Source of the DNA: Elusimicrobiaceae bacterium
GTDB taxonomy: Bacteria; Elusimicrobiota; Elusimicrobia; Elusimicrobiales; Elusimicrobiaceae
Length of the DNA: 52,269 nucleotides
Reading direction: 5' to 3'
Assembly (NCBI GenBank): GCA_017501565.1
Contig: JAFVWP010000052.1
Coordinates: 1-52,269, forward strand
Both the position numbers and the translations under genes were made by a program. This document shows, in pieces, positions 1-52,269 of this stretch (positions within the stretch are counted from its first letter, which is position 1; the number at the start of each line of letters is the position of its first letter). Below the pieces are notes generated by a model. The model did not search any database and was not told the origin of the DNA. It saw only the letters and a list, made by a program, of their open reading frames with translations.

Positions 1-2136
1 CTTTTTCTCATTGCAAAGAGTAAAAATTTCTTCGCCGCTCTGTACCACCCCATCATAAGGCCCCATGGCCCCCAATACAGACAGAGCTTTCGCCGCGGAT
101 ATACTTTTTTGTTTGGCATCATCTAACAGGCCCGCGCGGGTGTACGGCTCTTGCGGGCGGGGTTGCAAGGCTATCAATAAAGACATTTCTTGCTGTGTTA
201 ATAATCGGCTATCCACTTGCTTCAAGCGCTGGGGTAAATGAGCACTGATACGAAGCACATCTTCGCTCTGCAAATTCATTCGGGCCGCCCGCGCCAACTC
301 TACCAAATACATAGAAGGCACCAGCGGCTTTCCTTCCGCATCAGAGCGTAAGAAAGACACATATATTTCTTTTTCCGCGGCTTGTAAGGTGGTATAAAAT
401 AACAGGCGTTCTTCATCAAAACGCTCCATTTTTTGGTTAATCCAATACCCCAATTGGTCGCGCATGATTCGGCGGAAATAATCTTTCAGTACAGGGTCTT
501 CGCGGATAATTTGCGGAAAGACTTTTTCATTCATGCCCAATACGAATAACACTTTAAAATGCAAACCGCGCAGATTCATCACGTCCGCCACAGACACCCC
601 GTTAGGCTCATCATAGACCTGATGGGTTTGCTCTTGTAAGAAAGAGGCAAAAAACTCGTCTAAAAATTCTTTTTCTCCGGCATATTCTTCTATAAATTCA
701 TAGCGCGAAAAATTATGGATAATATGTTTCACCTGTTCCCACAAAGTTTTTTCTTGCGCCGTAAAAACAGAAGTATCCACATTCTCTTCTAAAAACGTGA
801 GCAAGGTTTCTTGCAAAGTGGCCCACTTGTGGGAATGTTCCAAAAATTCCAAACAGGCGCGGCACTCTTGCAACCAAGCCATAAAGTCCGAGTCATAATT
901 TTTCAAGGTAGGGCGCAGTAAATCTTTCCATTGGGCAAAATCCCGTTGGGCCAAACATTGCTCTATTAAATAACGCCACTGCTTTTTGTGTTTAAAATAC
1001 GGAGAAGTAACCACCGCCAACAAGGAAGACCTTTCAAAACCGGTGCGGACCAAACTCAACAAATTATAAATCATCACACCCAAAGGCTGAGAAAGCAATC
1101 CAAAAGAAAAAGAAGTATTTAACGCAATAAAGTTTTGCCGCATCACTTCCGGCAAAAGCGTTTTGTAACCTTCCAAAGAGCGCGCCGTTATGGCTATATC
1201 TTCAAAAGCAATCCCTTCCTGTTCATGCAGACGCAGTATTTCTTTGGCCACGTAAAATAATTCCCCTTCTATATCGGCCGCAGAAAAGAGATGCATTTGC
1301 GAAGGGCGCGTTTGGGCCTGTTCTGCGGTAAACAAACAATCCACCGCTTCTTGCGCGGCAATGGGCACATTTACACCGGTTACTTTCTGGGCAGAAGAAG
1401 AACCTAAAACATTGGTGTCAAAAAATTTTTTTCCGAAAGCAAAAGCCGCATGGGAATCATAGGCCCAAAACACAGAGACCGGATAATGCGCGCGTAACGC
1501 GTTAAAAAGCTCTAATTGGCGGCCGGTCAATTCATAAAAACCATACACAACAATTTGATGAAAACTTTGTAAATAGGCAGAATGCTCTGCCTGTGCCAAG
1601 GCTTGATTAAAAAATACCTGATAAGAGCGGAAGCCTTTTACTTTGTTCATTTGGTTCAAATATTGCTGATATACCGAGATTAACCACAACAAATGTTGTT
1701 GCTCTTGAAGCAAAAACGGCTCTTGGCAATTTTGAACATATTCTTTTAAAATTTCAGGATCGGCCAAAGAGTCTGCCATATCGCGCAACGAAGTACGCAA
1801 AGCCGTCAAAAAACCGGGGCTCTGCCGATACAAATTCAAGCCGGGCCGCGAAAGTAACGTCTTCAGCAAAAACTCATGCAAACGATTCCCCGGCAATAAA
1901 GGGTCCGTCTGTTGCACATTTTCCTGGTCCAACTCTTCTAACAGCTGGGAGAAAGTTTTAAAGTAGATGTTGCTGACAACCCCTTTCTCTTGGCAAAGTT
2001 GCTTTTGCAAATGGGCCGCCACGCGGGCGGATGGACACAACACCAATACGGGCTTACCGGGGCCGGGCCCCAGCTCTGCCGTATAGGTAATAAATTTTTG
2101 CTCTAAGGCGCGAAGCGGCGCGTAAAAATTGTTCAT
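1..2136 (-). CDS. AddB-like recombination helicase/nuclease, N-terminal part (runs off window)
   Basis: The minus strand is open without interruption from an ATG at 2136 to the left edge, giving the first 712 residues; the C-terminus lies outside. The N-terminal tens of residues contain a GPGPGKPVLVLCPS segment like the degenerate nucleotide-binding region of AddB-type proteins. Around residue 515 the VMNLRGLHFKVLFVLGMNEK segment matches the conserved C-terminal helicase motif of AddB/UvrD-like proteins, where VFP follows. AddB acts with AddA in double-strand-break end resection. The usual C-terminal RecB-type nuclease domain with its Fe-S cysteines would be beyond the edge, so it cannot be confirmed. 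No Shine-Dalgarno sequence precedes the ATG. The next gene on this side, sixA, is divergent. Family assignment is good; AddB proper versus another PD-(D/E)XK helicase-like family is not settled. Confidence 0.75.
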   Translation of the reverse strand, partial: MNNFYAPLRALEQKFITYTAELGPGPGKPVLVLCPSARVAAHLQKQLCQEKGVVSNIYFKTFSQLLEELDQENVQQTDPLLPGNRLHEFLLKTLLSRPGLNLYRQSPGFLTALRTSLRDMADSLADPEILKEYVQNCQEPFLLQEQQHLLWLISVYQQYLNQMNKVKGFRSYQVFFNQALAQAEHSAYLQSFHQIVVYGFYELTGRQLELFNALRAHYPVSVFWAYDSHAAFAFGKKFFDTNVLGSSSAQKVTGVNVPIAAQEAVDCLFTAEQAQTRPSQMHLFSAADIEGELFYVAKEILRLHEQEGIAFEDIAITARSLEGYKTLLPEVMRQNFIALNTSFSFGLLSQPLGVMIYNLLSLVRTGFERSSLLAVVTSPYFKHKKQWRYLIEQCLAQRDFAQWKDLLRPTLKNYDSDFMAWLQECRACLEFLEHSHKWATLQETLLTFLEENVDTSVFTAQEKTLWEQVKHIIHNFSRYEFIEEYAGEKEFLDEFFASFLQEQTHQVYDEPNGVSVADVMNLRGLHFKVLFVLGMNEKVFPQIIREDPVLKDYFRRIMRDQLGYWINQKMERFDEERLLFYTTLQAAEKEIYVSFLRSDAEGKPLVPSMYLVELARAARMNLQSEDVLRISAHLPQRLKQVDSRLLTQQEMSLLIALQPRPQEPYTRAGLLDDAKQKSISAAKALSVLGAMGPYDGVVQSGEEIFTLCNEKK

Positions 2137-2140
2137 AAAA

Positions 2141-2149
2141 TGCTATATT
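2141..2149 (+). promoter_or_regulatory. Probable extended -10 promoter for sixA operon
   Basis: TGC-TATATT fits the extended -10 form seen elsewhere in this window. Transcription would start near 2156, leaving a leader of about 50 nt before the sixA ATG. No convincing -35 is visible. Confidence 0.4.
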
Positions 2150-2208
2150 AAGTAATAAGTTTTATACATTATTACATTTTTAAACCTTTTTGTTACATAT
2201 CAATTTAC

Positions 2209-2667
2209 ATGACTAAAACACTGATTTTAATGCGGCACGGACAAGCCGAACCTTATGCCCCGGCGGACCATCTTAGGCCATTAACGCCCTATGGCAAGCA
2301 AGTAGTGTGTGCCCATGCCGGGCAGTTGTTCAAACAAAACCTGTTGCCGGATTTAATACTAGCCAGCCCCTTATTGCGGGCACAAGAGACGGCACAAATT
2401 GTCAGCGGTGTATTGCAAACACCTTACCAAACATTGGATTTATTAGACGGACGTTTAAGTGCAGACGGACTACTTAAAACCGCCCGCCAAACACTAATGC
2501 AAACCAATACCTTAATGCTAATCGGGCATAACCCCAATATGGCCATCGCGGCCCAACTGCTTTGCGGGCAATATTTCCCGTTTGACCCGGGCACCATCGC
2601 CGCGTTTGACATGAGCATTACCGAAAAAAGCCAACTGATTTTTAGGAGCATACATGAGCATATTTGA
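2209..2667 (+). CDS. sixA: SixA-type phosphohistidine phosphatase
   Basis: A 152-residue member of the histidine phosphatase superfamily. The N-terminal RHG signature is at residues 9-11 (H10 is the phospho-acceptor) and the second catalytic histidine is in IGHNPN (H107). The length matches short SixA proteins, which remove phosphate from phosphohistidine on phosphotransfer proteins; phosphoglycerate mutases of this fold are longer. The ATG at 2209 lacks a Shine-Dalgarno sequence. Its end overlaps the start of uppP by 14 nt, so the two are translationally coupled. The target phosphohistidine protein cannot be read from the sequence; the histidine kinase at 7.7-8.8 kb is one possible partner but this is only a guess. 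Confidence 0.85.
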   Translation: MTKTLILMRHGQAEPYAPADHLRPLTPYGKQVVCAHAGQLFKQNLLPDLILASPLLRAQETAQIVSGVLQTPYQTLDLLDGRLSADGLLKTARQTLMQTNTLMLIGHNPNMAIAAQLLCGQYFPFDPGTIAAFDMSITEKSQLIFRSIHEHI

Positions 2668-3427
2668 TGCTGTTTTATTAGGACTTTTACAAGCCTTGGG
2701 CGAATTTTTACCCATCTCCAGCTCAGCCCATTTGGTGCTTTTGCCTTTTTTCAGAGGCCAGGATTACCAAGGAATTTCTTTTGATGTCTTACTGCATTTT
2801 GCCACCTTGTTGGCAGTAGTTTTGTATTTTGCCAAAGATTGGTTTGCTATCATCAAAAACGGCTTGAGCAAACCCAGCACTCCACAAGGTAAAACGCTTT
2901 GGCTTTTAGTGATGGCAACATTGCCGGCGGGTTTAGCGGGAGTGCTGTGTGAAGATTATATTGAAACCATTTTCCGCCACCCCGTTATAATAGCGGTATG
3001 TTTAATGTTTTTTGCGCTAGTCTTGTGGTGCGCTGACCGCAAGGCTTCTTCTCAGGAAAAACCGCTCTCCTGGCAAAATATGCTGCTCATCGGCTGTGCG
3101 CAAGCTTTGGCCTTAATGCCGGGGGTTTCCCGCAGTGGCATCACCATCACGGCGGCCTTATTTTTAGGCTTTAGCAGAAGCCAAAGTGCCAAAATTTCAT
3201 TTTTATTATCTGCCCCTGTTATCGGCGGCGCGGCGATATTAGAGCTGAGCCAAATATCCTGGGCAGACATCAATGCACCTTTAATTTGGGGCTGTATCAG
3301 CGCTTTTTTGGGAGCTTTGGCTGTTATCGGCGGATTGATGAAATACATCAAAAAACATAGCTTTCATGTATTTGTCATTTACCGCTTATTATTGGGTAGT
3401 TTTATTTTGATTTGGTATTTTTGCTAG
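2654..3427 (+). CDS. uppP: Undecaprenyl-diphosphatase UppP (BacA)
   Basis: A 257-residue polytopic membrane protein. It carries both UppP signatures: GEFLPISSSAHL near residues 16-27 and PGVSRSG near residue 155, which form the active site on the periplasmic face. UppP dephosphorylates undecaprenyl pyrophosphate so that the lipid carrier can return to peptidoglycan and O-antigen synthesis. The length is typical. A TAGGAG site lies just before the ATG, inside the end of sixA. The stop codon almost touches the ribosome-binding site of the downstream transporter gene, so sixA, uppP and the transporter form one operon. Confidence 0.95.
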   Translation: MSIFDAVLLGLLQALGEFLPISSSAHLVLLPFFRGQDYQGISFDVLLHFATLLAVVLYFAKDWFAIIKNGLSKPSTPQGKTLWLLVMATLPAGLAGVLCEDYIETIFRHPVIIAVCLMFFALVLWCADRKASSQEKPLSWQNMLLIGCAQALALMPGVSRSGITITAALFLGFSRSQSAKISFLLSAPVIGGAAILELSQISWADINAPLIWGCISAFLGALAVIGGLMKYIKKHSFHVFVIYRLLLGSFILIWYFC

Positions 3428-3435
3428 GAGAAAAT

Positions 3436-4323
3436 ATGAGCTATCTGTTGGCTTTTTGTTTGGCACTTTGTTGGGGAACGGCTTTTTTAGCCACTAAAAA
3501 TATTGTAGATGTTATCCCCCCGTATTGGGGCACATTTTACCGGGTGTTGGCCGGGCTTTTATTCTTTGCGGTGCTCTATATATGCCAAGGCAAAAGCTTA
3601 CGCATTGAACTCAAACAACTTTGGCGGCCTTGGACGATTGGTTTTTTGATTATCTTATTTCCCTTTGCGGCTATTTCGTGGAGTCAGCGTTTCGTAGCTC
3701 CGACAATCGGCGGTATTTTTAACGGCTCGGTACCGATATGGTCCTTCATTGCGGGAGCCATTTTACTCAAAGGGGTGGACCGCTTCACCTGGACGCGCGC
3801 CTGCGGTATCTTGATGGGATTGGTCGGTCTGCTTTGTATTTCTTGGCCTTCTCTTACCTTGGGAGATAACCCGCAAGCGCTCTACGGCTGTATGGGTCTT
3901 TTACTGATGGCGTGGTCTTACGGATTGGGCAATGTGCTGACCAAAAAAATCATGGTAGATCACAGCGGTTCTTCTTTAGAAGCCAATACCTTTCACCAAT
4001 ATCTGTTTTCGGCTGTTGTATTGCTGTTCATTGCTTTTGGGTGGGAAACGCACCCCGCCGTGCAAGATTTTTCTGCCAAAGTCATCGTCTCTATTTTGTT
4101 TGCGGGTGTCTTTTCTTCTGCCATTGCCTTTTTACTGATGTTAGCCTTAATCAAACGTTGGGGCGCTACGCGCATGGCAAGCGTTACTTATTTTACCCCT
4201 GTTGTGGCAATGTTAGCGGATTTTATTTTCTTACAGCGCGTTCCGTCCGGCCAGGAATTTGTAGGATTAGCTATCATTTTCTTAAGTTTGTTCTTAATTC
4301 AAAAACCCATCAAGCAAAACTGA
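3436..4323 (+). CDS. EamA-family (DMT) metabolite exporter
   Basis: A 295-residue membrane protein with about ten hydrophobic segments in two EamA-like halves; the N-terminal half starts with a helix and a WGTAFLATK segment typical of the drug/metabolite transporter superfamily. The open frame extends upstream to 3412, but the ATG at 3436 is preferred because TAGGAGAAAAT lies directly before it. It follows uppP by 8 nt and ends at a strong hairpin at 4341-4365. EamA proteins export small metabolites such as amino acids or their analogues; the substrate is not predictable here. Confidence 0.85.
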   Translation: MSYLLAFCLALCWGTAFLATKNIVDVIPPYWGTFYRVLAGLLFFAVLYICQGKSLRIELKQLWRPWTIGFLIILFPFAAISWSQRFVAPTIGGIFNGSVPIWSFIAGAILLKGVDRFTWTRACGILMGLVGLLCISWPSLTLGDNPQALYGCMGLLLMAWSYGLGNVLTKKIMVDHSGSSLEANTFHQYLFSAVVLLFIAFGWETHPAVQDFSAKVIVSILFAGVFSSAIAFLLMLALIKRWGATRMASVTYFTPVVAMLADFIFLQRVPSGQEFVGLAIIFLSLFLIQKPIKQN

Positions 4324-4340
4324 TCTTTTGTACTACCGAA

Positions 4341-4371
4341 CAAAGCCCCCAATATGGGGGCTTTGTTATTG
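4341..4371. terminator. Bidirectional intrinsic terminator between convergent genes
   Basis: Perfect 10-bp stem CAAAGCCCCC / GGGGGCTTTG with a 5-nt loop (4341-4365), followed on the plus strand by a U-rich but imperfect tract. It sits between the transporter gene and the convergent metallopeptidase gene, whose stop codon is at 4366-4368, so it could serve both. Confidence 0.75.
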
Positions 4372-5589
4372 TAAAGTTTGTAACATTTTTATAACTTCTT
4401 GCCGTTGGAGCTCTTGTTCTTTCGTTAGGCCTTTATGCTTTTTAAGGTATCCCGGCACCGGCTCAAAATATTGTTTAAAAATATACTTTCCGTAAATTTT
4501 AAAATGCACAATATGGGGTTTACCTTTAGAAAAAAGCTCCCTATGCATTCTAAACGCCGTCCGTTTTTTCTTAATAGGCGGATATTTATATACGCCGTTT
4601 ACAATTGCCCCCACTTCCGGTACGCGTGAGTCAGACAATAACGGATAAATAATACGCTTGGTTTGGGTTAAACGATCTAAAATGGTTATCAGGCCCATTA
4701 CATCATCGGCGGTACGTTTCTTATTTATAGAATAGCTCATAATGCCGTTGCCCACATAGGGGGTAGAGTAGGGTTCGTCAAAGTTATGACCGACCCAAAG
4801 CATTTTGCCCCCTAAAGGATTTCTTTGTTCAAAACGTTGATGTTCATCAAAGCATTCATCAGCCAGCCCAAAGCCATGGCCCACTTCGTGCAGCATAACC
4901 CCATACACATAATCGCTATAACCATAACGCTCTTTATCAATGATTTTCCAATCTCTGATACTAAACGAAAAATAATTGTTCCTGATTACCTTTTCCAAGG
5001 ACAATTTATCATGGTCGGTATCCGCCAATGTTTGCTCAAAATAATCTTGCACTTTGGCTTTTTTCTTTTCGCGAAGAGAGTGGTAGGTTTTATAATCTGT
5101 ATATACAATCCCAATCATAGAATCCCCGCCGAATTGGCCTCTTCTTTCATAAAATGCGCCAATGTCTTTTAGGTCCTTTCTTTGAACGTCCGCCACGATT
5201 TCAATATCTGCTTTTTCAGTCCACTCTCTGCGGCATTGGCCTTTATTAATCAATTGAAAAGGCTTATTCAGCAAAAGAATAATATCCTTAAACTCTTCGG
5301 CGCGGCCCGATTTTTCCAAATAGTCGGCCGTCCCATGGGTCCATTCCCTAAAAGCGGCTTCAAAATACACAGACAACATTTCATCGGAAAGCGGATATTC
5401 CCAATCGTTGGGAGAAGGATAGGTACAATAGCTCAGGGCATCACGGGTTAAAAATTTATGAACTAAATAATGGTTGGAAGGAACATCTTGGCCCGAAGAA
5501 TTTTTGACAAACAAATCGCGCAAGTGCCCATAGCAGAAACCTTCGGCACTGCATAATACAAGTAATAAAGTGATTATTATTTTTTTCAT
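4366..5589 (-). CDS. Secreted metzincin-like zinc metallopeptidase
   Basis: A 407-residue protein with a Sec signal peptide (residues 1 to about 17-20, KK then a leucine/isoleucine-rich core). The zinc signature HEVGHGFGLAD is at residues 234-244, giving HEXXHXXGXXD with Asp as the probable third ligand, as in snapalysin-type (M7) peptidases rather than the usual His. A GIMSYS segment about 60 residues later fits the Met-turn that closes a metzincin active site. The remainder matches no family I recognise. It is monocistronic: terminators flank it at 4341 and 5676. The Shine-Dalgarno sequence is weak (CCGGAA before ATG). Role is inferred as an envelope or extracellular protease; the substrate is unknown. 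Confidence 0.75.
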   Translation of the reverse strand: MKKIIITLLLVLCSAEGFCYGHLRDLFVKNSSGQDVPSNHYLVHKFLTRDALSYCTYPSPNDWEYPLSDEMLSVYFEAAFREWTHGTADYLEKSGRAEEFKDIILLLNKPFQLINKGQCRREWTEKADIEIVADVQRKDLKDIGAFYERRGQFGGDSMIGIVYTDYKTYHSLREKKKAKVQDYFEQTLADTDHDKLSLEKVIRNNYFSFSIRDWKIIDKERYGYSDYVYGVMLHEVGHGFGLADECFDEHQRFEQRNPLGGKMLWVGHNFDEPYSTPYVGNGIMSYSINKKRTADDVMGLITILDRLTQTKRIIYPLLSDSRVPEVGAIVNGVYKYPPIKKKRTAFRMHRELFSKGKPHIVHFKIYGKYIFKQYFEPVPGYLKKHKGLTKEQELQRQEVIKMLQTLQ

Positions 5590-5675
5590 AGATTCCGGCC
5601 CTTACTTAAAAGATACTTTTTTACTTGATAAAAAAACAGGGCCTTTGGGCCTAAAAAAAAGGATAAAAAAGGCCT

Positions 5676-5699
5676 AAAAAACCCCCTTTCGGGGGTTTT
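5676..5699 (-). terminator. Intrinsic terminator after the PD-(D/E)XK nuclease gene
   Basis: Stem AAAACCCCC / GGGGGTTTT with a 4-nt loop (5678-5699) is followed on the minus strand by six T residues. A second short hairpin (GGCC-CAAA-GGCC, near 5640-5651) followed by a long T run lies just beyond, so termination is probably reinforced. Confidence 0.85.
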
Positions 5700-5703
5700 A
5701 AAT

Positions 5704-6468
5704 TTAAGCGGGATTATTTCCGCTGAAATCCGGTCCGTCCGGCTCCGGGTCCGGGCAAGCAGATTGCGCACATCGGTTGCGAAAGGCACATTGTTGGCAA
5801 TGGGTTAAGTCCGGCTCAAATAATTCGGCTTCTATTTTCTCTCCCACTTCTATAAATTTATCCACAATGGCTTTAGCATCAAAAGATTCAAAAGGCGCAC
5901 TGACTACTTTGTCAAAAGCCGTAAAATAAAAGCTGGCTTTTCCTTTTTTCAAGTTCCAGGCACGCTGGGCCCCTACCGCATAAATACCCAATTGCAAAGA
6001 ATCGGTAATCTGTGCGTCAAAATCTATATCATCGCCGGTTTTATAATCAATCACTTCCCAGCTTCCGTCCGGGTGTTTGTCAATGCGGTCAATTTTGCCG
6101 CGCAAAGTCCATTTCCCTTCCTGGAAAATAAACTCCCGTTCGGTGCTGTCTACCGATGTTTTCCGCTCATACTCCCGCTCGGCATACCGCTCTAACATTT
6201 TTTGGCCTTTAAGGTAGTACTCCATTTGCTCACCGGCACTTTTATAACCGGCCCCCAGCCAACAATCGTCGTAATAAGCCAATAATTCAGACGGGTCATT
6301 GCTGTTTCTGTGGTATTCTTCCAAAGCGCGGTGAATAGACACCCCCAAAGAAGATGCCGGCACCAAGCCTTCTTTGCGCCCGTCCATATATTTGTATTTA
6401 TACAAAAGCGGACATTCCAAATAAGTCTTGATTTTAGAAAAATTTAATTCGTGAACATCGTGATACAT
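5704..6468 (-). CDS. Standalone PD-(D/E)XK nuclease (RecB/Cas4-like fold)
   Basis: A 254-residue protein with the hallmarks of the RecB-type nuclease domain. There is an N-terminal cysteine in ECPLLYKYKY (about residue 18), a histidine in GVSIHRALEEYH (about 46), the catalytic EVIDYKTG motif in the middle, and LQLGIYAVGA after it. The C-terminal cysteines in CQQCAFRNRC plus a later cysteine, with the N-terminal one, fit a [4Fe-4S] staple as in AddB and Cas4. There is no helicase domain, so this is a free-standing nuclease. It starts 1 nt after the rsmD stop and lacks a clear ribosome-binding site, which suggests coupling to rsmD translation. No cas genes are nearby, so a CRISPR adaptation role is not supported; DNA repair is more likely. 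Confidence 0.85.
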   Translation of the reverse strand: MYHDVHELNFSKIKTYLECPLLYKYKYMDGRKEGLVPASSLGVSIHRALEEYHRNSNDPSELLAYYDDCWLGAGYKSAGEQMEYYLKGQKMLERYAEREYERKTSVDSTEREFIFQEGKWTLRGKIDRIDKHPDGSWEVIDYKTGDDIDFDAQITDSLQLGIYAVGAQRAWNLKKGKASFYFTAFDKVVSAPFESFDAKAIVDKFIEVGEKIEAELFEPDLTHCQQCAFRNRCAQSACPDPEPDGPDFSGNNPA

Positions 6469-6469
6469 A

Positions 6470-7051
6470 TCAGGCTGCCTTGTAGCGCAAGAAATGAACC
6501 AACGTATCGCCGTATTTCTCTACGCGGTAAAGTTCCAATCCTTCCGGAACGGCAAATTCTTCCGTTTTATGCGTTTGCAATACAATCACACCCGTAGGTG
6601 CCAACAATCTGGCATCGGCCACATTTTTTAAGGCCGGCTCGGAAAAAGCCAACATCTTGTTATTTTGGTCGCGGTACGGCGGGCCCATGAAGATAATGTC
6701 GTAGCCTTCATTATCGCTGTAAGAAAGCAAATAATCCAAAGGTTTCAGCACATCGCCGCGTATCACGCGGGCGCGGTCTTCAAAGCCCAAATGTTTCAGA
6801 TTGCGGTGAATATTTTTAATACAGGCGGGCTCTCTGTCCACACTAACCACACGGGCCGCCCCGCGGGAAAGAGCTTCCAGAGAAACGTTGCCCGTACCGG
6901 CAAACAAATCCAACCACATGGCCCCCATGGTGCGGGGGCGCAAAATATCAAAAACAGATTGTTTAATTCTGTCCGAAATAGGTTTGACCGGCAAATTTTT
7001 GGAAACGGAAAAAATTCTCCGTCCGCGCGCGGTCCCGGCAATGATACGCAT
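6470..7051 (-). CDS. rsmD: 16S rRNA (guanine-N2)-methyltransferase RsmD-like
   Basis: A 193-residue SAM-dependent methyltransferase. MRIIAGTARGRR at the N-terminus and PISDRIKQSVFDIL are diagnostic of RsmD, which methylates G966 of 16S rRNA. The SAM-binding motif LDLFAGTGNVSLEA lies near residues 47-60. The catalytic motif normally reads DPPY/F; here it reads GPPY (FMGPPYRDQ), so the Asp is replaced by Gly. The rest of the domain is intact and the length is normal. AAGGAG precedes the ATG. It lies between the response regulator (9 nt upstream) and the nuclease gene (1 nt downstream), apparently in one transcript. Confidence 0.9.
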   Translation of the reverse strand: MRIIAGTARGRRIFSVSKNLPVKPISDRIKQSVFDILRPRTMGAMWLDLFAGTGNVSLEALSRGAARVVSVDREPACIKNIHRNLKHLGFEDRARVIRGDVLKPLDYLLSYSDNEGYDIIFMGPPYRDQNNKMLAFSEPALKNVADARLLAPTGVIVLQTHKTEEFAVPEGLELYRVEKYGDTLVHFLRYKAA

Positions 7052-7060
7052 AAAACTCCT

Positions 7061-7708
7061 TTATAATTGGGCGATACCTTCTTTAATCGCGTAGCGCACC
7101 AACTCGGCTTGTTTATGAATGCCGAGCTTTTTCATAATATTGTTGCGGTGCACGTGAATAGTGTTTAAAGACAAATTAAAAGTCTTGGCAATTTGTTTGC
7201 TGCTGTACCCTTCGGCAATCAACTGCAATACTTCTTTTTCCTTGGGGGTTAAGCCGGTTACATCGCGCTTGCGGGCCGTGGTTTTACCCAAGAAACCTTG
7301 CACGATGTATTTGGAAACTTTACTGCACAAGTAAAAGCGGCCGCCGGCCACTTCCCGGATAGCGTCCACAATTTCATCAGCCGTGGAAACTTTTACCAAA
7401 AATCCTTTTGCTCCGGCTTTTAAAGATTTTTCAACGGAAATGCGGTCATCATACATACTCAGCATAACCACTTTGGTTTCCGGATTGTTTTTGGTCAGGC
7501 GTTGTACTGCTTCTACGCCGTTTAAAACAGGCATGGAAATATCTACCACATACACATCAGCCCGGTTATTTTCGGCCCAATCTACCAACTCTTTTCCGTT
7601 GGCAATTTCGGCCACTATTTCCATATCTTTGCCTTTTCTCTCTAATACGGCACGCACCCCATCGCGCACGATGGCATGGTCATCAGCTAATACCACTTTT
7701 ATACTCAT
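7061..7708 (-). CDS. NarL/FixJ-type response regulator (NreC/DegU-like)
   Basis: A 215-residue response regulator. The receiver domain (residues about 1-120) has the acidic pocket at D9-D10, the phospho-acceptor D56 in VVDISMP, and a conserved Lys in GAKGFLVK. The C-terminal LuxR-type helix-turn-helix starts at LTPKEKEVLQLIAEG and includes SSKQIAKTFNLSLNTIHVHRNNIMKKL. The ATG at 7708 is preferred to the one at 7714 because GGGGTG lies about 7 nt upstream of it. The start overlaps the end of the kinase gene by 26 nt, so the two are coupled as a cognate pair. The DNA target is unknown; an inverted repeat at 8926-8942 upstream of the operon is a candidate autoregulatory site. Confidence 0.92.
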   Translation of the reverse strand: MSIKVVLADDHAIVRDGVRAVLERKGKDMEIVAEIANGKELVDWAENNRADVYVVDISMPVLNGVEAVQRLTKNNPETKVVMLSMYDDRISVEKSLKAGAKGFLVKVSTADEIVDAIREVAGGRFYLCSKVSKYIVQGFLGKTTARKRDVTGLTPKEKEVLQLIAEGYSSKQIAKTFNLSLNTIHVHRNNIMKKLGIHKQAELVRYAIKEGIAQL

Positions 7709-8813
7709 AGTCATTCACCCCATAAACCACCTTCGGACATTTGACCACAATGCGGGTCCCTTTCCCCAAAGCGGTGGTTAGTTTAAAGTTTCCCCCCAGA
7801 TAAGCCACACTATCTCTCATAGACAAAAGCCCTATGTGTTTAATAGAGCGTTGTTTGGAAGGTTTAAAACCTTTTCCGTTGTCGCTTATCTTTAAGGTTA
7901 CGTCTTTGATACCTCTTGTAAGACTTACTTCTATTTTCGTGGCGCCGGAATGTTTGAGAATATTGTTCAAACTTTCCTGCGCTACGCGGTATAACACGAT
8001 TTTTACCTGGTCACAGATAGGCAAATCGTCAGCCGTTTTTAACGTAAAAGAATGTTGAATATCCCGATGCTGGGTTACTTGGTGTAACAATTCCTGCAAA
8101 GCATCGGACAACTCTATCGTTTCCAACTGGGGCGGGCGCAAGCTGACCACAATATTTTTCACCCGCTCAATACAATCCTTAATCTGCTTATCCAAAGCGG
8201 CAATGTCTTGCAATGCTTGCTTTTGGTCTTGGCTTTGTACGCTTTGCTTGACCATACTCAAGAGCGATGTTAAAATGACCGCAGCCGAACCGATTTCATC
8301 ATGCAAGGCCGAAGAAATATTTTTTCGCTCTTCTTCCCGGGCCGCCAATAAAATCTGCGCAAACGTTTTACCCCGCACTTCTTTTAAGGTTTGGTTGTGC
8401 AAACTGCCATACGCCATAGACGTGATATTTTTTACCAAACCCAACACACTACCCACTTGGCCTTTTTGGTCCTTCAGTGCAAGTAGCGTAGATTCAAAAA
8501 AAGAAGTTTCTTCCCCTTCGCCGGCACTCCATTGATAAGTAAGCACTTCGCCTTGTGCCGCTTTTTGATGAGCTTGCTCATGCACAGGCAATGCTAAATC
8601 CAACGGGCAAGAGATCCCGGCCCCGCCGGGCGTGCCAAACATAAAAACATGTTTTTGGGTCAGATCGGCAATATACACCAAATCATACCCTGCCAAGCCG
8701 CTTGTTTTCAGCAACTCCACATCAGCCGAAGGTTGCACAAAAGCCGCCGTTTCCCCGCAGTGAGCCGGACAATCATACAAACACTCCATCAACTCTTTTT
8801 TGGCTTTTGGCAT
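7683..8813 (-). CDS. Soluble HisKA_3 sensor histidine kinase (NreB/DegS-like)
   Basis: A 376-residue kinase without a transmembrane segment. The N-terminal ~130 residues look PAS-like and carry cysteines at 11, 15, 19 and 69. The dimerisation/phospho-acceptor region has AREEERKNISSALHDEIGS with H171, typical of HisKA_3 kinases paired with LuxR-type regulators. The HATPase domain shows RVAQESLNNILKH (N box) and SDNGKGF (G1 box). The ATG at 8813 is chosen over the GTG at 8819 because TAGGAGGA is 8 nt upstream. Its soluble form with a cysteine cluster resembles NreB, an Fe-S oxygen sensor, but the cysteine spacing differs, so the signal is inferred only as possibly redox or metal. Confidence 0.9.
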   Translation of the reverse strand: MPKAKKELMECLYDCPAHCGETAAFVQPSADVELLKTSGLAGYDLVYIADLTQKHVFMFGTPGGAGISCPLDLALPVHEQAHQKAAQGEVLTYQWSAGEGEETSFFESTLLALKDQKGQVGSVLGLVKNITSMAYGSLHNQTLKEVRGKTFAQILLAAREEERKNISSALHDEIGSAAVILTSLLSMVKQSVQSQDQKQALQDIAALDKQIKDCIERVKNIVVSLRPPQLETIELSDALQELLHQVTQHRDIQHSFTLKTADDLPICDQVKIVLYRVAQESLNNILKHSGATKIEVSLTRGIKDVTLKISDNGKGFKPSKQRSIKHIGLLSMRDSVAYLGGNFKLTTALGKGTRIVVKCPKVVYGVNDYEYKSGIS

Positions 8814-8925
8814 AAACACGTCCTCCTACAAACGTGATAGCTAAATTTTACTATTTTTTTATCCTTTTTCCACAGAATACTTTTTGCGCAAAATCTTTGT
8901 CTTCTCTGTATTCATATCACTTATT

Positions 8926-8942
8926 TTATGCTAACAGCATAA
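8926..8942. promoter_or_regulatory. Perfect inverted repeat upstream of the two-component operon
   Basis: TTATGCT-AAC-AGCATAA is a perfect 17-bp dyad with 7-bp arms. It lies between the kinase gene and the divergent PBP gene, about 110 nt upstream of the kinase start and 100 nt upstream of the PBP start. A regulator dimer could bind here; the adjacent NarL-type regulator is an obvious candidate (inference). Confidence 0.4.
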
Positions 8943-9029
8943 CAAAATACTCCGTTTTTAAACGGCTATAAAAAGGGTTATTTTTATTTTTTTGCCATAT
9001 TGGGTCTGTCCCCGCCCTACAAGCAAGTT

Positions 9030-9038
9030 TGCTATAAT
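9030..9038 (+). promoter_or_regulatory. Extended -10 promoter of the PBP gene, probably leaderless
   Basis: TGC-TATAAT is a perfect extended -10. Its last T is 7 nt upstream of the A of the ATG at 9045, so transcription should begin at or within a base of the start codon. No Shine-Dalgarno sequence is present between them. Confidence 0.65.
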
Positions 9039-9044
9039 GATAGC

Positions 9045-11177
9045 ATGAAGCGTATTGTTAAATTTTTTACTTCCAAATTCTTTTTGTGCTGTCTTTTAAT
9101 CGGCTTAGTCATAGCCATTTTGGGCGGGGCGGTGTTTATGCGTTACATTTTCTCCGGCATTCCCCCCGTATATGAAATGGAAGAATATACGCCTTCTCTA
9201 ACCAGCAAAGTTTTTGACCGCAACGGCAAACTCATTCACGAATTTTCCATTGAAAAAAGAAGCATGGTGCCGCTGGAAGAAATCCCCGTAGATTTGCAAA
9301 ACGGCGTCGTGGCTATGGAAGACAGAGATTTCTTTAAGCATGCGGGCTTTTCCGTACGCGGTATTTTACGCGCACTTTTTCACGATGTGATGACCGGGCG
9401 CGCCAAACAGGGCGGCTCTACGTTGACACAACAATTATCGCGCGGTGTATTTTTGACCCAACAAAAAAAGATTATCCGCAAAATCCGCGAAATCGTATTG
9501 GCGGTGCAGATTGAACATCGCTTCAGCAAACCGGAAATTTTACAACTTTACTTAAATGAAATTTATTTAGGCAGCGGAGCCTACGGCGTCAAAGCCGCCG
9601 CCAAACGCTATTTTGATAAAGAGCTAGACCAGCTGACCACCGGGGAAGCGGCCATGCTGGTAGGGTTGATTCCTTCTCCGGGCAACTATAATCCGTTTGC
9701 CAATCCCACCCGCGCCGAAGCACGCCGGAATTTGGTATTGCAAGTCATGTATGAGCAAGGCTATATTTCCAAAGAAGATTTAGAAAAAGCCAAAGCCGAA
9801 GCCTTGCCTACCAAAGCTCCCGCTGCCCAAGGCGACAAACCGGGCCTGTACTTTATTGAACATATCCGCCGCATTTTAGAGCCCAAATACGGCACGGAAA
9901 CCTTGTGGAAAGGCGGTTTAAACATTTACACCACCATTGACATTGACCAACAAACCATTGCCGAACAAATCATGAACAAAAAATTGTTGGAGTTTGACGC
10001 GGTTATCGCCAAAGGCTTGGGCATAGAAATTGACCCCAATGACCCCGAAGCGGACCCGCGCTTGATTGACCAAAAAGAAAACGAAGAAGTTCCGCAAGAA
10101 AGATTAGACTATCCACGTTTGCAAGGGGCCTTCATGGCCCGCGACGTAAAGACAGGAGCGGTGCGCGTTATGGTAGGCGGCAGAAGCTTTAGCGAAAGCA
10201 AATTCAACCGCGCCACACAGGCACGCCGCCAACCGGGCTCTTCTTTTAAACCTTATGTATGGATGGCCGCTTTGCAACAGGGATATACTCCGGCTACCCT
10301 GGTAAAAGACTTGCCGACTATGTTTTACTTTGACGGACGCAATTGGCACACTTTTGATGAAAATGCCGATTTATATTCTTTGGATTTGGCGGCCCAATCT
10401 TTTATCGGCAGTAAAGCTTTTAATGTCTGGGTTCCGCAGAATTACGGCGGTAAAAATGACGGCTGGATTACCTTACGCCGCGCTTTGGAAAAGTCCAAAA
10501 ATATTGTAGCGGTTAACTTGATAGATGCCATCGGCGCACGCAAGGTAATCAATGTAGCACGCAAGGCCGGCCTGACAGCCCAATTACCGGCGGTGCCGGC
10601 TTTGGGATTAGGGGTTTCCGTTATCAACATGGACGAACACTTAGCCGCTTTAACCACCTTTGCCAACGGCGGTATCCATACAGACAACTATTACATTGAA
10701 AAAGTAGAAGACAATAACGGCCGCCTGTTGGAAGAACACATCGGCGAAGAACGGGCAGAGTTCAGCCCGCAGGATTCGTACCTGTTAATCAACATGATGA
10801 AAGGCGTGGTGGACCGCGGAAGCGGCGCTTCCGTAAAAGTATTAAAACGCCCGATTGCCGGCAAAACAGGCACCACCCAAAGCCACCGCGATATGTGGTT
10901 TGTGGGCATGACACCGCATACTTCGGCCGCCGCGTGGATGGGCTATGATGATGACACTTCCCAAGAAAAGTACCATTGGACCGGTAGTACCACCGCCCGT
11001 TGGTGGGCTGAAATTATGGCGGAGATTTTGAAAGACGAACCGGCAGACGATTTTAACGTTCCCGAAGGGATTTCTTTCTCTTACGTCAACCCCAATACCG
11101 GACGTTTAGCCACCCCTACCGACCCTAACAAATTTTTGGAAGCCTTCAAAAAAGGAACGGCACCCAGCAGTTTCTAA
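9045..11177 (+). CDS. Bifunctional class A penicillin-binding protein (PBP1A-like)
   Basis: A 710-residue envelope enzyme that polymerises and cross-links peptidoglycan. A short cytoplasmic stretch and one transmembrane helix (about residues 10-37) anchor it. The glycosyltransferase domain begins at EDRDFFKHAGF (catalytic Glu near residue 92) and has GGSTLTQQL and LYLNEIYLG. The transpeptidase domain shows SSFK (about residue 398), SKN in LEKSKNIVAVN and KTGTT (about 606). An insertion of roughly 100 residues lies between the two domains. The frame is open from 9000, but the ATG at 9045 is chosen because it begins just before the membrane anchor and exactly follows a -10 box. A strong terminator follows at 11184. 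Confidence 0.95.
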   Translation: MKRIVKFFTSKFFLCCLLIGLVIAILGGAVFMRYIFSGIPPVYEMEEYTPSLTSKVFDRNGKLIHEFSIEKRSMVPLEEIPVDLQNGVVAMEDRDFFKHAGFSVRGILRALFHDVMTGRAKQGGSTLTQQLSRGVFLTQQKKIIRKIREIVLAVQIEHRFSKPEILQLYLNEIYLGSGAYGVKAAAKRYFDKELDQLTTGEAAMLVGLIPSPGNYNPFANPTRAEARRNLVLQVMYEQGYISKEDLEKAKAEALPTKAPAAQGDKPGLYFIEHIRRILEPKYGTETLWKGGLNIYTTIDIDQQTIAEQIMNKKLLEFDAVIAKGLGIEIDPNDPEADPRLIDQKENEEVPQERLDYPRLQGAFMARDVKTGAVRVMVGGRSFSESKFNRATQARRQPGSSFKPYVWMAALQQGYTPATLVKDLPTMFYFDGRNWHTFDENADLYSLDLAAQSFIGSKAFNVWVPQNYGGKNDGWITLRRALEKSKNIVAVNLIDAIGARKVINVARKAGLTAQLPAVPALGLGVSVINMDEHLAALTTFANGGIHTDNYYIEKVEDNNGRLLEEHIGEERAEFSPQDSYLLINMMKGVVDRGSGASVKVLKRPIAGKTGTTQSHRDMWFVGMTPHTSAAAWMGYDDDTSQEKYHWTGSTTARWWAEIMAEILKDEPADDFNVPEGISFSYVNPNTGRLATPTDPNKFLEAFKKGTAPSSF

Positions 11178-11183
11178 TAATAG

Positions 11184-11213
11184 AAAAGCCCGCCGAACAG
11201 CGGGCTTTTTTCC
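11184..11213 (+). terminator. Intrinsic terminator after the PBP gene
   Basis: Perfect 10-bp stem AAAAGCCCGC / GCGGGCTTTT with a 6-nt loop (11184-11209) followed by TTC in a six-T tract. It separates the PBP gene from mfd. Confidence 0.9.
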
Positions 11214-11219
11214 TACAAT
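11214..11219 (+). promoter_or_regulatory. Candidate -10 box of mfd (leaderless)
   Basis: TACAAT ends 7 nt before the mfd ATG at 11226, the same spacing as in other SD-less genes here. It has no TG extension and no clear -35, and lies right after a terminator, so a separate promoter is needed. Moderate to weak support. Confidence 0.4.
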
Positions 11220-11225
11220 ATATCT

Positions 11226-14200
11226 ATGAGTACAAAACAAAATGCTCCCGCTTTTTATTACGGCTTACCCAATCCGGCAGCCGCGGGTTATTTTGTCCAT
11301 AAAAACTTTTTATCCAAAGGGGAAAATGTTTTATATCTGACCCATGAGGATACGGACTCTTTTGAGAGCGCCTTACAAACCTTTGCCCCGCAACTGAGCT
11401 TGATTTCTTTTCCGCAACAACACTTAGGGCAAATGGCGGCTTTGCATCAGCTGTTAACGGCGCCCGGCACTTACTGCATTTTCGCCCGTTACGAACAATG
11501 GCTCACGCCCTTGCCCGCTCCGCAAGATTTTCGGGCCAATACCTTTATCATTCAAAGGGGTGCCACCCTACGCCGGGCAGATTTGCTGGATATGTTAGAG
11601 CATCGCGGCTATACGCGCGAAGATTTCACGGAAAATACGGGCCAATATGCCGTACGCGGCAGCGTAGTGGATTTTTTCCCACCGGGGCAAAGAAGGCCCT
11701 TTCGGCTTTATTTTGCCGGAAATAAAATAGAAAGTATTTGCACCTTTGACATAGACAGCCAAAGCACCCGAGAACAAAAAGACGAAGCGGCGCTGTTGCC
11801 GTTGCGTTTTGACAACACCCCCGCCACGTTGGCCGATTATTTGACCAAGGTCCGTTTTGTATTTGACCAACCTTCAGCAGATTTTGATTTTACTCCCTAT
11901 ACTCCGTTAGCGGTGCTGAGCCTGTTGCCGTCGCACCAAGCCACCAATTGCCAACTAAAAGGCAATATTGAGTTCAATGCCAATTTTCCGCTTTTGGAAT
12001 CGGAAGTAATTTCTTTACAAAAACAATCCATAAAGATAACCATCACTTGCTTAAACCGCGGAGAATTGGACCGCTTATCGGAAATCATGCAAGACTATCC
12101 GCATCTGCAAAAGACCGCTTTACAAATTGCCCCTTTGATGCAAGGCTTTTACAGCGCGGAAGAAAAATTCGGATACATCACTTCCGGCGAAATTTTAAAC
12201 CGCCGCTACCGCGCCAGCAGCCTGATAAAAAATTTCCAAATAGAAAATGCCCAAAAGGTACGTTTTAAAGAGTTGCGTCCCGGCGATTATGTAGTCCACC
12301 AACAACACGGCATCGGCAAATACCTCGGCTTGGAAATTTTGGACAAAGAAGAAAACCCCACCGATTGCCTGATTATTGAATACCGCCGCGGGAGCAAACT
12401 TTATGTGCCGATGTATGACTTTAAACGCGTACAAAAATACATCGGAGCGGGCGGCAAAGCCCCAGCACTGGCGGCTTTGGGCGGAGTAGCGTGGAAAGAC
12501 GTAAAAAAACGCGTTAAAGAAGAAGCCCAAAAAACCGCTAAAGAAATTTTAAAATTGGAAGCCCAACGCCAAGCCGCCGGCGCGGAAGCTTTGCTCGGAG
12601 ATGCACGCATTGAAGAAGAATTTGCCGATTCTTTTCCTTACACCTTAACCCCCGGCCAAAACCAAGCCATAGAAGACGTACTCAAAGATTTATCCAAGCC
12701 CCGCTCTATGGACCGCGTGTTGGTAGGCGATGTGGGCTTTGGCAAGACCGAAGTAGCCATGCGCGCGGCTTTGCACGCGGCGATGAGCGGCAAACAGGTT
12801 ATGCTGTTGGCGCCGACCACCATTTTAGCAGACCAACATTGTAAAACTTTCCGCAAACGTATGGCGGGTTTCCCGGTGGAAATACAAATGCTTTGCCGCT
12901 TTCAAACCAAAAAAGAACAAAAAGAAATTATTGAGCAAGTGAAAAGCGGGGTCTGTGATATTATTATCGGCACGCACCGCTTACTTTCCAAAGATATTTC
13001 TTTTCAAGACTTGGGCCTTGTAATTATAGACGAAGAACACCGCTTCGGAGTCAAACAAAAAGAAAAAATCAAAGCCAAGAGTGCCGGGGTGCATACTTTA
13101 ATGCTCAGTGCCACCCCCATTCCGCGCACCCTAAACCAATCGCTCTCTTCATTGCGCGATATTTCCCTGATAGACACTCCCCCGCGCGGGAGAACCCCTA
13201 TCCAAACCAGCGTTACCGCTTGGAACAATGACTTGGTAGTGGCGGCTATCAGTCAAGAGTTAGCCCGCGGCGGGCAAGTGTATTACGTTTATAACAGCGT
13301 GCAAAGTATGCAATCGCGCTATTTGTTTTTACAACAATTACTGCCACAGGCGCGTATTTGCATGGCCCACGGACAAATGAAAGAAGCAGAGTTGGAGCAA
13401 ACCTTATGGGATTTTAACCACGGAAAGTATGATATTTTGTTAGCTTCTACCATCATAGAATCCGGCTTAGATATTACCAATGCCAACACCTTAATTGTAG
13501 AAAACGCGCATCATTTTGGCTTGGCACAACTCTATCAACTGCGCGGACGCATCGGCCGCGGAGACAAAAAAGCCTATTGCTACCTTTTCCATCCGGATTG
13601 GCTATTCAAAGAAAAAACACCGCAAGAAGAAGATTCTTATGCAGAGTTATTGGCTTGCACGTACAAACCTTCGCGGGAGAAAGACCCCACCGAAGAAGCC
13701 AAAAAACGCCTGGCCGCTTTGATGGAATTTAGTGATTTGGGCAGCGGGTTTAAGCTGGCCTTGCGCGATATGGAAATACGCGGAGCCGGCGAACTTTTGG
13801 GCGTTAAACAACACGGCTATGTCAATGAAGTGGGGCTTAGTTTGTATTGTGATTTGGTAGCGGCTGAAGTAAAAAAATTAAAAGGCGAAAAAGTGCAACG
13901 CCAAATCCGCGCATCGGTTCATTTGCCTTTGGCGGCCTATATTCCGCCCGACTATTTGCCCGATGACAGCGAACGTTTGAAATTTTATAAAGAGCTCATG
14001 TCTGCCGATGCCCAACGCGCAACGGAAATTTTAAACCGGTTGGCGGATTTGGCAGGTCCGGCCCCGCAAGAACTCATCAACTTAAACCGCATTTTGCAAA
14101 TATCCAGAAAAGCCGGTCTTTTGCAAATCTATCACATTGAGTATGCCTACCAAGGGTTGGACTTTTTATTCACTTCCCAATTTCAAATGCCGTCCGATTT

Positions 14201-14369
14201 TCCGGCAAAGATATTGGCAAAATATGCCCCGCACGTCCGCTTCATTAAATCACGCAACGGCGACGGCATACATTTAGAGTTAACTTCCCAACAAAACCCG
14301 GTAGATGAAACGGAAAAAATAATATACTTTTTTGAAAGTGTGTTAAAACCACAAAATGCTATATTATAG
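11226..14369 (+). CDS. mfd: Transcription-repair coupling factor Mfd
   Basis: A 1047-residue DNA translocase that removes stalled RNA polymerase and recruits UvrABC. Domains in order are an N-terminal UvrB-like region (about 1-330); the CarD-like RNA polymerase-interacting domain starting with LRPGDYVVHQQHGIGKY near residue 347; RecG-like helicase motifs with Walker A GDVGFGKTE near 501, DEEH near 602 and a TATPIPRTL-like SATPIPRTL motif; the QLRGRIGRG motif VI; and the C-terminal TRCF domain. It is about 100 residues shorter than the E. coli protein, mostly at the N-terminus. No Shine-Dalgarno sequence precedes the ATG. The next gene starts 2 nt after its stop but has its own -10 box. Confidence 0.97.
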   Translation: MSTKQNAPAFYYGLPNPAAAGYFVHKNFLSKGENVLYLTHEDTDSFESALQTFAPQLSLISFPQQHLGQMAALHQLLTAPGTYCIFARYEQWLTPLPAPQDFRANTFIIQRGATLRRADLLDMLEHRGYTREDFTENTGQYAVRGSVVDFFPPGQRRPFRLYFAGNKIESICTFDIDSQSTREQKDEAALLPLRFDNTPATLADYLTKVRFVFDQPSADFDFTPYTPLAVLSLLPSHQATNCQLKGNIEFNANFPLLESEVISLQKQSIKITITCLNRGELDRLSEIMQDYPHLQKTALQIAPLMQGFYSAEEKFGYITSGEILNRRYRASSLIKNFQIENAQKVRFKELRPGDYVVHQQHGIGKYLGLEILDKEENPTDCLIIEYRRGSKLYVPMYDFKRVQKYIGAGGKAPALAALGGVAWKDVKKRVKEEAQKTAKEILKLEAQRQAAGAEALLGDARIEEEFADSFPYTLTPGQNQAIEDVLKDLSKPRSMDRVLVGDVGFGKTEVAMRAALHAAMSGKQVMLLAPTTILADQHCKTFRKRMAGFPVEIQMLCRFQTKKEQKEIIEQVKSGVCDIIIGTHRLLSKDISFQDLGLVIIDEEHRFGVKQKEKIKAKSAGVHTLMLSATPIPRTLNQSLSSLRDISLIDTPPRGRTPIQTSVTAWNNDLVVAAISQELARGGQVYYVYNSVQSMQSRYLFLQQLLPQARICMAHGQMKEAELEQTLWDFNHGKYDILLASTIIESGLDITNANTLIVENAHHFGLAQLYQLRGRIGRGDKKAYCYLFHPDWLFKEKTPQEEDSYAELLACTYKPSREKDPTEEAKKRLAALMEFSDLGSGFKLALRDMEIRGAGELLGVKQHGYVNEVGLSLYCDLVAAEVKKLKGEKVQRQIRASVHLPLAAYIPPDYLPDDSERLKFYKELMSADAQRATEILNRLADLAGPAPQELINLNRILQISRKAGLLQIYHIEYAYQGLDFLFTSQFQMPSDFPAKILAKYAPHVRFIKSRNGDGIHLELTSQQNPVDETEKIIYFFESVLKPQNAIL
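14357..14365 (+). promoter_or_regulatory. Extended -10 promoter of the parvulin lipoprotein gene, probably leaderless
   Basis: TGC-TATATT lies inside the end of mfd. Its last T is 7 nt before the ATG at 14372 and no Shine-Dalgarno sequence intervenes. Confidence 0.55.
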
Positions 14370-14371
14370 AT

Positions 14372-15223
14372 ATGAAGAAATTTCTCTTTTTACTTTTAAC
14401 GATTTCTCTGTTAACAGCCTGCGACAAAGCCCCCCAAGAGCCCGCGCGTGCCGCGGCGGCTGAGAGCCAACCCTCTGCCAAAGAAATGGTGGTAGCCGAA
14501 GTGGGCCCTGTGCAAATCACCCAAGCCCAATTAGAAAACCGCTTGGCCCTACTGCCCGAAGAAGACCAAGAATTTGCCAAGACCAATATCGGCCGCAAAA
14601 ACTTTATCCAGCTGTTGGTGCGTGAAGAGTTGGCCGCTTTAGATGCTAAAGAAGAAGAATTGGATAAGCAAGATTTTTATCTGACCGCGTTAGAAGACAA
14701 GCGCGAACAATTAAAAGAAATTTATCAGGATTTTTCCAAAGATTTACTTAACCGCATGTGGGAAGAACACTTGCTCAAAAGCGGCGTAATTGCCGTTACG
14801 GATCAAGAAATTGCGGACTACTTTGACAAATATCCGTATGAAATGACCATCAAGCAAATTATCATTGCCGATGCGGAAACGGCCGATGCCGTACTGCGTG
14901 AATTGAAACGCTCCAAAAAACGTTGGAGAGAATTGGAAAGACAATATTCCAAAGCACCGCAACAAAGCCAAAACCAAGAAATTTCTTTTATGCCCGGGGA
15001 ATTTATTGCTGAGTTGGAAGTAATCGCCGCCAATACCCCCACCGGCTCTACGCAAGGTTTTGTCAAAACTTCGCAAGGATTTCATATAATAATGAAAACC
15101 GGGGAACGCCGTCTTAAATTAAAAGAGGCCGCCCCCCGCATACGCACTATTTTGGAAAACCAAAAAATGGATAGCGCGTTAAATGCTTTACAAAAAAAGT
15201 ACAAGGTGGTAATTTATGAATAA
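14372..15223 (+). CDS. PpiC/PrsA-type peptidyl-prolyl isomerase lipoprotein
   Basis: A 283-residue lipoprotein: the signal peptide ends in the lipobox LLTAC with Cys17 as the lipidation site. Asp at +2 would keep it in the inner membrane if the E. coli Lol rule applies. The SurA-like N-terminal helical region is followed by a parvulin domain (about residues 140-260), with TIKQIIIADAETADAV at its start and FVKTSQGFHIIMK at its end. Such proteins help fold exported or outer-membrane proteins. The gene overlaps the second parvulin gene by 8 nt. Parvulin assignment is good; the exact PrsA versus SurA role is inferred. Confidence 0.85.
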   Translation: MKKFLFLLLTISLLTACDKAPQEPARAAAAESQPSAKEMVVAEVGPVQITQAQLENRLALLPEEDQEFAKTNIGRKNFIQLLVREELAALDAKEEELDKQDFYLTALEDKREQLKEIYQDFSKDLLNRMWEEHLLKSGVIAVTDQEIADYFDKYPYEMTIKQIIIADAETADAVLRELKRSKKRWRELERQYSKAPQQSQNQEISFMPGEFIAELEVIAANTPTGSTQGFVKTSQGFHIIMKTGERRLKLKEAAPRIRTILENQKMDSALNALQKKYKVVIYE

Positions 15224-16406
15224 AATACACAAAATTCTTCTGCCCGTGCTGGGGGTATGCTTCGCAGCGGGTGCACAAGCCAAAGTGGTGGAATCTTCCG
15301 TTGCTTCGGTGAACGGACGGCCGGTATTATCTTCCGAATATGACAATTATTATCAAGGCGTCATTGAGCAATACCAAGCCACCGCTCCGCAATTTTTAGA
15401 GCAACCCTACGCCAAAGATATGTTGGGCAAAGAAGTGCTCAAAGAGTTAATTTCCAAAGAGCTTTTGTACCAAGCCGCCGAAGAAGCCAAAATCCAAGTA
15501 AAAGATTCTGAAATAGACAACGGCATCAACGAAATCAAAACCCGCTTTATCATTGACGAAAAAGGCCAACAAGACCCTAAAGGGGCCGACAAACGCTTTA
15601 ACGAAGCTTTGAAAAAGCAACACATGAGTTTAAAAGCCTACAAAAACAAAATCAAAAAAGATATTTCCGTCAAAAAACTTTTAGAAGCCCAAGTGCAAGC
15701 ATCGGTCAAACCGGTGGAAGAAGCCGATGTAAAAGCTTTGTATGCCAACGTAGAAGCTGTACTGAAAAACAAAACCAAAGCCTTAAAAGCCTTGGAAAAA
15801 GAAGACCCCGCCAAATTGCGCGAAGCACAACTGATTGCGGCAAAGCTTAAACAATTAACCGCCGAACAAGTGCGCGTGGGGCACATTTATTTAGCCGTTA
15901 CCAAAGATATGCCCGCCGAAGAAGCTAAACAAAAAGAAGAATTAGCCAAAAAAATTAAAAAAGAATTGGACGGCGGTATGGATTTTTCTACCGCGGTAAA
16001 ACAATACACCGAAGACAAAGCCGCCTTAGCCAGCGGCGGAGATATGATTTTAATCAAAGGCATTGCCCCTAAAGAAGTAGATGCGGCCGCCTTTAGCTTA
16101 GCAGTAGGCAAAACCAGCGCGCCTATCAAAACCGAAGTCGGCTGGCACATTATTAAAGTAAAAGAAAAACGGGCCGAAAGAGAAATCGGTTACGAAGACA
16201 TCGCCCGCGATTTAGCCCAATATGTAGCCCAACAAAAAATTCAAACGACTATGTTGCAGTACGTCAACGGCTTGGCCGATAAAGCAGACATCAAAGTAAC
16301 CAAAACCTTTGAAGTGGACGCTGTTATTGAAGCAGAAGCGGCCAAACGTGCCGCCGAAGAAGCCAAAAAAGAAGGCGAAAAAGCCGTTAAAGAAGAAAAG
16401 AAATAA
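15216..16406 (+). CDS. SurA-like periplasmic peptidyl-prolyl isomerase
   Basis: A 396-residue exported protein with a signal peptide ending AGAQA (cleavage near residue 22). The SurA_N-like segment VASVNGRPVLSSEYDNYY follows at once. One parvulin domain (about residues 210-310) has RVGHIYLAV at the start, DFSTAVKQYTED in the middle and VGWHIIKVKEKR at the end. The C-terminal ~40 residues are rich in Ala, Lys and Glu and probably helical or disordered. E. coli SurA has two parvulin domains; here there is one. It is coupled to the upstream parvulin lipoprotein by an 8-nt overlap with GGTGG as ribosome-binding site. It likely escorts beta-barrel proteins to the BamA encoded later in the window. 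Confidence 0.88.
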   Translation: MNKIHKILLPVLGVCFAAGAQAKVVESSVASVNGRPVLSSEYDNYYQGVIEQYQATAPQFLEQPYAKDMLGKEVLKELISKELLYQAAEEAKIQVKDSEIDNGINEIKTRFIIDEKGQQDPKGADKRFNEALKKQHMSLKAYKNKIKKDISVKKLLEAQVQASVKPVEEADVKALYANVEAVLKNKTKALKALEKEDPAKLREAQLIAAKLKQLTAEQVRVGHIYLAVTKDMPAEEAKQKEELAKKIKKELDGGMDFSTAVKQYTEDKAALASGGDMILIKGIAPKEVDAAAFSLAVGKTSAPIKTEVGWHIIKVKEKRAEREIGYEDIARDLAQYVAQQKIQTTMLQYVNGLADKADIKVTKTFEVDAVIEAEAAKRAAEEAKKEGEKAVKEEKK

Positions 16407-16421
16407 TTTAAACCATTCATC

Positions 16422-16446
16422 GGGCGGTTGAAAAAATCAGCCGCCC
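16422..16446 (+). other. Strong RNA hairpin just upstream of pdxA
   Basis: GGGCGGTTGA and TCAGCCGCCC pair over 10 positions (one G-U) around an AAAAA loop. It lies 13 nt before the pdxA ATG and is not followed by a T run, so it is not a normal terminator. It could affect pdxA translation or mRNA processing. Confidence 0.55.
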
Positions 16447-16459
16447 CGGTTCACCCAAG

Positions 16460-17377
16460 ATGACAAAACCTACCCTTTTTATTACCGCCGGAGATCCGAT
16501 GGGCATCGGACCCGAAGTATTGGTTAAAGCCTTAAAAGACGGCCGCGTTCGCCGTTTGTGCACGCCGGTCATCATCGGGGAACAAGAAACCTTGAAAAAA
16601 GCCGGGTGGAACGAAGATTTAGCACAATTAATCCCCATGGATAGCCCCTCCCCCAAACCCGCACAAATAGGCCCCAGCCAATGGGGTGGCGAAATTTCTT
16701 TTAAATCTTTACAATTGGCCTGTAAATTAGCCGCCCGACATAAAGCGGCTGTGGTAACGGCGCCCGTTTCCAAGCAGAGTTGGACTTTGGCCAAAGTACC
16801 TTTTGCCGGACATACCGAATTTTTACGCGAACACTATGGGCAAACGGCTTTGATGATGTTCGTCAGTGGCAAACTGCGTTGCGCACTTGCCAGCGAACAT
16901 TTTGCCATTGCCAATTTAACCCATGTTTTAACCAAATCCCGCATTATCAAAGCCGGAAAAGATTTCCACCAGGCATTAAAACAATTGGGCACACCTGCCC
17001 CCCACATAGCCGTAAGCGCACTTAATCCGCACGCGGGCGATAACGGCAAATTCGGGCAAGAAGAAAACAAAATCATTACACCCGCTATTAAAACCTTGCG
17101 CCAAGCCGGCATAAAAACGGAAGGTCCGTTCCCGATAGATGCTTTGTGGGATAAACACACGCAAGGAAAGTTTGACGGCATTTTGTGTATGTATCATGAC
17201 CAAGCACTTTTAGGCTTAAAACTTGCCAGCAAAGAGCCCGTCGTGCATATCACTGCCGGACTTGATTTTCTGCGGGTTTCCCCTACGCACGGCACCGCCT
17301 TTGATATTGCGGGAAAAAATCAGGCAAACCCCGCCAGCATGTTGGCCGCTTTATTATTCGCCGCAAAAAGCAAATAA
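16460..17377 (+). CDS. pdxA: 4-hydroxythreonine-4-phosphate dehydrogenase PdxA
   Basis: A 305-residue enzyme of the DXP-dependent pyridoxal phosphate pathway, oxidising 4-phosphohydroxy-threonine. Recognisable signatures are ITAGDPMGIGPEV at the N-terminus, TAPVSKQSW, the metal-binding FAGHTEFL, SALNPHAGDNGKFGQEE, MYHDQALLGLK and the C-terminal SPTHGTAFDIAGK. The length is slightly below the typical ~330. No Shine-Dalgarno sequence is present; a strong hairpin lies just upstream. It follows the parvulin gene by 53 nt. Some PdxA homologues (PdxA2) act in other pathways, so the B6 role is likely but not proven from the neighbours, which include no other pdx gene. Confidence 0.93.
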   Translation: MTKPTLFITAGDPMGIGPEVLVKALKDGRVRRLCTPVIIGEQETLKKAGWNEDLAQLIPMDSPSPKPAQIGPSQWGGEISFKSLQLACKLAARHKAAVVTAPVSKQSWTLAKVPFAGHTEFLREHYGQTALMMFVSGKLRCALASEHFAIANLTHVLTKSRIIKAGKDFHQALKQLGTPAPHIAVSALNPHAGDNGKFGQEENKIITPAIKTLRQAGIKTEGPFPIDALWDKHTQGKFDGILCMYHDQALLGLKLASKEPVVHITAGLDFLRVSPTHGTAFDIAGKNQANPASMLAALLFAAKSK

Positions 17378-17425
17378 ACCCGAATTTTTTTCTTCCCGCA
17401 AAAAGATGTCTTTCTTCTTCTAATT

Positions 17426-17434
17426 TGATAGAAT
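17426..17434 (+). promoter_or_regulatory. Extended -10 promoter of birA-oadGAB, probably leaderless
   Basis: TGA-TAGAAT ends 8 nt before the ATG at 17442. No Shine-Dalgarno sequence lies in the gap, so birA is predicted to be leaderless. Confidence 0.5.
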
Positions 17435-17441
17435 ATGGTAT

Positions 17442-18143
17442 ATGCAAATTCTTCGTTTTGACGAGCTAGACTCCACCAATGCTTACGCAAAACGCAGTTG
17501 TTCTTTATTAGCCGATAAAACCATTATTATCGCACAAAGACAATCGGCCGGCCGCGGACGGCTGGACCGAAAGTGGATTTCCCAAGAAGGCGGGCTGTAC
17601 TTTTCTCTCTTATTAAAACCTTCCTGTACCGACTTTTTGCCCAATCTCACACAGCTGATGGCTTTATGTGTGTGCGGGTCTTTGCGCAAATGGGGGGCCG
17701 ATGCCGTATTAAAATGGCCCAATGATATTTTGGTAAACCGCCAAAAAATATGCGGCATTTTAAGCGAAGCTTTATTTAGCCCAAACGGCTTGCAAGGCGT
17801 TATATTGGGGGTTGGCATTAATATCAAGCAAACAGACCTAAGCCAAGCAGGCCAACCGGCCGTTTCCTTGAAAATGCTGGGGCTGGACGCTGACGAAGAA
17901 AACTTATTAAACGATGTAATAAAACGTTTTTTTGACAACTACGAAGAAGTTTTGCAAAAAGGATTTGACGCAATACGCGCGCCTTATTTAGCCCTGTTCC
18001 CTTACCTGGGAAAACAAGTAAAGATAAAAAACGGCGCACAAGATGTAACAGGCGAAGTACAAACGATTTCCCCCGAGGGCAAATTAGTACTTAAAACCCC
18101 CGAAGGATTTATAGAAATATCAATAGGAGACATGATGGTATGA
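17442..18143 (+). CDS. birA: Biotin--protein ligase BirA (class I, no DNA-binding domain)
   Basis: A 233-residue biotin protein ligase that activates biotin to biotinyl-AMP and attaches it to a lysine in biotin carrier domains. The signature QSAGRGRLDRKW lies near residues 31-42 and WPNDILVNRQKICGIL near 90-105, with GVGINI further on. The N-terminal helix-turn-helix of E. coli BirA is absent, so this enzyme should not repress transcription. It overlaps oadG by 4 nt (ATGA), so ligase and its probable substrate subunit (OadA, Lys563) are produced together. Confidence 0.95.
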   Translation: MQILRFDELDSTNAYAKRSCSLLADKTIIIAQRQSAGRGRLDRKWISQEGGLYFSLLLKPSCTDFLPNLTQLMALCVCGSLRKWGADAVLKWPNDILVNRQKICGILSEALFSPNGLQGVILGVGINIKQTDLSQAGQPAVSLKMLGLDADEENLLNDVIKRFFDNYEEVLQKGFDAIRAPYLALFPYLGKQVKIKNGAQDVTGEVQTISPEGKLVLKTPEGFIEISIGDMMV

Positions 18144-18376
18144 ACGCAGAGAACTTAATAATGTCCAGCGTATACATCACCATTATCGGGATGCTCATCG
18201 TGTTTGTATTCCTTATCTTAACGATATGGAGTGTAAAAGCAATGAGTCTGCTGGTAAAGGTGCTGGAAAAATACTTCCCGCAAGAAGTGCCGCAACAAAA
18301 AGCGGCCGTTGGTGCGGATAACGCCTTAGTGGCTGTGGCCATTGCGGCGGCAAAAAATTTCAAGGTAAATAATTAA
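18140..18376 (+). CDS. oadG: Sodium-pumping decarboxylase gamma subunit OadG
   Basis: A 78-residue protein with one transmembrane helix (about residues 11-33, ITIIGMLIVFVFLILTIW) and a soluble tail ending in a short VAVAIAAAKNF segment, the standard layout of OAD_gamma subunits. The gamma subunit anchors the biotin-carrying alpha subunit to the membrane beta subunit. The gene is wedged between birA (4-nt overlap) and oadA (13-nt gap). Confidence 0.9.
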   Translation: MNAENLIMSSVYITIIGMLIVFVFLILTIWSVKAMSLLVKVLEKYFPQEVPQQKAAVGADNALVAVAIAAAKNFKVNN

Positions 18377-18389
18377 AAGAGGACACTAT

Positions 18390-20180
18390 ATGAAAAAAGT
18401 AAACTTTATGCTTACCGCGTTCCGTGACGGCTTTCAATCCGTTTATGGGGCACGCGTTTTAACCAAAGACTTTATGCCCGCCGTGGAAGCTGCCAGACAT
18501 GCCGGCATTAACCACATGGAATTTGGCGGCGGTGCGCGCTTTCAAGCCTTATATTTCTACTGCAATGAAAACGCCTTTGATATGATGGATACGTTCCGCA
18601 AAACCGCCGGCCCCGATGCCAACTTGCAAACCTTGGCCCGCGGTGTAAACGTGGTAGGCTTGGAAAGCCAATCTTCCGACGTTATCAAAGCCCATGCCCA
18701 ACTTTTCAAAAAACACGGCACCACCACCATTCGCAACTTTGACGCTTTGAACGATGTTAACAACTTAATCTACTCCGGTAAATGCATTCACGAAGCGGGC
18801 TTGAAACACGAAGTCTGCGTGAGCATGATGTCCTTAGCCCCCGGTTGGGACAATTCCGGCAAAATCCACAATGAAATTTTCTACGAAAAAGTATTGCGCT
18901 CCATTTTAGATGCCGGCGTGCCGTTTGATTCCGTCTGCTTCAAAGACGCTTCCGGTACTTCTACCCCGGTCACCGTCGGCCGCACGATTGCCATGGCCCG
19001 CAAACTTCTGCCCGAAGGCACCAAAATTGTTTTCCACACGCACGAAACCGCCGGTAACGCCATTGCCTGCTGTTTAGCCGCTATTGAAAACGGCGCCGAC
19101 TCTTTAGACTTGTCCATGCAACCCGTTTCCGGCGGCACCTGCCAACCGGACATCTTGACCATGTGGCACGCCTTGCGCGGTAGCGAATACACCTTGGATA
19201 TTGACCCGAAGAAAATCCAAGAAGCTGAAAACGTATTCTGCGATTGCATGAAAGACTATTTCTTGCCGCCCGAAGCCACCAAAGTTAACCCGATTATTCC
19301 GTTCTCTCCCTTGCCGGGCGGTGCTTTGACGGCCAATACGCAAATGATGCGCGATAACGGCACTTTTGACAAATTCCCCCAAGTGGTAGAAGCCATGGGC
19401 GAATGTGTGAAATTGGGCGGATTCGGTACGTCCGTAACCCCTGTTTCCCAATTCTACTTCCAACAAGCCTATGCCAACGTTATGTTCGGCCCCTGGAAGA
19501 AAATCACCGATGGTTACGGCAAAATGGTCTTGGGCTATTTCGGCAAAACCCCGGTGGAACCCGATGCCAATGTGGTCAAAATCGCCGCAGAACAATTGGG
19601 CTTAGAACCCACCACCAAAACTCCGCTTGAGCTCAACGATGCCAACCCGAAAAAAGGCCTTAAAGTGGCAGAAGAAAAACTCAAAGAAGCCGGCTTGCCC
19701 GTCAACGAAGAAAACACTTTCATCGTGGCTACCTGTGGCGATAAAGGCTTGATGTATTTAAAAGGCGAAGCCAAAGTAAACGGCGTGCGCAAAGTAGAAG
19801 CCAAAGCCGCCGCCGCTACGGGCGATGCTTGCAAAGTAACCATTGAAGGCAAAGATTACAATGTCAGCTTTGAAGGAGACAATGTAGCCGTCGTTAACGG
19901 CAAACGCTACACCATCGGTGTAGGCGCTGCCGATGCCAAAGCCGCGGCTAAACCGGCCGCTGCCGGCGCGGGTGCTACATTAGCCGCTCCTATGCCGGGT
20001 GCAGTGCTCCGTTTCTCTGTCAAAGACGGCGAATCCGTATCCGAAGGCCAAGAAGTATTGGTCTTGGAAGCGATGAAAATGGAAACCCCTGTCAGCGCTC
20101 CTGCTGCCGGAACCATTCATTTCTTAGTCAAACAAGGCGACCAAGTGCAAACCGGTCATGCCTTGGCGGAAATCAAATAA
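18390..20180 (+). CDS. oadA: Sodium-pumping decarboxylase alpha subunit (OadA-like carboxyltransferase with biotin domain)
   Basis: A 596-residue protein with an N-terminal carboxyltransferase TIM barrel (about 1-300), a PYC/OADA helper region (to about 460), an Ala/Pro linker and a C-terminal biotinyl domain. The biotin acceptor is Lys563 in EAMKMETP. Metal and catalytic elements remain: RDGFQS near residue 12, Lys in CFKDASGTSTP and HTHETAG. These differ from the usual LRDAHQS and HCHATTG of Klebsiella OadA, so this is a divergent subfamily. The enzyme transfers CO2 from a 2-oxoacid (probably oxaloacetate) to biotin. AGAGGA precedes the ATG. It is expected to be biotinylated by the co-encoded BirA. 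Confidence 0.9.
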   Translation: MKKVNFMLTAFRDGFQSVYGARVLTKDFMPAVEAARHAGINHMEFGGGARFQALYFYCNENAFDMMDTFRKTAGPDANLQTLARGVNVVGLESQSSDVIKAHAQLFKKHGTTTIRNFDALNDVNNLIYSGKCIHEAGLKHEVCVSMMSLAPGWDNSGKIHNEIFYEKVLRSILDAGVPFDSVCFKDASGTSTPVTVGRTIAMARKLLPEGTKIVFHTHETAGNAIACCLAAIENGADSLDLSMQPVSGGTCQPDILTMWHALRGSEYTLDIDPKKIQEAENVFCDCMKDYFLPPEATKVNPIIPFSPLPGGALTANTQMMRDNGTFDKFPQVVEAMGECVKLGGFGTSVTPVSQFYFQQAYANVMFGPWKKITDGYGKMVLGYFGKTPVEPDANVVKIAAEQLGLEPTTKTPLELNDANPKKGLKVAEEKLKEAGLPVNEENTFIVATCGDKGLMYLKGEAKVNGVRKVEAKAAAATGDACKVTIEGKDYNVSFEGDNVAVVNGKRYTIGVGAADAKAAAKPAAAGAGATLAAPMPGAVLRFSVKDGESVSEGQEVLVLEAMKMETPVSAPAAGTIHFLVKQGDQVQTGHALAEIK

Positions 20181-20192
20181 GAGAGGCGTGCT

Positions 20193-21359
20193 ATGGATTT
20201 AATGCAAGCATTTTCTCAAATATGGAATACCACCGGTATCGCCATGATTTGCTGGCAACAGGTGGTCATGATTGCCGTATGTTGCTTCCTATTGTGGCTG
20301 GGTATTAAAAAGCAGTTTGAACCGCTCTTGTTAATCCCCATCGCTTTTGGCGGAATACTAGCCAATATCCCCATGCTTGCCGGCGAAGAAATTGCCGGCC
20401 CCAATGGCTTTTTAGGCATTGTGTTTAATTTCGGTATCAATTCCGGCTTGTTCCCGCTGTTTATCTTTATGGCAGTGGGTGCCATGACGGACTTTGGTCC
20501 CTTAATTGCCAACCCGAAAATGGCAATCTTGGGCGGTGCGGCGCAGTTTGGCATTTTTGCCACGCTCATCGGCGCCGTTGCATTGGGATATATTTATATA
20601 GGTGACAAACAACTTTTCGCCTTTGGCCTTAAAGAAGCGGCCTCTATCGGTATTATCGGCGGTGCTGACGGCCCGACGTCCATTTACCTGACCTCGCGCT
20701 TGGCTCCGCATTTGCTGGGCTCTATCGCGGTAGCGGCCTACTCTTATATGGCCTTGGTGCCCGTCATTCAACCGCCTATCATGAAGCTTCTCACCACCGC
20801 AGAAGAACGAAAAATCCGCATGACGCAACAGCGCCCTGTGTCCAAACGCGAAAGAATCCTTTTCCCGTTGGTCATTTTGCTTCTTTGTGCTTTCTTGTTG
20901 CCTTCTGCCGCTCCGTTAATCGGTGCGTTAACGTTTGGTAACTTAGTCAAAGAATCCGGCGTAGCGGAAAGATTGTCCAAAACCTTGCAAAACGAATTCT
21001 GCAATATCGTTACCATTTTGCTCGGTTTGTCCGTAGGTTCCAAATTGCAATATGATAAATTCTTGGTAACCGAAACCTTGGGTATTTTGGTGCTGGGTAT
21101 CATTGCTTTCTCCGTAGCTACCGCTTCCGGTGTGCTTTTGGCCAAGCTCATGAACTGCTTTAGCAAAACCAAAATCAACCCGCTTATCGGTTCTGCCGGG
21201 GTGTCTGCTGTACCGATGGCAGCCCGCGTATCCAACAAAGTCGGTTTGGAATATGACAAAAACAACTATCTGTTGATGCACGCCATGGGCCCGAACGTGG
21301 CCGGCGTAATCGGCAGTGCCGTAGCGGCCGGTATACTCTTGGCCTTGCTGGGTAAATAA
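20193..21359 (+). CDS. oadB: Sodium-pumping decarboxylase beta subunit OadB
   Basis: A 388-residue polytopic membrane protein. [17 protein letters not shown] and [19 protein letters not shown] are hallmark segments of OadB/MmdB/GcdB, which decarboxylate carboxybiotin and export Na+ ions. It is slightly shorter than average (about 400-430 residues). The ribosome-binding site is GAGAGGCG. It ends the birA-oadG-oadA-oadB operon at a strong terminator. With OadA and OadG it would form a primary sodium pump conserving decarboxylation energy in fermentation. The beta subunit does not distinguish oxaloacetate from methylmalonyl-CoA or glutaconyl-CoA systems. Confidence 0.95.
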
Positions 21360-21374
21360 GATTGTTTTAAATCT

Positions 21375-21406
21375 AAAACCCCCGCTCTAATGAGCGGGGG
21401 TTTTTT
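21375..21406 (+). terminator. Intrinsic terminator after oadB
   Basis: 13-bp perfect stem AAAACCCCCGCTC / GAGCGGGGGTTTT with a TAAT loop, followed by further T residues. It lies between convergent oadB and nth and could work in both directions. Confidence 0.93.
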
Positions 21407-21423
21407 AATGAATGAAAGAAATT

Positions 21424-22062
21424 TTACTTCACGCCATTTTTAGGGCACCACGGCGCTAACGGACACGCCGCACAATTCGGCTTACGCGCGGGGCAATAAC
21501 TGCGACCATGCAAAATAAGCGCAATACCAATCCATTGCCACTTATCTTTATCAATCAGCTTTATTAAATCTTGCTCAATTTTCACAGGGTCGGTCTGGCG
21601 CGTGAATCCCAACCGAAAAGAAAGACGCTTTACGTGTGTATCCACCACCACCCCTTCGGGTTTATTAAAATAATCACCCAAGAGCACATTGGCCGTTTTG
21701 CGGGCTACGCCGCGCAAAGTCAAAAGCTCTGCCATGGTTTGCGGCACTTGAGCGCCATATACTTCACAAATACGTTTGGAGCTTTCTATTAAAGACAAAG
21801 CTTTGCTGTGATAAAAACCCGCCGAATGGATAATTTTTTCCACGTCTTGAATATCTGCCGCGGCCAAATCTTGCGCGGTGGGATAGGCTTTAAATAAATG
21901 CGGCGTAATTTGATTGACACGTTCATCGGTGCATTGGGCTGATAAAATAACCGCCATCAAAAGTTCCCACGCATTCTTGTGATGCAAAGGAATAATCACT
22001 TTCGGATAAAGTTTTTTTAACTCGGCTAAAACAGGGGCTAAATCTTTCTTTTTAATCAGCAT
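21424..22062 (-). CDS. nth: Endonuclease III
   Basis: A 212-residue DNA glycosylase/AP lyase of base-excision repair. The helix-hairpin-helix LRGVARKTANVLL contains the catalytic Lys, VVDTHVKRLSFRLG contains the catalytic Asp, and C-terminal CPARKPNCAACPLAPWC binds a [4Fe-4S] cluster with the canonical CX6CX2CX5C spacing. The ATG at 22062 is preferred to the GTG at 22074 because the GTGGAGAA stretch then serves as ribosome-binding site. It overlaps the upstream znuB-like gene by 11 nt, so it is at the end of the metal-transport operon. Confidence 0.96.
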   Translation of the reverse strand: MLIKKKDLAPVLAELKKLYPKVIIPLHHKNAWELLMAVILSAQCTDERVNQITPHLFKAYPTAQDLAAADIQDVEKIIHSAGFYHSKALSLIESSKRICEVYGAQVPQTMAELLTLRGVARKTANVLLGDYFNKPEGVVVDTHVKRLSFRLGFTRQTDPVKIEQDLIKLIDKDKWQWIGIALILHGRSYCPARKPNCAACPLAPWCPKNGVK

Positions 22063-22888
22063 TTTCTTCTCCACTTTTTAAAAAATGACCTAAACGAGAA
22101 AATAAATACGCCGCCAACAAGAAAAATATATTTACCAGAATAATCGTCGCGCCTGACGGAATATTAAACACAAAAGATAAAAACACCCCGCTCCAAACAC
22201 TCACTAGCGCCACCGCGGCGGACAAACACAAAACTTGCTTAAACGTACGCGCAAGCAACAAGGCCGTTACAGGCGGCAAAATCAAAAAAGCGGAAATTAA
22301 AAAAATCCCCACCACCTTAAACGCCAACACTACCGCTACCGATGTAAAAACAATCAAGCAAGCATTCAAACGTTTTACAGCAATGCCGCGCGTATGGGCA
22401 AAGGCTTCATCAAAGCTGGCGGCCAATAAGTCCCGATAAAACAGCAAAAGAAAAAGTAATAAAGCGGTCCACAAAGCCGCACACCAAAACACTTCCACCC
22501 GCCCCACACTTAAAATACTGCCGAATAAGAAGCCAAACAAATCCGCATTAAACCCGCCGGCCAAAGCGGTAATCAAAATCCCCAAGGCCAAACCGCCGGC
22601 ACTGACAATGCCGATAGCGGCATCGCCGTATATTTTAATTTTATCCATAATTTTTAAAATACCCAAAGAGGACAAAAGCACCACCGGCACCGACATATAC
22701 AAAGGACTCGTTTGCGTTAATAAACCAAGAGCCACACCTGTTAAGCATACGTGGCTTAAGCCGTCTCCGATTAAAGAAAGCCTTTTAAGCACCAAAAAAA
22801 CACCCAACACCGCGCACACCAATGCCACCAAAGACCCGGCCAGCAGTCCGCGTTGCACAAAACCATAACTTAAAAATTCGCTAATCAT
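22052..22888 (-). CDS. znuB: Zn/Mn-type ABC transporter permease (ZnuB family)
   Basis: A 278-residue integral membrane protein with about eight hydrophobic segments. The segment LSLIGDGLSHVCLTGVALG near the N-terminus and the central GILITALAGGFNADLFGFLFGSIL match the ABC-3 permease family of zinc and manganese importers. The long upstream open frame to 22978 is rejected: the ATG at 22888 has a CGGGGGG purine-rich site before it and overlaps the ATPase stop by 8 nt. It works with the ATPase and binding protein encoded upstream. Whether the metal is Zn or Mn cannot be decided from the sequence. Confidence 0.92.
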   Translation of the reverse strand: MISEFLSYGFVQRGLLAGSLVALVCAVLGVFLVLKRLSLIGDGLSHVCLTGVALGLLTQTSPLYMSVPVVLLSSLGILKIMDKIKIYGDAAIGIVSAGGLALGILITALAGGFNADLFGFLFGSILSVGRVEVFWCAALWTALLLFLLLFYRDLLAASFDEAFAHTRGIAVKRLNACLIVFTSVAVVLAFKVVGIFLISAFLILPPVTALLLARTFKQVLCLSAAVALVSVWSGVFLSFVFNIPSGATIILVNIFFLLAAYLFSRLGHFLKSGEENAD

Positions 22889-23690
22889 GTTTTCCCCCCG
22901 CCTGCGGGCCATGTTCACAACTGCACCCCAACGGACAATGCCCCTGATTATGCAAATGATCAATGGTATGTTGGGCAAAGCGGCCTAGTTTTTCTGCCAC
23001 TTTTTGAGAACGACAAAACGCCTCTTTATCTCCGTAAAAAACCAACTCTTTATCTACATACATAAATTTGGAAATATATTTGCCCACTTCGCTGGTATCA
23101 TGCGTAATCAGCAAAATCGTAACGCCCTGTTTTTGGTTTAACTCGCCCAAGAGTCCAAAAAACATATCCCGGCTGGCGGCGTCCAAGGCAGAAGATGGTT
23201 CGTCCAAAATCAACAATTGCGGACGGCTGACCAAGGCTCGGGCCAATAGAACGCGTTGTTGTTGCCCAACCGATAAATGACCGAAAATACGTTTTGCCAA
23301 GTCCAGGGTATGTGTCAAAGATAAGGCATGATATACTTTTTGCAAATTTTCGGCAGTGGCTTCTTTATGGGCCGCATCAAAACTTAACCCCATTAAAACT
23401 ACTTCTTCTACGGAAATGGGGAAACGGCTTTGGGCTAAAGTAGTTTTTTGTGCCAAATATCCCACTTTTTGCCAATCCTTAAACCGCTCCACCGGAGTAG
23501 AAAACAAACACATTTCTCCCTTGCCTTTTTCCAAACCCAAAATCAGCTTTAACAGCGTGGTTTTGCCGCCGCCATTAGGGCCGATAACGCCCACATAGTC
23601 GCCTTTTTGCACCTCAAAACAAATATCTTTCAATACCTGGGTATGGGTATATTTAAAACATACGTTACGGGCGGTTATAATGCTGGGCAT
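22881..23690 (-). CDS. znuC: Zn/Mn-type ABC transporter ATPase (ZnuC family) with His/Cys-rich tail
   Basis: A 269-residue ABC ATPase. Walker A is GPNGGGKTTLL (about residues 37-47), the Q-loop is GYLAQKT, the signature motif is LSVGQQQRVLLARAL and Walker B is LLILDEPSSALD. The C-terminal ~30 residues are unusual: several His and three Cys occur within HTIDHLHNQGHCPLGC and the following CEHG, a plausible metal-binding tail. It overlaps the binding-protein gene by 16 nt and the permease gene by 8 nt, forming a tight znuA-znuC-znuB operon. Confidence 0.93.
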   Translation of the reverse strand: MPSIITARNVCFKYTHTQVLKDICFEVQKGDYVGVIGPNGGGKTTLLKLILGLEKGKGEMCLFSTPVERFKDWQKVGYLAQKTTLAQSRFPISVEEVVLMGLSFDAAHKEATAENLQKVYHALSLTHTLDLAKRIFGHLSVGQQQRVLLARALVSRPQLLILDEPSSALDAASRDMFFGLLGELNQKQGVTILLITHDTSEVGKYISKFMYVDKELVFYGDKEAFCRSQKVAEKLGRFAQHTIDHLHNQGHCPLGCSCEHGPQAGGKHD

Positions 23691-24577
23691 ACAAGTCCTT
23701 TTTGTAAGTTTTCTAAGTTTTGACGCATAAAATCCTGATAAGTTTTGCCTTGTTCAAAATCGGTCTTGCTGACACCCTGTATCGTATAAAGCGGCAAAAT
23801 CTGCACGCCTGTTTCTGCCGAAACCATTTGCGCCAAATCCGGTGCCAACAATTCTTCGGTAAACACGGCGGATACTTTTTGGTTTTTAATCATTTTTACC
23901 AAGGCCGCCATTTTTTTGACCGAATGCTCGCTTTGGTGGGAAGTGCCCGTCAAGGCATGAAAATTTAAATGATAATCCCGCGCTAAAGCCCCAAAAGCCA
24001 AATGGCCCACGTGCACCATTTCTTTGGTTTGGCAAGCAGATAAACCTTGCTTAAAATCCTGATGCAGTTGCTCTATTTCTTTTTCAAATTTTTTTAAATT
24101 TTTCCGGTAATAAGCTTTATTTTGCGGGTCTAAAGTCACCAATGCTTTTTCTATTTCTTTCGCCATCGCCAGCGCCCCGTAAGGGCTGATCCATACATGC
24201 GGGTCTTCCCCTTCGTACACAGGCCCGGCCGCCAAAGAGGGAACATCGGCCAAACCTTTTAAAATTTCTTTTACCCACGGCTCCAGCTCCGCTGATACAT
24301 ACACCAATAAATCCGCTTCGCTGATGCGGATAATCGTGCCCGGCGTAGGCTCAAAATGATGCGGCTCCGTCCCCGGCGGGACCAATTGGGTAACGGCTAT
24401 TTTATCCCCCCCGATGCTGCGAAGTAAATCATACACCACGTAACCGGAAGCCACAATTTGCTTTTTCTCTGCCGCTTGGGCCGAATGTTTTACTTTTTCA
24501 TTTTCTTGTCCCAACCACCAAAATCCGAAAACCGCCAAACTTGCCAACAGCAAAAAAGCATAAATTCCTTTCTTCAT
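23675..24577 (-). CDS. znuA: Zn/Mn-type metal-binding protein (ZnuA family)
   Basis: A 300-residue periplasmic or membrane-anchored solute-binding protein. The N-terminal hydrophobic segment (about residues 5-20, ending FWWLG) is a signal anchor or signal peptide. Likely metal ligands lie in EPHHFEPTP, the His of VHVGHLAFGAL, and acidic residues toward the C-terminus. The His-rich loop of E. coli ZnuA is absent, which leaves manganese as an option. The ATG at 24577 is preferred to 24601 because AGAGG lies just upstream and the signal sequence starts MKKG. It is first in the operon, with a candidate TATATT -10 about 40 nt upstream. I saw no clear Zur-type operator. Confidence 0.92.
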   Translation of the reverse strand: MKKGIYAFLLLASLAVFGFWWLGQENEKVKHSAQAAEKKQIVASGYVVYDLLRSIGGDKIAVTQLVPPGTEPHHFEPTPGTIIRISEADLLVYVSAELEPWVKEILKGLADVPSLAAGPVYEGEDPHVWISPYGALAMAKEIEKALVTLDPQNKAYYRKNLKKFEKEIEQLHQDFKQGLSACQTKEMVHVGHLAFGALARDYHLNFHALTGTSHQSEHSVKKMAALVKMIKNQKVSAVFTEELLAPDLAQMVSAETGVQILPLYTIQGVSKTDFEQGKTYQDFMRQNLENLQKGLVCPAL

Positions 24578-24647
24578 AAAACCTCTTTTTATCCGAAACA
24601 ATTTAATATACGCCTATTTTATCATTTTACTTTTATCTCTTGAACAC

Positions 24648-24681
24648 AAAAAAATGCGCTCCCCAAAAAGAGAGCGCATTT
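24648..24681 (-). terminator. Intrinsic terminator after kbl
   Basis: 10-bp perfect stem AAATGCGCTC / GAGCGCATTT (24652-24681) with seven T residues on the minus strand. It ends the tdh-kbl operon before the metal-transport operon. Confidence 0.9.
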
Positions 24682-24696
24682 TCGGTAAACTGGGTT

Positions 24697-25887
24697 TTAT
24701 TTCACAAGACCCATTTCTCTGCCGACTTTGACAAATTTCTCTACGGCAAATTCCAGGTCTTCGCGCGTATGCCCCGCGGTTACAATTGTGCGCAAGCGTT
24801 CTTTGCCGCGTGCTACGGTAGGGAAAACAATCGCCAACGCAAAAACACCTTCTTCAAATAAACGGCGGCTCAATTCTTGTGCTTTGGCACTATCGCCTAC
24901 CATCACCGGGGTAACCGGCGTTTGGCTATGACCGGTATCAAAGCCGGCTTTGGTCAAGGCTTCTTTGAAATAATGGGTATTATCCCACAATTTTTTCAAA
25001 CGTTCGGGCTCGTTCTCAATCACGTCCAACCCCGCCAAACAAGTGGCAATGACCGAAGGGGGCTGAGAGCTGGAAAATAAGAAAGGACGCGCGGTAGAAA
25101 TCATATAATCGCGCAGTTTTTGCGGACCGGCCACATAACCGCCCACCGCGGCAAACGCTTTAGATAAAGTACCGATTTGAATATCCACTTTGCCTTGCAT
25201 TTTAAAATGTTCCACGGTTCCGTGCCCATGCTCCCCGAGTACCCCCGAAGCATGCGCGTCGTCAATCATGGTGATTACGCCGTGTTTGTCGCACAAGTCC
25301 ACAATATCAGGCAAATTACAAATATCGCCGTCCATGCTAAATACCCCATCCGTTACCAAAAGTTTTCGGCGGGCATGTTTTACTTCATCGCTTTCTAAAA
25401 TTTCTTTTAAGTGGGCCATATCGCTGTGGCGATATACTTTCTTTTGCGCTTTAGCCAGGCGGCCGCCGTCAATAATGGAAGCATGGTTTAACTCATCGGA
25501 TATAAGCACGTCTTGCGGGCTGGTCATCAAGCTTTGGCAAGTGGCGGTATTGGCCGTAAAGCCGGATTGGGTCAGCATGGCGGCTTCGGTCCCTTTGAAT
25601 TGGGCCAAACGGCGCTCCAGCTCTTCGTGCATGGTCATGGTACCGATGATAGTGCGTACCGCCGCGGTGCCGATGCCATATTCTTCAATGGCCTGTATAG
25701 CGGCTTGTTTTACCTTCGGATGTGTGGTAAGGTTTAAATAGTTGTTAGAGGTCAAATTGACCACTTTTTTGCCGTCAATAGTAGCTACGGGCGCTTGCTC
25801 GGACTCTAAAATATGCAGTTTAATCAAGCGGTTTTCTGATTTTAAATGTTCAATTTCTTCATCTAAAAAATTAAATTTTTCGTTCAT
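24697..25887 (-). CDS. kbl: Glycine C-acetyltransferase (2-amino-3-ketobutyrate CoA ligase)
   Basis: A 396-residue PLP-dependent alpha-oxoamine synthase. MLTQSGFTANTATCQSL, DDAHASGVLGEHGHGTVEH and the PLP lysine in IGTLSKAFAAVGGY are all present. In Kbl the product 2-amino-3-oxobutyrate is cleaved with CoA to glycine and acetyl-CoA. AAGGAG precedes the ATG. The gene lies 9 nt downstream of threonine dehydrogenase, which is strong context for Kbl rather than the related KBL-family enzymes BioF or HemA. Confidence 0.95.
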   Translation of the reverse strand: MNEKFNFLDEEIEHLKSENRLIKLHILESEQAPVATIDGKKVVNLTSNNYLNLTTHPKVKQAAIQAIEEYGIGTAAVRTIIGTMTMHEELERRLAQFKGTEAAMLTQSGFTANTATCQSLMTSPQDVLISDELNHASIIDGGRLAKAQKKVYRHSDMAHLKEILESDEVKHARRKLLVTDGVFSMDGDICNLPDIVDLCDKHGVITMIDDAHASGVLGEHGHGTVEHFKMQGKVDIQIGTLSKAFAAVGGYVAGPQKLRDYMISTARPFLFSSSQPPSVIATCLAGLDVIENEPERLKKLWDNTHYFKEALTKAGFDTGHSQTPVTPVMVGDSAKAQELSRRLFEEGVFALAIVFPTVARGKERLRTIVTAGHTREDLEFAVEKFVKVGREMGLVK

Positions 25888-25896
25888 ATATTCTCC

Positions 25897-26934
25897 TTAC
25901 GGAATCATAATTACTTTACCGCAGTTGCGTTGCGGGTCTGTCATCGCGGCAAAAGCATGTTTAAAATCTTTCATTTCAAATTCATGCGTAATCACGGGGC
26001 GCGGGTCTATTTTACCGCTACGCAACAGCGCGTCCATAGTGGTCCAACTATCATAAATCTGGCGGCCTGTTAACCCTTGCATTTGCACCCCTTTAAAAAC
26101 AATCAAATTAGAATAATCAATTGTAATCGGCGCACCGGGCAAACCAAAGGCCACAAAATGCCCCGCCGGCTTAATGGCGCGTAAAGCCAAATCTATCCCC
26201 GCCGGGTGACCCGACATTTCTATCACCACATCGGCCCCTTTTTCATCGCCCGATGCCTTGATAATTTTCTCCAAAGCACCGCTTTCGGTGGGGTCCACAA
26301 TCACGTCCACCCCCATTTGTTCCGCCAATTTTTTACGAAAAGCCGACGTTTCCGTACCGATTACTTTTGCCGCGCCGCAAGCCTTGGCTACATTGGCAGA
26401 AAACAACCCTTGCGCGCCCAAACCCGTAATGAGCACCACCTTTCCGGCAATGTCATTGGCCAAGGTGGCATAGACGGCATTGCCCAAAGGCTCCATAATA
26501 GAAGCAATGTCTTTTAAAGAGCTGTCTTTGTGTTTCCAACCGCAACGCGCGGGAATAGCGGCATACTCGGCAAAACCGCCCTGGCGGTCCAAGCCGATGG
26601 TTTTATTATTGGCGCATACATCGCGGTGATTATTACGGCATTCGTAACAATGCCCGCACCAAACATGTGATTCTATGGAAATAAAATCCCCTTTTTCAAA
26701 GCCGCGCGCATCGCTGCCCACTTCCACCACTTCGCCGCATAATTCATGTCCGAAAATAAATGGGATAGGGATACGTTGCGGCGCCCAGCCGGTGTAATTA
26801 TATACCGGAATATCACTGCCGCAAATAGAAGTTTTATAAATTTTTACCAACAATTCGTCTTTGGCTATTTTAGGAATATCTACGTCTATATACTCCGCAC
26901 CCGGGGCGGGTTTGGTTTTACAAAGCGCTTTCAT
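25897..26934 (-). CDS. tdh: L-threonine 3-dehydrogenase
   Basis: A 345-residue zinc-dependent medium-chain dehydrogenase. The catalytic zinc site begins at SICGSDIPVYNY; FGHELCGEVVEVG follows. The structural zinc lobe is WCGHCYECRNNHRDVC, and the NAD-binding loop is ITGLGAQGLFSANVAKACGAAKVIG. It oxidises L-threonine to 2-amino-3-oxobutyrate, the substrate of the adjacent Kbl, so the two convert threonine to glycine and acetyl-CoA. GGGAGG is the ribosome-binding site. A hairpin sits directly before it in the leader. Confidence 0.95.
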   Translation of the reverse strand: MKALCKTKPAPGAEYIDVDIPKIAKDELLVKIYKTSICGSDIPVYNYTGWAPQRIPIPFIFGHELCGEVVEVGSDARGFEKGDFISIESHVWCGHCYECRNNHRDVCANNKTIGLDRQGGFAEYAAIPARCGWKHKDSSLKDIASIMEPLGNAVYATLANDIAGKVVLITGLGAQGLFSANVAKACGAAKVIGTETSAFRKKLAEQMGVDVIVDPTESGALEKIIKASGDEKGADVVIEMSGHPAGIDLALRAIKPAGHFVAFGLPGAPITIDYSNLIVFKGVQMQGLTGRQIYDSWTTMDALLRSGKIDPRPVITHEFEMKDFKHAFAAMTDPQRNCGKVIMIP

Positions 26935-26946
26935 GAGTTTCCTCCC

Positions 26947-26965
26947 GGTCTGTTTTTTGCAGACC
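26947..26965 (-). promoter_or_regulatory. Leader hairpin next to the tdh ribosome-binding site
   Basis: GGTCTG and CAGACC pair around a 7-nt A-rich loop, one nucleotide from the GGGAGG ribosome-binding site on the minus strand. A TAGAAT -10 lies about 30 nt upstream. The stem could influence ribosome access; this is inference. Confidence 0.35.
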
Positions 26966-27004
26966 CGTTGTTTTCATTCTACATAAATTTGGAGCTTTTG
27001 CCAT

Positions 27005-27030
27005 AAAAAACCCCGGTTTTATTCCCGGGG
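27005..27030 (-). terminator. Intrinsic terminator after the exported paralog gene at 27038
   Basis: Stem CCCCGG / CCGGGG (27011-27030) followed by six T residues on the minus strand, seven bases downstream of the stop codon. Confidence 0.88.
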
Positions 27031-27037
27031 TATAAAA

Positions 27038-28135
27038 TTAGTAACTGCCTACACTTTTTAGCACATCTTGCACTTGCTGTTGCCACAAAGCTTTTATTTT
27101 ATGTTCTTCTTTTTCGGCTTCTTGTAAAAGAGCAAGGCTCTGTTCAGCCGTTAATTCATTCACCCGATCCCAGGTATCATATACTTCCAAACTGCGTTCC
27201 ACTAGCGCAGGTGAGCGTAAGATCGCTTCAAAGGTTTGGTCGTCCACGTCTAAGAGCAAAATAGGATTAGCATCTATGCGGCTTAAGATTTCCGCATCGT
27301 TGGCGTGGGCCGAAGATACTCCTAAAAATAATCCCACCGCTACCAGCGGAAGACTCTTTTTGAAAACCATTTTCCCTACTTTACCCAAGCTTTTTACCCC
27401 GCCGGTACCGACCGCGCGTTTCAGCGCGGTTTGGCCCGCTTTAGCCCGGACAGGATTTACATAGGCATACAAACTTCTTCCGGCGCGCATCTCGGCCGTC
27501 AACGTTTTTTCAAATTGTTCTTGCAGGGCCTTGGTGTAAGAGGTAATGCCGTTTTCTCCCGACACCAACAAAGTGTTTCCGTCCAAAGTTGCCTTGGCCA
27601 TAAAATCTTCGTATAAAGCACTCACTCTTTCTACAAATTCTTTTTCCAACCCCGGCGTTACCTGAAAGGCCCGCTCGGCTGATTCGGCAATGACGTTTTT
27701 GATTTCATATATATGGGTTTCTTTCCAACGTTCAAATAATTGCTGCATGACCGGCATCATTTCTTCGCCCAATTGCGAAGCCATATACGTCTGCCCTTTG
27801 GGCATTTGCGCCCAAAGTTTGCTTTGGGCCGCATACAAATCTACCGACGTCAACGCAGACGTTTTTTTAGCCGACATTTTGCTTAAACGATAGCTAGCTT
27901 CTTTGATTAACACAAGCCCGCCTGCAAGAGCGCTGGGGATACCGATTGTAATCAACAAATTGGTTATTATCTTTTTATCTTTTTGGGTTTTCTGTGGCAT
28001 AGCGGAAGAAAGCGCAACATAATTCGCCCGCACAATACGCAATTGCTCCACCTTATTCTCTTGGGCAAAAAGGGTGGAAGAAAAAACCATCAAAGACAAA
28101 ACCCCGGCTAATGATTTTTGGAAGAATTCTCTCAT
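27038..28135 (-). CDS. Exported protein of unknown family, paralog A
   Basis: A 365-residue protein with an N-terminal Sec signal peptide (to about residue 24, ending LFAQ). A hydrophobic segment at about 55-75 follows. A second hydrophobic stretch near residue 265, preceded by KK and ending SSAHAND, looks like an internal signal peptide. After it comes the segment LSRIDANPILLLDVDD and a charged helical tail. The next gene on this strand, at 28259, encodes a clear paralog with the same layout. The ATG at 28135 is chosen over the GTG at 28141 because GGGAG lies 8 nt upstream. I recognise no characterised family. It has its own terminator. Confidence 0.75.
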   Translation of the reverse strand: MREFFQKSLAGVLSLMVFSSTLFAQENKVEQLRIVRANYVALSSAMPQKTQKDKKIITNLLITIGIPSALAGGLVLIKEASYRLSKMSAKKTSALTSVDLYAAQSKLWAQMPKGQTYMASQLGEEMMPVMQQLFERWKETHIYEIKNVIAESAERAFQVTPGLEKEFVERVSALYEDFMAKATLDGNTLLVSGENGITSYTKALQEQFEKTLTAEMRAGRSLYAYVNPVRAKAGQTALKRAVGTGGVKSLGKVGKMVFKKSLPLVAVGLFLGVSSAHANDAEILSRIDANPILLLDVDDQTFEAILRSPALVERSLEVYDTWDRVNELTAEQSLALLQEAEKEEHKIKALWQQQVQDVLKSVGSY

Positions 28136-28221
28136 TTTCACGACTCCCTAAAATAAAAATCTTTCTTACATTTTTTCAAAAATATACCTGGCTCACAAGG
28201 GTAAAAAGACCCAAACAGCAT

Positions 28222-28254
28222 AAAAAAAAGGCCCACTTTCAAAATGGGCCTTTT
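28222..28254 (-). terminator. Intrinsic terminator after exported paralog B
   Basis: 10-bp stem AAAAGGCCCA / TGGGCCTTTT (28226-28254) with a T run of eight on the minus strand. The two paralogous genes are therefore transcribed separately. Confidence 0.9.
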
Positions 28255-28258
28255 AGCA

Positions 28259-29341
28259 CTAACGATTGGAAATATTGCGTAAGTCTCGGTTGATTTGTTG
28301 TTGCATTAGACGTTTTTGTTGCTGTTTATAGGCTTGGGCGTCTTCCCCTAAAATTTCTAAATCTTCATCGGGCAATTCATTTATCTGCGTTACCAACGCA
28401 CAGGCAGACAGAAAGCGGTTGGATAACTCCGGCGATTGGGCAATGACGGATAAGTCTTGCTCCGTCGCTTGCAACAGCAAAGCGGGGTTGGCATCTACTC
28501 TGGCCAACACTTCTTGCTCTTCGGCGAAAGAAGGCACCTGTGTCAACGCCACCAAAGCGGCAAACACAACCACCTTTTTCATGGCTTTACCCAACACCTT
28601 AACTCCAACAGGACGGCCTTTGCCTTTATATCTTAAAAGCCCGGCGGTAAAGTTTTTTCGTCCGGCGGCAAAAATCTCGGCTTCTTGCAGGGTGGCAAAC
28701 TCTTTTACATAGGCCGAAAGCGGGCCGTTTTTGCTCATGGCGGCGGCTAAATCTTCATTAAATTTAGCGACACAATCCCATCTTATATCGCCCAAACCCC
28801 GAAGCGTACGCATACGCGTCTGCTCCGTAATCACCACTTCGCTCAAATTTTTTTCCCACATTTTGCCGGCTTGTTCTAAAAATTCTTTATAGTGGGCTTG
28901 GTCAATCACAAAAAATTTCCGCCCCCAAGGCTCGGTAAAGATAACAGGCATTTCGTACACATACCCGGTTTTCCAATTGTTGAGCAGTTTCTGTAATAAG
29001 TGCACATTTTTAGTCCCTAACTCTCCTGCCAAATAAGAGCCGCCGCGGGCCAAATCTGCCTGCGCCTTATACAGGCCCAAATACCCGCGTGCTTCTTCTT
29101 TAATCGCGGCGTAAGAAATCAGTTTTTTCACGCCAAAAATAGCTAATCCACCCGCCGTACCGCCGGCTACAACCGCCAACAAATCCCCCGCCAAATGGCC
29201 TTTTTTCTTTAGTTGTGCGGTGGCTTCTTGCGCTTGTTGTTGTGCCAAAAGCAAGTCTTGCGGATTGGCCGTTTCTTGGGCCAAAACACTGCTAAAACCC
29301 ATCAGGAAAACATTACATAAAATAAATATTTTTTTCATCAT
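28259..29341 (-). CDS. Exported protein of unknown family, paralog B
   Basis: A 360-residue protein with a signal peptide (residues 1 to about 22, ending VLAQ) and a glycine-rich hydrophobic segment near 45-65. It shares with paralog A the GLYKAQADL / DLYAAQSKL region, the NWKTGYVYEM / RWKETHIYEI region, and VDANPALLL / IDANPILLL after an internal hydrophobic stretch. That stretch (about residue 255, AMKKVVVFAALVALTQVPSF then AEE) looks like a complete Sec signal peptide inside the protein. The ATG at 29341 is used; no Shine-Dalgarno sequence is visible, and a CAAAAT box ends 7 nt upstream. The open frame extends to 29371 but that would bury the signal peptide. Function unknown. Confidence 0.75.
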   Translation of the reverse strand: MMKKIFILCNVFLMGFSSVLAQETANPQDLLLAQQQAQEATAQLKKKGHLAGDLLAVVAGGTAGGLAIFGVKKLISYAAIKEEARGYLGLYKAQADLARGGSYLAGELGTKNVHLLQKLLNNWKTGYVYEMPVIFTEPWGRKFFVIDQAHYKEFLEQAGKMWEKNLSEVVITEQTRMRTLRGLGDIRWDCVAKFNEDLAAAMSKNGPLSAYVKEFATLQEAEIFAAGRKNFTAGLLRYKGKGRPVGVKVLGKAMKKVVVFAALVALTQVPSFAEEQEVLARVDANPALLLQATEQDLSVIAQSPELSNRFLSACALVTQINELPDEDLEILGEDAQAYKQQQKRLMQQQINRDLRNISNR

Positions 29342-29414
29342 ATGTTTATTTTGACAAATAAATGCAAACAAAAAAAGGGTCTTTGGTCCTATCCTTACAT
29401 CAGCAAAAGACCTA

Positions 29415-29436
29415 TTTTTCGGACTAATCCGAAAAA
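29415..29436. promoter_or_regulatory. Operator-like perfect dyad between divergent genes
   Basis: TTTTTCGGA-CTAA-TCCGAAAAA has 9-bp arms and a 4-bp centre. It lies between paralog B (minus) and the DUF4912 gene (plus), about 30 nt upstream of the latter's -10. No T-run follows on either side beyond the arms, so a regulator-binding site is more likely than a terminator. Confidence 0.35.
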
Positions 29437-29459
29437 ACGCCCGACAGGCCCTTCAAAAA

Positions 29460-29468
29460 TGCTAAAAT
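29460..29468 (+). promoter_or_regulatory. Extended -10 promoter of the DUF4912-GH57 operon
   Basis: TGC-TAAAAT is an extended -10. Transcription would start near 29475, giving a leader of about 47 nt that contains the GGGTGAGG ribosome-binding site before the ATG at 29522. Confidence 0.5.
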
Positions 29469-29521
29469 ACAATAGAATGAGTATATTCTACTAAGTATTT
29501 TATTTAGGGTGAGGTTTGTAT

Positions 29522-30415
29522 ATGGAAAAAAATTTATCTTCTGCCGCTTTTCATCAAACGCGGCCTAGCGTGCCGGAAGAACTAGGCGATCTTCCCACCG
29601 GTTACGGCACCACCGAAAGCTACTTGTTGCCTAAAGACCCGGCCTGGTTGTTTTTATTTTGGGAAATTACCAACGAAACGTTTGACTATGTCCGCCAACA
29701 ATACGGCCAAGAAACGTTAAATCAATCCCGCACCATTATCCGCTTGCACGATGTAACCAACGTGGCTTATTTTGACGGCACCAATTCCCATGCCTACTAC
29801 GATATGCCGGTTATTTTTGAAGCGGGCAGCTGGTATATTCATGCGCCGCAAGCCGGGCACAGCTACATCGCTGAGCTGGGCTACATTACCGCGCAAGGCC
29901 AATTTATTTTGTTAACCCGCAGCAACGCCATTACCTTGCCCCCGGGCAAAGTATCTGACTTGGTTGATGATAAATGGGTATGCGTAGAAGGCGATTTTAT
30001 TAAACTTTTACATCTTTCCGGAGCGGATAAAATCGGTATCGGAGCCAGCGAGTTGATGCAAGTGATTGACCAACGCTGGAGATTGACCGAGCTGGCAGGC
30101 GCCGGTAATGCGCCGTCTTCCACCATGAGCTCTTGGTCTTCTTTTGCCTTGCACACTGCACCCGCGGCTGATTACGGCGAAGACGAAGATATTTGGTTAC
30201 AGGCCGATTGCGAAATCATCGTCTATGGTTCTGCTTCGCCCAATGCCTTTGTAACGATTAACGGAAAAGAAATTCAACTTCAAAACGGCAAATTCTCTTT
30301 GCGCCAAGCCTTACCCGCCGGTGCGGTGTTGGATTTGCCTATTCGCGCCGCCAACAAATCCGGCACGAAAACACGCCAAGTACATATTAAAGCGTCCAGA
30401 GAACAGGGGAAATAA
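29522..30415 (+). CDS. DUF4912-domain protein
   Basis: A 297-residue soluble protein whose central part, starting with DPAWLFLFWEITNETFDYV near residue 40, fits the DUF4912 family. The C-terminal ~70 residues, with CEIIVYGSASPNAFVTINGK, resemble a small beta-sandwich, possibly carbohydrate binding. There is no signal peptide. It sits 2 nt before a GH57 alpha-glucan enzyme; DUF4912 next to GH57 genes is a recurrent arrangement, so a helper role in glycogen-like polymer metabolism is likely (inference). The ATG at 29522 follows GGGTGAGG by 8 nt. Confidence 0.75.
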   Translation: MEKNLSSAAFHQTRPSVPEELGDLPTGYGTTESYLLPKDPAWLFLFWEITNETFDYVRQQYGQETLNQSRTIIRLHDVTNVAYFDGTNSHAYYDMPVIFEAGSWYIHAPQAGHSYIAELGYITAQGQFILLTRSNAITLPPGKVSDLVDDKWVCVEGDFIKLLHLSGADKIGIGASELMQVIDQRWRLTELAGAGNAPSSTMSSWSSFALHTAPAADYGEDEDIWLQADCEIIVYGSASPNAFVTINGKEIQLQNGKFSLRQALPAGAVLDLPIRAANKSGTKTRQVHIKASREQGK

Positions 30416-30417
30416 TT

Positions 30418-32043
30418 ATGGGACAAGAAAAAGGTTATCTAGCACTCGTTTTACACGCGCATTTGCCGTTTATCAAACACCCGGAATATCCTGACTTTTT
30501 GGAAGAAGATTGGTTTTACGAAGCCATGGTAGAAACCTACCTGCCGCTCTTAAACGTATTTGAAAACTTAACAGCCGAAGGGGTGGATTTCCGCTTGACG
30601 ATGTCTGTTACGCCGCCTTTGTGCAACATGATGAGTGACCCGCTTTTAATCAGCCGTTTTCAACATTATTTAAACCAACGCGTAGAACTTTCCGAAAAAG
30701 AAATTGAGCGCACCAAAGGAACGGAATTTGCCGCCGTAGCCAAGATGTATTTTGACAAATTCCGCCGTTTCAAAGATTTGTTTGAAAACGTATATCACTG
30801 CCACATTTTGGAAGGATTCAAAAAATTCCAGGATATGGGCAAATTGGAAATTATTACCTGCGGTGCCACGCACGGCTATTTACCCTTGATGGTGCATAAA
30901 GAAAGCGTCAATGCCCAAGTAAAAATCGCCGCTAATGACTATCGCTTACGCTTCGGCAAAAGCCCGCGCGGCATTTGGTTGGGAGAATGCGCCTACAATC
31001 CCGGAGACGATAAATTCTTGCGTGATGAAGGCATTCGCTTTTACTTTATGGAATCGCACGGCGTATTGCACGGCACCCCGCGCCCAAAATACGGCATTTA
31101 TGCCCCCGTATACTGCCCGCAAACCGGCGTAGCCGCCTTTGCGCGCGATATGGAATCGGCCCAACAGGTTTGGAGTGCCGAATCGGGTTACCCCGGTGAT
31201 GCCCGCTACCGCGAATTTTACCGCGATTTAGGCTATGATTTGGACTATGATTATATCAAGCCGTATTTGCATTCCGACGGCGTACGCCGCAATATCGGCA
31301 TGAAATACTGCAAAATTACCGGCAAAGTGCCTTTGAACCAAAAGGCCGCCTACAACCCGCAAGAAGCGCGCGAAATCGCCGCCGAACACGCCGGGAACTT
31401 CATGTTCAACCGCCAAAAACAAATTGAATATTTGTCCACGCTTATGGACCGCAAGCCGCTCGTAGTATCCATGTACGATGCCGAGCTTTACGGCCATTGG
31501 TGGTATGAAGGGATTGATTTCTTGGAATTCTTATTCAAAAAGATTTACTACGATCAAACCGACATCAAACTCATTACCCCGATGGAATATTTGGAAATGT
31601 ACCCCACCAACCAAAATGTACAGCCGTCCATGTCTTCTTGGGGCGACAAAGGTTACCACGATGTATGGCTCAACTCCGGCAACGATTGGATTTACCGCCA
31701 CTTGATTAAATCAGCCGAGAGAATGACCGAACTCGCCAACCGCTTCCCCAATGCTGACGGCCTGTTGAAACGCACGCTAAACCAAATGGCGCGCGAGTTG
31801 GTGCTGATGCAATCTTCGGATTGGGCGTTCTTGATGACCACCGGTACCGCCAAGGAATATTCCACCAAGCGGACCAAAGACCACGTCAAACGCTTTAATG
31901 AGCTTTATGAGCAAATCAAACACAACCGCATTGATGAAGGATACGTCTATAACTTGGAAACCAGAGATTCTATCTTCCAACAAATAGACTACAATGTTTA
32001 TTCTTCTGCGGCCAAAGACAAAGTGCTAAACCAGTATAAATAA
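30418..32043 (+). CDS. GH57 1,4-alpha-glucan branching enzyme (DUF1957 type)
   Basis: A 541-residue cytoplasmic glycoside hydrolase family 57 enzyme. Conserved regions are HAHLPF (H13, H15), WLGECAYNPG with the probable nucleophile E190, and YDAELYGHWWYEG with the probable acid/base D354. The C-terminal DUF1957 region, MSSWGDKGYHDVWLN to the end, is typical of GH57 branching enzymes of about 520-550 residues. It introduces alpha-1,6 branches into glycogen-like glucan. It is cotranscribed with the DUF4912 gene and ends at a strong hairpin. Branching is the most likely activity; alpha-amylase or 4-alpha-glucanotransferase activity in this family is the alternative. Confidence 0.9.
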   Translation: MGQEKGYLALVLHAHLPFIKHPEYPDFLEEDWFYEAMVETYLPLLNVFENLTAEGVDFRLTMSVTPPLCNMMSDPLLISRFQHYLNQRVELSEKEIERTKGTEFAAVAKMYFDKFRRFKDLFENVYHCHILEGFKKFQDMGKLEIITCGATHGYLPLMVHKESVNAQVKIAANDYRLRFGKSPRGIWLGECAYNPGDDKFLRDEGIRFYFMESHGVLHGTPRPKYGIYAPVYCPQTGVAAFARDMESAQQVWSAESGYPGDARYREFYRDLGYDLDYDYIKPYLHSDGVRRNIGMKYCKITGKVPLNQKAAYNPQEAREIAAEHAGNFMFNRQKQIEYLSTLMDRKPLVVSMYDAELYGHWWYEGIDFLEFLFKKIYYDQTDIKLITPMEYLEMYPTNQNVQPSMSSWGDKGYHDVWLNSGNDWIYRHLIKSAERMTELANRFPNADGLLKRTLNQMARELVLMQSSDWAFLMTTGTAKEYSTKRTKDHVKRFNELYEQIKHNRIDEGYVYNLETRDSIFQQIDYNVYSSAAKDKVLNQYK

Positions 32044-32057
32044 GTATAAAGAAAAAC

Positions 32058-32085
32058 ACCCCCGCCAAATCGGCGGGGGTATTTG
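32058..32085 (+). terminator. Intrinsic terminator after the GH57 gene
   Basis: 9-bp stem ACCCCCGCC / GGCGGGGGT (32058-32080) with a 5-nt loop and an ATTTG tract after it. It lies between the GH57 gene and the convergent pilin-like fragment. Confidence 0.8.
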
Positions 32086-32628
32086 TTATCTGCAACTTAC
32101 TCCATTAAAGTTTTCATCTATACTTTTAGCCCACTGGCAAACTATTTCGTTTTGCCATCGTGGAGTATTCCTTGGGCTTTCGTCTGATAAAACCCATGTT
32201 TTTCCTGAATCATAAGTCTGACTTATTATTTGTCCTCCCCATGTGTCAGCACTCGTGGAGCAAGTGGCTCCTTTCGCACCGGTCATGGTCAAGCTGATTG
32301 TGCAAGTGACTGAATCGCAGGAAGCGTACCACTTGAATTTACCATTACATGACTCGTTTGATTTTTTTCCCGTAGCCGGCATTTGTATATCCAAAGCGCC
32401 GGAATCACTCGTTCCGCTAAAACTTATGGCTCCGCTGCTGGGATAGCCACCATTGGCTAACAAATAGGAAGTAATAGCTTTTTGATAAGTGTTTATAATC
32501 ACATTTGCTTCGGTCAGTTTGGCCTTAAATACCGCTTTCTTGCCGTTTTCTGCCGATTTTAGAAATGTTGATAAAAAACCTGTTTTTAGGAGTTGTCTGT
32601 TTTGTGTGTTTGAGTGTTTATTAAACAC
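32086..32628 (-). pseudogene. Type IV pilin-like fragment lacking its N-terminal helix
   Basis: A 180-codon open frame. From about residue 32 it reads like the body of a type IV pilin or pseudopilin (KKAVFKAKLTEANVIINTYQ then a SYLLANGGYP loop, followed by a Gly/Ser-rich globular domain with two Cys near the C-terminus). The diagnostic prepilin leader and hydrophobic assembly helix (GFTLIELL...) are missing. The first ~25 codons instead come from a palindromic repeat and begin at a GTG without a ribosome-binding site. It is best read as a truncated gene or silent cassette. Expression as a soluble protein is unlikely but not excluded. Confidence 0.65.
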
Positions 32629-32662
32629 GAGTTCACAAAACAGCCTAAAAACAGGTCTTTTT
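32573..32662. repeat. Nested ~90-nt imperfect palindrome
   Basis: Left arms ACCTGTTTTTAGG (32578-32590) and CTGTTTTGTG (32597-32606) match right arms CACAAAACAG (32634-32643) and CCTAAAAACAGGT (32644-32656) in inverted order. A separate inner dyad, GTGTTTA-T-TAAACAC, is at 32614-32628, and outer A and T runs extend the stem. The left arm carries a 6-nt insertion. It could be a small MITE-like element or a structured RNA, and it abuts the truncated pilin reading frame. Confidence 0.7.
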
Positions 32663-32690
32663 ATATTTCTTCTATCGGCTAGGCTTTTTG

Positions 32691-32720
32691 CTTACTTTTT
32701 CGGCAATGAGAAAAAGTAAG
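32691..32720. repeat. Perfect 11-bp inverted repeat
   Basis: CTTACTTTTTC and GAAAAAGTAAG flank an 8-nt loop. It lies just beside the ~90-nt palindrome and before the greA terminator, giving three consecutive hairpins in about 200 nt of non-coding DNA. Confidence 0.6.
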
Positions 32721-32748
32721 AACAAAAACGTTAAAAAACATACTAAAG

Positions 32749-32775
32749 AACCACCCCGCTTTTGGCGGGGTGGTT
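32749..32775 (-). terminator. Intrinsic terminator after greA
   Basis: 11-bp stem AACCACCCCGC / GCGGGGTGGTT with a 5-nt loop, 17 nt beyond the greA stop. The tract after it on the minus strand is CTTTAG, so only modestly U-rich. Confidence 0.7.
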
Positions 32776-32792
32776 ATCAAATAAGGACAAAC

Positions 32793-33263
32793 TTATTTAT
32801 ATTCCAATTTCACAAGCTTATATTTCTTCGGCCCGCGCGGAAGCTGCGCTTCAAACTCGTCGCCTTCCTTATGCCCCAACACGCCCGAAGCTAAAGGACT
32901 TTTAACCGACAGCAAGCCTTTATCGGGGTTGGACTCCATAGACCCTACCAACGTATAAGTAAACTCAATATCGGCATCTTCGTCTTTAATAGTAATGGTA
33001 GCACCGATGCGCGCTTCGCTATGGTCCACGTCCAAATTATCGGTGATTTCTACATTTCTGAGTTTGGTTTCCAATTCTTGAATACGAATCAAAGTCTCCG
33101 CTTGTTTTTCTTTAGCGGCGTGGTATTCGGCATTTTCCCGCAAATCGCCTTGCGCGGCGGCTTCACCGATTTCCACCGAAAGTCCGGCCTTTAATGTTTT
33201 CAAATCTTTGAGTTCTTGTACCAACTCTTCATATTTTTTACGGCTTACATAATATTTTTCCAT
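32793..33263 (-). CDS. greA: Transcription elongation factor GreA
   Basis: A 156-residue protein with the N-terminal coiled-coil (about residues 1-75, YYVSRKKYEELVQELKDLK and GEAAAQGDLRENAEYHAAKE, which contains the acidic tip) and the C-terminal FKBP-like domain ending SVKSPLASGVLGHKEGDE. GreA stimulates RNA polymerase to cleave backtracked transcripts. The ATG at 33263 is favoured over 33269 because AGGAG lies 9 nt upstream of it but only 3 nt upstream of the other. It is divergent from the protease gene, sharing a ~100-bp regulatory region. Confidence 0.96.
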   Translation of the reverse strand: MEKYYVSRKKYEELVQELKDLKTLKAGLSVEIGEAAAQGDLRENAEYHAAKEKQAETLIRIQELETKLRNVEITDNLDVDHSEARIGATITIKDEDADIEFTYTLVGSMESNPDKGLLSVKSPLASGVLGHKEGDEFEAQLPRGPKKYKLVKLEYK

Positions 33264-33289
33264 AAACATACACTCCTGTAAGTTAGAGT

Positions 33290-33331
33290 GTACTAATTAT
33301 GCACACTTTTAGCAAATCATAAAATTAGTAC
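33290..33331. promoter_or_regulatory. Inverted repeat between divergent greA and protease genes
   Basis: GTACTAATT (33290-33298) and AATTAGTAC (33323-33331) are perfect 9-nt arms 24 nt apart. They lie upstream of both genes and could be paired operator half-sites. Confidence 0.4.
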
Positions 33332-33350
33332 GAAAATGCAACGAAATTTA

Positions 33351-33356
33351 TATAAT
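33351..33356 (+). promoter_or_regulatory. -10 box of the serine protease gene, probably leaderless
   Basis: Consensus TATAAT ends 7 nt before the ATG at 33363, and the six intervening bases contain no Shine-Dalgarno sequence. Confidence 0.6.
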
Positions 33357-33362
33357 CACTAC

Positions 33363-34109
33363 ATGAAATCTTTTTGCTGTGCATTTGCTTTTTGTCTGTT
33401 ATGGGCGTCTGCCTATGCCAAAACACATGTAGAGATAGCAGAAGAAAATTCTTCTGCCATTGTGGCTATTAATGTGTTGCGCAAAGACGGCTCCACTTTT
33501 ACGGGGACGGGTTTTATTGTTACCGAAAACGGCATCATCGCCACCAGCCGCCACGTAATAGAAAATGCCATGTATGTAAATATTACCTTTAATACCGGGG
33601 CTATTTCCGGCCAGGCGGTGCCTTTGGTGCAAGCCCAAGAAGTAGATTTGGCACTTATCCAAATAGCCGCCAAAAATTTACCGGTTGTAGAATTGGGCGA
33701 TTCGGACTATGTGTTACCCGGTGAAGAAATCACCGTTATCGGCAATCCGCGCCGCTTGCAAAACACCGTCACTTCGGGCCTTATCAGCCAAGTGCGCAAA
33801 AAATCCGACGGGATTATTTGGCATCAAATCAGTGCGCCCATTTCTCCCAGCTCCAGCGGAAGCCCGGTATTTAACAAACAAGGGCACGTTATTTCGGTAG
33901 CGTTTTCCAGCTATAAAGGCGAAGGCAACCAAAATTTAAACTTTTCCGTCCCGTCCAATTATTTAATCCGCTTGCTCCATGCCAAAAATTATTATCCGTC
34001 CATTGCGGGCCAAAACACAAAAGAAGAAGCCCCCGACTATTGGCAACGTTTCAAAGAACACATCGCCAAATCTTGGCAAATTCTAAAAAGTTTCTTCCAA
34101 CGCAAATAA
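33363..34109 (+). CDS. Periplasmic trypsin-like serine protease (DegP-like, no PDZ)
   Basis: A 248-residue exported protease. A signal peptide (about residues 1-18, ending SAYA) precedes the trypsin-like fold. The catalytic triad is H64 (SRHVIENA), D95 (DLALIQI) and S165 (SSSGSP). There is no PDZ domain, which S1C proteases such as DegP and DegS normally carry, so target recognition must differ. The open frame reaches back to 33336, but 33363 is chosen because it starts at the signal peptide and follows a TATAAT by 7 nt. It probably processes envelope proteins; the substrate is unknown. Confidence 0.88.
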   Translation: MKSFCCAFAFCLLWASAYAKTHVEIAEENSSAIVAINVLRKDGSTFTGTGFIVTENGIIATSRHVIENAMYVNITFNTGAISGQAVPLVQAQEVDLALIQIAAKNLPVVELGDSDYVLPGEEITVIGNPRRLQNTVTSGLISQVRKKSDGIIWHQISAPISPSSSGSPVFNKQGHVISVAFSSYKGEGNQNLNFSVPSNYLIRLLHAKNYYPSIAGQNTKEEAPDYWQRFKEHIAKSWQILKSFFQRK

Positions 34110-34201
34110 GACCCACGCGCCGTCTAGGTCCATTGGTCCTTGCGTAGCAAAGCAAAAATCCATATACTTTAAGAAATACTTTCCTTATACAAGGAGTCTT
34201 T

Positions 34202-36313
34202 ATGTCTAAAAACAAAACCAAAGCTCTCGGCAAAGCCGTCATTGTGCTGTTAAGCATAGCGATTGTCGTCTTTCTTTTACTTCCCTTTTTAGATAGTTCC
34301 GCTTCCGACGGAAAATCCGGCAACTCTAAAGGCAAAAAAGCCATTGCGCAAATTTTTACGTCCAACCCGTTGACGGACTTGGCTAAAAAAATATTTGCCA
34401 TGTTCAAAAAAGAAAATCCACAACAAAAACCGCAGTCATACGCGTATGCCGAATCGGAAGATTTTGCCGAATGGACCGCAGAACAACGCGCCGCAGCCGA
34501 GCATGATGCCGTGGCGGCAGATGCTTCAGAAACGACATCTGTGGATGCCAATTTTAATTATTCCGAAGGGGCTTCTATGATAGACGAAGACGGAGAATGG
34601 ATTTTAGTGCGCCAAACCACGCCGGAAGCTTCCCAGAAAGGCATGCATGATATAACGTCTAAAGAAAGCGCCTACGACCGCTTGGTCCGCCAAGAACGCG
34701 CCGCCAAATATACCGGCAAAGCTACCGATGCCGCCGGGCCGGCCATTCCGGACTCTAAATGGGCCCGCTTGTGGAAGCCTATTAAAAATTTCTTTGGCGG
34801 TGAAGATGAAGCAAGCGCACCCCAAACACCAAATACAGAAAGATTTATGTTGGCTTCGGCCGATTCGGGCTTTGGTAGCAATGCCTTTAAGCGCGGCAGA
34901 ATCGGCAAGTCTGCCGGCAAAGCACAGATACCGGGTAGTTTGGGTACAGGGTTCAGCAATACGGCAGATGCCCCTTCTTTGTCTGAGTTGATGGATTTGG
35001 ATCTTGTTTTAAGCAGGACCAAAGACGGACTTTTAGAAAACGCTAAAAAGACACTTAAACCCGAACAATACGAAAAGGTAAGCAAAGAAATAGAAAAGCG
35101 AATGCTGATCAACCATCAAAAAGCCAGTGCGGAAATAGCCAAAAATATTGAAAATGCGGCCCAAAACAGCCAGGCGAATAACTTGATTGAAAAAACGTTT
35201 TATGCCGGAGAATCAGGTTCTTCTTCTTTATACAGCAGTAGCACGGAACAAAACGGCGCAGGGTTAGAGTTGAGCTTACCCATAGTAGAAGACGACCAGA
35301 AAGTGATGCAACAGCAAAACCTGGACACCATACGCAGGACTTTTGATGTGCCGGGTTTCAGACATACGCCGCAAATGATTGCGGTCTTGGGAAAGACGGA
35401 AGATTTTGACCCCACTCTTTTACAAGAAAACAATGAACAAAGTGTTCACGTTTCAGACTATTATCAACTTTTATTAGAAAAAAATAAGTGTAAAGAGAAA
35501 GGTTGTGTATGGGTAATGCTTAAGCCGCCCAGTGAAGAAAACGAGCAACAACAAGCACGTTTACAAGGAAGTATTGCGGCCGCTGGCTTCCAACCCCTTG
35601 GAGTCGAAAGAGAGATAGAAGATATAGATCAAAGCTACTTTATGGCTGAGTTTTCCTTAAAACAAATGGATGAAGATCTTAATGATGACATAGATCTTTC
35701 TATGGCTGAAAGCGCCTTACAAGATATGGAAGAGGATATCGCAAAAGACAATATATTTGGATACACGGAGGAACAGGTCATCGCGCAAAAAAAAGAAGTG
35801 GCCAGATTACAAGCAGAATACGAAGAAAGACAAGAGGCTAATTTTAGAGAATGGAAAGAAACAAGAGAAGAGTTAAAGACTTTATCCAGGAACTATTATC
35901 CCTTGCCCAACGATGAATTTAAAAAGCTGATTGCCGGGCCCGAGCAAGAGAAAGATGAAAAAGGCCACGCAAGCAAACATACCCACAAAGATATGCCTTT
36001 TATTTTGGGCAATGCCGCGGCCATCAATAATTTAGTAAAAGACAATTTAATAGAAGATCCTTGCAAAGTGATTGTTGACACCGATGATAAAATAATGGAC
36101 GTAAGCAAAACGAAAGATGATAGAGAACGTTCCAGCCTGATTACCGAAGCCAGTATGCGCACTTTCACCAGAAATAAAGCAGCGTTCGATAATGCGGCTC
36201 AAGACCTGACCGCTCACGGCAACAAACTGATTATGCAGTACTCCATGGAAAACGTACAAGAAGAACTGCAAAAAAGCGCCGGGAAATCGGCCGATGAAAT
36301 TATGGGCTTATAA
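34202..36313 (+). CDS. Membrane-anchored protein of unknown function (703 aa)
   Basis: One transmembrane helix (about residues 10-30, AVIVLLSIAIVVFLLLPFL) follows a short Lys-rich N-terminus; no signal cleavage site is obvious, so the protein is probably anchored with the large C-terminal part outside the cytoplasm. The rest is hydrophilic, rich in Ala, Glu, Lys and Gln, and includes long predicted helices (for example around VIAQKKEVARLQAEYEERQ, residues about 520-540). From about 35.4 kb the codons become more A-rich with more AGA/AGG Arg than in neighbours. AAGGAG precedes the ATG and a strong terminator follows. I recognise no family; it may be lineage-specific. Confidence 0.75.
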   Translation: MSKNKTKALGKAVIVLLSIAIVVFLLLPFLDSSASDGKSGNSKGKKAIAQIFTSNPLTDLAKKIFAMFKKENPQQKPQSYAYAESEDFAEWTAEQRAAAEHDAVAADASETTSVDANFNYSEGASMIDEDGEWILVRQTTPEASQKGMHDITSKESAYDRLVRQERAAKYTGKATDAAGPAIPDSKWARLWKPIKNFFGGEDEASAPQTPNTERFMLASADSGFGSNAFKRGRIGKSAGKAQIPGSLGTGFSNTADAPSLSELMDLDLVLSRTKDGLLENAKKTLKPEQYEKVSKEIEKRMLINHQKASAEIAKNIENAAQNSQANNLIEKTFYAGESGSSSLYSSSTEQNGAGLELSLPIVEDDQKVMQQQNLDTIRRTFDVPGFRHTPQMIAVLGKTEDFDPTLLQENNEQSVHVSDYYQLLLEKNKCKEKGCVWVMLKPPSEENEQQQARLQGSIAAAGFQPLGVEREIEDIDQSYFMAEFSLKQMDEDLNDDIDLSMAESALQDMEEDIAKDNIFGYTEEQVIAQKKEVARLQAEYEERQEANFREWKETREELKTLSRNYYPLPNDEFKKLIAGPEQEKDEKGHASKHTHKDMPFILGNAAAINNLVKDNLIEDPCKVIVDTDDKIMDVSKTKDDRERSSLITEASMRTFTRNKAAFDNAAQDLTAHGNKLIMQYSMENVQEELQKSAGKSADEIMGL

Positions 36314-36332
36314 AAACGTGCAAGCCACTTTT

Positions 36333-36361
36333 CCCCCGCCCCTACGGCGGGGGTTTGTTTT
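36333..36361 (+). terminator. Intrinsic terminator after the 703-aa gene
   Basis: 8-bp stem CCCCCGCC / GGCGGGGG (36333-36353), 5-nt loop, then TTTGTTTTT. From 36362 to the next gene at 36505 only a short leader is seen, ending in a GGAG ribosome-binding site. Confidence 0.88.
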
Positions 36362-36504
36362 TGTAGAATTTCCGCGTTCCCTTTTTGCGCGCCGAACGCG
36401 CGGGCGCGTACTAAGAAAACCTTGTCAAAAGTGCTACAAAACAGCTATACTGAAAATAAGGGTTTTTATACCCCGGTTTTGCACTTTCACACTATGGAGA
36501 ATGT

Positions 36505-37059
36505 ATGAAAAAAATCATTTTGCCGATTCTTCTTTTAAGCTTTTTCGCGGTCGCCTGCCATACAAAAAAAGAAGCCCCTTACAACCGCCAATTTGTGCCC
36601 GACAGCTACGAACGCAATTTCCGTAACAATGTCTTTGCTTCTTGCTTAAACCAAGGAAAGCCTTATTCCACCTATTCTTTGGCCCGCGTCAACCGCAAAC
36701 CGACCGATTGCGACCCGCGCTACAAAGTCACTTTCTTAAACGGCCCCTGCGAAGGAAGAACCGTTTATACGCAAGATGTCATTACCAAAACGTCCCCTGT
36801 TAACGGCGGGCAATTAATCAAAGGCGAAGTAGTGTTGCGCAACTATTGGAACCCGCGCAAATTAGACAAAGACACCGCCCAATTGGACCGCTGGGGCCGC
36901 GGCGTTGTGTATGACACGTCCCGCATGGACGAAGGCGTTGTGGAATTGGAATTCCCCCGCGATAAAAATGATTTTATGGCTGCGCGTGAATTTATTTTCT
37001 TGCACAATGTGCGCTATATTCACCAACCGGAACAAAAAGATCCCCGCGTTTGGCTGTAA
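36505..37059 (+). CDS. Lipoprotein of unknown function
   Basis: A 184-residue lipoprotein: the signal peptide ends at the lipobox AVAC with Cys18 as lipidation site, followed by a short polar linker. The mature part, including DPRYKVTFLNGPCEGRTVYTQDV, looks beta-rich and has only a few cysteines. No family is recognised. GGAG lies 6 nt before the ATG. It is first in a tight six-gene envelope operon that ends at 41480, so a role in the outer membrane or periplasm with those products is inferred. Confidence 0.7.
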   Translation: MKKIILPILLLSFFAVACHTKKEAPYNRQFVPDSYERNFRNNVFASCLNQGKPYSTYSLARVNRKPTDCDPRYKVTFLNGPCEGRTVYTQDVITKTSPVNGGQLIKGEVVLRNYWNPRKLDKDTAQLDRWGRGVVYDTSRMDEGVVELEFPRDKNDFMAAREFIFLHNVRYIHQPEQKDPRVWL

Positions 37060-37077
37060 TTCTTTCAAAGGAAATTT

Positions 37078-37785
37078 ATGTTAAAGAAAACCTTACTTAC
37101 CGCTATTTGTCTTTGTTTATCTTGGGCCGCTTTTGCCCAAGAAGCAGATGCGTTTAATGCCGAAACGCTGATTATTGATGTGCCGACTGCAAGCGTGTTG
37201 GACAAATACCAAGCCGCGTTTTTAACGCGCGCTTATGCCAATGGAACCATTATGCAAAGTTTGGACTTTGGGGTTATTCCGCAGGTAAATATCGGGTTTT
37301 CTTTAGCAGTATATGAATTGGTCGGAAGCTCGGAAGACATCAAAGTATTGGACCCGGACTTTCAAGTAAAATGGAAACTTTTTGACGGCAACTTATATTT
37401 CCCCGCCATTGCCATCGGTTATGATGGCCGCCGCTACGGCTATAACCGCCAAACCAAAAAATATTTAGACGACCGCAAAGGCGGCTACATCACACTGACC
37501 CGAGAGCTTTTTACCCCCGGGTTAAATATGTCTTTGGGGGCGAATTTATCGGACTTTGATGAACACGATATTTTTGCTTTTACCGGATTATCTTGGAAAT
37601 GGGCGGAATGGTTTTCTTTCTTGGCGGAGTGGGACAATATTAATAATATCCGCGATTCCCGCTTAAATATCGGGGCAGCGGTGCAAGTGGCGCCGGCGCT
37701 TACTTTATCCGGCGCGGTGCGGCGCATCGGGCGCGGCAGTGAAAATGAACGGGTTTTCCAACTGCGCTATGTAACCAATTTCTAA
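37078..37785 (+). CDS. YjbH-like outer-membrane beta-barrel protein
   Basis: A 235-residue exported protein with signal peptide ending AAFAQ (about residue 21). The mature part alternates hydrophobic and polar residues, with segments such as IMQSLDFGVIPQVNIGFSLAVYE and LTLSGAVRRIG, and it ends in Phe, as outer-membrane barrels recognised by BamA usually do. It resembles YjbH-type proteins, though this is weak similarity from memory. It follows the lipoprotein gene by 18 nt and precedes the HAMP gene by 13 nt. Confidence 0.65.
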   Translation: MLKKTLLTAICLCLSWAAFAQEADAFNAETLIIDVPTASVLDKYQAAFLTRAYANGTIMQSLDFGVIPQVNIGFSLAVYELVGSSEDIKVLDPDFQVKWKLFDGNLYFPAIAIGYDGRRYGYNRQTKKYLDDRKGGYITLTRELFTPGLNMSLGANLSDFDEHDIFAFTGLSWKWAEWFSFLAEWDNINNIRDSRLNIGAAVQVAPALTLSGAVRRIGRGSENERVFQLRYVTNF

Positions 37786-37798
37786 CCGAAGGCTTTTT

Positions 37799-38254
37799 AT
37801 GGAAAAACAACAAACCCCGCAACAAAAACCGCAATTTAAAAGAAGAACTATTTTTATCAAAAAAAATCTTCAATTCCGCTACATGACCTTGATTTTATTA
37901 AGTGTCTTGGCGGGGCTGTTGATTATGGCCTTTGAGCTTACCTTCACGCTCAATGATGTGTTTGACCGCCACCCCGTATTGCTTCAACCGCTTTATGACC
38001 ATTTTCCGGCTTTGGCATACAGCTTTATCTATAAAATTATCATCTACGTAGTGTTTGTTGTCTTGATTTCGGCTATTTTATCACACCGCATGGCGGGGCC
38101 GGTTTATCGTTTTGAACAGACCTGCAAAGCCATTGCCAAAGGGGATTTTTCCCAACGGGTCCACTTACGCAAAGGAGACCAATTTACCGAATTGCAAGAC
38201 GAGTTTAACAAAATGATGGACCGCGTAGAAGAAGAAATAAATAAGAAAAAATAG
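37799..38254 (+). CDS. HAMP-domain membrane protein without an output domain
   Basis: A 151-residue inner-membrane protein. The Lys/Arg/Gln-rich N-terminus precedes the first helix (about 30-50), a periplasmic loop, and a second helix (about 80-100). A HAMP domain follows (about 100-147: SHRMAGPVYRFEQTCKAIAKGDFSQRVHLRKGDQF). The protein then ends; no kinase, cyclase or methyl-accepting module exists. HAMP proteins relay signals across membranes, so the partner must be in trans. It sits in the envelope operon between the beta-barrel and TolC-like genes. Confidence 0.8.
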   Translation: MEKQQTPQQKPQFKRRTIFIKKNLQFRYMTLILLSVLAGLLIMAFELTFTLNDVFDRHPVLLQPLYDHFPALAYSFIYKIIIYVVFVVLISAILSHRMAGPVYRFEQTCKAIAKGDFSQRVHLRKGDQFTELQDEFNKMMDRVEEEINKKK

Positions 38255-38263
38255 CGGGGAACT

Positions 38264-39565
38264 ATGAAAAAAATCGTCTTATCCTTGGTAGCACTTTGTT
38301 TGGCCTTGCCGTTGTTTGCGCAAAAAGAGTACGGCCTTCGCTTTTCCAGCCTGATTAATGATGAGCTTTCTTTAGAAAATGCCATTCGTTTGGGATTAGA
38401 AAATAACAGCGATTTTCTGTTGGCCCAACAAGAAATTATTATTGCCGAACAAAAAGTAAAACAAGCCAAATTTCTTTTCTTGCCGCAAATTGCTTTGCAA
38501 GGTACAGCCACTTGGTATGATTTGGACTATCCGATGGTATTGCCCGAATCCGTGGCCAACCGCTATATTCCAAGCAACGACTCCCAAACTGCCGGGGACA
38601 AACATCAATTTTTCGGCGTAGGCATATCCGCCACCCAATATTTATACTCCGGCGGACGCTTCCGCGGGGCCTTAAAGGCGGCCCAAGCCAACTTAAAACA
38701 AGCCCAAAGCAAATACGAAGCTGTCAAAAATGCAGTAGTATTGGATATTAAAAAATCCTTTTTTTCCTTGCAATATGCCCAATATAACCTGACATTGGCC
38801 CAAGCGGTACAGCAAAAGGCCGACCGCTACTTCAAAGGGCTGAAGCTTTCTTCTTGGGACAAAATCAAAGCACAATATTTACTTTCTGTGTTATATTCAG
38901 AAAAAAATACCGCCCAAAAAGATTTGCAAAAAGCCCAACTTGCCATGTTGGTCAGCTTAAATAAAGAACTCAATGCCCCCATTAAAGTAAAAGGCGAATT
39001 CAAACCTGCCACCTTAAACTTAGATTTAGCTTACTTAAATTTATGGTCCCTGGAATTTCGCCCCGAATTAAAATCTGCCATTTACGCGTTGGAGTTAGAC
39101 TCTTTGGCCATAGACTTGGCTCTTTCCCGCCGCTACCCCGACATTATTTTGACCGGCAGCTACGAACAATTGGGCGTAGAAGATTTAAATGACGTCAACA
39201 AACAAATCTCTCTGGCGGTGCGCTTGCCGATTCCCTACAACGTAGCCACCCAAACGGCCCAACGCAAAGCCGAACAAAAACAAAGCTCTTTGCGTAGAGC
39301 CGCCATTGAAGACAAAATCCGTGTGCAAGTGGCAGAAAGTTATGCCAATATGGTTTTTTGGCAGAATGAAGCTACCGCACGCCAAGCTACTTGGCAAGAA
39401 GTGCAAAAACTGCTTAGCCAAGCGGAAAATTCTTCCCGCGCAGATTTAAGCGCTTTAGAAGCCTTACACGCCTATTACCAAACCGGAAGAGATTACTACG
39501 AAGGAATCCGCCAAAATTTATCTTCCAAAGCCAGCTTGGAATGGGCCATCGGCCGGGATTTATAA
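38264..39565 (+). CDS. TolC-like outer-membrane efflux protein
   Basis: A 433-residue protein with signal peptide ending LFAQ (about residue 20). The OEP family features are visible: SLENAIRLGLENNSDFLLAQQE near the N-terminus, long Ala/Gln-rich coiled coils (for example KAAQANLKQAQSKYEAVKNAV), and a second repeat in the C-terminal half ending near KLLSQAENSSRADLSALEALHAYY. TolC-type channels form trimeric exit ducts for ABC, RND or type I systems. No membrane fusion protein or inner-membrane pump is in the same operon, so partners must be elsewhere. Confidence 0.88.
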   Translation: MKKIVLSLVALCLALPLFAQKEYGLRFSSLINDELSLENAIRLGLENNSDFLLAQQEIIIAEQKVKQAKFLFLPQIALQGTATWYDLDYPMVLPESVANRYIPSNDSQTAGDKHQFFGVGISATQYLYSGGRFRGALKAAQANLKQAQSKYEAVKNAVVLDIKKSFFSLQYAQYNLTLAQAVQQKADRYFKGLKLSSWDKIKAQYLLSVLYSEKNTAQKDLQKAQLAMLVSLNKELNAPIKVKGEFKPATLNLDLAYLNLWSLEFRPELKSAIYALELDSLAIDLALSRRYPDIILTGSYEQLGVEDLNDVNKQISLAVRLPIPYNVATQTAQRKAEQKQSSLRRAAIEDKIRVQVAESYANMVFWQNEATARQATWQEVQKLLSQAENSSRADLSALEALHAYYQTGRDYYEGIRQNLSSKASLEWAIGRDL

Positions 39566-39574
39566 ACACATATC

Positions 39575-40534
39575 ATGACTTGCAAAATCTTTGCACTTTG
39601 TTGGACTTTTTTGGCAATGTTTTTAGCTCCCGCTTTGGGTGCTTTGCCTATTGCTACGGAAGATGACATCGTGCGGGAATTTTTATGGGAGGAATTTACC
39701 GCCTTGCCGGCACAAGAACGTCCGTCAGTGGGGGTGGCCTTATCGGCCGGCGGGGTGCGCGGTTTTGCCCACGTGGGGGTGCTGGAAGTGTTAGACAATG
39801 CCGGCGTGCCGATAGATATGATGGCGGGGACTTCTATGGGCGCGGTAATCGGGTCTTTATATGCCGCGGGCCTTCCTACCGAAAAAATATGGCAAATCAG
39901 CTCTCACATTAATTTTGAAAAAATCTCGCCCGATTTCAATTTAATGGGCCTTTTGCGTCTGCTTTTTGCCCAAAAGTTACCCTCTTCCAGCAATTTACAA
40001 GAGTTTTTTCACCAACAAATAGGGCACATGCGCTTTGAAGATTTAGACATTCCTTTTGCCACTGCGGCTATGGACGTAAAAACCGGAGAACAGGTGGTTT
40101 TTGATTCCGGCCCGGTATCCATTGCTGTTCGGGCCAGCATGAATTTACCCGGTGTTTTTGACCCGGTAGAATACCGCCACCGCTATTTGGTAGACGGCGC
40201 TGTGGTTAATTATCTGCCCGTCAATTTGGTCAAAAAGCAAGGGGCCGATTATATTATTGCTTCCATTACCCCGCTTGATTTTTCATCGCAAGCCCCGCAA
40301 TCCATTGCCGCTTATTTATTGCGCGTAGGGGACGTGCGCGGAGCCGCCATGATAGACGATGCCGCGCAAAAAGCCAATTTCTCCATTTTTAACAGAGTAG
40401 TAGGCATCAACACCTTGGAATTGGATAAATTGCAAGATGCCGGAAAGGTAGGGATCCTTTCTGCCAATAGCCAATTAAAGGAGTTACAGGAAGATCTCCT
40501 GTTATTTTCTATCCATGATATTGTTAAAAAGTAA
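39575..40534 (+). CDS. Patatin-like phospholipase, exported
   Basis: A 319-residue protein with an N-terminal hydrophobic signal segment ending near APALG (about residue 23). The patatin fold is clear: oxyanion hole LSAGGVRGFAHVGVLEVL, nucleophile S87 in GTSMG, and D207 in VDGAVVNYLP, making the Ser-Asp dyad. It resembles RssA-type bacterial patatins. Acyl hydrolysis of membrane lipid in the periplasm is probable. No Shine-Dalgarno sequence is seen before the ATG, 9 nt after the TolC-like stop. Its end overlaps the TPR gene by 20 nt. Confidence 0.88.
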   Translation: MTCKIFALCWTFLAMFLAPALGALPIATEDDIVREFLWEEFTALPAQERPSVGVALSAGGVRGFAHVGVLEVLDNAGVPIDMMAGTSMGAVIGSLYAAGLPTEKIWQISSHINFEKISPDFNLMGLLRLLFAQKLPSSSNLQEFFHQQIGHMRFEDLDIPFATAAMDVKTGEQVVFDSGPVSIAVRASMNLPGVFDPVEYRHRYLVDGAVVNYLPVNLVKKQGADYIIASITPLDFSSQAPQSIAAYLLRVGDVRGAAMIDDAAQKANFSIFNRVVGINTLELDKLQDAGKVGILSANSQLKELQEDLLLFSIHDIVKK

Positions 40535-41480
40535 AAGTTATTTGTTAATGCTTTGTTTGCTTTTCAGCGCGCTTCATTTACAAGCGGGGCTATTCGGCAT
40601 TCACTTGGCAGACCGCAAAGAATATGTCCAAGCACGCGAAACTTTTGACCAAGGACAATACGAGCAGGCCGTCACTTTATTGACCGATTACATCTATAAA
40701 ACCCAAAATATCAAAAGGCGCGAAGCGCGTGCCTACCGCTTGTTGGGGCTGGCGTATGAACAATTAAACAATCCCGGGAAAGCTTTGGAAACCTACAAAG
40801 AAGCCTTGGAATTTCATGATAAAAACGTTCCTTTGCTTTTGGCGGCGGCCTCGCTTTACCGCCGGTCGGATTTGTTGGAGCAATCCGTCAATTTATACGA
40901 ACGTGCTTTGATGCTGGAGCCTGAAAATACAGCAGCACTCAGCGGTTTAGCAGAAAATTATATTTCTATGGGTTTTTATTCCAAAGCACAAGCTTTATAC
41001 GAACAATTATCAAATGTTCAACCGCAACTTTCGCCCATTGAGCGCGCCCGCCAAGCCTATACTTTTTTCAAACAGCGCAAATATGAACAGGCTTTTGTAT
41101 TTATTACTATGGCCAAATTACAAGAGCCGGAAAATGCGGACTTTTGGTTACTCAGTGCCCGCACTTATAAGGGCTTATCCATGCTCACCGATGCCCTGGC
41201 TGAGCTGGATATAGCCATTTTGCTCGCTCCGCAAAAAAACGAGTTAAAAGACACCAAAGCCATCTGGCTCTATCAAGCCCAACAATACAACCAAGCCTTG
41301 GCCTTAGCAGAAGAGATTTTACAGCGTTCCCCCCGGCACGAGCCGGCCCTTTTGGTAAAAGCGTTTGCTTTACAAAAAATGGGCAAAAAACAAACAGCCC
41401 AACAAATTTTAATGCAAATAAAAAATATGCAGACAGACTCTTTTACCCACCGGGTAGCTTCCCGCTTATTGGAAAAATAA
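40515..41480 (+). CDS. Tetratricopeptide repeat (TPR) envelope protein
   Basis: A 321-residue protein with a signal peptide (Lys residues 5-7, then a leucine-rich core to about residue 25). Most of the mature protein is TPR repeats: LGLAYEQLNNPGKALETYKEALE, LYERALMLEPENTAALSGLAENYISMG, LDIAILLAPQKNELKDTKAIWLYQ and more, consistent with 7-8 helical hairpins. TPR proteins scaffold protein-protein interactions. It is the last gene of the envelope operon, overlapping patatin by 20 nt, and ends at a terminator. Confidence 0.88.
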   Translation: MILLKSKSYLLMLCLLFSALHLQAGLFGIHLADRKEYVQARETFDQGQYEQAVTLLTDYIYKTQNIKRREARAYRLLGLAYEQLNNPGKALETYKEALEFHDKNVPLLLAAASLYRRSDLLEQSVNLYERALMLEPENTAALSGLAENYISMGFYSKAQALYEQLSNVQPQLSPIERARQAYTFFKQRKYEQAFVFITMAKLQEPENADFWLLSARTYKGLSMLTDALAELDIAILLAPQKNELKDTKAIWLYQAQQYNQALALAEEILQRSPRHEPALLVKAFALQKMGKKQTAQQILMQIKNMQTDSFTHRVASRLLEK

Positions 41481-41504
41481 AAGCCCCGGATAACCGGGGC
41501 TTTT
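41479..41504. terminator. Bidirectional terminator between convergent operons
   Basis: 11-bp stem AAAAGCCCCGG / CCGGGGCTTTT with an ATAA loop. It serves both the envelope operon (plus) and the TldD/TldE-like pair (minus). Confidence 0.9.
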
Positions 41505-41506
41505 AT

Positions 41507-43120
41507 TTACGGAAAAGGTACAAACGGCTTGCGGGGCGGTTTAGCAAAAACAGGGTCTATGGTCAGCTCTTCTAATATAATGGAAGGTGCCACTACATTT
41601 CCGCCATCTTGCCACACTTGTAAGTCATCAGCTGCCGCGGAAATACTGCGCAAACTGCGTAAATCCGCCCCGCTTATGCGTCCCAATACCCATTCTCTAC
41701 GTCCGTCTTGGGTATAGACACGCTCTAACAGAGAATTAGCATCGCCTTTATCGTCCCAAATATAACAATACTCCATTTCCTGTTCTTTGCATTTTTCTAA
41801 GAATAAGCGTTCCAATTCCGCCACACTCATGGTCTTTTTAGGAATAAAAAACACATTGGTCAGCGCCGCTCTGGGGGCATAGTTAACACTTCTGGCGTGT
41901 CCGTTGCTTTGCTTTTGGTCTTTTATTAAACTTCTGATTGTGGGCAAAGTCATCAATTTGCCATTTTTAATCAATTGCAACTCTTGCGGTTTTACCCCTT
42001 CTGCATCTATGGGTGTAAATTTGGACAATTTCTGCCCATTATATTCTTTGGCAAAGGGTCTGTCATAGACATCAAACAAAGGGCTAATCACCCGCAAACC
42101 CATTCTGTCTTTAAAAGGGCTTACCGCCAACGAAAACCCAAGGCTTATCTCTGAAGACAAAAGCGGCTTGGTATTGGCCATGGCGCTTACAAAAGTTCTG
42201 TTAAAATATCTTCCCGCACCTTGCGCTCTTAACAATACCGGGCCAATGTAAGATTGGGCCATTTCAAAATTTTGCCTTTGCGCGGCTGCTTGGTAAAAGG
42301 CGCGTACTTGTTGCATTAATTTTTCTTTATCTAAAGGAGCATTAAAATCCAAATCAAACGTTTCTTTTTCTTCTATCACATAGCCGTGTTTACTGCGATA
42401 GGTAAAAAGAACTTGGATAAATTCCTTTTGCAACGGATAAACGGCAAAATCCCCTTCGCTGTCCAAAAAATAAATTTCCTGTTGGCGGCGGGTAAACTCA
42501 GCCACTAATTTTTCCAAATGTTTAATTTCCGGACGCAACGAAGTAATTTCATTTAATAGTTGCTGATATTGCGCTTCATCTCTGTATGTAAAGGGTGGAA
42601 TGTCTTCCACATAGGCCGTTTTGGGAGCATAAGAAAAATCTGCTTCTTCCCCTTCCAAATTTTTCTGTTTTTTATAGGCTTCTTTCTTTTCATATAACGT
42701 AGCCGCCGATAAATATTGCGTATTGGTGCTTTTCCACAAAGCGCGGCGGATTCCGTCGTAACTTTTGGGGATATTTACTTCGTAAGATACCCCCAAATCA
42801 GACCCGCTTTTATCTGCGCTAAAGCCGGAGCTATTGCTTTTGGCGGTACCGGCGTACAAATAGACATCTGCGTGTAAATCCTGCGGCTCTTGTAAATTAT
42901 TCACTACCGCTTGCCCAAAATGAGAAGATAATTGTTGCTTTTCGGTCTGGGTCAGTTTATACACAATAAAGAAAGGTTTTGGTCCCCCTTTCATACGCAA
43001 TTCTTTTTTACTGCGTTGCATTTCATCGCGCATAGCACGCAAATACAAATGGTCCGGCATTTTTTGCGCTTGCGCAGATAAAACACCAAAGAAACAGAGC
43101 AGGGTAACTATATATTTCAT
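41507..43120 (-). CDS. Exported TldE/PmbA-like protein without the zinc motif
   Basis: A 537-residue protein with signal peptide ending SAQAQ (about residue 19). Its C-terminal half follows the PmbA/TldE pattern (for example RVISPLFDVYDRPFAKEYNGQ and GISGADLRSLRSISAAADDL). No HEXXXH is present, as in TldE, the non-catalytic partner of TldD. It begins in a 4-nt overlap (ATGA) with the upstream TldD-like gene, which has the zinc motif. Cytosolic TldD/TldE of E. coli lacks a signal peptide, so this pair is unusual. It likely forms a heterodimer outside the cytoplasm. Confidence 0.82.
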   Translation of the reverse strand: MKYIVTLLCFFGVLSAQAQKMPDHLYLRAMRDEMQRSKKELRMKGGPKPFFIVYKLTQTEKQQLSSHFGQAVVNNLQEPQDLHADVYLYAGTAKSNSSGFSADKSGSDLGVSYEVNIPKSYDGIRRALWKSTNTQYLSAATLYEKKEAYKKQKNLEGEEADFSYAPKTAYVEDIPPFTYRDEAQYQQLLNEITSLRPEIKHLEKLVAEFTRRQQEIYFLDSEGDFAVYPLQKEFIQVLFTYRSKHGYVIEEKETFDLDFNAPLDKEKLMQQVRAFYQAAAQRQNFEMAQSYIGPVLLRAQGAGRYFNRTFVSAMANTKPLLSSEISLGFSLAVSPFKDRMGLRVISPLFDVYDRPFAKEYNGQKLSKFTPIDAEGVKPQELQLIKNGKLMTLPTIRSLIKDQKQSNGHARSVNYAPRAALTNVFFIPKKTMSVAELERLFLEKCKEQEMEYCYIWDDKGDANSLLERVYTQDGRREWVLGRISGADLRSLRSISAAADDLQVWQDGGNVVAPSIILEELTIDPVFAKPPRKPFVPFP

Positions 43121-44820
43121 TTTTTCTTCTCCTTCTTTACATCGGGTGCCGGCAATATGGGCGGCTTATAGTGGCTCTTGGCTGATTTTTCCAATTCCAT
43201 ACTTTCAAACAATAAGCTGGGCGATATATTGCTCTGCGGTACCCAGCCTGAAGTACTGCCGCAACTGCCGTTAAAAATCGTATCGTCATCGGCCGCCGCC
43301 ACGATGCGGCTAAAGCTTACCAGCGGAGTGCCCACAATATCCAGGCCGCGCACTAACTCTTTTTTTCCGTCCGGATAAACTTTATAGACCATTTTGGTTT
43401 CTAACTTAAAACTTTGCGGCATGGAAGACGTGGTAAAGGTAAAACCGCCGCTTAAATCTTCCACAATATAACCATAAGGTTTGTTTTGGCGTTTTATTTC
43501 CGCTAACAATTTTTGCTCCAATTCATCGTAAGAAATGGTCTTTTCCGCCTTTACGCGCAATACACTCATGCGTGCGGCCGCGCGCAAACCTATGCTTTTA
43601 CGCCCATGGCCGTTGGAAAGCGAAAACCCTTCAATGGGGCTGCTCTTCATCATAAAGTTTTTCAATATACCTTTCTCTATCAATGTTACCGCTTGCGCTT
43701 TGACCCCTTCATCGTCATATTCATAATATCCGCGCAAAGGCTCTTGGTTAAACTCTTTTAAGGTAGGTTCAGCGGTAATAGTAATTAACGGAGAAATGAC
43801 CTGTTGTCCCACCTTACCGGTCAAGGTTTGCCCGCTGGAAGCATTTTTTTGATCATCGCCTTCCAAGCGGTGGCCCATCACTTCATGGGCAAATACCGCC
43901 GCGGCGCGGCCTTTTAAAATAACCGGTGCGCTGTCCGGCATCCCTTCGGGCGCAACGGCCAACGCTTCCAATTCGTCCATGGATTTCTGAACGTCTGCCG
44001 CCAATTTTTGCGCGGTAGGCAAATCTGCCATAGAGCGCAAATTATAGTCGCCAAAGCGCGATATTTCCATTCCATCAGCTCCGCGCCCATACAAAGAATA
44101 GGTCAACCGGATAAAAGAAAAAGGTGTTTTTATTTGAGTACCGCGGCTATCTACAAAATAGCGGTGGCCCTGTCGGGTGCTGAAAGAAAAAGAAGAATCC
44201 AAAATAGTCTTTTTCCCTTTGGTCATTTGAGAAATAGGCAACAAAAGCTCTTTGACTTTTTGTAAATCAATCTCTTGCAAAGGTTCTTCATGGCAAAAAA
44301 GACTAACAGGCGGAAAAACAAAATCGTCCGATTGGTCTTTATTCACCGCCATATTGCGCACATTATTTTTAACGCGGGCAAAATTTTCTTGCGCCTTTAA
44401 CGCCGCCGAATTTGTCAGCCGCCAAAGCGAAGCCAAAAAACCTTTTTTATCCAAGTCATACGGCGTAGAAACGGAAGAATACAGCGTGCTCCAATCGTCA
44501 CGTTCACCGCGTAAAGAGCGGGTATTATCCATTTTGGGGCTTCCGGCGCGGGCCTGCACTTCAATATCGCCCGTGGTCCAACTATACTCGGTAGAAATAC
44601 CGCCATAAGTAGCGGTCAGCTGATGTTGCACCGACTCTTGGTAAATATAAGAAAGATAATAAATAGGCGGATTTTCTTTTTTAAGCACCTTAAAGTTTCT
44701 TTTAAACTCTTGTTGCATCAGTTGAATAGGCACTTGCTGACCGATCGTGCAATTATTTTGCGCCGCCCCCAATACAGGAAAGCCGGAAACCAACACTGCT
44801 AAAAATAATATTTTTTTCAT
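43117..44820 (-). CDS. Exported TldD-like zinc metallopeptidase
   Basis: A 567-residue protein with signal peptide ending LGAAQ (about residue 20). The TldD zinc signature HEVMGH (HEXXXH) is at residues 312-317, followed by RLEGDD. The C-terminal part has GFSLSNGHGRKSIGLRAAARMS and VRGLDIVGTPLVSFSRIVAAADDD, typical of TldD. The ATG at 44820 is chosen over the GTG at 44826 because AAGGAG is 5 nt before it. TldD/E degrade unfolded or modified peptides (for example in microcin or CcdA processing). Export suggests a periplasmic role; the substrate is unknown. Confidence 0.85.
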   Translation of the reverse strand: MKKILFLAVLVSGFPVLGAAQNNCTIGQQVPIQLMQQEFKRNFKVLKKENPPIYYLSYIYQESVQHQLTATYGGISTEYSWTTGDIEVQARAGSPKMDNTRSLRGERDDWSTLYSSVSTPYDLDKKGFLASLWRLTNSAALKAQENFARVKNNVRNMAVNKDQSDDFVFPPVSLFCHEEPLQEIDLQKVKELLLPISQMTKGKKTILDSSFSFSTRQGHRYFVDSRGTQIKTPFSFIRLTYSLYGRGADGMEISRFGDYNLRSMADLPTAQKLAADVQKSMDELEALAVAPEGMPDSAPVILKGRAAAVFAHEVMGHRLEGDDQKNASSGQTLTGKVGQQVISPLITITAEPTLKEFNQEPLRGYYEYDDEGVKAQAVTLIEKGILKNFMMKSSPIEGFSLSNGHGRKSIGLRAAARMSVLRVKAEKTISYDELEQKLLAEIKRQNKPYGYIVEDLSGGFTFTTSSMPQSFKLETKMVYKVYPDGKKELVRGLDIVGTPLVSFSRIVAAADDDTIFNGSCGSTSGWVPQSNISPSLLFESMELEKSAKSHYKPPILPAPDVKKEKKK

Positions 44821-44844
44821 ATTCACTCCTTTGCTCTTCTTTTC

Positions 44845-44853
44845 ATCATAGCA
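44845..44853 (-). promoter_or_regulatory. Extended -10 promoter of the TldD/TldE-like operon
   Basis: On the minus strand TGC-TATGAT lies about 25 nt upstream of the ATG at 44820, which would leave a short leader carrying AAGGAG. Confidence 0.45.
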
Positions 44854-44905
44854 ATTTTATTTCTCTTACTTTGCGGGTTTGTAGTGAAAGGATAAAATTT
44901 GATAT

Positions 44906-44911
44906 TATAAT
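44906..44911 (+). promoter_or_regulatory. -10 box of the tRNA-Thr gene
   Basis: TATAAT lies 9 nt upstream of the first base of the tRNA. Confidence 0.55.
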
Positions 44912-44919
44912 AATGATGC

Positions 44920-44992
44920 GCCGAGGTAGCTCAATTGGCAGAGCAACGGTTTTGTAAACCGTAGGTTGTGGGTTCGACTCCCATCCTCGGCT
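44920..44992 (+). tRNA. tRNA-Thr (anticodon TGT)
   Basis: A full cloverleaf can be drawn by eye: acceptor arms GCCGAGG and CCTCGGC pair over 7 bp; D arm GCTC/GAGC; anticodon stem ACGGT/ACCGT with loop TTTGTAA, anticodon TGT reading ACA; T arm GTGGG-TTCGACT-CCCAT. Length is 73 nt with a T discriminator. CCA is not encoded. A six-T run follows immediately. The 3' end is part of a 28-bp direct repeat found again 175 bp downstream. Confidence 0.95.
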
Positions 44993-45003
44993 TTTTTCTT
45001 TGG
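44976..45003 (+). repeat. 28-bp direct repeat, copy 1 (tRNA-Thr 3' end)
   Basis: This copy runs from the T loop through the acceptor stem and T run to TTTGG. It is identical over 28 bases to 45151-45178. Confidence 0.9.
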
Positions 45004-45150
45004 GGAGCAAGCAAACTGCTTTGCTTGCGACAGGAGTCGAAGCCCGCAGCGATGTTTTTGTTTGAGCCGATATGGGTTTCCTTACGGCGAAAGGCAAAAA
45101 CCGCCAGGGCCGGCCTGAAGGAAATTTCCGTCAGGAAATTTACCGAAAGG
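45004..45150. other. 147-nt structured insert between the direct repeats
   Basis: No convincing gene. It has a 9-bp hairpin (GCAAGCAAA / TTTGCTTGC, 45007-45028), a GGAGTCGAA stretch (45033-45041) that is antisense to the tRNA T loop, and AGCCGATATGGG (45065-45076), a near-inverted copy of the tRNA 3' acceptor and T-arm bases. A nested AAATTTCC / GGAAATTT hairpin with CCTGA / TCAGG outside lies near 45112-45140. The layout suggests a small element or a tRNA-derived palindrome rather than a protein gene. Confidence 0.5.
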
Positions 45151-45178
45151 GACTCCCATCCTCGGCTTTTTTCTTTGG
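45151..45178 (+). repeat. 28-bp direct repeat, copy 2
   Basis: Exact copy of the tRNA-Thr 3' end plus its T-rich tail, beginning with GACTCCCATCC. With the inverted AGCCGATATGGG stretch upstream it can also form a terminator-like stem before TTTTTT. Confidence 0.9.
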
Positions 45179-45214
45179 CGTTTAAGCCGTATTTCATACA
45201 AAGGAGCTGTAATT

Positions 45215-46156
45215 ATGGAACCTGTTTCCTCCAGCGTATCCATTGCAATGTGGATCGCTTTTTGGATAATCGTTTTGGCCGCGCTGTTTATTGATTTGGC
45301 CATTATGAACAAACACAAAGGCCACGTTTCTATCAAAGAAGCGGGGGTCATGGTCAGTGCGTGGATTTCGTTGGCCCTGCTTTTTGGCGGTGCTATTTGG
45401 TTTTTTGAAGGTTCGCGCCATGCCTTAGAGTTTTATACAGGGTATGTCTTGGAATATTCTTTATCCATAGACAATATGTTTGTATTCATCATGATTTTCG
45501 GCTTTTTTGCCGTACCGAACGAGCTGCAACCCAAGGTGCTTTTGTGGGGTATTTTGGGTGCGGTGCTGATGCGCTTTTTATTTATCTTCGTCGGTGTGCA
45601 GCTCATTTCTTCTTTTACATGGATGATTTATGTTTTTGGTGCTTTGCTTATCTTTACGGCTATTAAAATGCTCATGCAAAAAGAAGATGAAAAATTTGAC
45701 CCGAGCGAATCTTTTATCTTAAAAGTTTTCAAAAAATTTATGCCCATTAAAACGGACTATCATGGAGAAAACTTCTTTGTAAAAGAAAAAACCAAATGGT
45801 TTGCCACGCCGTTGTTTGCAGCGCTTTTGGTGATTGAAATGTCCGACGTTATTTTTGCCATAGACTCTATTCCAGCCATTTTGGGCATTACGCAAGATAC
45901 GTTTTTGGTTTACTCTTCCAACATTTTTGCCATCATCGGTTTGCGCTCTTTGTATTTCTTATTAGCCGGTATGGCGGGCAAATTTCCGTATCTCAAATAT
46001 GGCATTTCCGTCATCTTGTTCTTTGTGGGTGTCAAAATGATTATTTCCCACTTCGTCAAAATCCCCGTTCCGCTTTCTTTAGGTATTATTGTGGTGATTT
46101 TGGCCTTGTCTATGTTGGCCAGCAAATTCTTTCCGCCCAAAGAAACGGCCAATTAA
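45215..46156 (+). CDS. TerC-family integral membrane protein
   Basis: A 313-residue polytopic protein with about eight membrane segments. The TerC/Alx signatures are EYSLSIDNMFVF near residue 84 and MSDVIFAIDSIPAILG in the second half, each with membrane-embedded Asp residues. Family members are linked to tellurite resistance and, for Alx and MeeY/MeeF, to manganese efflux. AAGGAG lies 7 nt before the ATG. The metal-importer operon at 22-24.6 kb could supply ions it handles (inference). Confidence 0.92.
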   Translation: MEPVSSSVSIAMWIAFWIIVLAALFIDLAIMNKHKGHVSIKEAGVMVSAWISLALLFGGAIWFFEGSRHALEFYTGYVLEYSLSIDNMFVFIMIFGFFAVPNELQPKVLLWGILGAVLMRFLFIFVGVQLISSFTWMIYVFGALLIFTAIKMLMQKEDEKFDPSESFILKVFKKFMPIKTDYHGENFFVKEKTKWFATPLFAALLVIEMSDVIFAIDSIPAILGITQDTFLVYSSNIFAIIGLRSLYFLLAGMAGKFPYLKYGISVILFFVGVKMIISHFVKIPVPLSLGIIVVILALSMLASKFFPPKETAN

Positions 46157-46157
46157 G

Positions 46158-46186
46158 TAGACAAAACCAGCAATATTTACTAGAAT
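46158..46186 (+). promoter_or_regulatory. Promoter of rpmB
   Basis: TAGACA (-35) and TAGAAT (-10) with a 17-nt spacer, just after the terC stop. Transcription would start near 46193, giving a leader of about 35 nt with AAGGAAGGAA before the ATG. Confidence 0.6.
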
Positions 46187-46227
46187 ATAGTAAGCGAATT
46201 TAACTTAGTAAACAAGGAAGGAATTTT

Positions 46228-46422
46228 ATGGCGTATAAATGTGCAATCTGTGGCAAAGGCCCCGTTTCCGGCGGTTCTTACAGCCACTCTAACCTCAGAA
46301 CGAAACGTACTTTCAACCCGAACTTGCAAAAACAAAAAGTAGTGTTGGAAGGCAAAACGCAAACGGCCTACGTGTGCACCAATTGCATTAAAAGCGGACT
46401 GGCCAAAAGACCGGCCAAATAA
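46228..46422 (+). CDS. rpmB: 50S ribosomal protein L28
   Basis: A 64-residue ribosomal protein: MAYKCAICGKGP followed by NLRTKRTFNPNLQK is diagnostic of L28. Two Cys pairs (CAIC near residue 5 and CTNC near 50) form a zinc-ribbon (the C+ type). AAGGAAGG precedes the ATG. It appears monocistronic, with its own promoter and the downstream hairpin at 46461. Confidence 0.97.
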   Translation: MAYKCAICGKGPVSGGSYSHSNLRTKRTFNPNLQKQKVVLEGKTQTAYVCTNCIKSGLAKRPAK

Positions 46423-46460
46423 GTCCGGCTTTGCGATGTTTTTTGTTTTCTGATATTGTC

Positions 46461-46493
46461 AGCCCGCGCGGGATTTGTTGCGCGGGCTTTTTC
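46461..46493 (+). terminator. Intrinsic terminator after rpmB
   Basis: 9-bp stem AGCCCGCGC / GCGCGGGCT with a 10-nt loop, followed by five T residues. It lies 27 nt before the bamA start, so bamA needs a promoter or readthrough. Confidence 0.85.
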
Positions 46494-46519
46494 ATTCTAA
46501 CGAAGTACCGGGGGTAGGT

Positions 46520-48886
46520 ATGACGTTTTTTAAGAAATTCTTTTGTGTTTTACCATTGTTGGCGCTGGGCCAAACCGCGCTGTTGGCGCAAGACACCGAG
46601 GACGTAGATCCGTACGGCCCGTGGATGATTTGTGATATTGCGGTGGACGGGCTGAAAAACATCGGCAAACGCTCCGTCACCAAAGTAGCCCATGCCAAAA
46701 AAGGGCAACTTTACGAAAGATACTCCGTCAATGAAGACATACAAGACGTGTCTGCCTTGGGCAATTTTGACAGCGTACAAGTGGATATTTCCCGCACTAA
46801 ATCCACCCGCAAAGATGAAGCCGGCATAGAGTACCCCTGCCACAAACTGACCTATATCGTAGCAGAAAAACCCATTTTTGACCGCATTACCTACCAAGGC
46901 CGTAAAAAATTGGGCAAAGGTGCCATCACTTCCGCCATGACCTTAAAGCTCAAAGACCCTTTTAATGAAGGAAAACTGATAGGGGATTTGGAACGCATCA
47001 AAGCCAAATATGCCGAAAAAGGCTATATCAGTGCCAAAGTAAGCTATGAAATTATTCCCGATGAAAAAACCAACACCATTACCCTTCATTTAATCATAGA
47101 CGAAGGGCCGCGCGTACGGGTAGCAAATTTAAACTTAAACGGCTTGACCGACCAAGCAGATTTACCCGCTAAAAAAATCATCAAAAAAGCTTCCAACCGC
47201 CCCGGCAAAGTATTTAAACCACAAAATCTGCAACGCGATTGGGTGAAGATGATTTTGTACGGACGCAATGAAGGCTTTTCCGAATTCAACTTAACCGAAC
47301 CCAAAATAGACGTCAATCCAGAGCAAACCGAAGTTTCCATTTCTTATGACGTTACCGAAGGGGAAAAAGTGGATTTTGGGACGATTACTTTTGAAGGAAA
47401 CAATGTTTTTACCCCGCAAGAACTGCAAGAGCACGTCTATACACGCGAAGGAAAACTTTATAATCAAAAAGATTTTGATGATACCATTATCGCCATTCAA
47501 CAGCAATATGCCAATAAAGGTTATTTGCAAGTGCGCGTAGAACCGAAAAAAACCATTCAAGACGGCCGCTTGAATATCAACTATGATATTTCCGAAGGCA
47601 ATATTTTCTACATTGATAACATAGACGTAACCGGCTATGAAAACACCAAGAAATTTGTCTTTACGCGTGAAATTGCCATCAAACCCGGCGATTTATACGA
47701 CTCGGCCAAAATCCAACGAAGCCAAACCAAAATATTAAACTTAGGTTTTATTAATGATGTCCAAATTGATATCCAACCCACCGCCGACCCGCAAAAAGTG
47801 GACCTGGGATTTAACGTAGTAGAAGGCAGACCGGGTATGTTTACCGCCGGGCTTGCCATGAGCTCTTTGGACGGATTGTACGGCGAAGTATCCATCAATC
47901 ACATGAATCTTTTCGGCCGCGCGCAACGTTTGTCTTTGCGTACGCTGTTCGGCGAAGAAATTTTGGACTACACCATCAGTTGGTCTACGCCTTGGATATA
48001 TGACAAACCCATTTCCTTGGGAGCAGATCTCTTTAATACGCGCCGTTACCGCTCTTTTGCAGTTGAAAACCAAGCCTATACCGAAAGACGCGTCGGCGGA
48101 CGGGTGCGTGTGGGACCGCGTTTTAATGATGATATTTATCAGTTAAGCTTCGGCTACTCTTTTGAAAATATTGATATTTATGACACTGACGAACGCTTCA
48201 CCGAGCCCAATGCCAAACCCGGCGATGACAACTATCTGCCCAAAGGGGACCAATATATGTCCACCTTCAGCGCAGACTTTGCCGTAGATACCCGCGATAA
48301 TATTTGGGACCCGACCACCGGTTGGCGCAACTCTTTAGGCCTTTCTTTGGCGGGCGGACCGATCGGCGGGGACTTGGATTTGTGGTACTTAAATGCCCGC
48401 TCCATTTTCAATCATACCATCTTAAACGTAGGCGGAAATTACCCGATTGTATTTGTGTTATCTAACAAAATCGGCTCTGTTCGCCCCTACGGACGCACCA
48501 AAGAAGTGCCCCCGTATGAAAAATTCTTCTTAGGCGGGGCAGATACCATTCGCGGATATGAACGCGCCGGAGAAGTAGGCCCCAAATACGGCGGTACTAC
48601 TTACTATGTGATGAATGCCGAGCTGCGCTTCCCGCTCGCGCGCGAAGGCCGCCGCACCATGGCGCAATTTGCCTTGTTTGCCGATGTGGGTAACTCTTGG
48701 AACGATTTTGACGATTTAGATTTCTCTTTAGGCCCTGATGAAAGCCAATTCAAAGCAGGCGTCGGGGTCGGCTTGCGTTTTACAACGCCGTCCTTGCCCA
48801 TTCGCATTGATTGGGGCTATGGGCTGAACCACAAGAGCAATGAGGACCGCTCTCACTTCTATTTCAATATATCCAATATGATGTAA
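46520..48886 (+). CDS. bamA: Outer-membrane protein assembly factor BamA
   Basis: A 788-residue Omp85 protein. After the signal peptide (ending LLAQ, about residue 22) come five POTRA domains (about 30-430) and a 16-strand barrel (Omp85 family). The GGADTIRGYERAGEVGP segment near residue 680 matches the conserved IRGY motif of the L6 loop. It inserts beta-barrel proteins into the outer membrane. The ATG at 46520 follows GGGGGTAGG; the longer open frame from 46475 would start inside the terminator. It heads the lipid A operon. The protein ends in Met rather than the usual aromatic residue. Confidence 0.96.
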   Translation: MTFFKKFFCVLPLLALGQTALLAQDTEDVDPYGPWMICDIAVDGLKNIGKRSVTKVAHAKKGQLYERYSVNEDIQDVSALGNFDSVQVDISRTKSTRKDEAGIEYPCHKLTYIVAEKPIFDRITYQGRKKLGKGAITSAMTLKLKDPFNEGKLIGDLERIKAKYAEKGYISAKVSYEIIPDEKTNTITLHLIIDEGPRVRVANLNLNGLTDQADLPAKKIIKKASNRPGKVFKPQNLQRDWVKMILYGRNEGFSEFNLTEPKIDVNPEQTEVSISYDVTEGEKVDFGTITFEGNNVFTPQELQEHVYTREGKLYNQKDFDDTIIAIQQQYANKGYLQVRVEPKKTIQDGRLNINYDISEGNIFYIDNIDVTGYENTKKFVFTREIAIKPGDLYDSAKIQRSQTKILNLGFINDVQIDIQPTADPQKVDLGFNVVEGRPGMFTAGLAMSSLDGLYGEVSINHMNLFGRAQRLSLRTLFGEEILDYTISWSTPWIYDKPISLGADLFNTRRYRSFAVENQAYTERRVGGRVRVGPRFNDDIYQLSFGYSFENIDIYDTDERFTEPNAKPGDDNYLPKGDQYMSTFSADFAVDTRDNIWDPTTGWRNSLGLSLAGGPIGGDLDLWYLNARSIFNHTILNVGGNYPIVFVLSNKIGSVRPYGRTKEVPPYEKFFLGGADTIRGYERAGEVGPKYGGTTYYVMNAELRFPLAREGRRTMAQFALFADVGNSWNDFDDLDFSLGPDESQFKAGVGVGLRFTTPSLPIRIDWGYGLNHKSNEDRSHFYFNISNMM

Positions 48887-48895
48887 AGGTAAAAA

Positions 48896-49897
48896 ATGCG
48901 CAAACTCGGTTTAGTTTTTCTTTTTTGTTTGATTCTTTCACCGCTTCATGCTCAAGAAGCGGTGGGAGATTTGACGAAAGAAGAACTATCGGTAATAGAA
49001 GCCATTAAAGCCAAAAATAAAATAGATACCCCCCAAACCGCGCAGACGGACACTCCCCAGCCGGCACCTACCCCCATGCAAGCGCCCTTGGGCCAATCCG
49101 ATGCTGATGAAAATGAAATCAAGCTTTCCCAACAGACCAAAGAAGAAGCCTTGAAAGAACAGACCCAAAACCAAGAACCGGCCAACGCAACAGATACCCT
49201 TGCACAAAACGCAGAAGAAGATTTTGCAGAGCCCGCCGAAGAAGGGGTCGTGGGCAGCCCTTCCAAAAAATGTTTAGCGGTGGCTTTTATTGATATTGAT
49301 ATTGCTTTTAACGAACACCCGCGGACCCAAGCGGTTAAAAAGCAAATAGATTTAAAAATCAAATCCAAACAGCGCGAAGTGGAAAGTGCCAAAGACATTA
49401 TAGAAGCCTTGGAAGCAGAAAACAATCTGCTCTCGCGCCAACTGACGGAGCTCAAACCCTTTTACGAACGTATTATTACCGACCAAGCCTTACTGCCCAA
49501 AGTGCCCGAACCGGCAGATACATTACTGCTAAATAATATATTAAACCGATTAATCTTTGCCGGGACGGAAGTATTATCCACCACCCCGCTCAACTCTCCC
49601 GCGCGCCTTGACGATGTAACGGAAAGAATCGGTGCCAACAAAAAAATCATTGCCGAACGCAGTTTTTTTATTGATAATTATAAGTATCAGACCCGGGAAG
49701 AAATTTTACTTTTGGAACAACAGGAAGTAAAAGCCATTTTGCAAGACATATACAATGAAATTAAATCTTTTGCCAAAAAGCGCAATATCGGCGCCGTTGT
49801 GCGTAAAGATGAAATTTTATACGGGCAAGCCCCCGTCAACGTAACAAAAGACTTTGTCAACAGACTCAAAAAATCTAAAAAATACCGGAAAAAATAA
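48896..49897 (+). CDS. Skp/OmpH-family chaperone with extended N-terminal linker
   Basis: A 333-residue exported protein, about twice the usual Skp length. A signal peptide (to about residue 19) is followed by ~110 residues of low-complexity Gln/Pro/Glu/Ala sequence, then the OmpH region: AFIDIDIAFNEHPRTQAVKKQ at about 128, long coiled coil, and a C-terminal tip including RNIGAVVRKDEILYG. Skp carries unfolded barrels to BamA. Location between bamA and lpxD is the classical one. The linker may bind other partners or simply be disordered. Confidence 0.85.
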   Translation: MRKLGLVFLFCLILSPLHAQEAVGDLTKEELSVIEAIKAKNKIDTPQTAQTDTPQPAPTPMQAPLGQSDADENEIKLSQQTKEEALKEQTQNQEPANATDTLAQNAEEDFAEPAEEGVVGSPSKKCLAVAFIDIDIAFNEHPRTQAVKKQIDLKIKSKQREVESAKDIIEALEAENNLLSRQLTELKPFYERIITDQALLPKVPEPADTLLLNNILNRLIFAGTEVLSTTPLNSPARLDDVTERIGANKKIIAERSFFIDNYKYQTREEILLLEQQEVKAILQDIYNEIKSFAKKRNIGAVVRKDEILYGQAPVNVTKDFVNRLKKSKKYRKK

Positions 49898-49909
49898 CCG
49901 GAGGGAACT

Positions 49910-50935
49910 ATGGAATTAACATTAAAAGACGTTGCCAAAATTACCGGAGCAGAATTAGTCGGAGACGAAAATTTTACTATTAGACACATCTGTGACTTAA
50001 CCGCCCCCCAAGCAGACGGCATTTGCTATTTAAGCCATATTGAAAAAGTAGCCGTTCCGCCCAACTTTGCAACGGGAGCCATCATTTTACCGGAAAAAGC
50101 CAAAGGTTTACCCCTTCCTATTAAAACCAATTTCTTATTTGCCAAAAACCCGGAATGGGCCTTCAATTTATTAGTGCAATATTGGGACGCTCAAACCCCC
50201 AAACATACGCCGGGCATTCACCCCACCGCCGTCATCAGTGCTTCTGCCAAATTAGGGGCCAATGTATCCGTCGGCGCGTACAGCGTAATTGAAGATGATG
50301 CCGTCATCGGAGACAATACCATCATTTTTCCGCAAGTATATGTAGGCAAACGCACCCAAATAGGGGCCAATTGTATTTTATATCCGCAAGTAGTCGTGCG
50401 GGAAGATTGCGTATTAAAAACGCACGTCATTTTACAACCCGGAGCCAAAATAGGCAATGACGGCTTTGGCTTTATGTTCCACGAAGGCCGCCACCACAAG
50501 GTGCCGCAAATCGGCAATGTAATTATTGAAGATGATGTGGAAATCCAAGCCAACAGCTGTGTGGACCGCGCCAAATTGGCCCATACCATTGTGGGAGCCA
50601 ATACCAAGGTGGACAACCTGGTCCAAATTGCGCATAATGTAAAAGTGGGCCAAGGCTGTATCATGTGCGCCCAAGTAGGCGTGGCCGGTACCACCACCAT
50701 CGGCAACGGCGTAGTAGCCGCGGGCCAAGTGGGTATTGTGGGCCATTTAAAAATCGGCAACGGCGTGCAAATCGGCGCACAATCCGGCGTAATGGACAAT
50801 TTAACCGACGGGCAAGCCTTTTTCGGCACTCCCGCCCGCCCGATGAGAGATACCCTTAAAATTTTGGCCATTGAAGGAAAATTGCCCGAAATTTACAAAG
50901 AATTAAAAGTCATTAAAAAAGCCGTGGAAAAATAA
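49910..50935 (+). CDS. lpxD: UDP-3-O-acylglucosamine N-acyltransferase LpxD
   Basis: A 341-residue acyltransferase of lipid A synthesis. It has the N-terminal LpxD uridine-binding domain (about 1-95) and a left-handed beta helix of hexapeptide repeats (IGAN, VGAY, IGDN and similar). The segment GNDGFGFMFHEGRHHKVPQIG contains the conserved active-site histidine region. GGAGGGAA precedes the ATG. Followed 2 nt later by lpxC. Confidence 0.96.
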   Translation: MELTLKDVAKITGAELVGDENFTIRHICDLTAPQADGICYLSHIEKVAVPPNFATGAIILPEKAKGLPLPIKTNFLFAKNPEWAFNLLVQYWDAQTPKHTPGIHPTAVISASAKLGANVSVGAYSVIEDDAVIGDNTIIFPQVYVGKRTQIGANCILYPQVVVREDCVLKTHVILQPGAKIGNDGFGFMFHEGRHHKVPQIGNVIIEDDVEIQANSCVDRAKLAHTIVGANTKVDNLVQIAHNVKVGQGCIMCAQVGVAGTTTIGNGVVAAGQVGIVGHLKIGNGVQIGAQSGVMDNLTDGQAFFGTPARPMRDTLKILAIEGKLPEIYKELKVIKKAVEK

Positions 50936-50937
50936 TT

Positions 50938-51762
50938 ATGAGAAAAACCATTTTAAATCCTGTTAGCGTAAAAGGCGTGGGCTTACATACCGGAGCCCCC
51001 TCCACCATGACGTTTAAACCCGCCGAAGACGGCATTCATTTTGTACGTGTAGATTTGCCGGGCTCTTTGCCCATCAAAGCAGACTTACACCACGTAGGCT
51101 CTACCTTGCGCGGGACCAATCTTAAAAACGAAACCGCCGAAGTATGGACCGTGGAACACGTCCTTTCTACGTTAAGTGCCTTGGGCATTACCGACCTTTT
51201 GGTAGAAATGGACGGCCCCGAACCGCCGATTACGGACGGCTCTGCCAAAGTATATGCCGAACATTTGCAACAGGCCGGTTTGAAAGAGTTGGATACGGAC
51301 TTGCCACAGCTGGTTTTGAAACAACCCGTCACCTACTCCTTCGGCTCCATTGAATACAGCGCAGAACCTGCCGACCAATTGACCATTACCTTTGTGTATG
51401 AGCACAAACACCCGCTGGTAGGCCGCCAGGAATACACTTTAGCGTTAAATACGGATAATTATTTAGCCGAAATTTCCCAGGCGCGTACGTTTGGTTTTGA
51501 AGAAGAATTAGCCTTCTTAAAAGCCCATGGCCTTGCCAAAGGCGGCAGCTTGGATAATGCCATTGTAATCGGCAAAGAAAAATATTTAAACGAACTTCGC
51601 TACGCGGACGAATTAGTACGTCATAAAATTTTAGATTTAGTAGGTGATTTTAGCCTAATCGGCAAAAAATTACCGCCTTTAAAGATTACTTGCCGCATGG
51701 GGGGACACAAACACAATGTATTGTTCGGGCGGCTGTTGTTAGCAAACTCGGAGGAAAGATGA
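50938..51762 (+). CDS. lpxC: UDP-3-O-acyl-N-acetylglucosamine deacetylase LpxC
   Basis: A 274-residue zinc deacetylase, the committed step of lipid A synthesis. Signatures are VSVKGVGLHTG at the N-terminus, VWTVEHVLSTLSALGI with the zinc His near residue 67, ISQARTFGFEEELAFLKAHGLAKGGSLDNAI, HKILDLVGDF with further zinc ligands, and GHKHNVLF near the C-terminus. It is about 30 residues shorter than E. coli LpxC. Its stop overlaps fabZ by 4 nt (ATGA); in some phyla LpxC and FabZ are fused, but here they are separate. Confidence 0.96.
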   Translation: MRKTILNPVSVKGVGLHTGAPSTMTFKPAEDGIHFVRVDLPGSLPIKADLHHVGSTLRGTNLKNETAEVWTVEHVLSTLSALGITDLLVEMDGPEPPITDGSAKVYAEHLQQAGLKELDTDLPQLVLKQPVTYSFGSIEYSAEPADQLTITFVYEHKHPLVGRQEYTLALNTDNYLAEISQARTFGFEEELAFLKAHGLAKGGSLDNAIVIGKEKYLNELRYADELVRHKILDLVGDFSLIGKKLPPLKITCRMGGHKHNVLFGRLLLANSEER

Positions 51763-52269
51763 GCGATTTGAAAAAGAACTCTTTATTACCGCTGTTATCT
51801 ATGCCGGTAATAAGGGTGATGGATGTTGAAGAAATCAAAAAGAATATTCCGCATAGAGAGCCCTTTCTTTTTGTCAATGAAATTCGTATATTAGAAGAAG
51901 GAAAACGCTGTATCGGGGTTTATAAAATCACGGGGGAAGAAGAATTTTTTAAAGGGCATTTTCCGCAAAAGCCGATTATGCCCGGGGTGCTGGTGCTGGA
52001 GAGTATTGCCCAAGCCTTTGGCGGAGCCATGATGTCTTACGTCAACACAACAGGCAAGGGCATTCCCTTGTTTTTAGGCATTGAAAATGCCAAATTCAGA
52101 GGAATGGTAGCACCGGGAGACACTTTGCAAATGCCTATACAGGTGATGCGCCTTGGCAAGCTTTCACGCATTTGCGCGCAAGCGTACGTCAACGGCAATC
52201 TCTGTGCAGAGGCAAACCTGATGTTTATCTTAGGAGAAAACCTACATGTCTCACAACCTCATTCATCCC
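51759..52269 (+). CDS. fabZ: 3-hydroxyacyl-ACP dehydratase FabZ (C-terminus beyond window)
   Basis: At least 170 residues; the frame is still open at the right edge. The FabZ core starts at MDVEEIKKNIPHREPFLFV, and GHFPQKPIMPGVLVLESIAQ holds the catalytic His and Glu. FabZ dehydrates 3-hydroxyacyl-ACP in fatty acid synthesis and competes with LpxA and LpxD for the same substrate. The N-terminus is about 20 residues longer than usual; the ATG is supported by GGAGGAAAG directly upstream. It overlaps the start of lpxA. Confidence 0.93.
   Translation, partial: MSDLKKNSLLPLLSMPVIRVMDVEEIKKNIPHREPFLFVNEIRILEEGKRCIGVYKITGEEEFFKGHFPQKPIMPGVLVLESIAQAFGGAMMSYVNTTGKGIPLFLGIENAKFRGMVAPGDTLQMPIQVMRLGKLSRICAQAYVNGNLCAEANLMFILGENLHVSQPHSS
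52246..52269 (+). CDS. lpxA: LpxA start (only first eight codons in window)
   Basis: ATG after TAGGAG begins MSHNLIHP, matching LpxA N-termini where an IHP segment precedes the first hexapeptide repeat. The lpxD-lpxC-fabZ-lpxA order is the classical one. Only 24 nt are present, so the call rests mainly on context. Confidence 0.6.

What the first reader, a model, noticed from the sequence alone, without database searches (positions are those of the whole stretch)
27038..29341. Tandem paralogous exported proteins with an internal signal-peptide-like segment
Two proteins of about 360 residues share the same plan: signal peptide, hydrophobic segment, a W-K-x-x-x-x-Y-E region, an internal segment of lysines plus a hydrophobic core ending in a small-residue cleavage-like site, then DANPxLLL. 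The internal segment in paralog B, near residue 255, would be called a Sec signal peptide if it were N-terminal. This suggests processing into two chains or a two-pass topology with a separate C-terminal domain. I do not recognise the family.
Basis: partly seen in the sequence, partly recalled or inferred. Interest (0 to 1): 0.6.

Follow-up and report, generated by a model that had tools for sequence, protein, structure and literature searches.

The report
Exported protein pair with internal signal
Two neighbouring genes in a gut bacterium belong to a previously undescribed family of exported proteins that carry a second, signal-peptide-like segment in their middle, so their last 87 residues may be cut off outside the cell membrane, and they share a promoter site with many other exported proteins of unknown function.

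Summary
A (27038-28135, -) and B (28259-29341, -) are true paralogs (E 1e-23) with no Pfam, NCBIfam, PADLOC or PDB relative. They belong to an Elusimicrobiaceae-only family: 79 ORFs in 18 of 341 genomes of the phylum. Family plan: Sec signal peptide; short hydrophobic segment (TM1); variable middle; second hydrophobic segment (TM2); an 87-residue C-domain with invariant R and NPxLFL motif. TM2 is signal-like: Nin-Cout by charge (52 vs 3), shorter than ordinary TMs, and followed by [ASV]x[AS]Q in 41/72 members versus 2/72 after TM1 and 3/229 after control TMs. Best reading: both ends periplasmic, middle cytoplasmic, C-domain probably released by signal peptidase I in about half the subfamilies. 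Cleavage is inferred, not shown; structure predictions were too poor to help. Unexpectedly, A, B and most family genes carry a palindromic operator-like site (AGGTCTTTTGACCCTTG) at the -35. A matrix trained on other genes finds it before 50/72 family genes versus 5/304 controls. Exact sites: 239 in 30 Elusimicrobiaceae genomes (control 2), near background elsewhere. It mostly precedes exported proteins without known domains: a candidate orphan-secretome regulon. The family's biochemical function remains unknown.

The parts
27038..28135 (-). gene A, 365 aa exported two-segment protein (GTG at 28141 also possible)
   Evidence: ORF; family alignment; orthologs L100:8007-9104 and L101:7959-9041; purifying selection
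28064..28135 (-). A: N-terminal Sec signal peptide, MREFF...TLFA|QEN
   Evidence: sequence; matches the AxA|Q signal-peptide style of this lineage
27905..27958 (-). A: first hydrophobic segment TM1 (residues 60-77)
   Evidence: sequence and hydropathy
27302..27361 (-). A: internal signal-like segment TM2, KKSLPLVAVGLFLGVSSAHA|N (residues 259-278)
27041..27301 (-). A: C-terminal domain, 87 aa, R-IDANPILLL
   Evidence: profile A1, searches
28196..28212 (-). A: operator-like site GGGTCTTTTTACCCTTG, 24.1 bits
27010..27031 (-). intrinsic terminator after A
28259..29341 (-). gene B, 359-360 aa exported two-segment protein
   Evidence: ORF; ortholog L100:6870-7967; purifying selection
29279..29338 (-). 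B: N-terminal Sec signal peptide, MKKIF...SVLA|QET
   Evidence: sequence
29129..29182 (-). B: first hydrophobic segment TM1 (residues 53-70)
   Evidence: sequence and hydropathy
28523..28582 (-). B: internal signal-like segment TM2, MKKVVVFAALVALTQVPSFA|E (residues 253-272)
28262..28522 (-). B: C-terminal domain, 87 aa, R-VDANPALLL
   Evidence: profile A1, searches
29374..29390 (-). B: operator-like site AGGACCAAAGACCCTTT, 20.7 bits
28226..28254 (-). intrinsic terminator between B and A, so A and B are probably separate transcription units here

Best explanation
A and B are two members of a lineage-restricted (Elusimicrobiaceae) family of cell-envelope proteins. Each is targeted by an N-terminal Sec signal peptide that is removed (inferred from sequence). 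TM1 then halts export and leaves the middle domain in the cytoplasm; TM2 restarts export and puts the 87-residue R-x-x-x-NPxLFL domain into the periplasm (inferred from charge pattern and from one natural deletion). In roughly half the subfamilies, A and B probably included, TM2 is a functional second signal peptide, so signal peptidase I releases the C-domain as a separate chain (inferred, not shown). Transcription starts from promoters carrying a shared palindromic site at the -35, so the family is probably switched together with other exported proteins of unknown function (site shown; binding protein and sign of control unknown). What the domains do biochemically is not known.
For: Paralogy and family. 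Signal-like TM2: K/R-rich N side (52 members vs 3 the other way), polar-free run median 14 vs 19 for control TMs (P 2e-20; signal peptides 16), [ASV]x[AS]Q in 41/72 vs 9 expected by shuffling, 2/72 after TM1 and 3/229 after control TMs; 13/25 clusters, P 1e-12. AxA|Q is also the style of unrelated signal peptides here (Q at +1 in 25 of 70). Natural deletion: L057:3264-3818 has signal peptide and C-domain but lacks TM1, middle and TM2, as expected if N-end and C-domain share a compartment, and keeps the promoter site. One member has a lipobox (LAGC) at the end of TM2. Regulon. Precedent: S. aureus signal peptidase SpsB cuts polytopic LtaS between A217 and S218, releasing the extracellular domain (PMC10865820).
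Against: Members are related, so the conserved AQ could be a structural feature; the cluster count only partly corrects this. F-type members and several others lack a good site; A and B have N or E at +1. A PWM cleavage score puts only 38% of family TM2s above the 10th percentile of real signal peptides (controls 14%). TM2 does not evolve faster than the rest, so the rate test gave no support. TM1 charge bias is weak (27 vs 19). Structure models are uninformative at TM2.
Confidence: 0.45

Rival explanations
1. Two-pass membrane protein that is never cut: TM1 and TM2 form a hairpin anchoring periplasmic N- and C-parts, and the AxA-Q at the end of TM2 is a packing or membrane-exit feature.
For: Same topology evidence as the best reading; F-type paralogs lacking the site keep the same architecture; TM2 is about as conserved as other regions; the AQ column may simply be inherited.
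Against: The site matches the +1 Q signature of unrelated signal peptides of this lineage and is rare after other Nin-Cout TMs, 3/229; TM2 is short for a typical TM, median 14 vs 19.
Confidence: 0.38
2. The whole protein is exported to the periplasm; TM1 and TM2 are hydrophobic helices buried in a helical bundle or at an interface, not membrane passes.
For: Both segments are short and of marginal hydrophobicity (19-residue mean about 1.5); models are almost all-helical.
Against: Strong charge asymmetry at TM2 and the signal-like ending; L057 removes both segments together.
Confidence: 0.13
3. An in-frame internal start just before TM2 makes a separate, small exported protein from the same gene.
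For: B has ATG exactly at MKKVVV (28582) and A has ATG two codons before the KK; ATG is present within 17 codons before TM2 in 47% vs 29% of mid-gene windows.
Against: No Shine-Dalgarno enrichment: 12.5% vs 10.7% in mid-gene windows and 68% at the true starts; orthologs A' and B' lack the Met.
Confidence: 0.04

Closest known systems
Staphylococcus aureus LtaS and signal peptidase SpsB (polytopic protein cut after its last TM)
   Same: C-terminal extracytoplasmic domain behind a transmembrane segment with an AxA-type site; SpsB cuts LtaS between A217 and S218 (PMC10865820).
   Different: No sequence relation; LtaS is an enzyme with an N-terminal multi-TM domain and no separate N-terminal cleaved signal peptide; here cleavage is only predicted.
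Bradyrhizobium FbcH cytochrome b/c1 precursor polyprotein (from memory)
   Same: An internal signal sequence exports the C-terminal half and is cleaved, giving two chains.
   Different: Different proteins and function; recalled, not tested here.
ExbB/TolQ and other N-out membrane proteins
   Same: N-out topology with a cytoplasmic domain between passes; top structural rows included TolQ/ExbB, but without significance (best E 0.35).
   Different: No significant sequence or fold match; no cleaved signal peptide in those.

Membership tests
Polytopic proteins processed by signal peptidase I (LtaS-like processing) | Nin-Cout hydrophobic segment followed within a few residues by small residues at -3 and -1 | tested here: met
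   41/72 members by motif; A: AHA|N, B: SFA|E
Polytopic proteins processed by signal peptidase I (LtaS-like processing) | site present throughout the family | tested here: not met
   F-type subfamily and several single members lack it
Polytopic proteins processed by signal peptidase I (LtaS-like processing) | observed mature N-terminus after the segment, SPase I dependence | not testable with these tools
   needs protein from cells
Any curated protein family (Pfam, NCBIfam, PHROGs, PADLOC) | score above curated cut-off or consistent hit across members | tested here: not met
   only scattered coiled-coil and chance hits, each in 1-2 of 28 members
Any fold with a solved structure | significant sequence-profile or fold match | tested here: inconclusive
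   phmmer/hmmsearch best 0.0068 to a designed repeat protein; Foldseek best E 0.35 from a low-confidence model
Phage or mobile-element protein | occurs in viral contigs or mobile contexts | tested here: not met
   no viral contigs relative (one pattern set); stable chromosomal synteny beside ispE/spoVG/rpoD and tdh/kbl
AGGTC-N4-GACCC operator regulon (defined here) | high-scoring site 30-95 nt upstream of the start | tested here: met
   A 24.1 bits, B 20.7 bits; 50/72 family genes vs 5/304 controls

The most novel reading that the evidence does not exclude
The family is a set of natural two-chain exported proteins: one gene gives a membrane-held N-chain and a released 87-residue C-chain through a built-in second signal peptide. 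It is a main component of an Elusimicrobiaceae-wide regulon, defined by a single palindromic promoter site, that controls an orphan secretome of exported proteins without known domains.
Probability: 0.35. Interest if true: 0.68.

Novelty: new variant of a known kind. Interest (0 to 1): 0.52.

Why it matters
Routine annotation splits proteins into 'signal peptide' or 'transmembrane' and would call TM2 a plain membrane helix. If TM2 is a cleaved second signal peptide, this family would be a rare bacterial case of systematic two-chain processing from an internal signal, testable by N-terminal peptide mapping. The shared promoter site is arguably the larger result: it gives a handle on what an uncharacterised phylum of gut bacteria exports, because most motif-downstream genes tested have signal peptides and no known domain, and the site is present in a genome that looks like the cultured species Elusimicrobium minutum.

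Tried and rejected
Known family: none in Pfam, NCBIfam, PHROGs, PADLOC or PDB. Fold search with the better model: no hit below E 0.35. Structure prediction with five allowed homologs: pLDDT 57 and 63, TM2 below 50, uninformative. Internal translation start: no Shine-Dalgarno enrichment. Evolutionary-rate test (cleaved segments should change fast): TM2 identity 0.52 against 0.48-0.53 elsewhere, no signal. Viral origin: none found. Single-protein scan of genome contigs with A found nothing; the alignment scan found the two orthologous MAG loci. Alignment A1 could not be used as a scan query. Family hidden at the syntenic sites of apparent non-carriers: the ispE-spoVG|nitroreductase-rpoD site of most of 13 such genomes carries no member; the tdh/DUF4912 site of G008, G016 and G010 also lacks one. 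Known RNA element at the leaders: Rfam finds only a tRNA in the window. The first operator pattern was written wrongly and found almost nothing; corrected.

Full report
What is there. They are paralogs (29% over 293 residues, E 1e-23). Each is followed by an intrinsic terminator-like hairpin (27010-27031 and 28226-28254), so here they are probably separate transcription units. Orthologs of both, in the same order and between the same neighbours (a gene I read as DUF4912-type on one side, tdh-kbl on the other), occur in an Elusimicrobiaceae MAG from water-buffalo colon (L100); a roe-deer MAG (L101) has only A. Synonymous sites are saturated (pS 0.72-0.75) while pN is 0.23-0.26: these are maintained protein-coding genes. 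The DUF4912, tdh and kbl names are from memory of the sequences, not from a database hit here.

Family. Searches with B, then with a profile of the C-terminal part (A1), found 7 matches in the window's own genome and, across 341 genomes of the phylum, matches in 18 genomes: 17 of the window's genus and one of a sister genus (G102, one contig of 1,643,562 bases, which from memory is the size of the Elusimicrobium minutum Pei191 genome; not verified). Iterated searching of the fetched loci gave 79 ORFs, some cut by contig ends or by likely frameshifts. No member matches Pfam, NCBIfam, PHROGs, PADLOC or PDB in a consistent way; the scattered hits are coiled-coil or chance matches. Members sit in stable chromosomal places, most often one to three in tandem between ispE-spoVG and a nitroreductase/rpoD pair, in about 17 genomes (gene names by sequence reading). 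Genomes without the family mostly have a clean gap at that site. So this is a vertically kept, clade-restricted family with gene birth and loss, not a phage or mobile gene.

Anatomy. 72 of 74 members of at least 290 ORF residues show: signal peptide (median 23 aa), about 32 residues, TM1, a middle of 118-350 residues (WKxxxxYE belongs to the A/B subtype), TM2, and an 87-residue median tail (range 71-109) with an invariant R and NPxLFL. TM2 has K/R on its N side (more than the C side in 52, less in 3), i.e. Nin-Cout. TM1 has a weak bias the other way (27 vs 19). Hence signal peptide removed, N-end out, middle in, C-domain out. One member (L057:3264-3818) keeps signal peptide and C-domain but has lost TM1, middle and TM2 together, which fits both ends being on the same side.

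Is TM2 a signal peptide? Signal peptides of unrelated proteins in these genomes end in AxA with Q at +1 in 25 of 70. The motif [ASV]x[AS]Q follows TM2 in 41 of 72 members. Shuffling the same windows gives 9 on average (max 18 in 500); TM1 windows give 2; 229 Nin-Cout TMs of other polytopic proteins give 3. Clustering the family at 40% identity leaves 13 of 25 clusters majority-positive (P 1e-12). TM2's run without polar residues is 14 (median), shorter than control TMs (19) and near signal peptides (16). One member has a lipobox (LAGC) at the end of TM2 instead (L085). Against: an F-type subfamily lacks the site, A and B have N and E at +1, a position-weight score puts only 38% of family TM2s in the range of real signal peptides (controls 14%), and TM2 does not evolve faster than its surroundings. 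I therefore hold topology likely (about 0.8) and cleavage about even. An internal translation start is unlikely: Shine-Dalgarno frequency before TM2 equals mid-gene background (12.5% vs 10.7%; true starts 68%).

Structure.

Regulatory site. Reading the leaders showed a recurrent element, later resolved as RGGNCY-WWW-(R)NCCC-TTG, an inverted GGTC-N4-GACC whose 3' end runs into the -35 of promoters of the form TTG-N17-TAxAAT. A matrix trained only on non-family sites scores above 10 bits in 50 of 72 family leaders, against 5 of 304 control genes and 0.1 expected from shuffles; A scores 24.1 and B 20.7. In the whole 52-kb window only four sites exceed 19 bits; the other two lie before an exported protein (4366-5589, -) and a membrane-anchored 703-aa protein (34202-36313, +). 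Up to one mismatch there are about 19-32 sites per genome in the listed genomes, carriers and non-carriers alike, against 0-7 for the reversed control. Exact sites: 239 in 30 sampled Elusimicrobiaceae genomes (reversed control 2), but 33 in 70 other genomes of the phylum (control 17) (my sums). Of 35 non-family genes behind such sites, 31 have a signal peptide versus 79 of 304 background genes (P 4e-13; start choice favours signal peptides somewhat in both sets). Of 20 such proteins tested, 18 have no Pfam match at E 0.001 and the other two are weak peptidase matches below the curated cut-offs. I read this as a family-wide regulon of mostly orphan exported proteins, to which A and B belong. 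The regulator, and whether it activates or represses, are unknown.

Comparison with the known. Cutting of a polytopic protein by signal peptidase I after its last TM is known for LtaS (SpsB, A217|S218; PMC10865820); FbcH is a recalled precedent. The present family would work like these if cleaved, but is unrelated in sequence and is not filed as a member of anything. Verdict: observation confirmed; two-pass topology supported; two-chain processing plausible and testable; new family, function unknown.

Noticed in passing
window 28196-28212 (-), 29374-29390 (-), 5636-5652 (-), 34126-34142 (+); about 19-32 sites per Elusimicrobiaceae genome: Palindromic operator-like site AGGTCTTTTGACCCTTG at the -35 of promoters of mostly exported orphan proteins, specific to Elusimicrobiaceae: a candidate regulon of an unexplored secretome.
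   Followed up: partly
window 41507-43120 (-) and 43117-44826 (-): Two adjacent PmbA/TldD-type metallopeptidase homologs (PF19289, 2e-16 and 1e-28) that both start with apparent Sec signal peptides, so a TldD/TldE-like pair may be exported here, which would be unusual.
   Followed up: no
L085:3397-4602 (+), residues around LLPIAAFISLAGCLQ: One family member has a lipobox (LAGC) at the end of the internal segment, so its C-terminal domain might be released as a lipoprotein; its relative L095 lacks the cysteine.
   Followed up: partly
L063:6575-7393 (-) and the ORF just upstream: A family member without signal peptide lies directly behind a separate ORF with the family's signal peptide; it looks like one gene split by a frameshift.
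   Followed up: no
L057:3264-3818 (+): Natural minimal member: signal peptide and C-terminal domain only, still with the operator site; a good small target for structure work.
   Followed up: partly
window 39575-40534 (+): Patatin-like phospholipase (PF01734, 2e-31) with an apparent signal peptide, downstream of a TolC-like ORF (38264-39565, by reading).
   Followed up: no

Follow-up and report, generated by a model that had tools for sequence, protein, structure and literature searches.

The 147-nt sequence lying between two copies of a tRNA 3' end in the 52,269-nucleotide stretch of Elusimicrobiaceae DNA analysed here (the window) is a member of a conserved, structured and dispersed repeat family. 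Its members stand behind tRNA genes of many kinds, have been acquired or lost at orthologous positions, occur in tandem and are distributed patchily across the phylum. Each copy typically carries sequence fitted to the tRNA gene that it follows. With about even confidence, we read the locus as tRNA-X1-Y-X2, i.e. a tRNA-anchored repeat of the E. coli rtT kind, in which one complete unit is followed by a further tRNA 3' end.

The window comes from the genome of a gut Elusimicrobiaceae MAG, and the closest named records of a gene neighbouring the locus are from Elusimicrobiaceae and Candidatus Avelusimicrobium. The tRNA-Thr(TGT) gene at 44920-44992 (+), identified with ARAGORN and Rfam (RF00005, 73.2 bits), is placed between a gene for a PmbA/TldD-like protein on one side and a gene for a TerC-family protein on the other. 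The sequence GACTCCCATCCTCGGCTTTTTTCTTTGG, composed of the last 17 bases of tRNA-Thr(TGT) and an 11-base tail, is present at 44976-45003 and again at 45151-45178. The two copies are identical at 28 of 28 positions and are separated by 175 bp start to start, with 147 nt between them; by simple arithmetic, a repeat of 28 bases is expected by chance about 1e-8 times in 52 kb. This exact duplication had been reported with correct coordinates in the first-pass annotation, which also described the intervening space as free of an integrase gene, as is indeed the case. Beyond what was described there, the insert carries an inverted copy of the T arm and two near-perfect hairpins, and belongs to a dispersed family. 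The following features were distinguished:

44920..44992 (+): tRNA-Thr(TGT), the anchor gene (ARAGORN, Rfam RF00005)
44976..45003 (+): X1, left arm of the 28-bp direct repeat, made up of the tRNA 3' part from the T loop onward and its T-rich tail
45004..45150 (+): Y, the insert of 147 nt, which belongs to a dispersed family of structured repeats (matches by blastn and covariance model in the same genome and in related ones)
45007..45028 (+): P1 hairpin, a perfect 9-bp stem with the loop CTGC; the stem differs between copies, both sides covarying
45033..45041 (+): GGAGTCGAA, the inverted complement of the T arm of the host tRNA (TTCGACTCC)
45042..45110 (+): P2, the conserved core hairpin, with GTTTTTG/CAAAAAC, the internal loop TTTGAG/CGAAAGG and a variable apical hairpin
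45120..45144 (+): P3, a hairpin whose GTCA loop is invariant; the right end of the element comes next
45151..45178 (+): X2, right arm of the direct repeat, again made up of the tRNA 3' part and tail

In the window copy the T-arm complement GGAGTCGAA is exact, and no acceptor complement is recognisable upstream of P1, where many other copies have one. The P1 loop (AAACTGCT) resembles a AAACTGCTATAAT stretch preceding terC in relatives with an empty site; this resemblance was judged to be due to chance.

A blastn search with the 147-nt insert identified matches at further places in the window's own genome. The stronger of these are situated behind other tRNA genes, namely Ser(TGA), Arg(CCG), Gln(CTG), Val(CAC), Ser(CGA) and Gln(TTG), and each is followed by a copy of the 3' end of that other tRNA. 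A first covariance model, built from 14 copies, gave 9 matches at E<=1 in the window's genome (weakest E 0.999) and between 1 and 26 matches in every one of the 28 same-genus genomes searched. This dispersal rules out an isolated att remnant, one of the possibilities raised initially. With a second model (R2), built from 127 matches, the family was detected in 58 of 149 genomes drawn across Elusimicrobiota, in a patchy distribution: 30 of 31 genomes of the genus, 9 of 13 from other genera of the family, 11 of 14 from a second family within the order, and 8 of 91 from outside the order. Within genus g12, for example, G073 has 20 matches, and G063 and G067 have none. In one of the genomes outside the order the core is 92% identical to a copy from the genus over 92 ungapped positions, a degree of sequence likeness that suggests either that the element moved horizontally or that it is very strongly constrained. 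Rfam contains no family for it (scan of the window and of the element loci), and phages gave no match. Among plasmids there was a single 49-base match (Aeromonas, E 3e-3), and one contig listed as viral, IMG/VR IMGVR_UViG_3300033463_005745, contains tandem units (2849-3314); ARAGORN detected no tRNA in the part of the contig retrieved around them. The open-licence literature yielded no account of such elements in Elusimicrobia, nor of tRNA-tailored repeats as a class.

To describe the relation of the copies to tRNA genes, 104 copies were examined, which remained from the 127 model matches once 9 matches that duplicated a place already present under a different locus identifier and 14 low-scoring fragments (21-45 bits) had been set aside; the choice was made by hand, and one 37.5-bit copy was kept. 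A tRNA gene on the same strand lies just upstream of 86 of the 104, mostly at a distance of 30-50 nt and with a terminator-like hairpin in between. For the other 18 an intact tRNA was not found; some of these follow tRNA 3' fragments or contig ends, and others are unexplained. At three loci (L181, L201 and L225) the copies stand behind 3' fragments of tRNA-Val and tRNA-Ser genes, such as are left by integration into a tRNA; a reverse-transcriptase frame is present about 3 kb upstream of the L225 copies, in genome G007. At another locus (L202) the element follows a tRNA-Val gene that is missing its T arm.

Tailoring was assessed in 78 copies, identical ones being counted once; all of them lie no more than 100 nt from a tRNA, with a T loop that could be recognised and a hairpin on the left. 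The set covers 25 tRNA isoacceptors and includes one copy from outside the genus (G049); the hairpin finder misframed a few rows (e.g. L003, L141 and L197). To the left of the core, the copies contain an inverted complement of their own tRNA, the acceptor-strand part preceding P1 and the T-arm part following it. The T-arm complement agrees with the copy's own tRNA at 8.26 of 10 letters, compared to 6.26 +- 0.11 when the tRNAs are permuted, and the acceptor complement at 4.67 of 7, compared to 3.65 +- 0.10; neither value was reached in any of 1000 permutations. On the right side, at least 10 exact nucleotides of the 3' end of the copy's own tRNA are found behind 56 of the 78 copies, the mean in 20 permutations being 3.8 and the maximum 9, while in 15 copies X2 showed no match of 8 nt or more. 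The copies thus contain the T arm of their own tRNA in both orientations, direct in X2 and inverted to the left of the core, so that a folded strand would have a base stem of tRNA-end sequence and three further hairpins. In 32 of the 78 copies the direct repeat begins within the T loop, at C56 or R57; in 31 it begins later, and in 15 it is absent or short. At several loci it reaches beyond the terminator into the left hairpin, which is what a repeating unit X-Y, with a partial unit closing the array, would produce.

The pairing of the stems was analysed in 118 distinct rows. In total, 93.9% of cells are paired, a figure that leans towards structure because the alignment was fitted to the model, and 802 two-sided changes were counted; after sliding the partners by 1 to 3 columns, 29.7-51.7% are paired. 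G-U pairs account for 24 of 3514 pairs in the element stems (0.7%, two invariant T.G pairs left out), and for 11 of 371 (3.0%) in the acceptor stems and 11 of 263 (4.2%) in the T stems of the host tRNAs. This scarcity suggests that the stems are constrained or corrected as DNA, or renewed by inverted copying, and is less readily explained by ordinary RNA evolution.

Among 27 distinct related tRNA-Thr(TGT) loci compared by eye (in a few, terC does not follow inside the stretch searched), 8 contain a complete element, 3 a partial one and 1 a different insert, and 15 are empty. Filled and empty sites, for which the first-pass annotation had proposed a search, therefore both exist, so the insert is not a constant companion of this tRNA, as it would be in the case of an old duplication present in all relatives. 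The different insert (L026, genome G032) is bordered on either side by a direct repeat of about 22 bp, and part of it resembles the left part of two further loci, L033 and L044. In the latter, the right half comes from the family and the left half is another sequence (CCTCGGGCTCCGCCC...), and halves may therefore be exchanged.

Tandem arrays at one tRNA were also found, composed either of identical or near-identical units (L290, with two identical 213-bp units, and L285-L289) or of differing units (L169, L204 and L190). Tandem duplication, one of the origins first considered for the locus, is thus borne out for the number of units and fails for the insert itself, which is common to many tRNA loci. 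Some copies have been split by an element bounded by terminal inverted repeats. In genome G011, insertions of about 300 bp with terminal inverted repeats (GGGTTGGCAAGGTG...) are present in two copies (L205, about 1590-1960, and L206, about 1250-1520); each is probably a MITE. The comparison of occupancy was made among the matches listed, 13 of 17 for G015 and 18 of 26 for G011.

A tree of the cores was built from 73 of the 78 copies of the tailoring set; it is poorly resolved, with 34 of 70 inner branches open. The tree tracks tRNA identity, requiring 50 changes compared to 57.8 when shuffled (0 of 200 shuffles), and does not track the genome of origin (54 changes versus 54.2). Clustering of copies by genome is therefore not supported; the cores cluster by tRNA. 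This grouping indicates that the core is often inherited or transferred at the same tRNA and that jumps between tRNAs may be rare, although changes of tRNA have also occurred in the history of the family.

Two processes would account for these observations. The number of units at one tRNA probably changes by recombination between X copies: slippage or unequal recombination between them would alter the number of X-Y units, and the hairpins could assist deletion. For the spread to other tRNA genes, we give about an even chance to a weaker proposal, in which the core reaches a new tRNA by homology through the shared T arm and both its ends are corrected from the new host. Entry would take place via the T-arm sequence common to all tRNAs (GGTTCRANNCC, nearly palindromic), with transfer by template switching or gene conversion between tRNA loci, and the flanking X and the inverted copy would then be copied or corrected from the new host tRNA. 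Such copying or correction would leave stems that are almost purely Watson-Crick. A dedicated enzyme acting in trans may still play a part.

Of the other explanations, the one that survives best, as a tentative possibility, is that the element is a functional small RNA. It would be produced by read-through from the tRNA promoter and processed, and its tRNA-like base, formed by X2 and the inverted copy, would be selected for control of the tRNA or of translation. A role of this kind would be compatible with the mechanisms proposed above. The strong conserved structure, with its compensating changes and conserved loops and internal loops, is in keeping with this, and the annotation of E. coli RtT describes an sRNA that is processed out of the tyrT transcript. 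In Thioalkalivibrio nitratis, RtT is reported to be upregulated at 10 deg C (PMC8092127), whereas the RttR row in one table of another report is without a marked effect (PMC4606813). A functional RNA is harder to reconcile with related genomes that differ in copy number from 0-1 up to 26, with sites that are empty or whose copy is truncated or broken by an insertion, with the position of many copies behind a terminator-like hairpin, and with the near absence of G-U pairs.

The first-pass annotation had interpreted the duplicated tRNA end as the mark of a very small element, integrated at the T loop by a tyrosine recombinase and dependent on mobilisation in trans. A T-loop junction, typical of tRNA-directed integration, the duplication of the tRNA 3' end, the filled and empty sites and the tandem arrays all agree with this, and presence or absence at the same locus in relatives is borne out; it is the attribution to a tyrosine recombinase that we consider unlikely. 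Genes of this class (Phage_integrase) were detected in all 37 genomes searched, but the window's genome, a draft that is 91.8% complete, has only two, with frames of 312 and 305 aa, the size of housekeeping XerC/XerD, which they may represent. Genomes G004 and G009 likewise have just two each, despite the 9, 10 and 7 matches found in these three genomes, respectively. Moreover, copies occur at 25 isoacceptors and each fits its own tRNA at both ends, a pattern that a single integrase recognising a single att core does not explain, and the inverted T-arm copy would be without a role.

It is quite improbable that a reverse transcriptase, or an enzyme acting on folded DNA (a Y1/HUH transposase or an integron-like recombinase), moves the family as a single-strand hairpin element. 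Recognition of folded DNA is indeed suggested by stems with hardly any pairs other than Watson-Crick and by internal loops that are strand-specific. However, among 25 genomes of the genus searched, the Y1 transposase (Y1_Tnp) was found in 3 and the reverse transcriptase (RVT_1) in 2, and neither was detected in the window's genome (9 matches), G011 (26 matches) or G015 (17 matches), drafts that may miss genes. A dedicated integrase, reverse transcriptase or Y1 transposase acting in trans is weakened as the cause of the family. A single local event, duplicating the tRNA 3' end in tandem around unrelated DNA, might be read from the direct repeat itself; it is refuted by the dispersed family, the insert being common to many tRNA loci and genomes, and is scarcely credible.

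The reading of the locus as a tRNA-anchored repeat places the RtT architecture in a second phylum and at 25 isoacceptors, with a measurable rule, namely that the copies match their own tRNA on both strands. It makes testable how a non-coding repeat moves between tRNA genes and is re-tailored there, and it implies that a duplicated tRNA 3' end alone is not evidence of an integrase. A broader generalization, which we advance with considerable reserve, is that such repeats colonise tRNA genes generally and rewrite their own ends for each host. They would spread in a target-templated manner by way of the T arm common to all tRNAs, without a dedicated transposase, and this kind of repeat would be shared by Elusimicrobiota and E. 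coli RtT.

Several known systems resemble the family in part. Integrative elements and prophages that use tRNA genes via a tyrosine recombinase share with the locus the T-loop junction, the duplicated tRNA 3' end and the existence of empty sites; unlike these, the family is integrase-free, has an insert of 147 nt at the locus described, is tailored to many tRNAs and contains an inverted T-arm copy. REP/BIME sequences, IS200/IS605-derived elements and other MITEs are also small, non-autonomous structured repeats. In contrast to them, the family is anchored and tailored to tRNA genes, and most of its carriers are without a Y1 transposase. Retroelements of Dictyostelium and yeast likewise target the neighbourhood of tRNA genes, but they are eukaryotic retrotransposons, and no tRNA-end copy is described for them in the accessible portion of the source (PMC5006619).

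The resemblance to RtT extends further. The variability of the rtT RNA is noted in a Salmonella comparison, where it is given as a 175-bp variable tandem repeat (PMC2658671). The RtT/rttR unit (RF00391) shares with the family its position behind a tRNA, the 3' end of which is copied at the far side of the unit, and its units are likewise arranged in tandem and variable in number. RtT has been a curiosity of a single E. coli tRNA operon, tyrT, with 178-bp repeats that end in the tRNA 3' end. The K-12 tyrT sequence confirmed that the repeats end in this way, and each unit opens with an inverted complement of the tRNA end. This complement, GGGGAAGGATGAGAA, shows the same deviation from TTCGAA to TGAGAA as some Elusimicrobia copies, and the Rfam consensus has the hairpin loop gucA, like the P3 loop of the Elusimicrobia element. 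RtT differs in that it is without a P1 hairpin between the acceptor and T-arm complements, and in its core and the order of its hairpins. The RF00391 model gave no hit in the window's genome at E<=10 and no RtT match among those listed in 10 element loci (E<=10), while four RtT hits were obtained at the E. coli locus used as a positive control. Conversely, the R2 model reached 6.8 bits (E 0.97) on the E. coli locus, which indicates no homology. As neither covariance model recognises the other group, we claim the same kind of repeat and not shared descent.

In E. coli, the RtT core was found in 4695 of 5426 genomes, at 1-14 places in each. An RtT-like unit is also present at tRNA-Pro, with both X2 and the T-arm complement matching tRNA-Pro; when used as a query, at least 80% of this unit was covered in 2678 of the 5375 E. 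coli genomes with any match. At the proK loci compared (L306 and L308-L312), one full unit is present in some strains, and only a partial unit in K-12 C3026 and SE15. K-12 proK, considered at one point as an empty site, therefore holds a partial unit, and the difference among E. coli strains at this place is one of unit number and not a clean insertion. The spacer between two tRNA-Tyr genes contains an RtT unit in K-12 (L258) and none in the copy on plasmid p23AR0151A (L307). In the K-12 lysT operon (L314, 780400-782400), each of the five tRNA-Lys genes has behind it a unit that ends in the tRNA-Lys end; that of lysQ includes an inverted T-arm copy, while the units after lysT, lysW, lysY and lysZ are short, with a GTCA loop in that of lysW. 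The RtT-like units at tRNA-Pro and after lysQ are thus tailored to the local tRNA. E. coli RtT is the closest known system, and its architecture is common to both groups.
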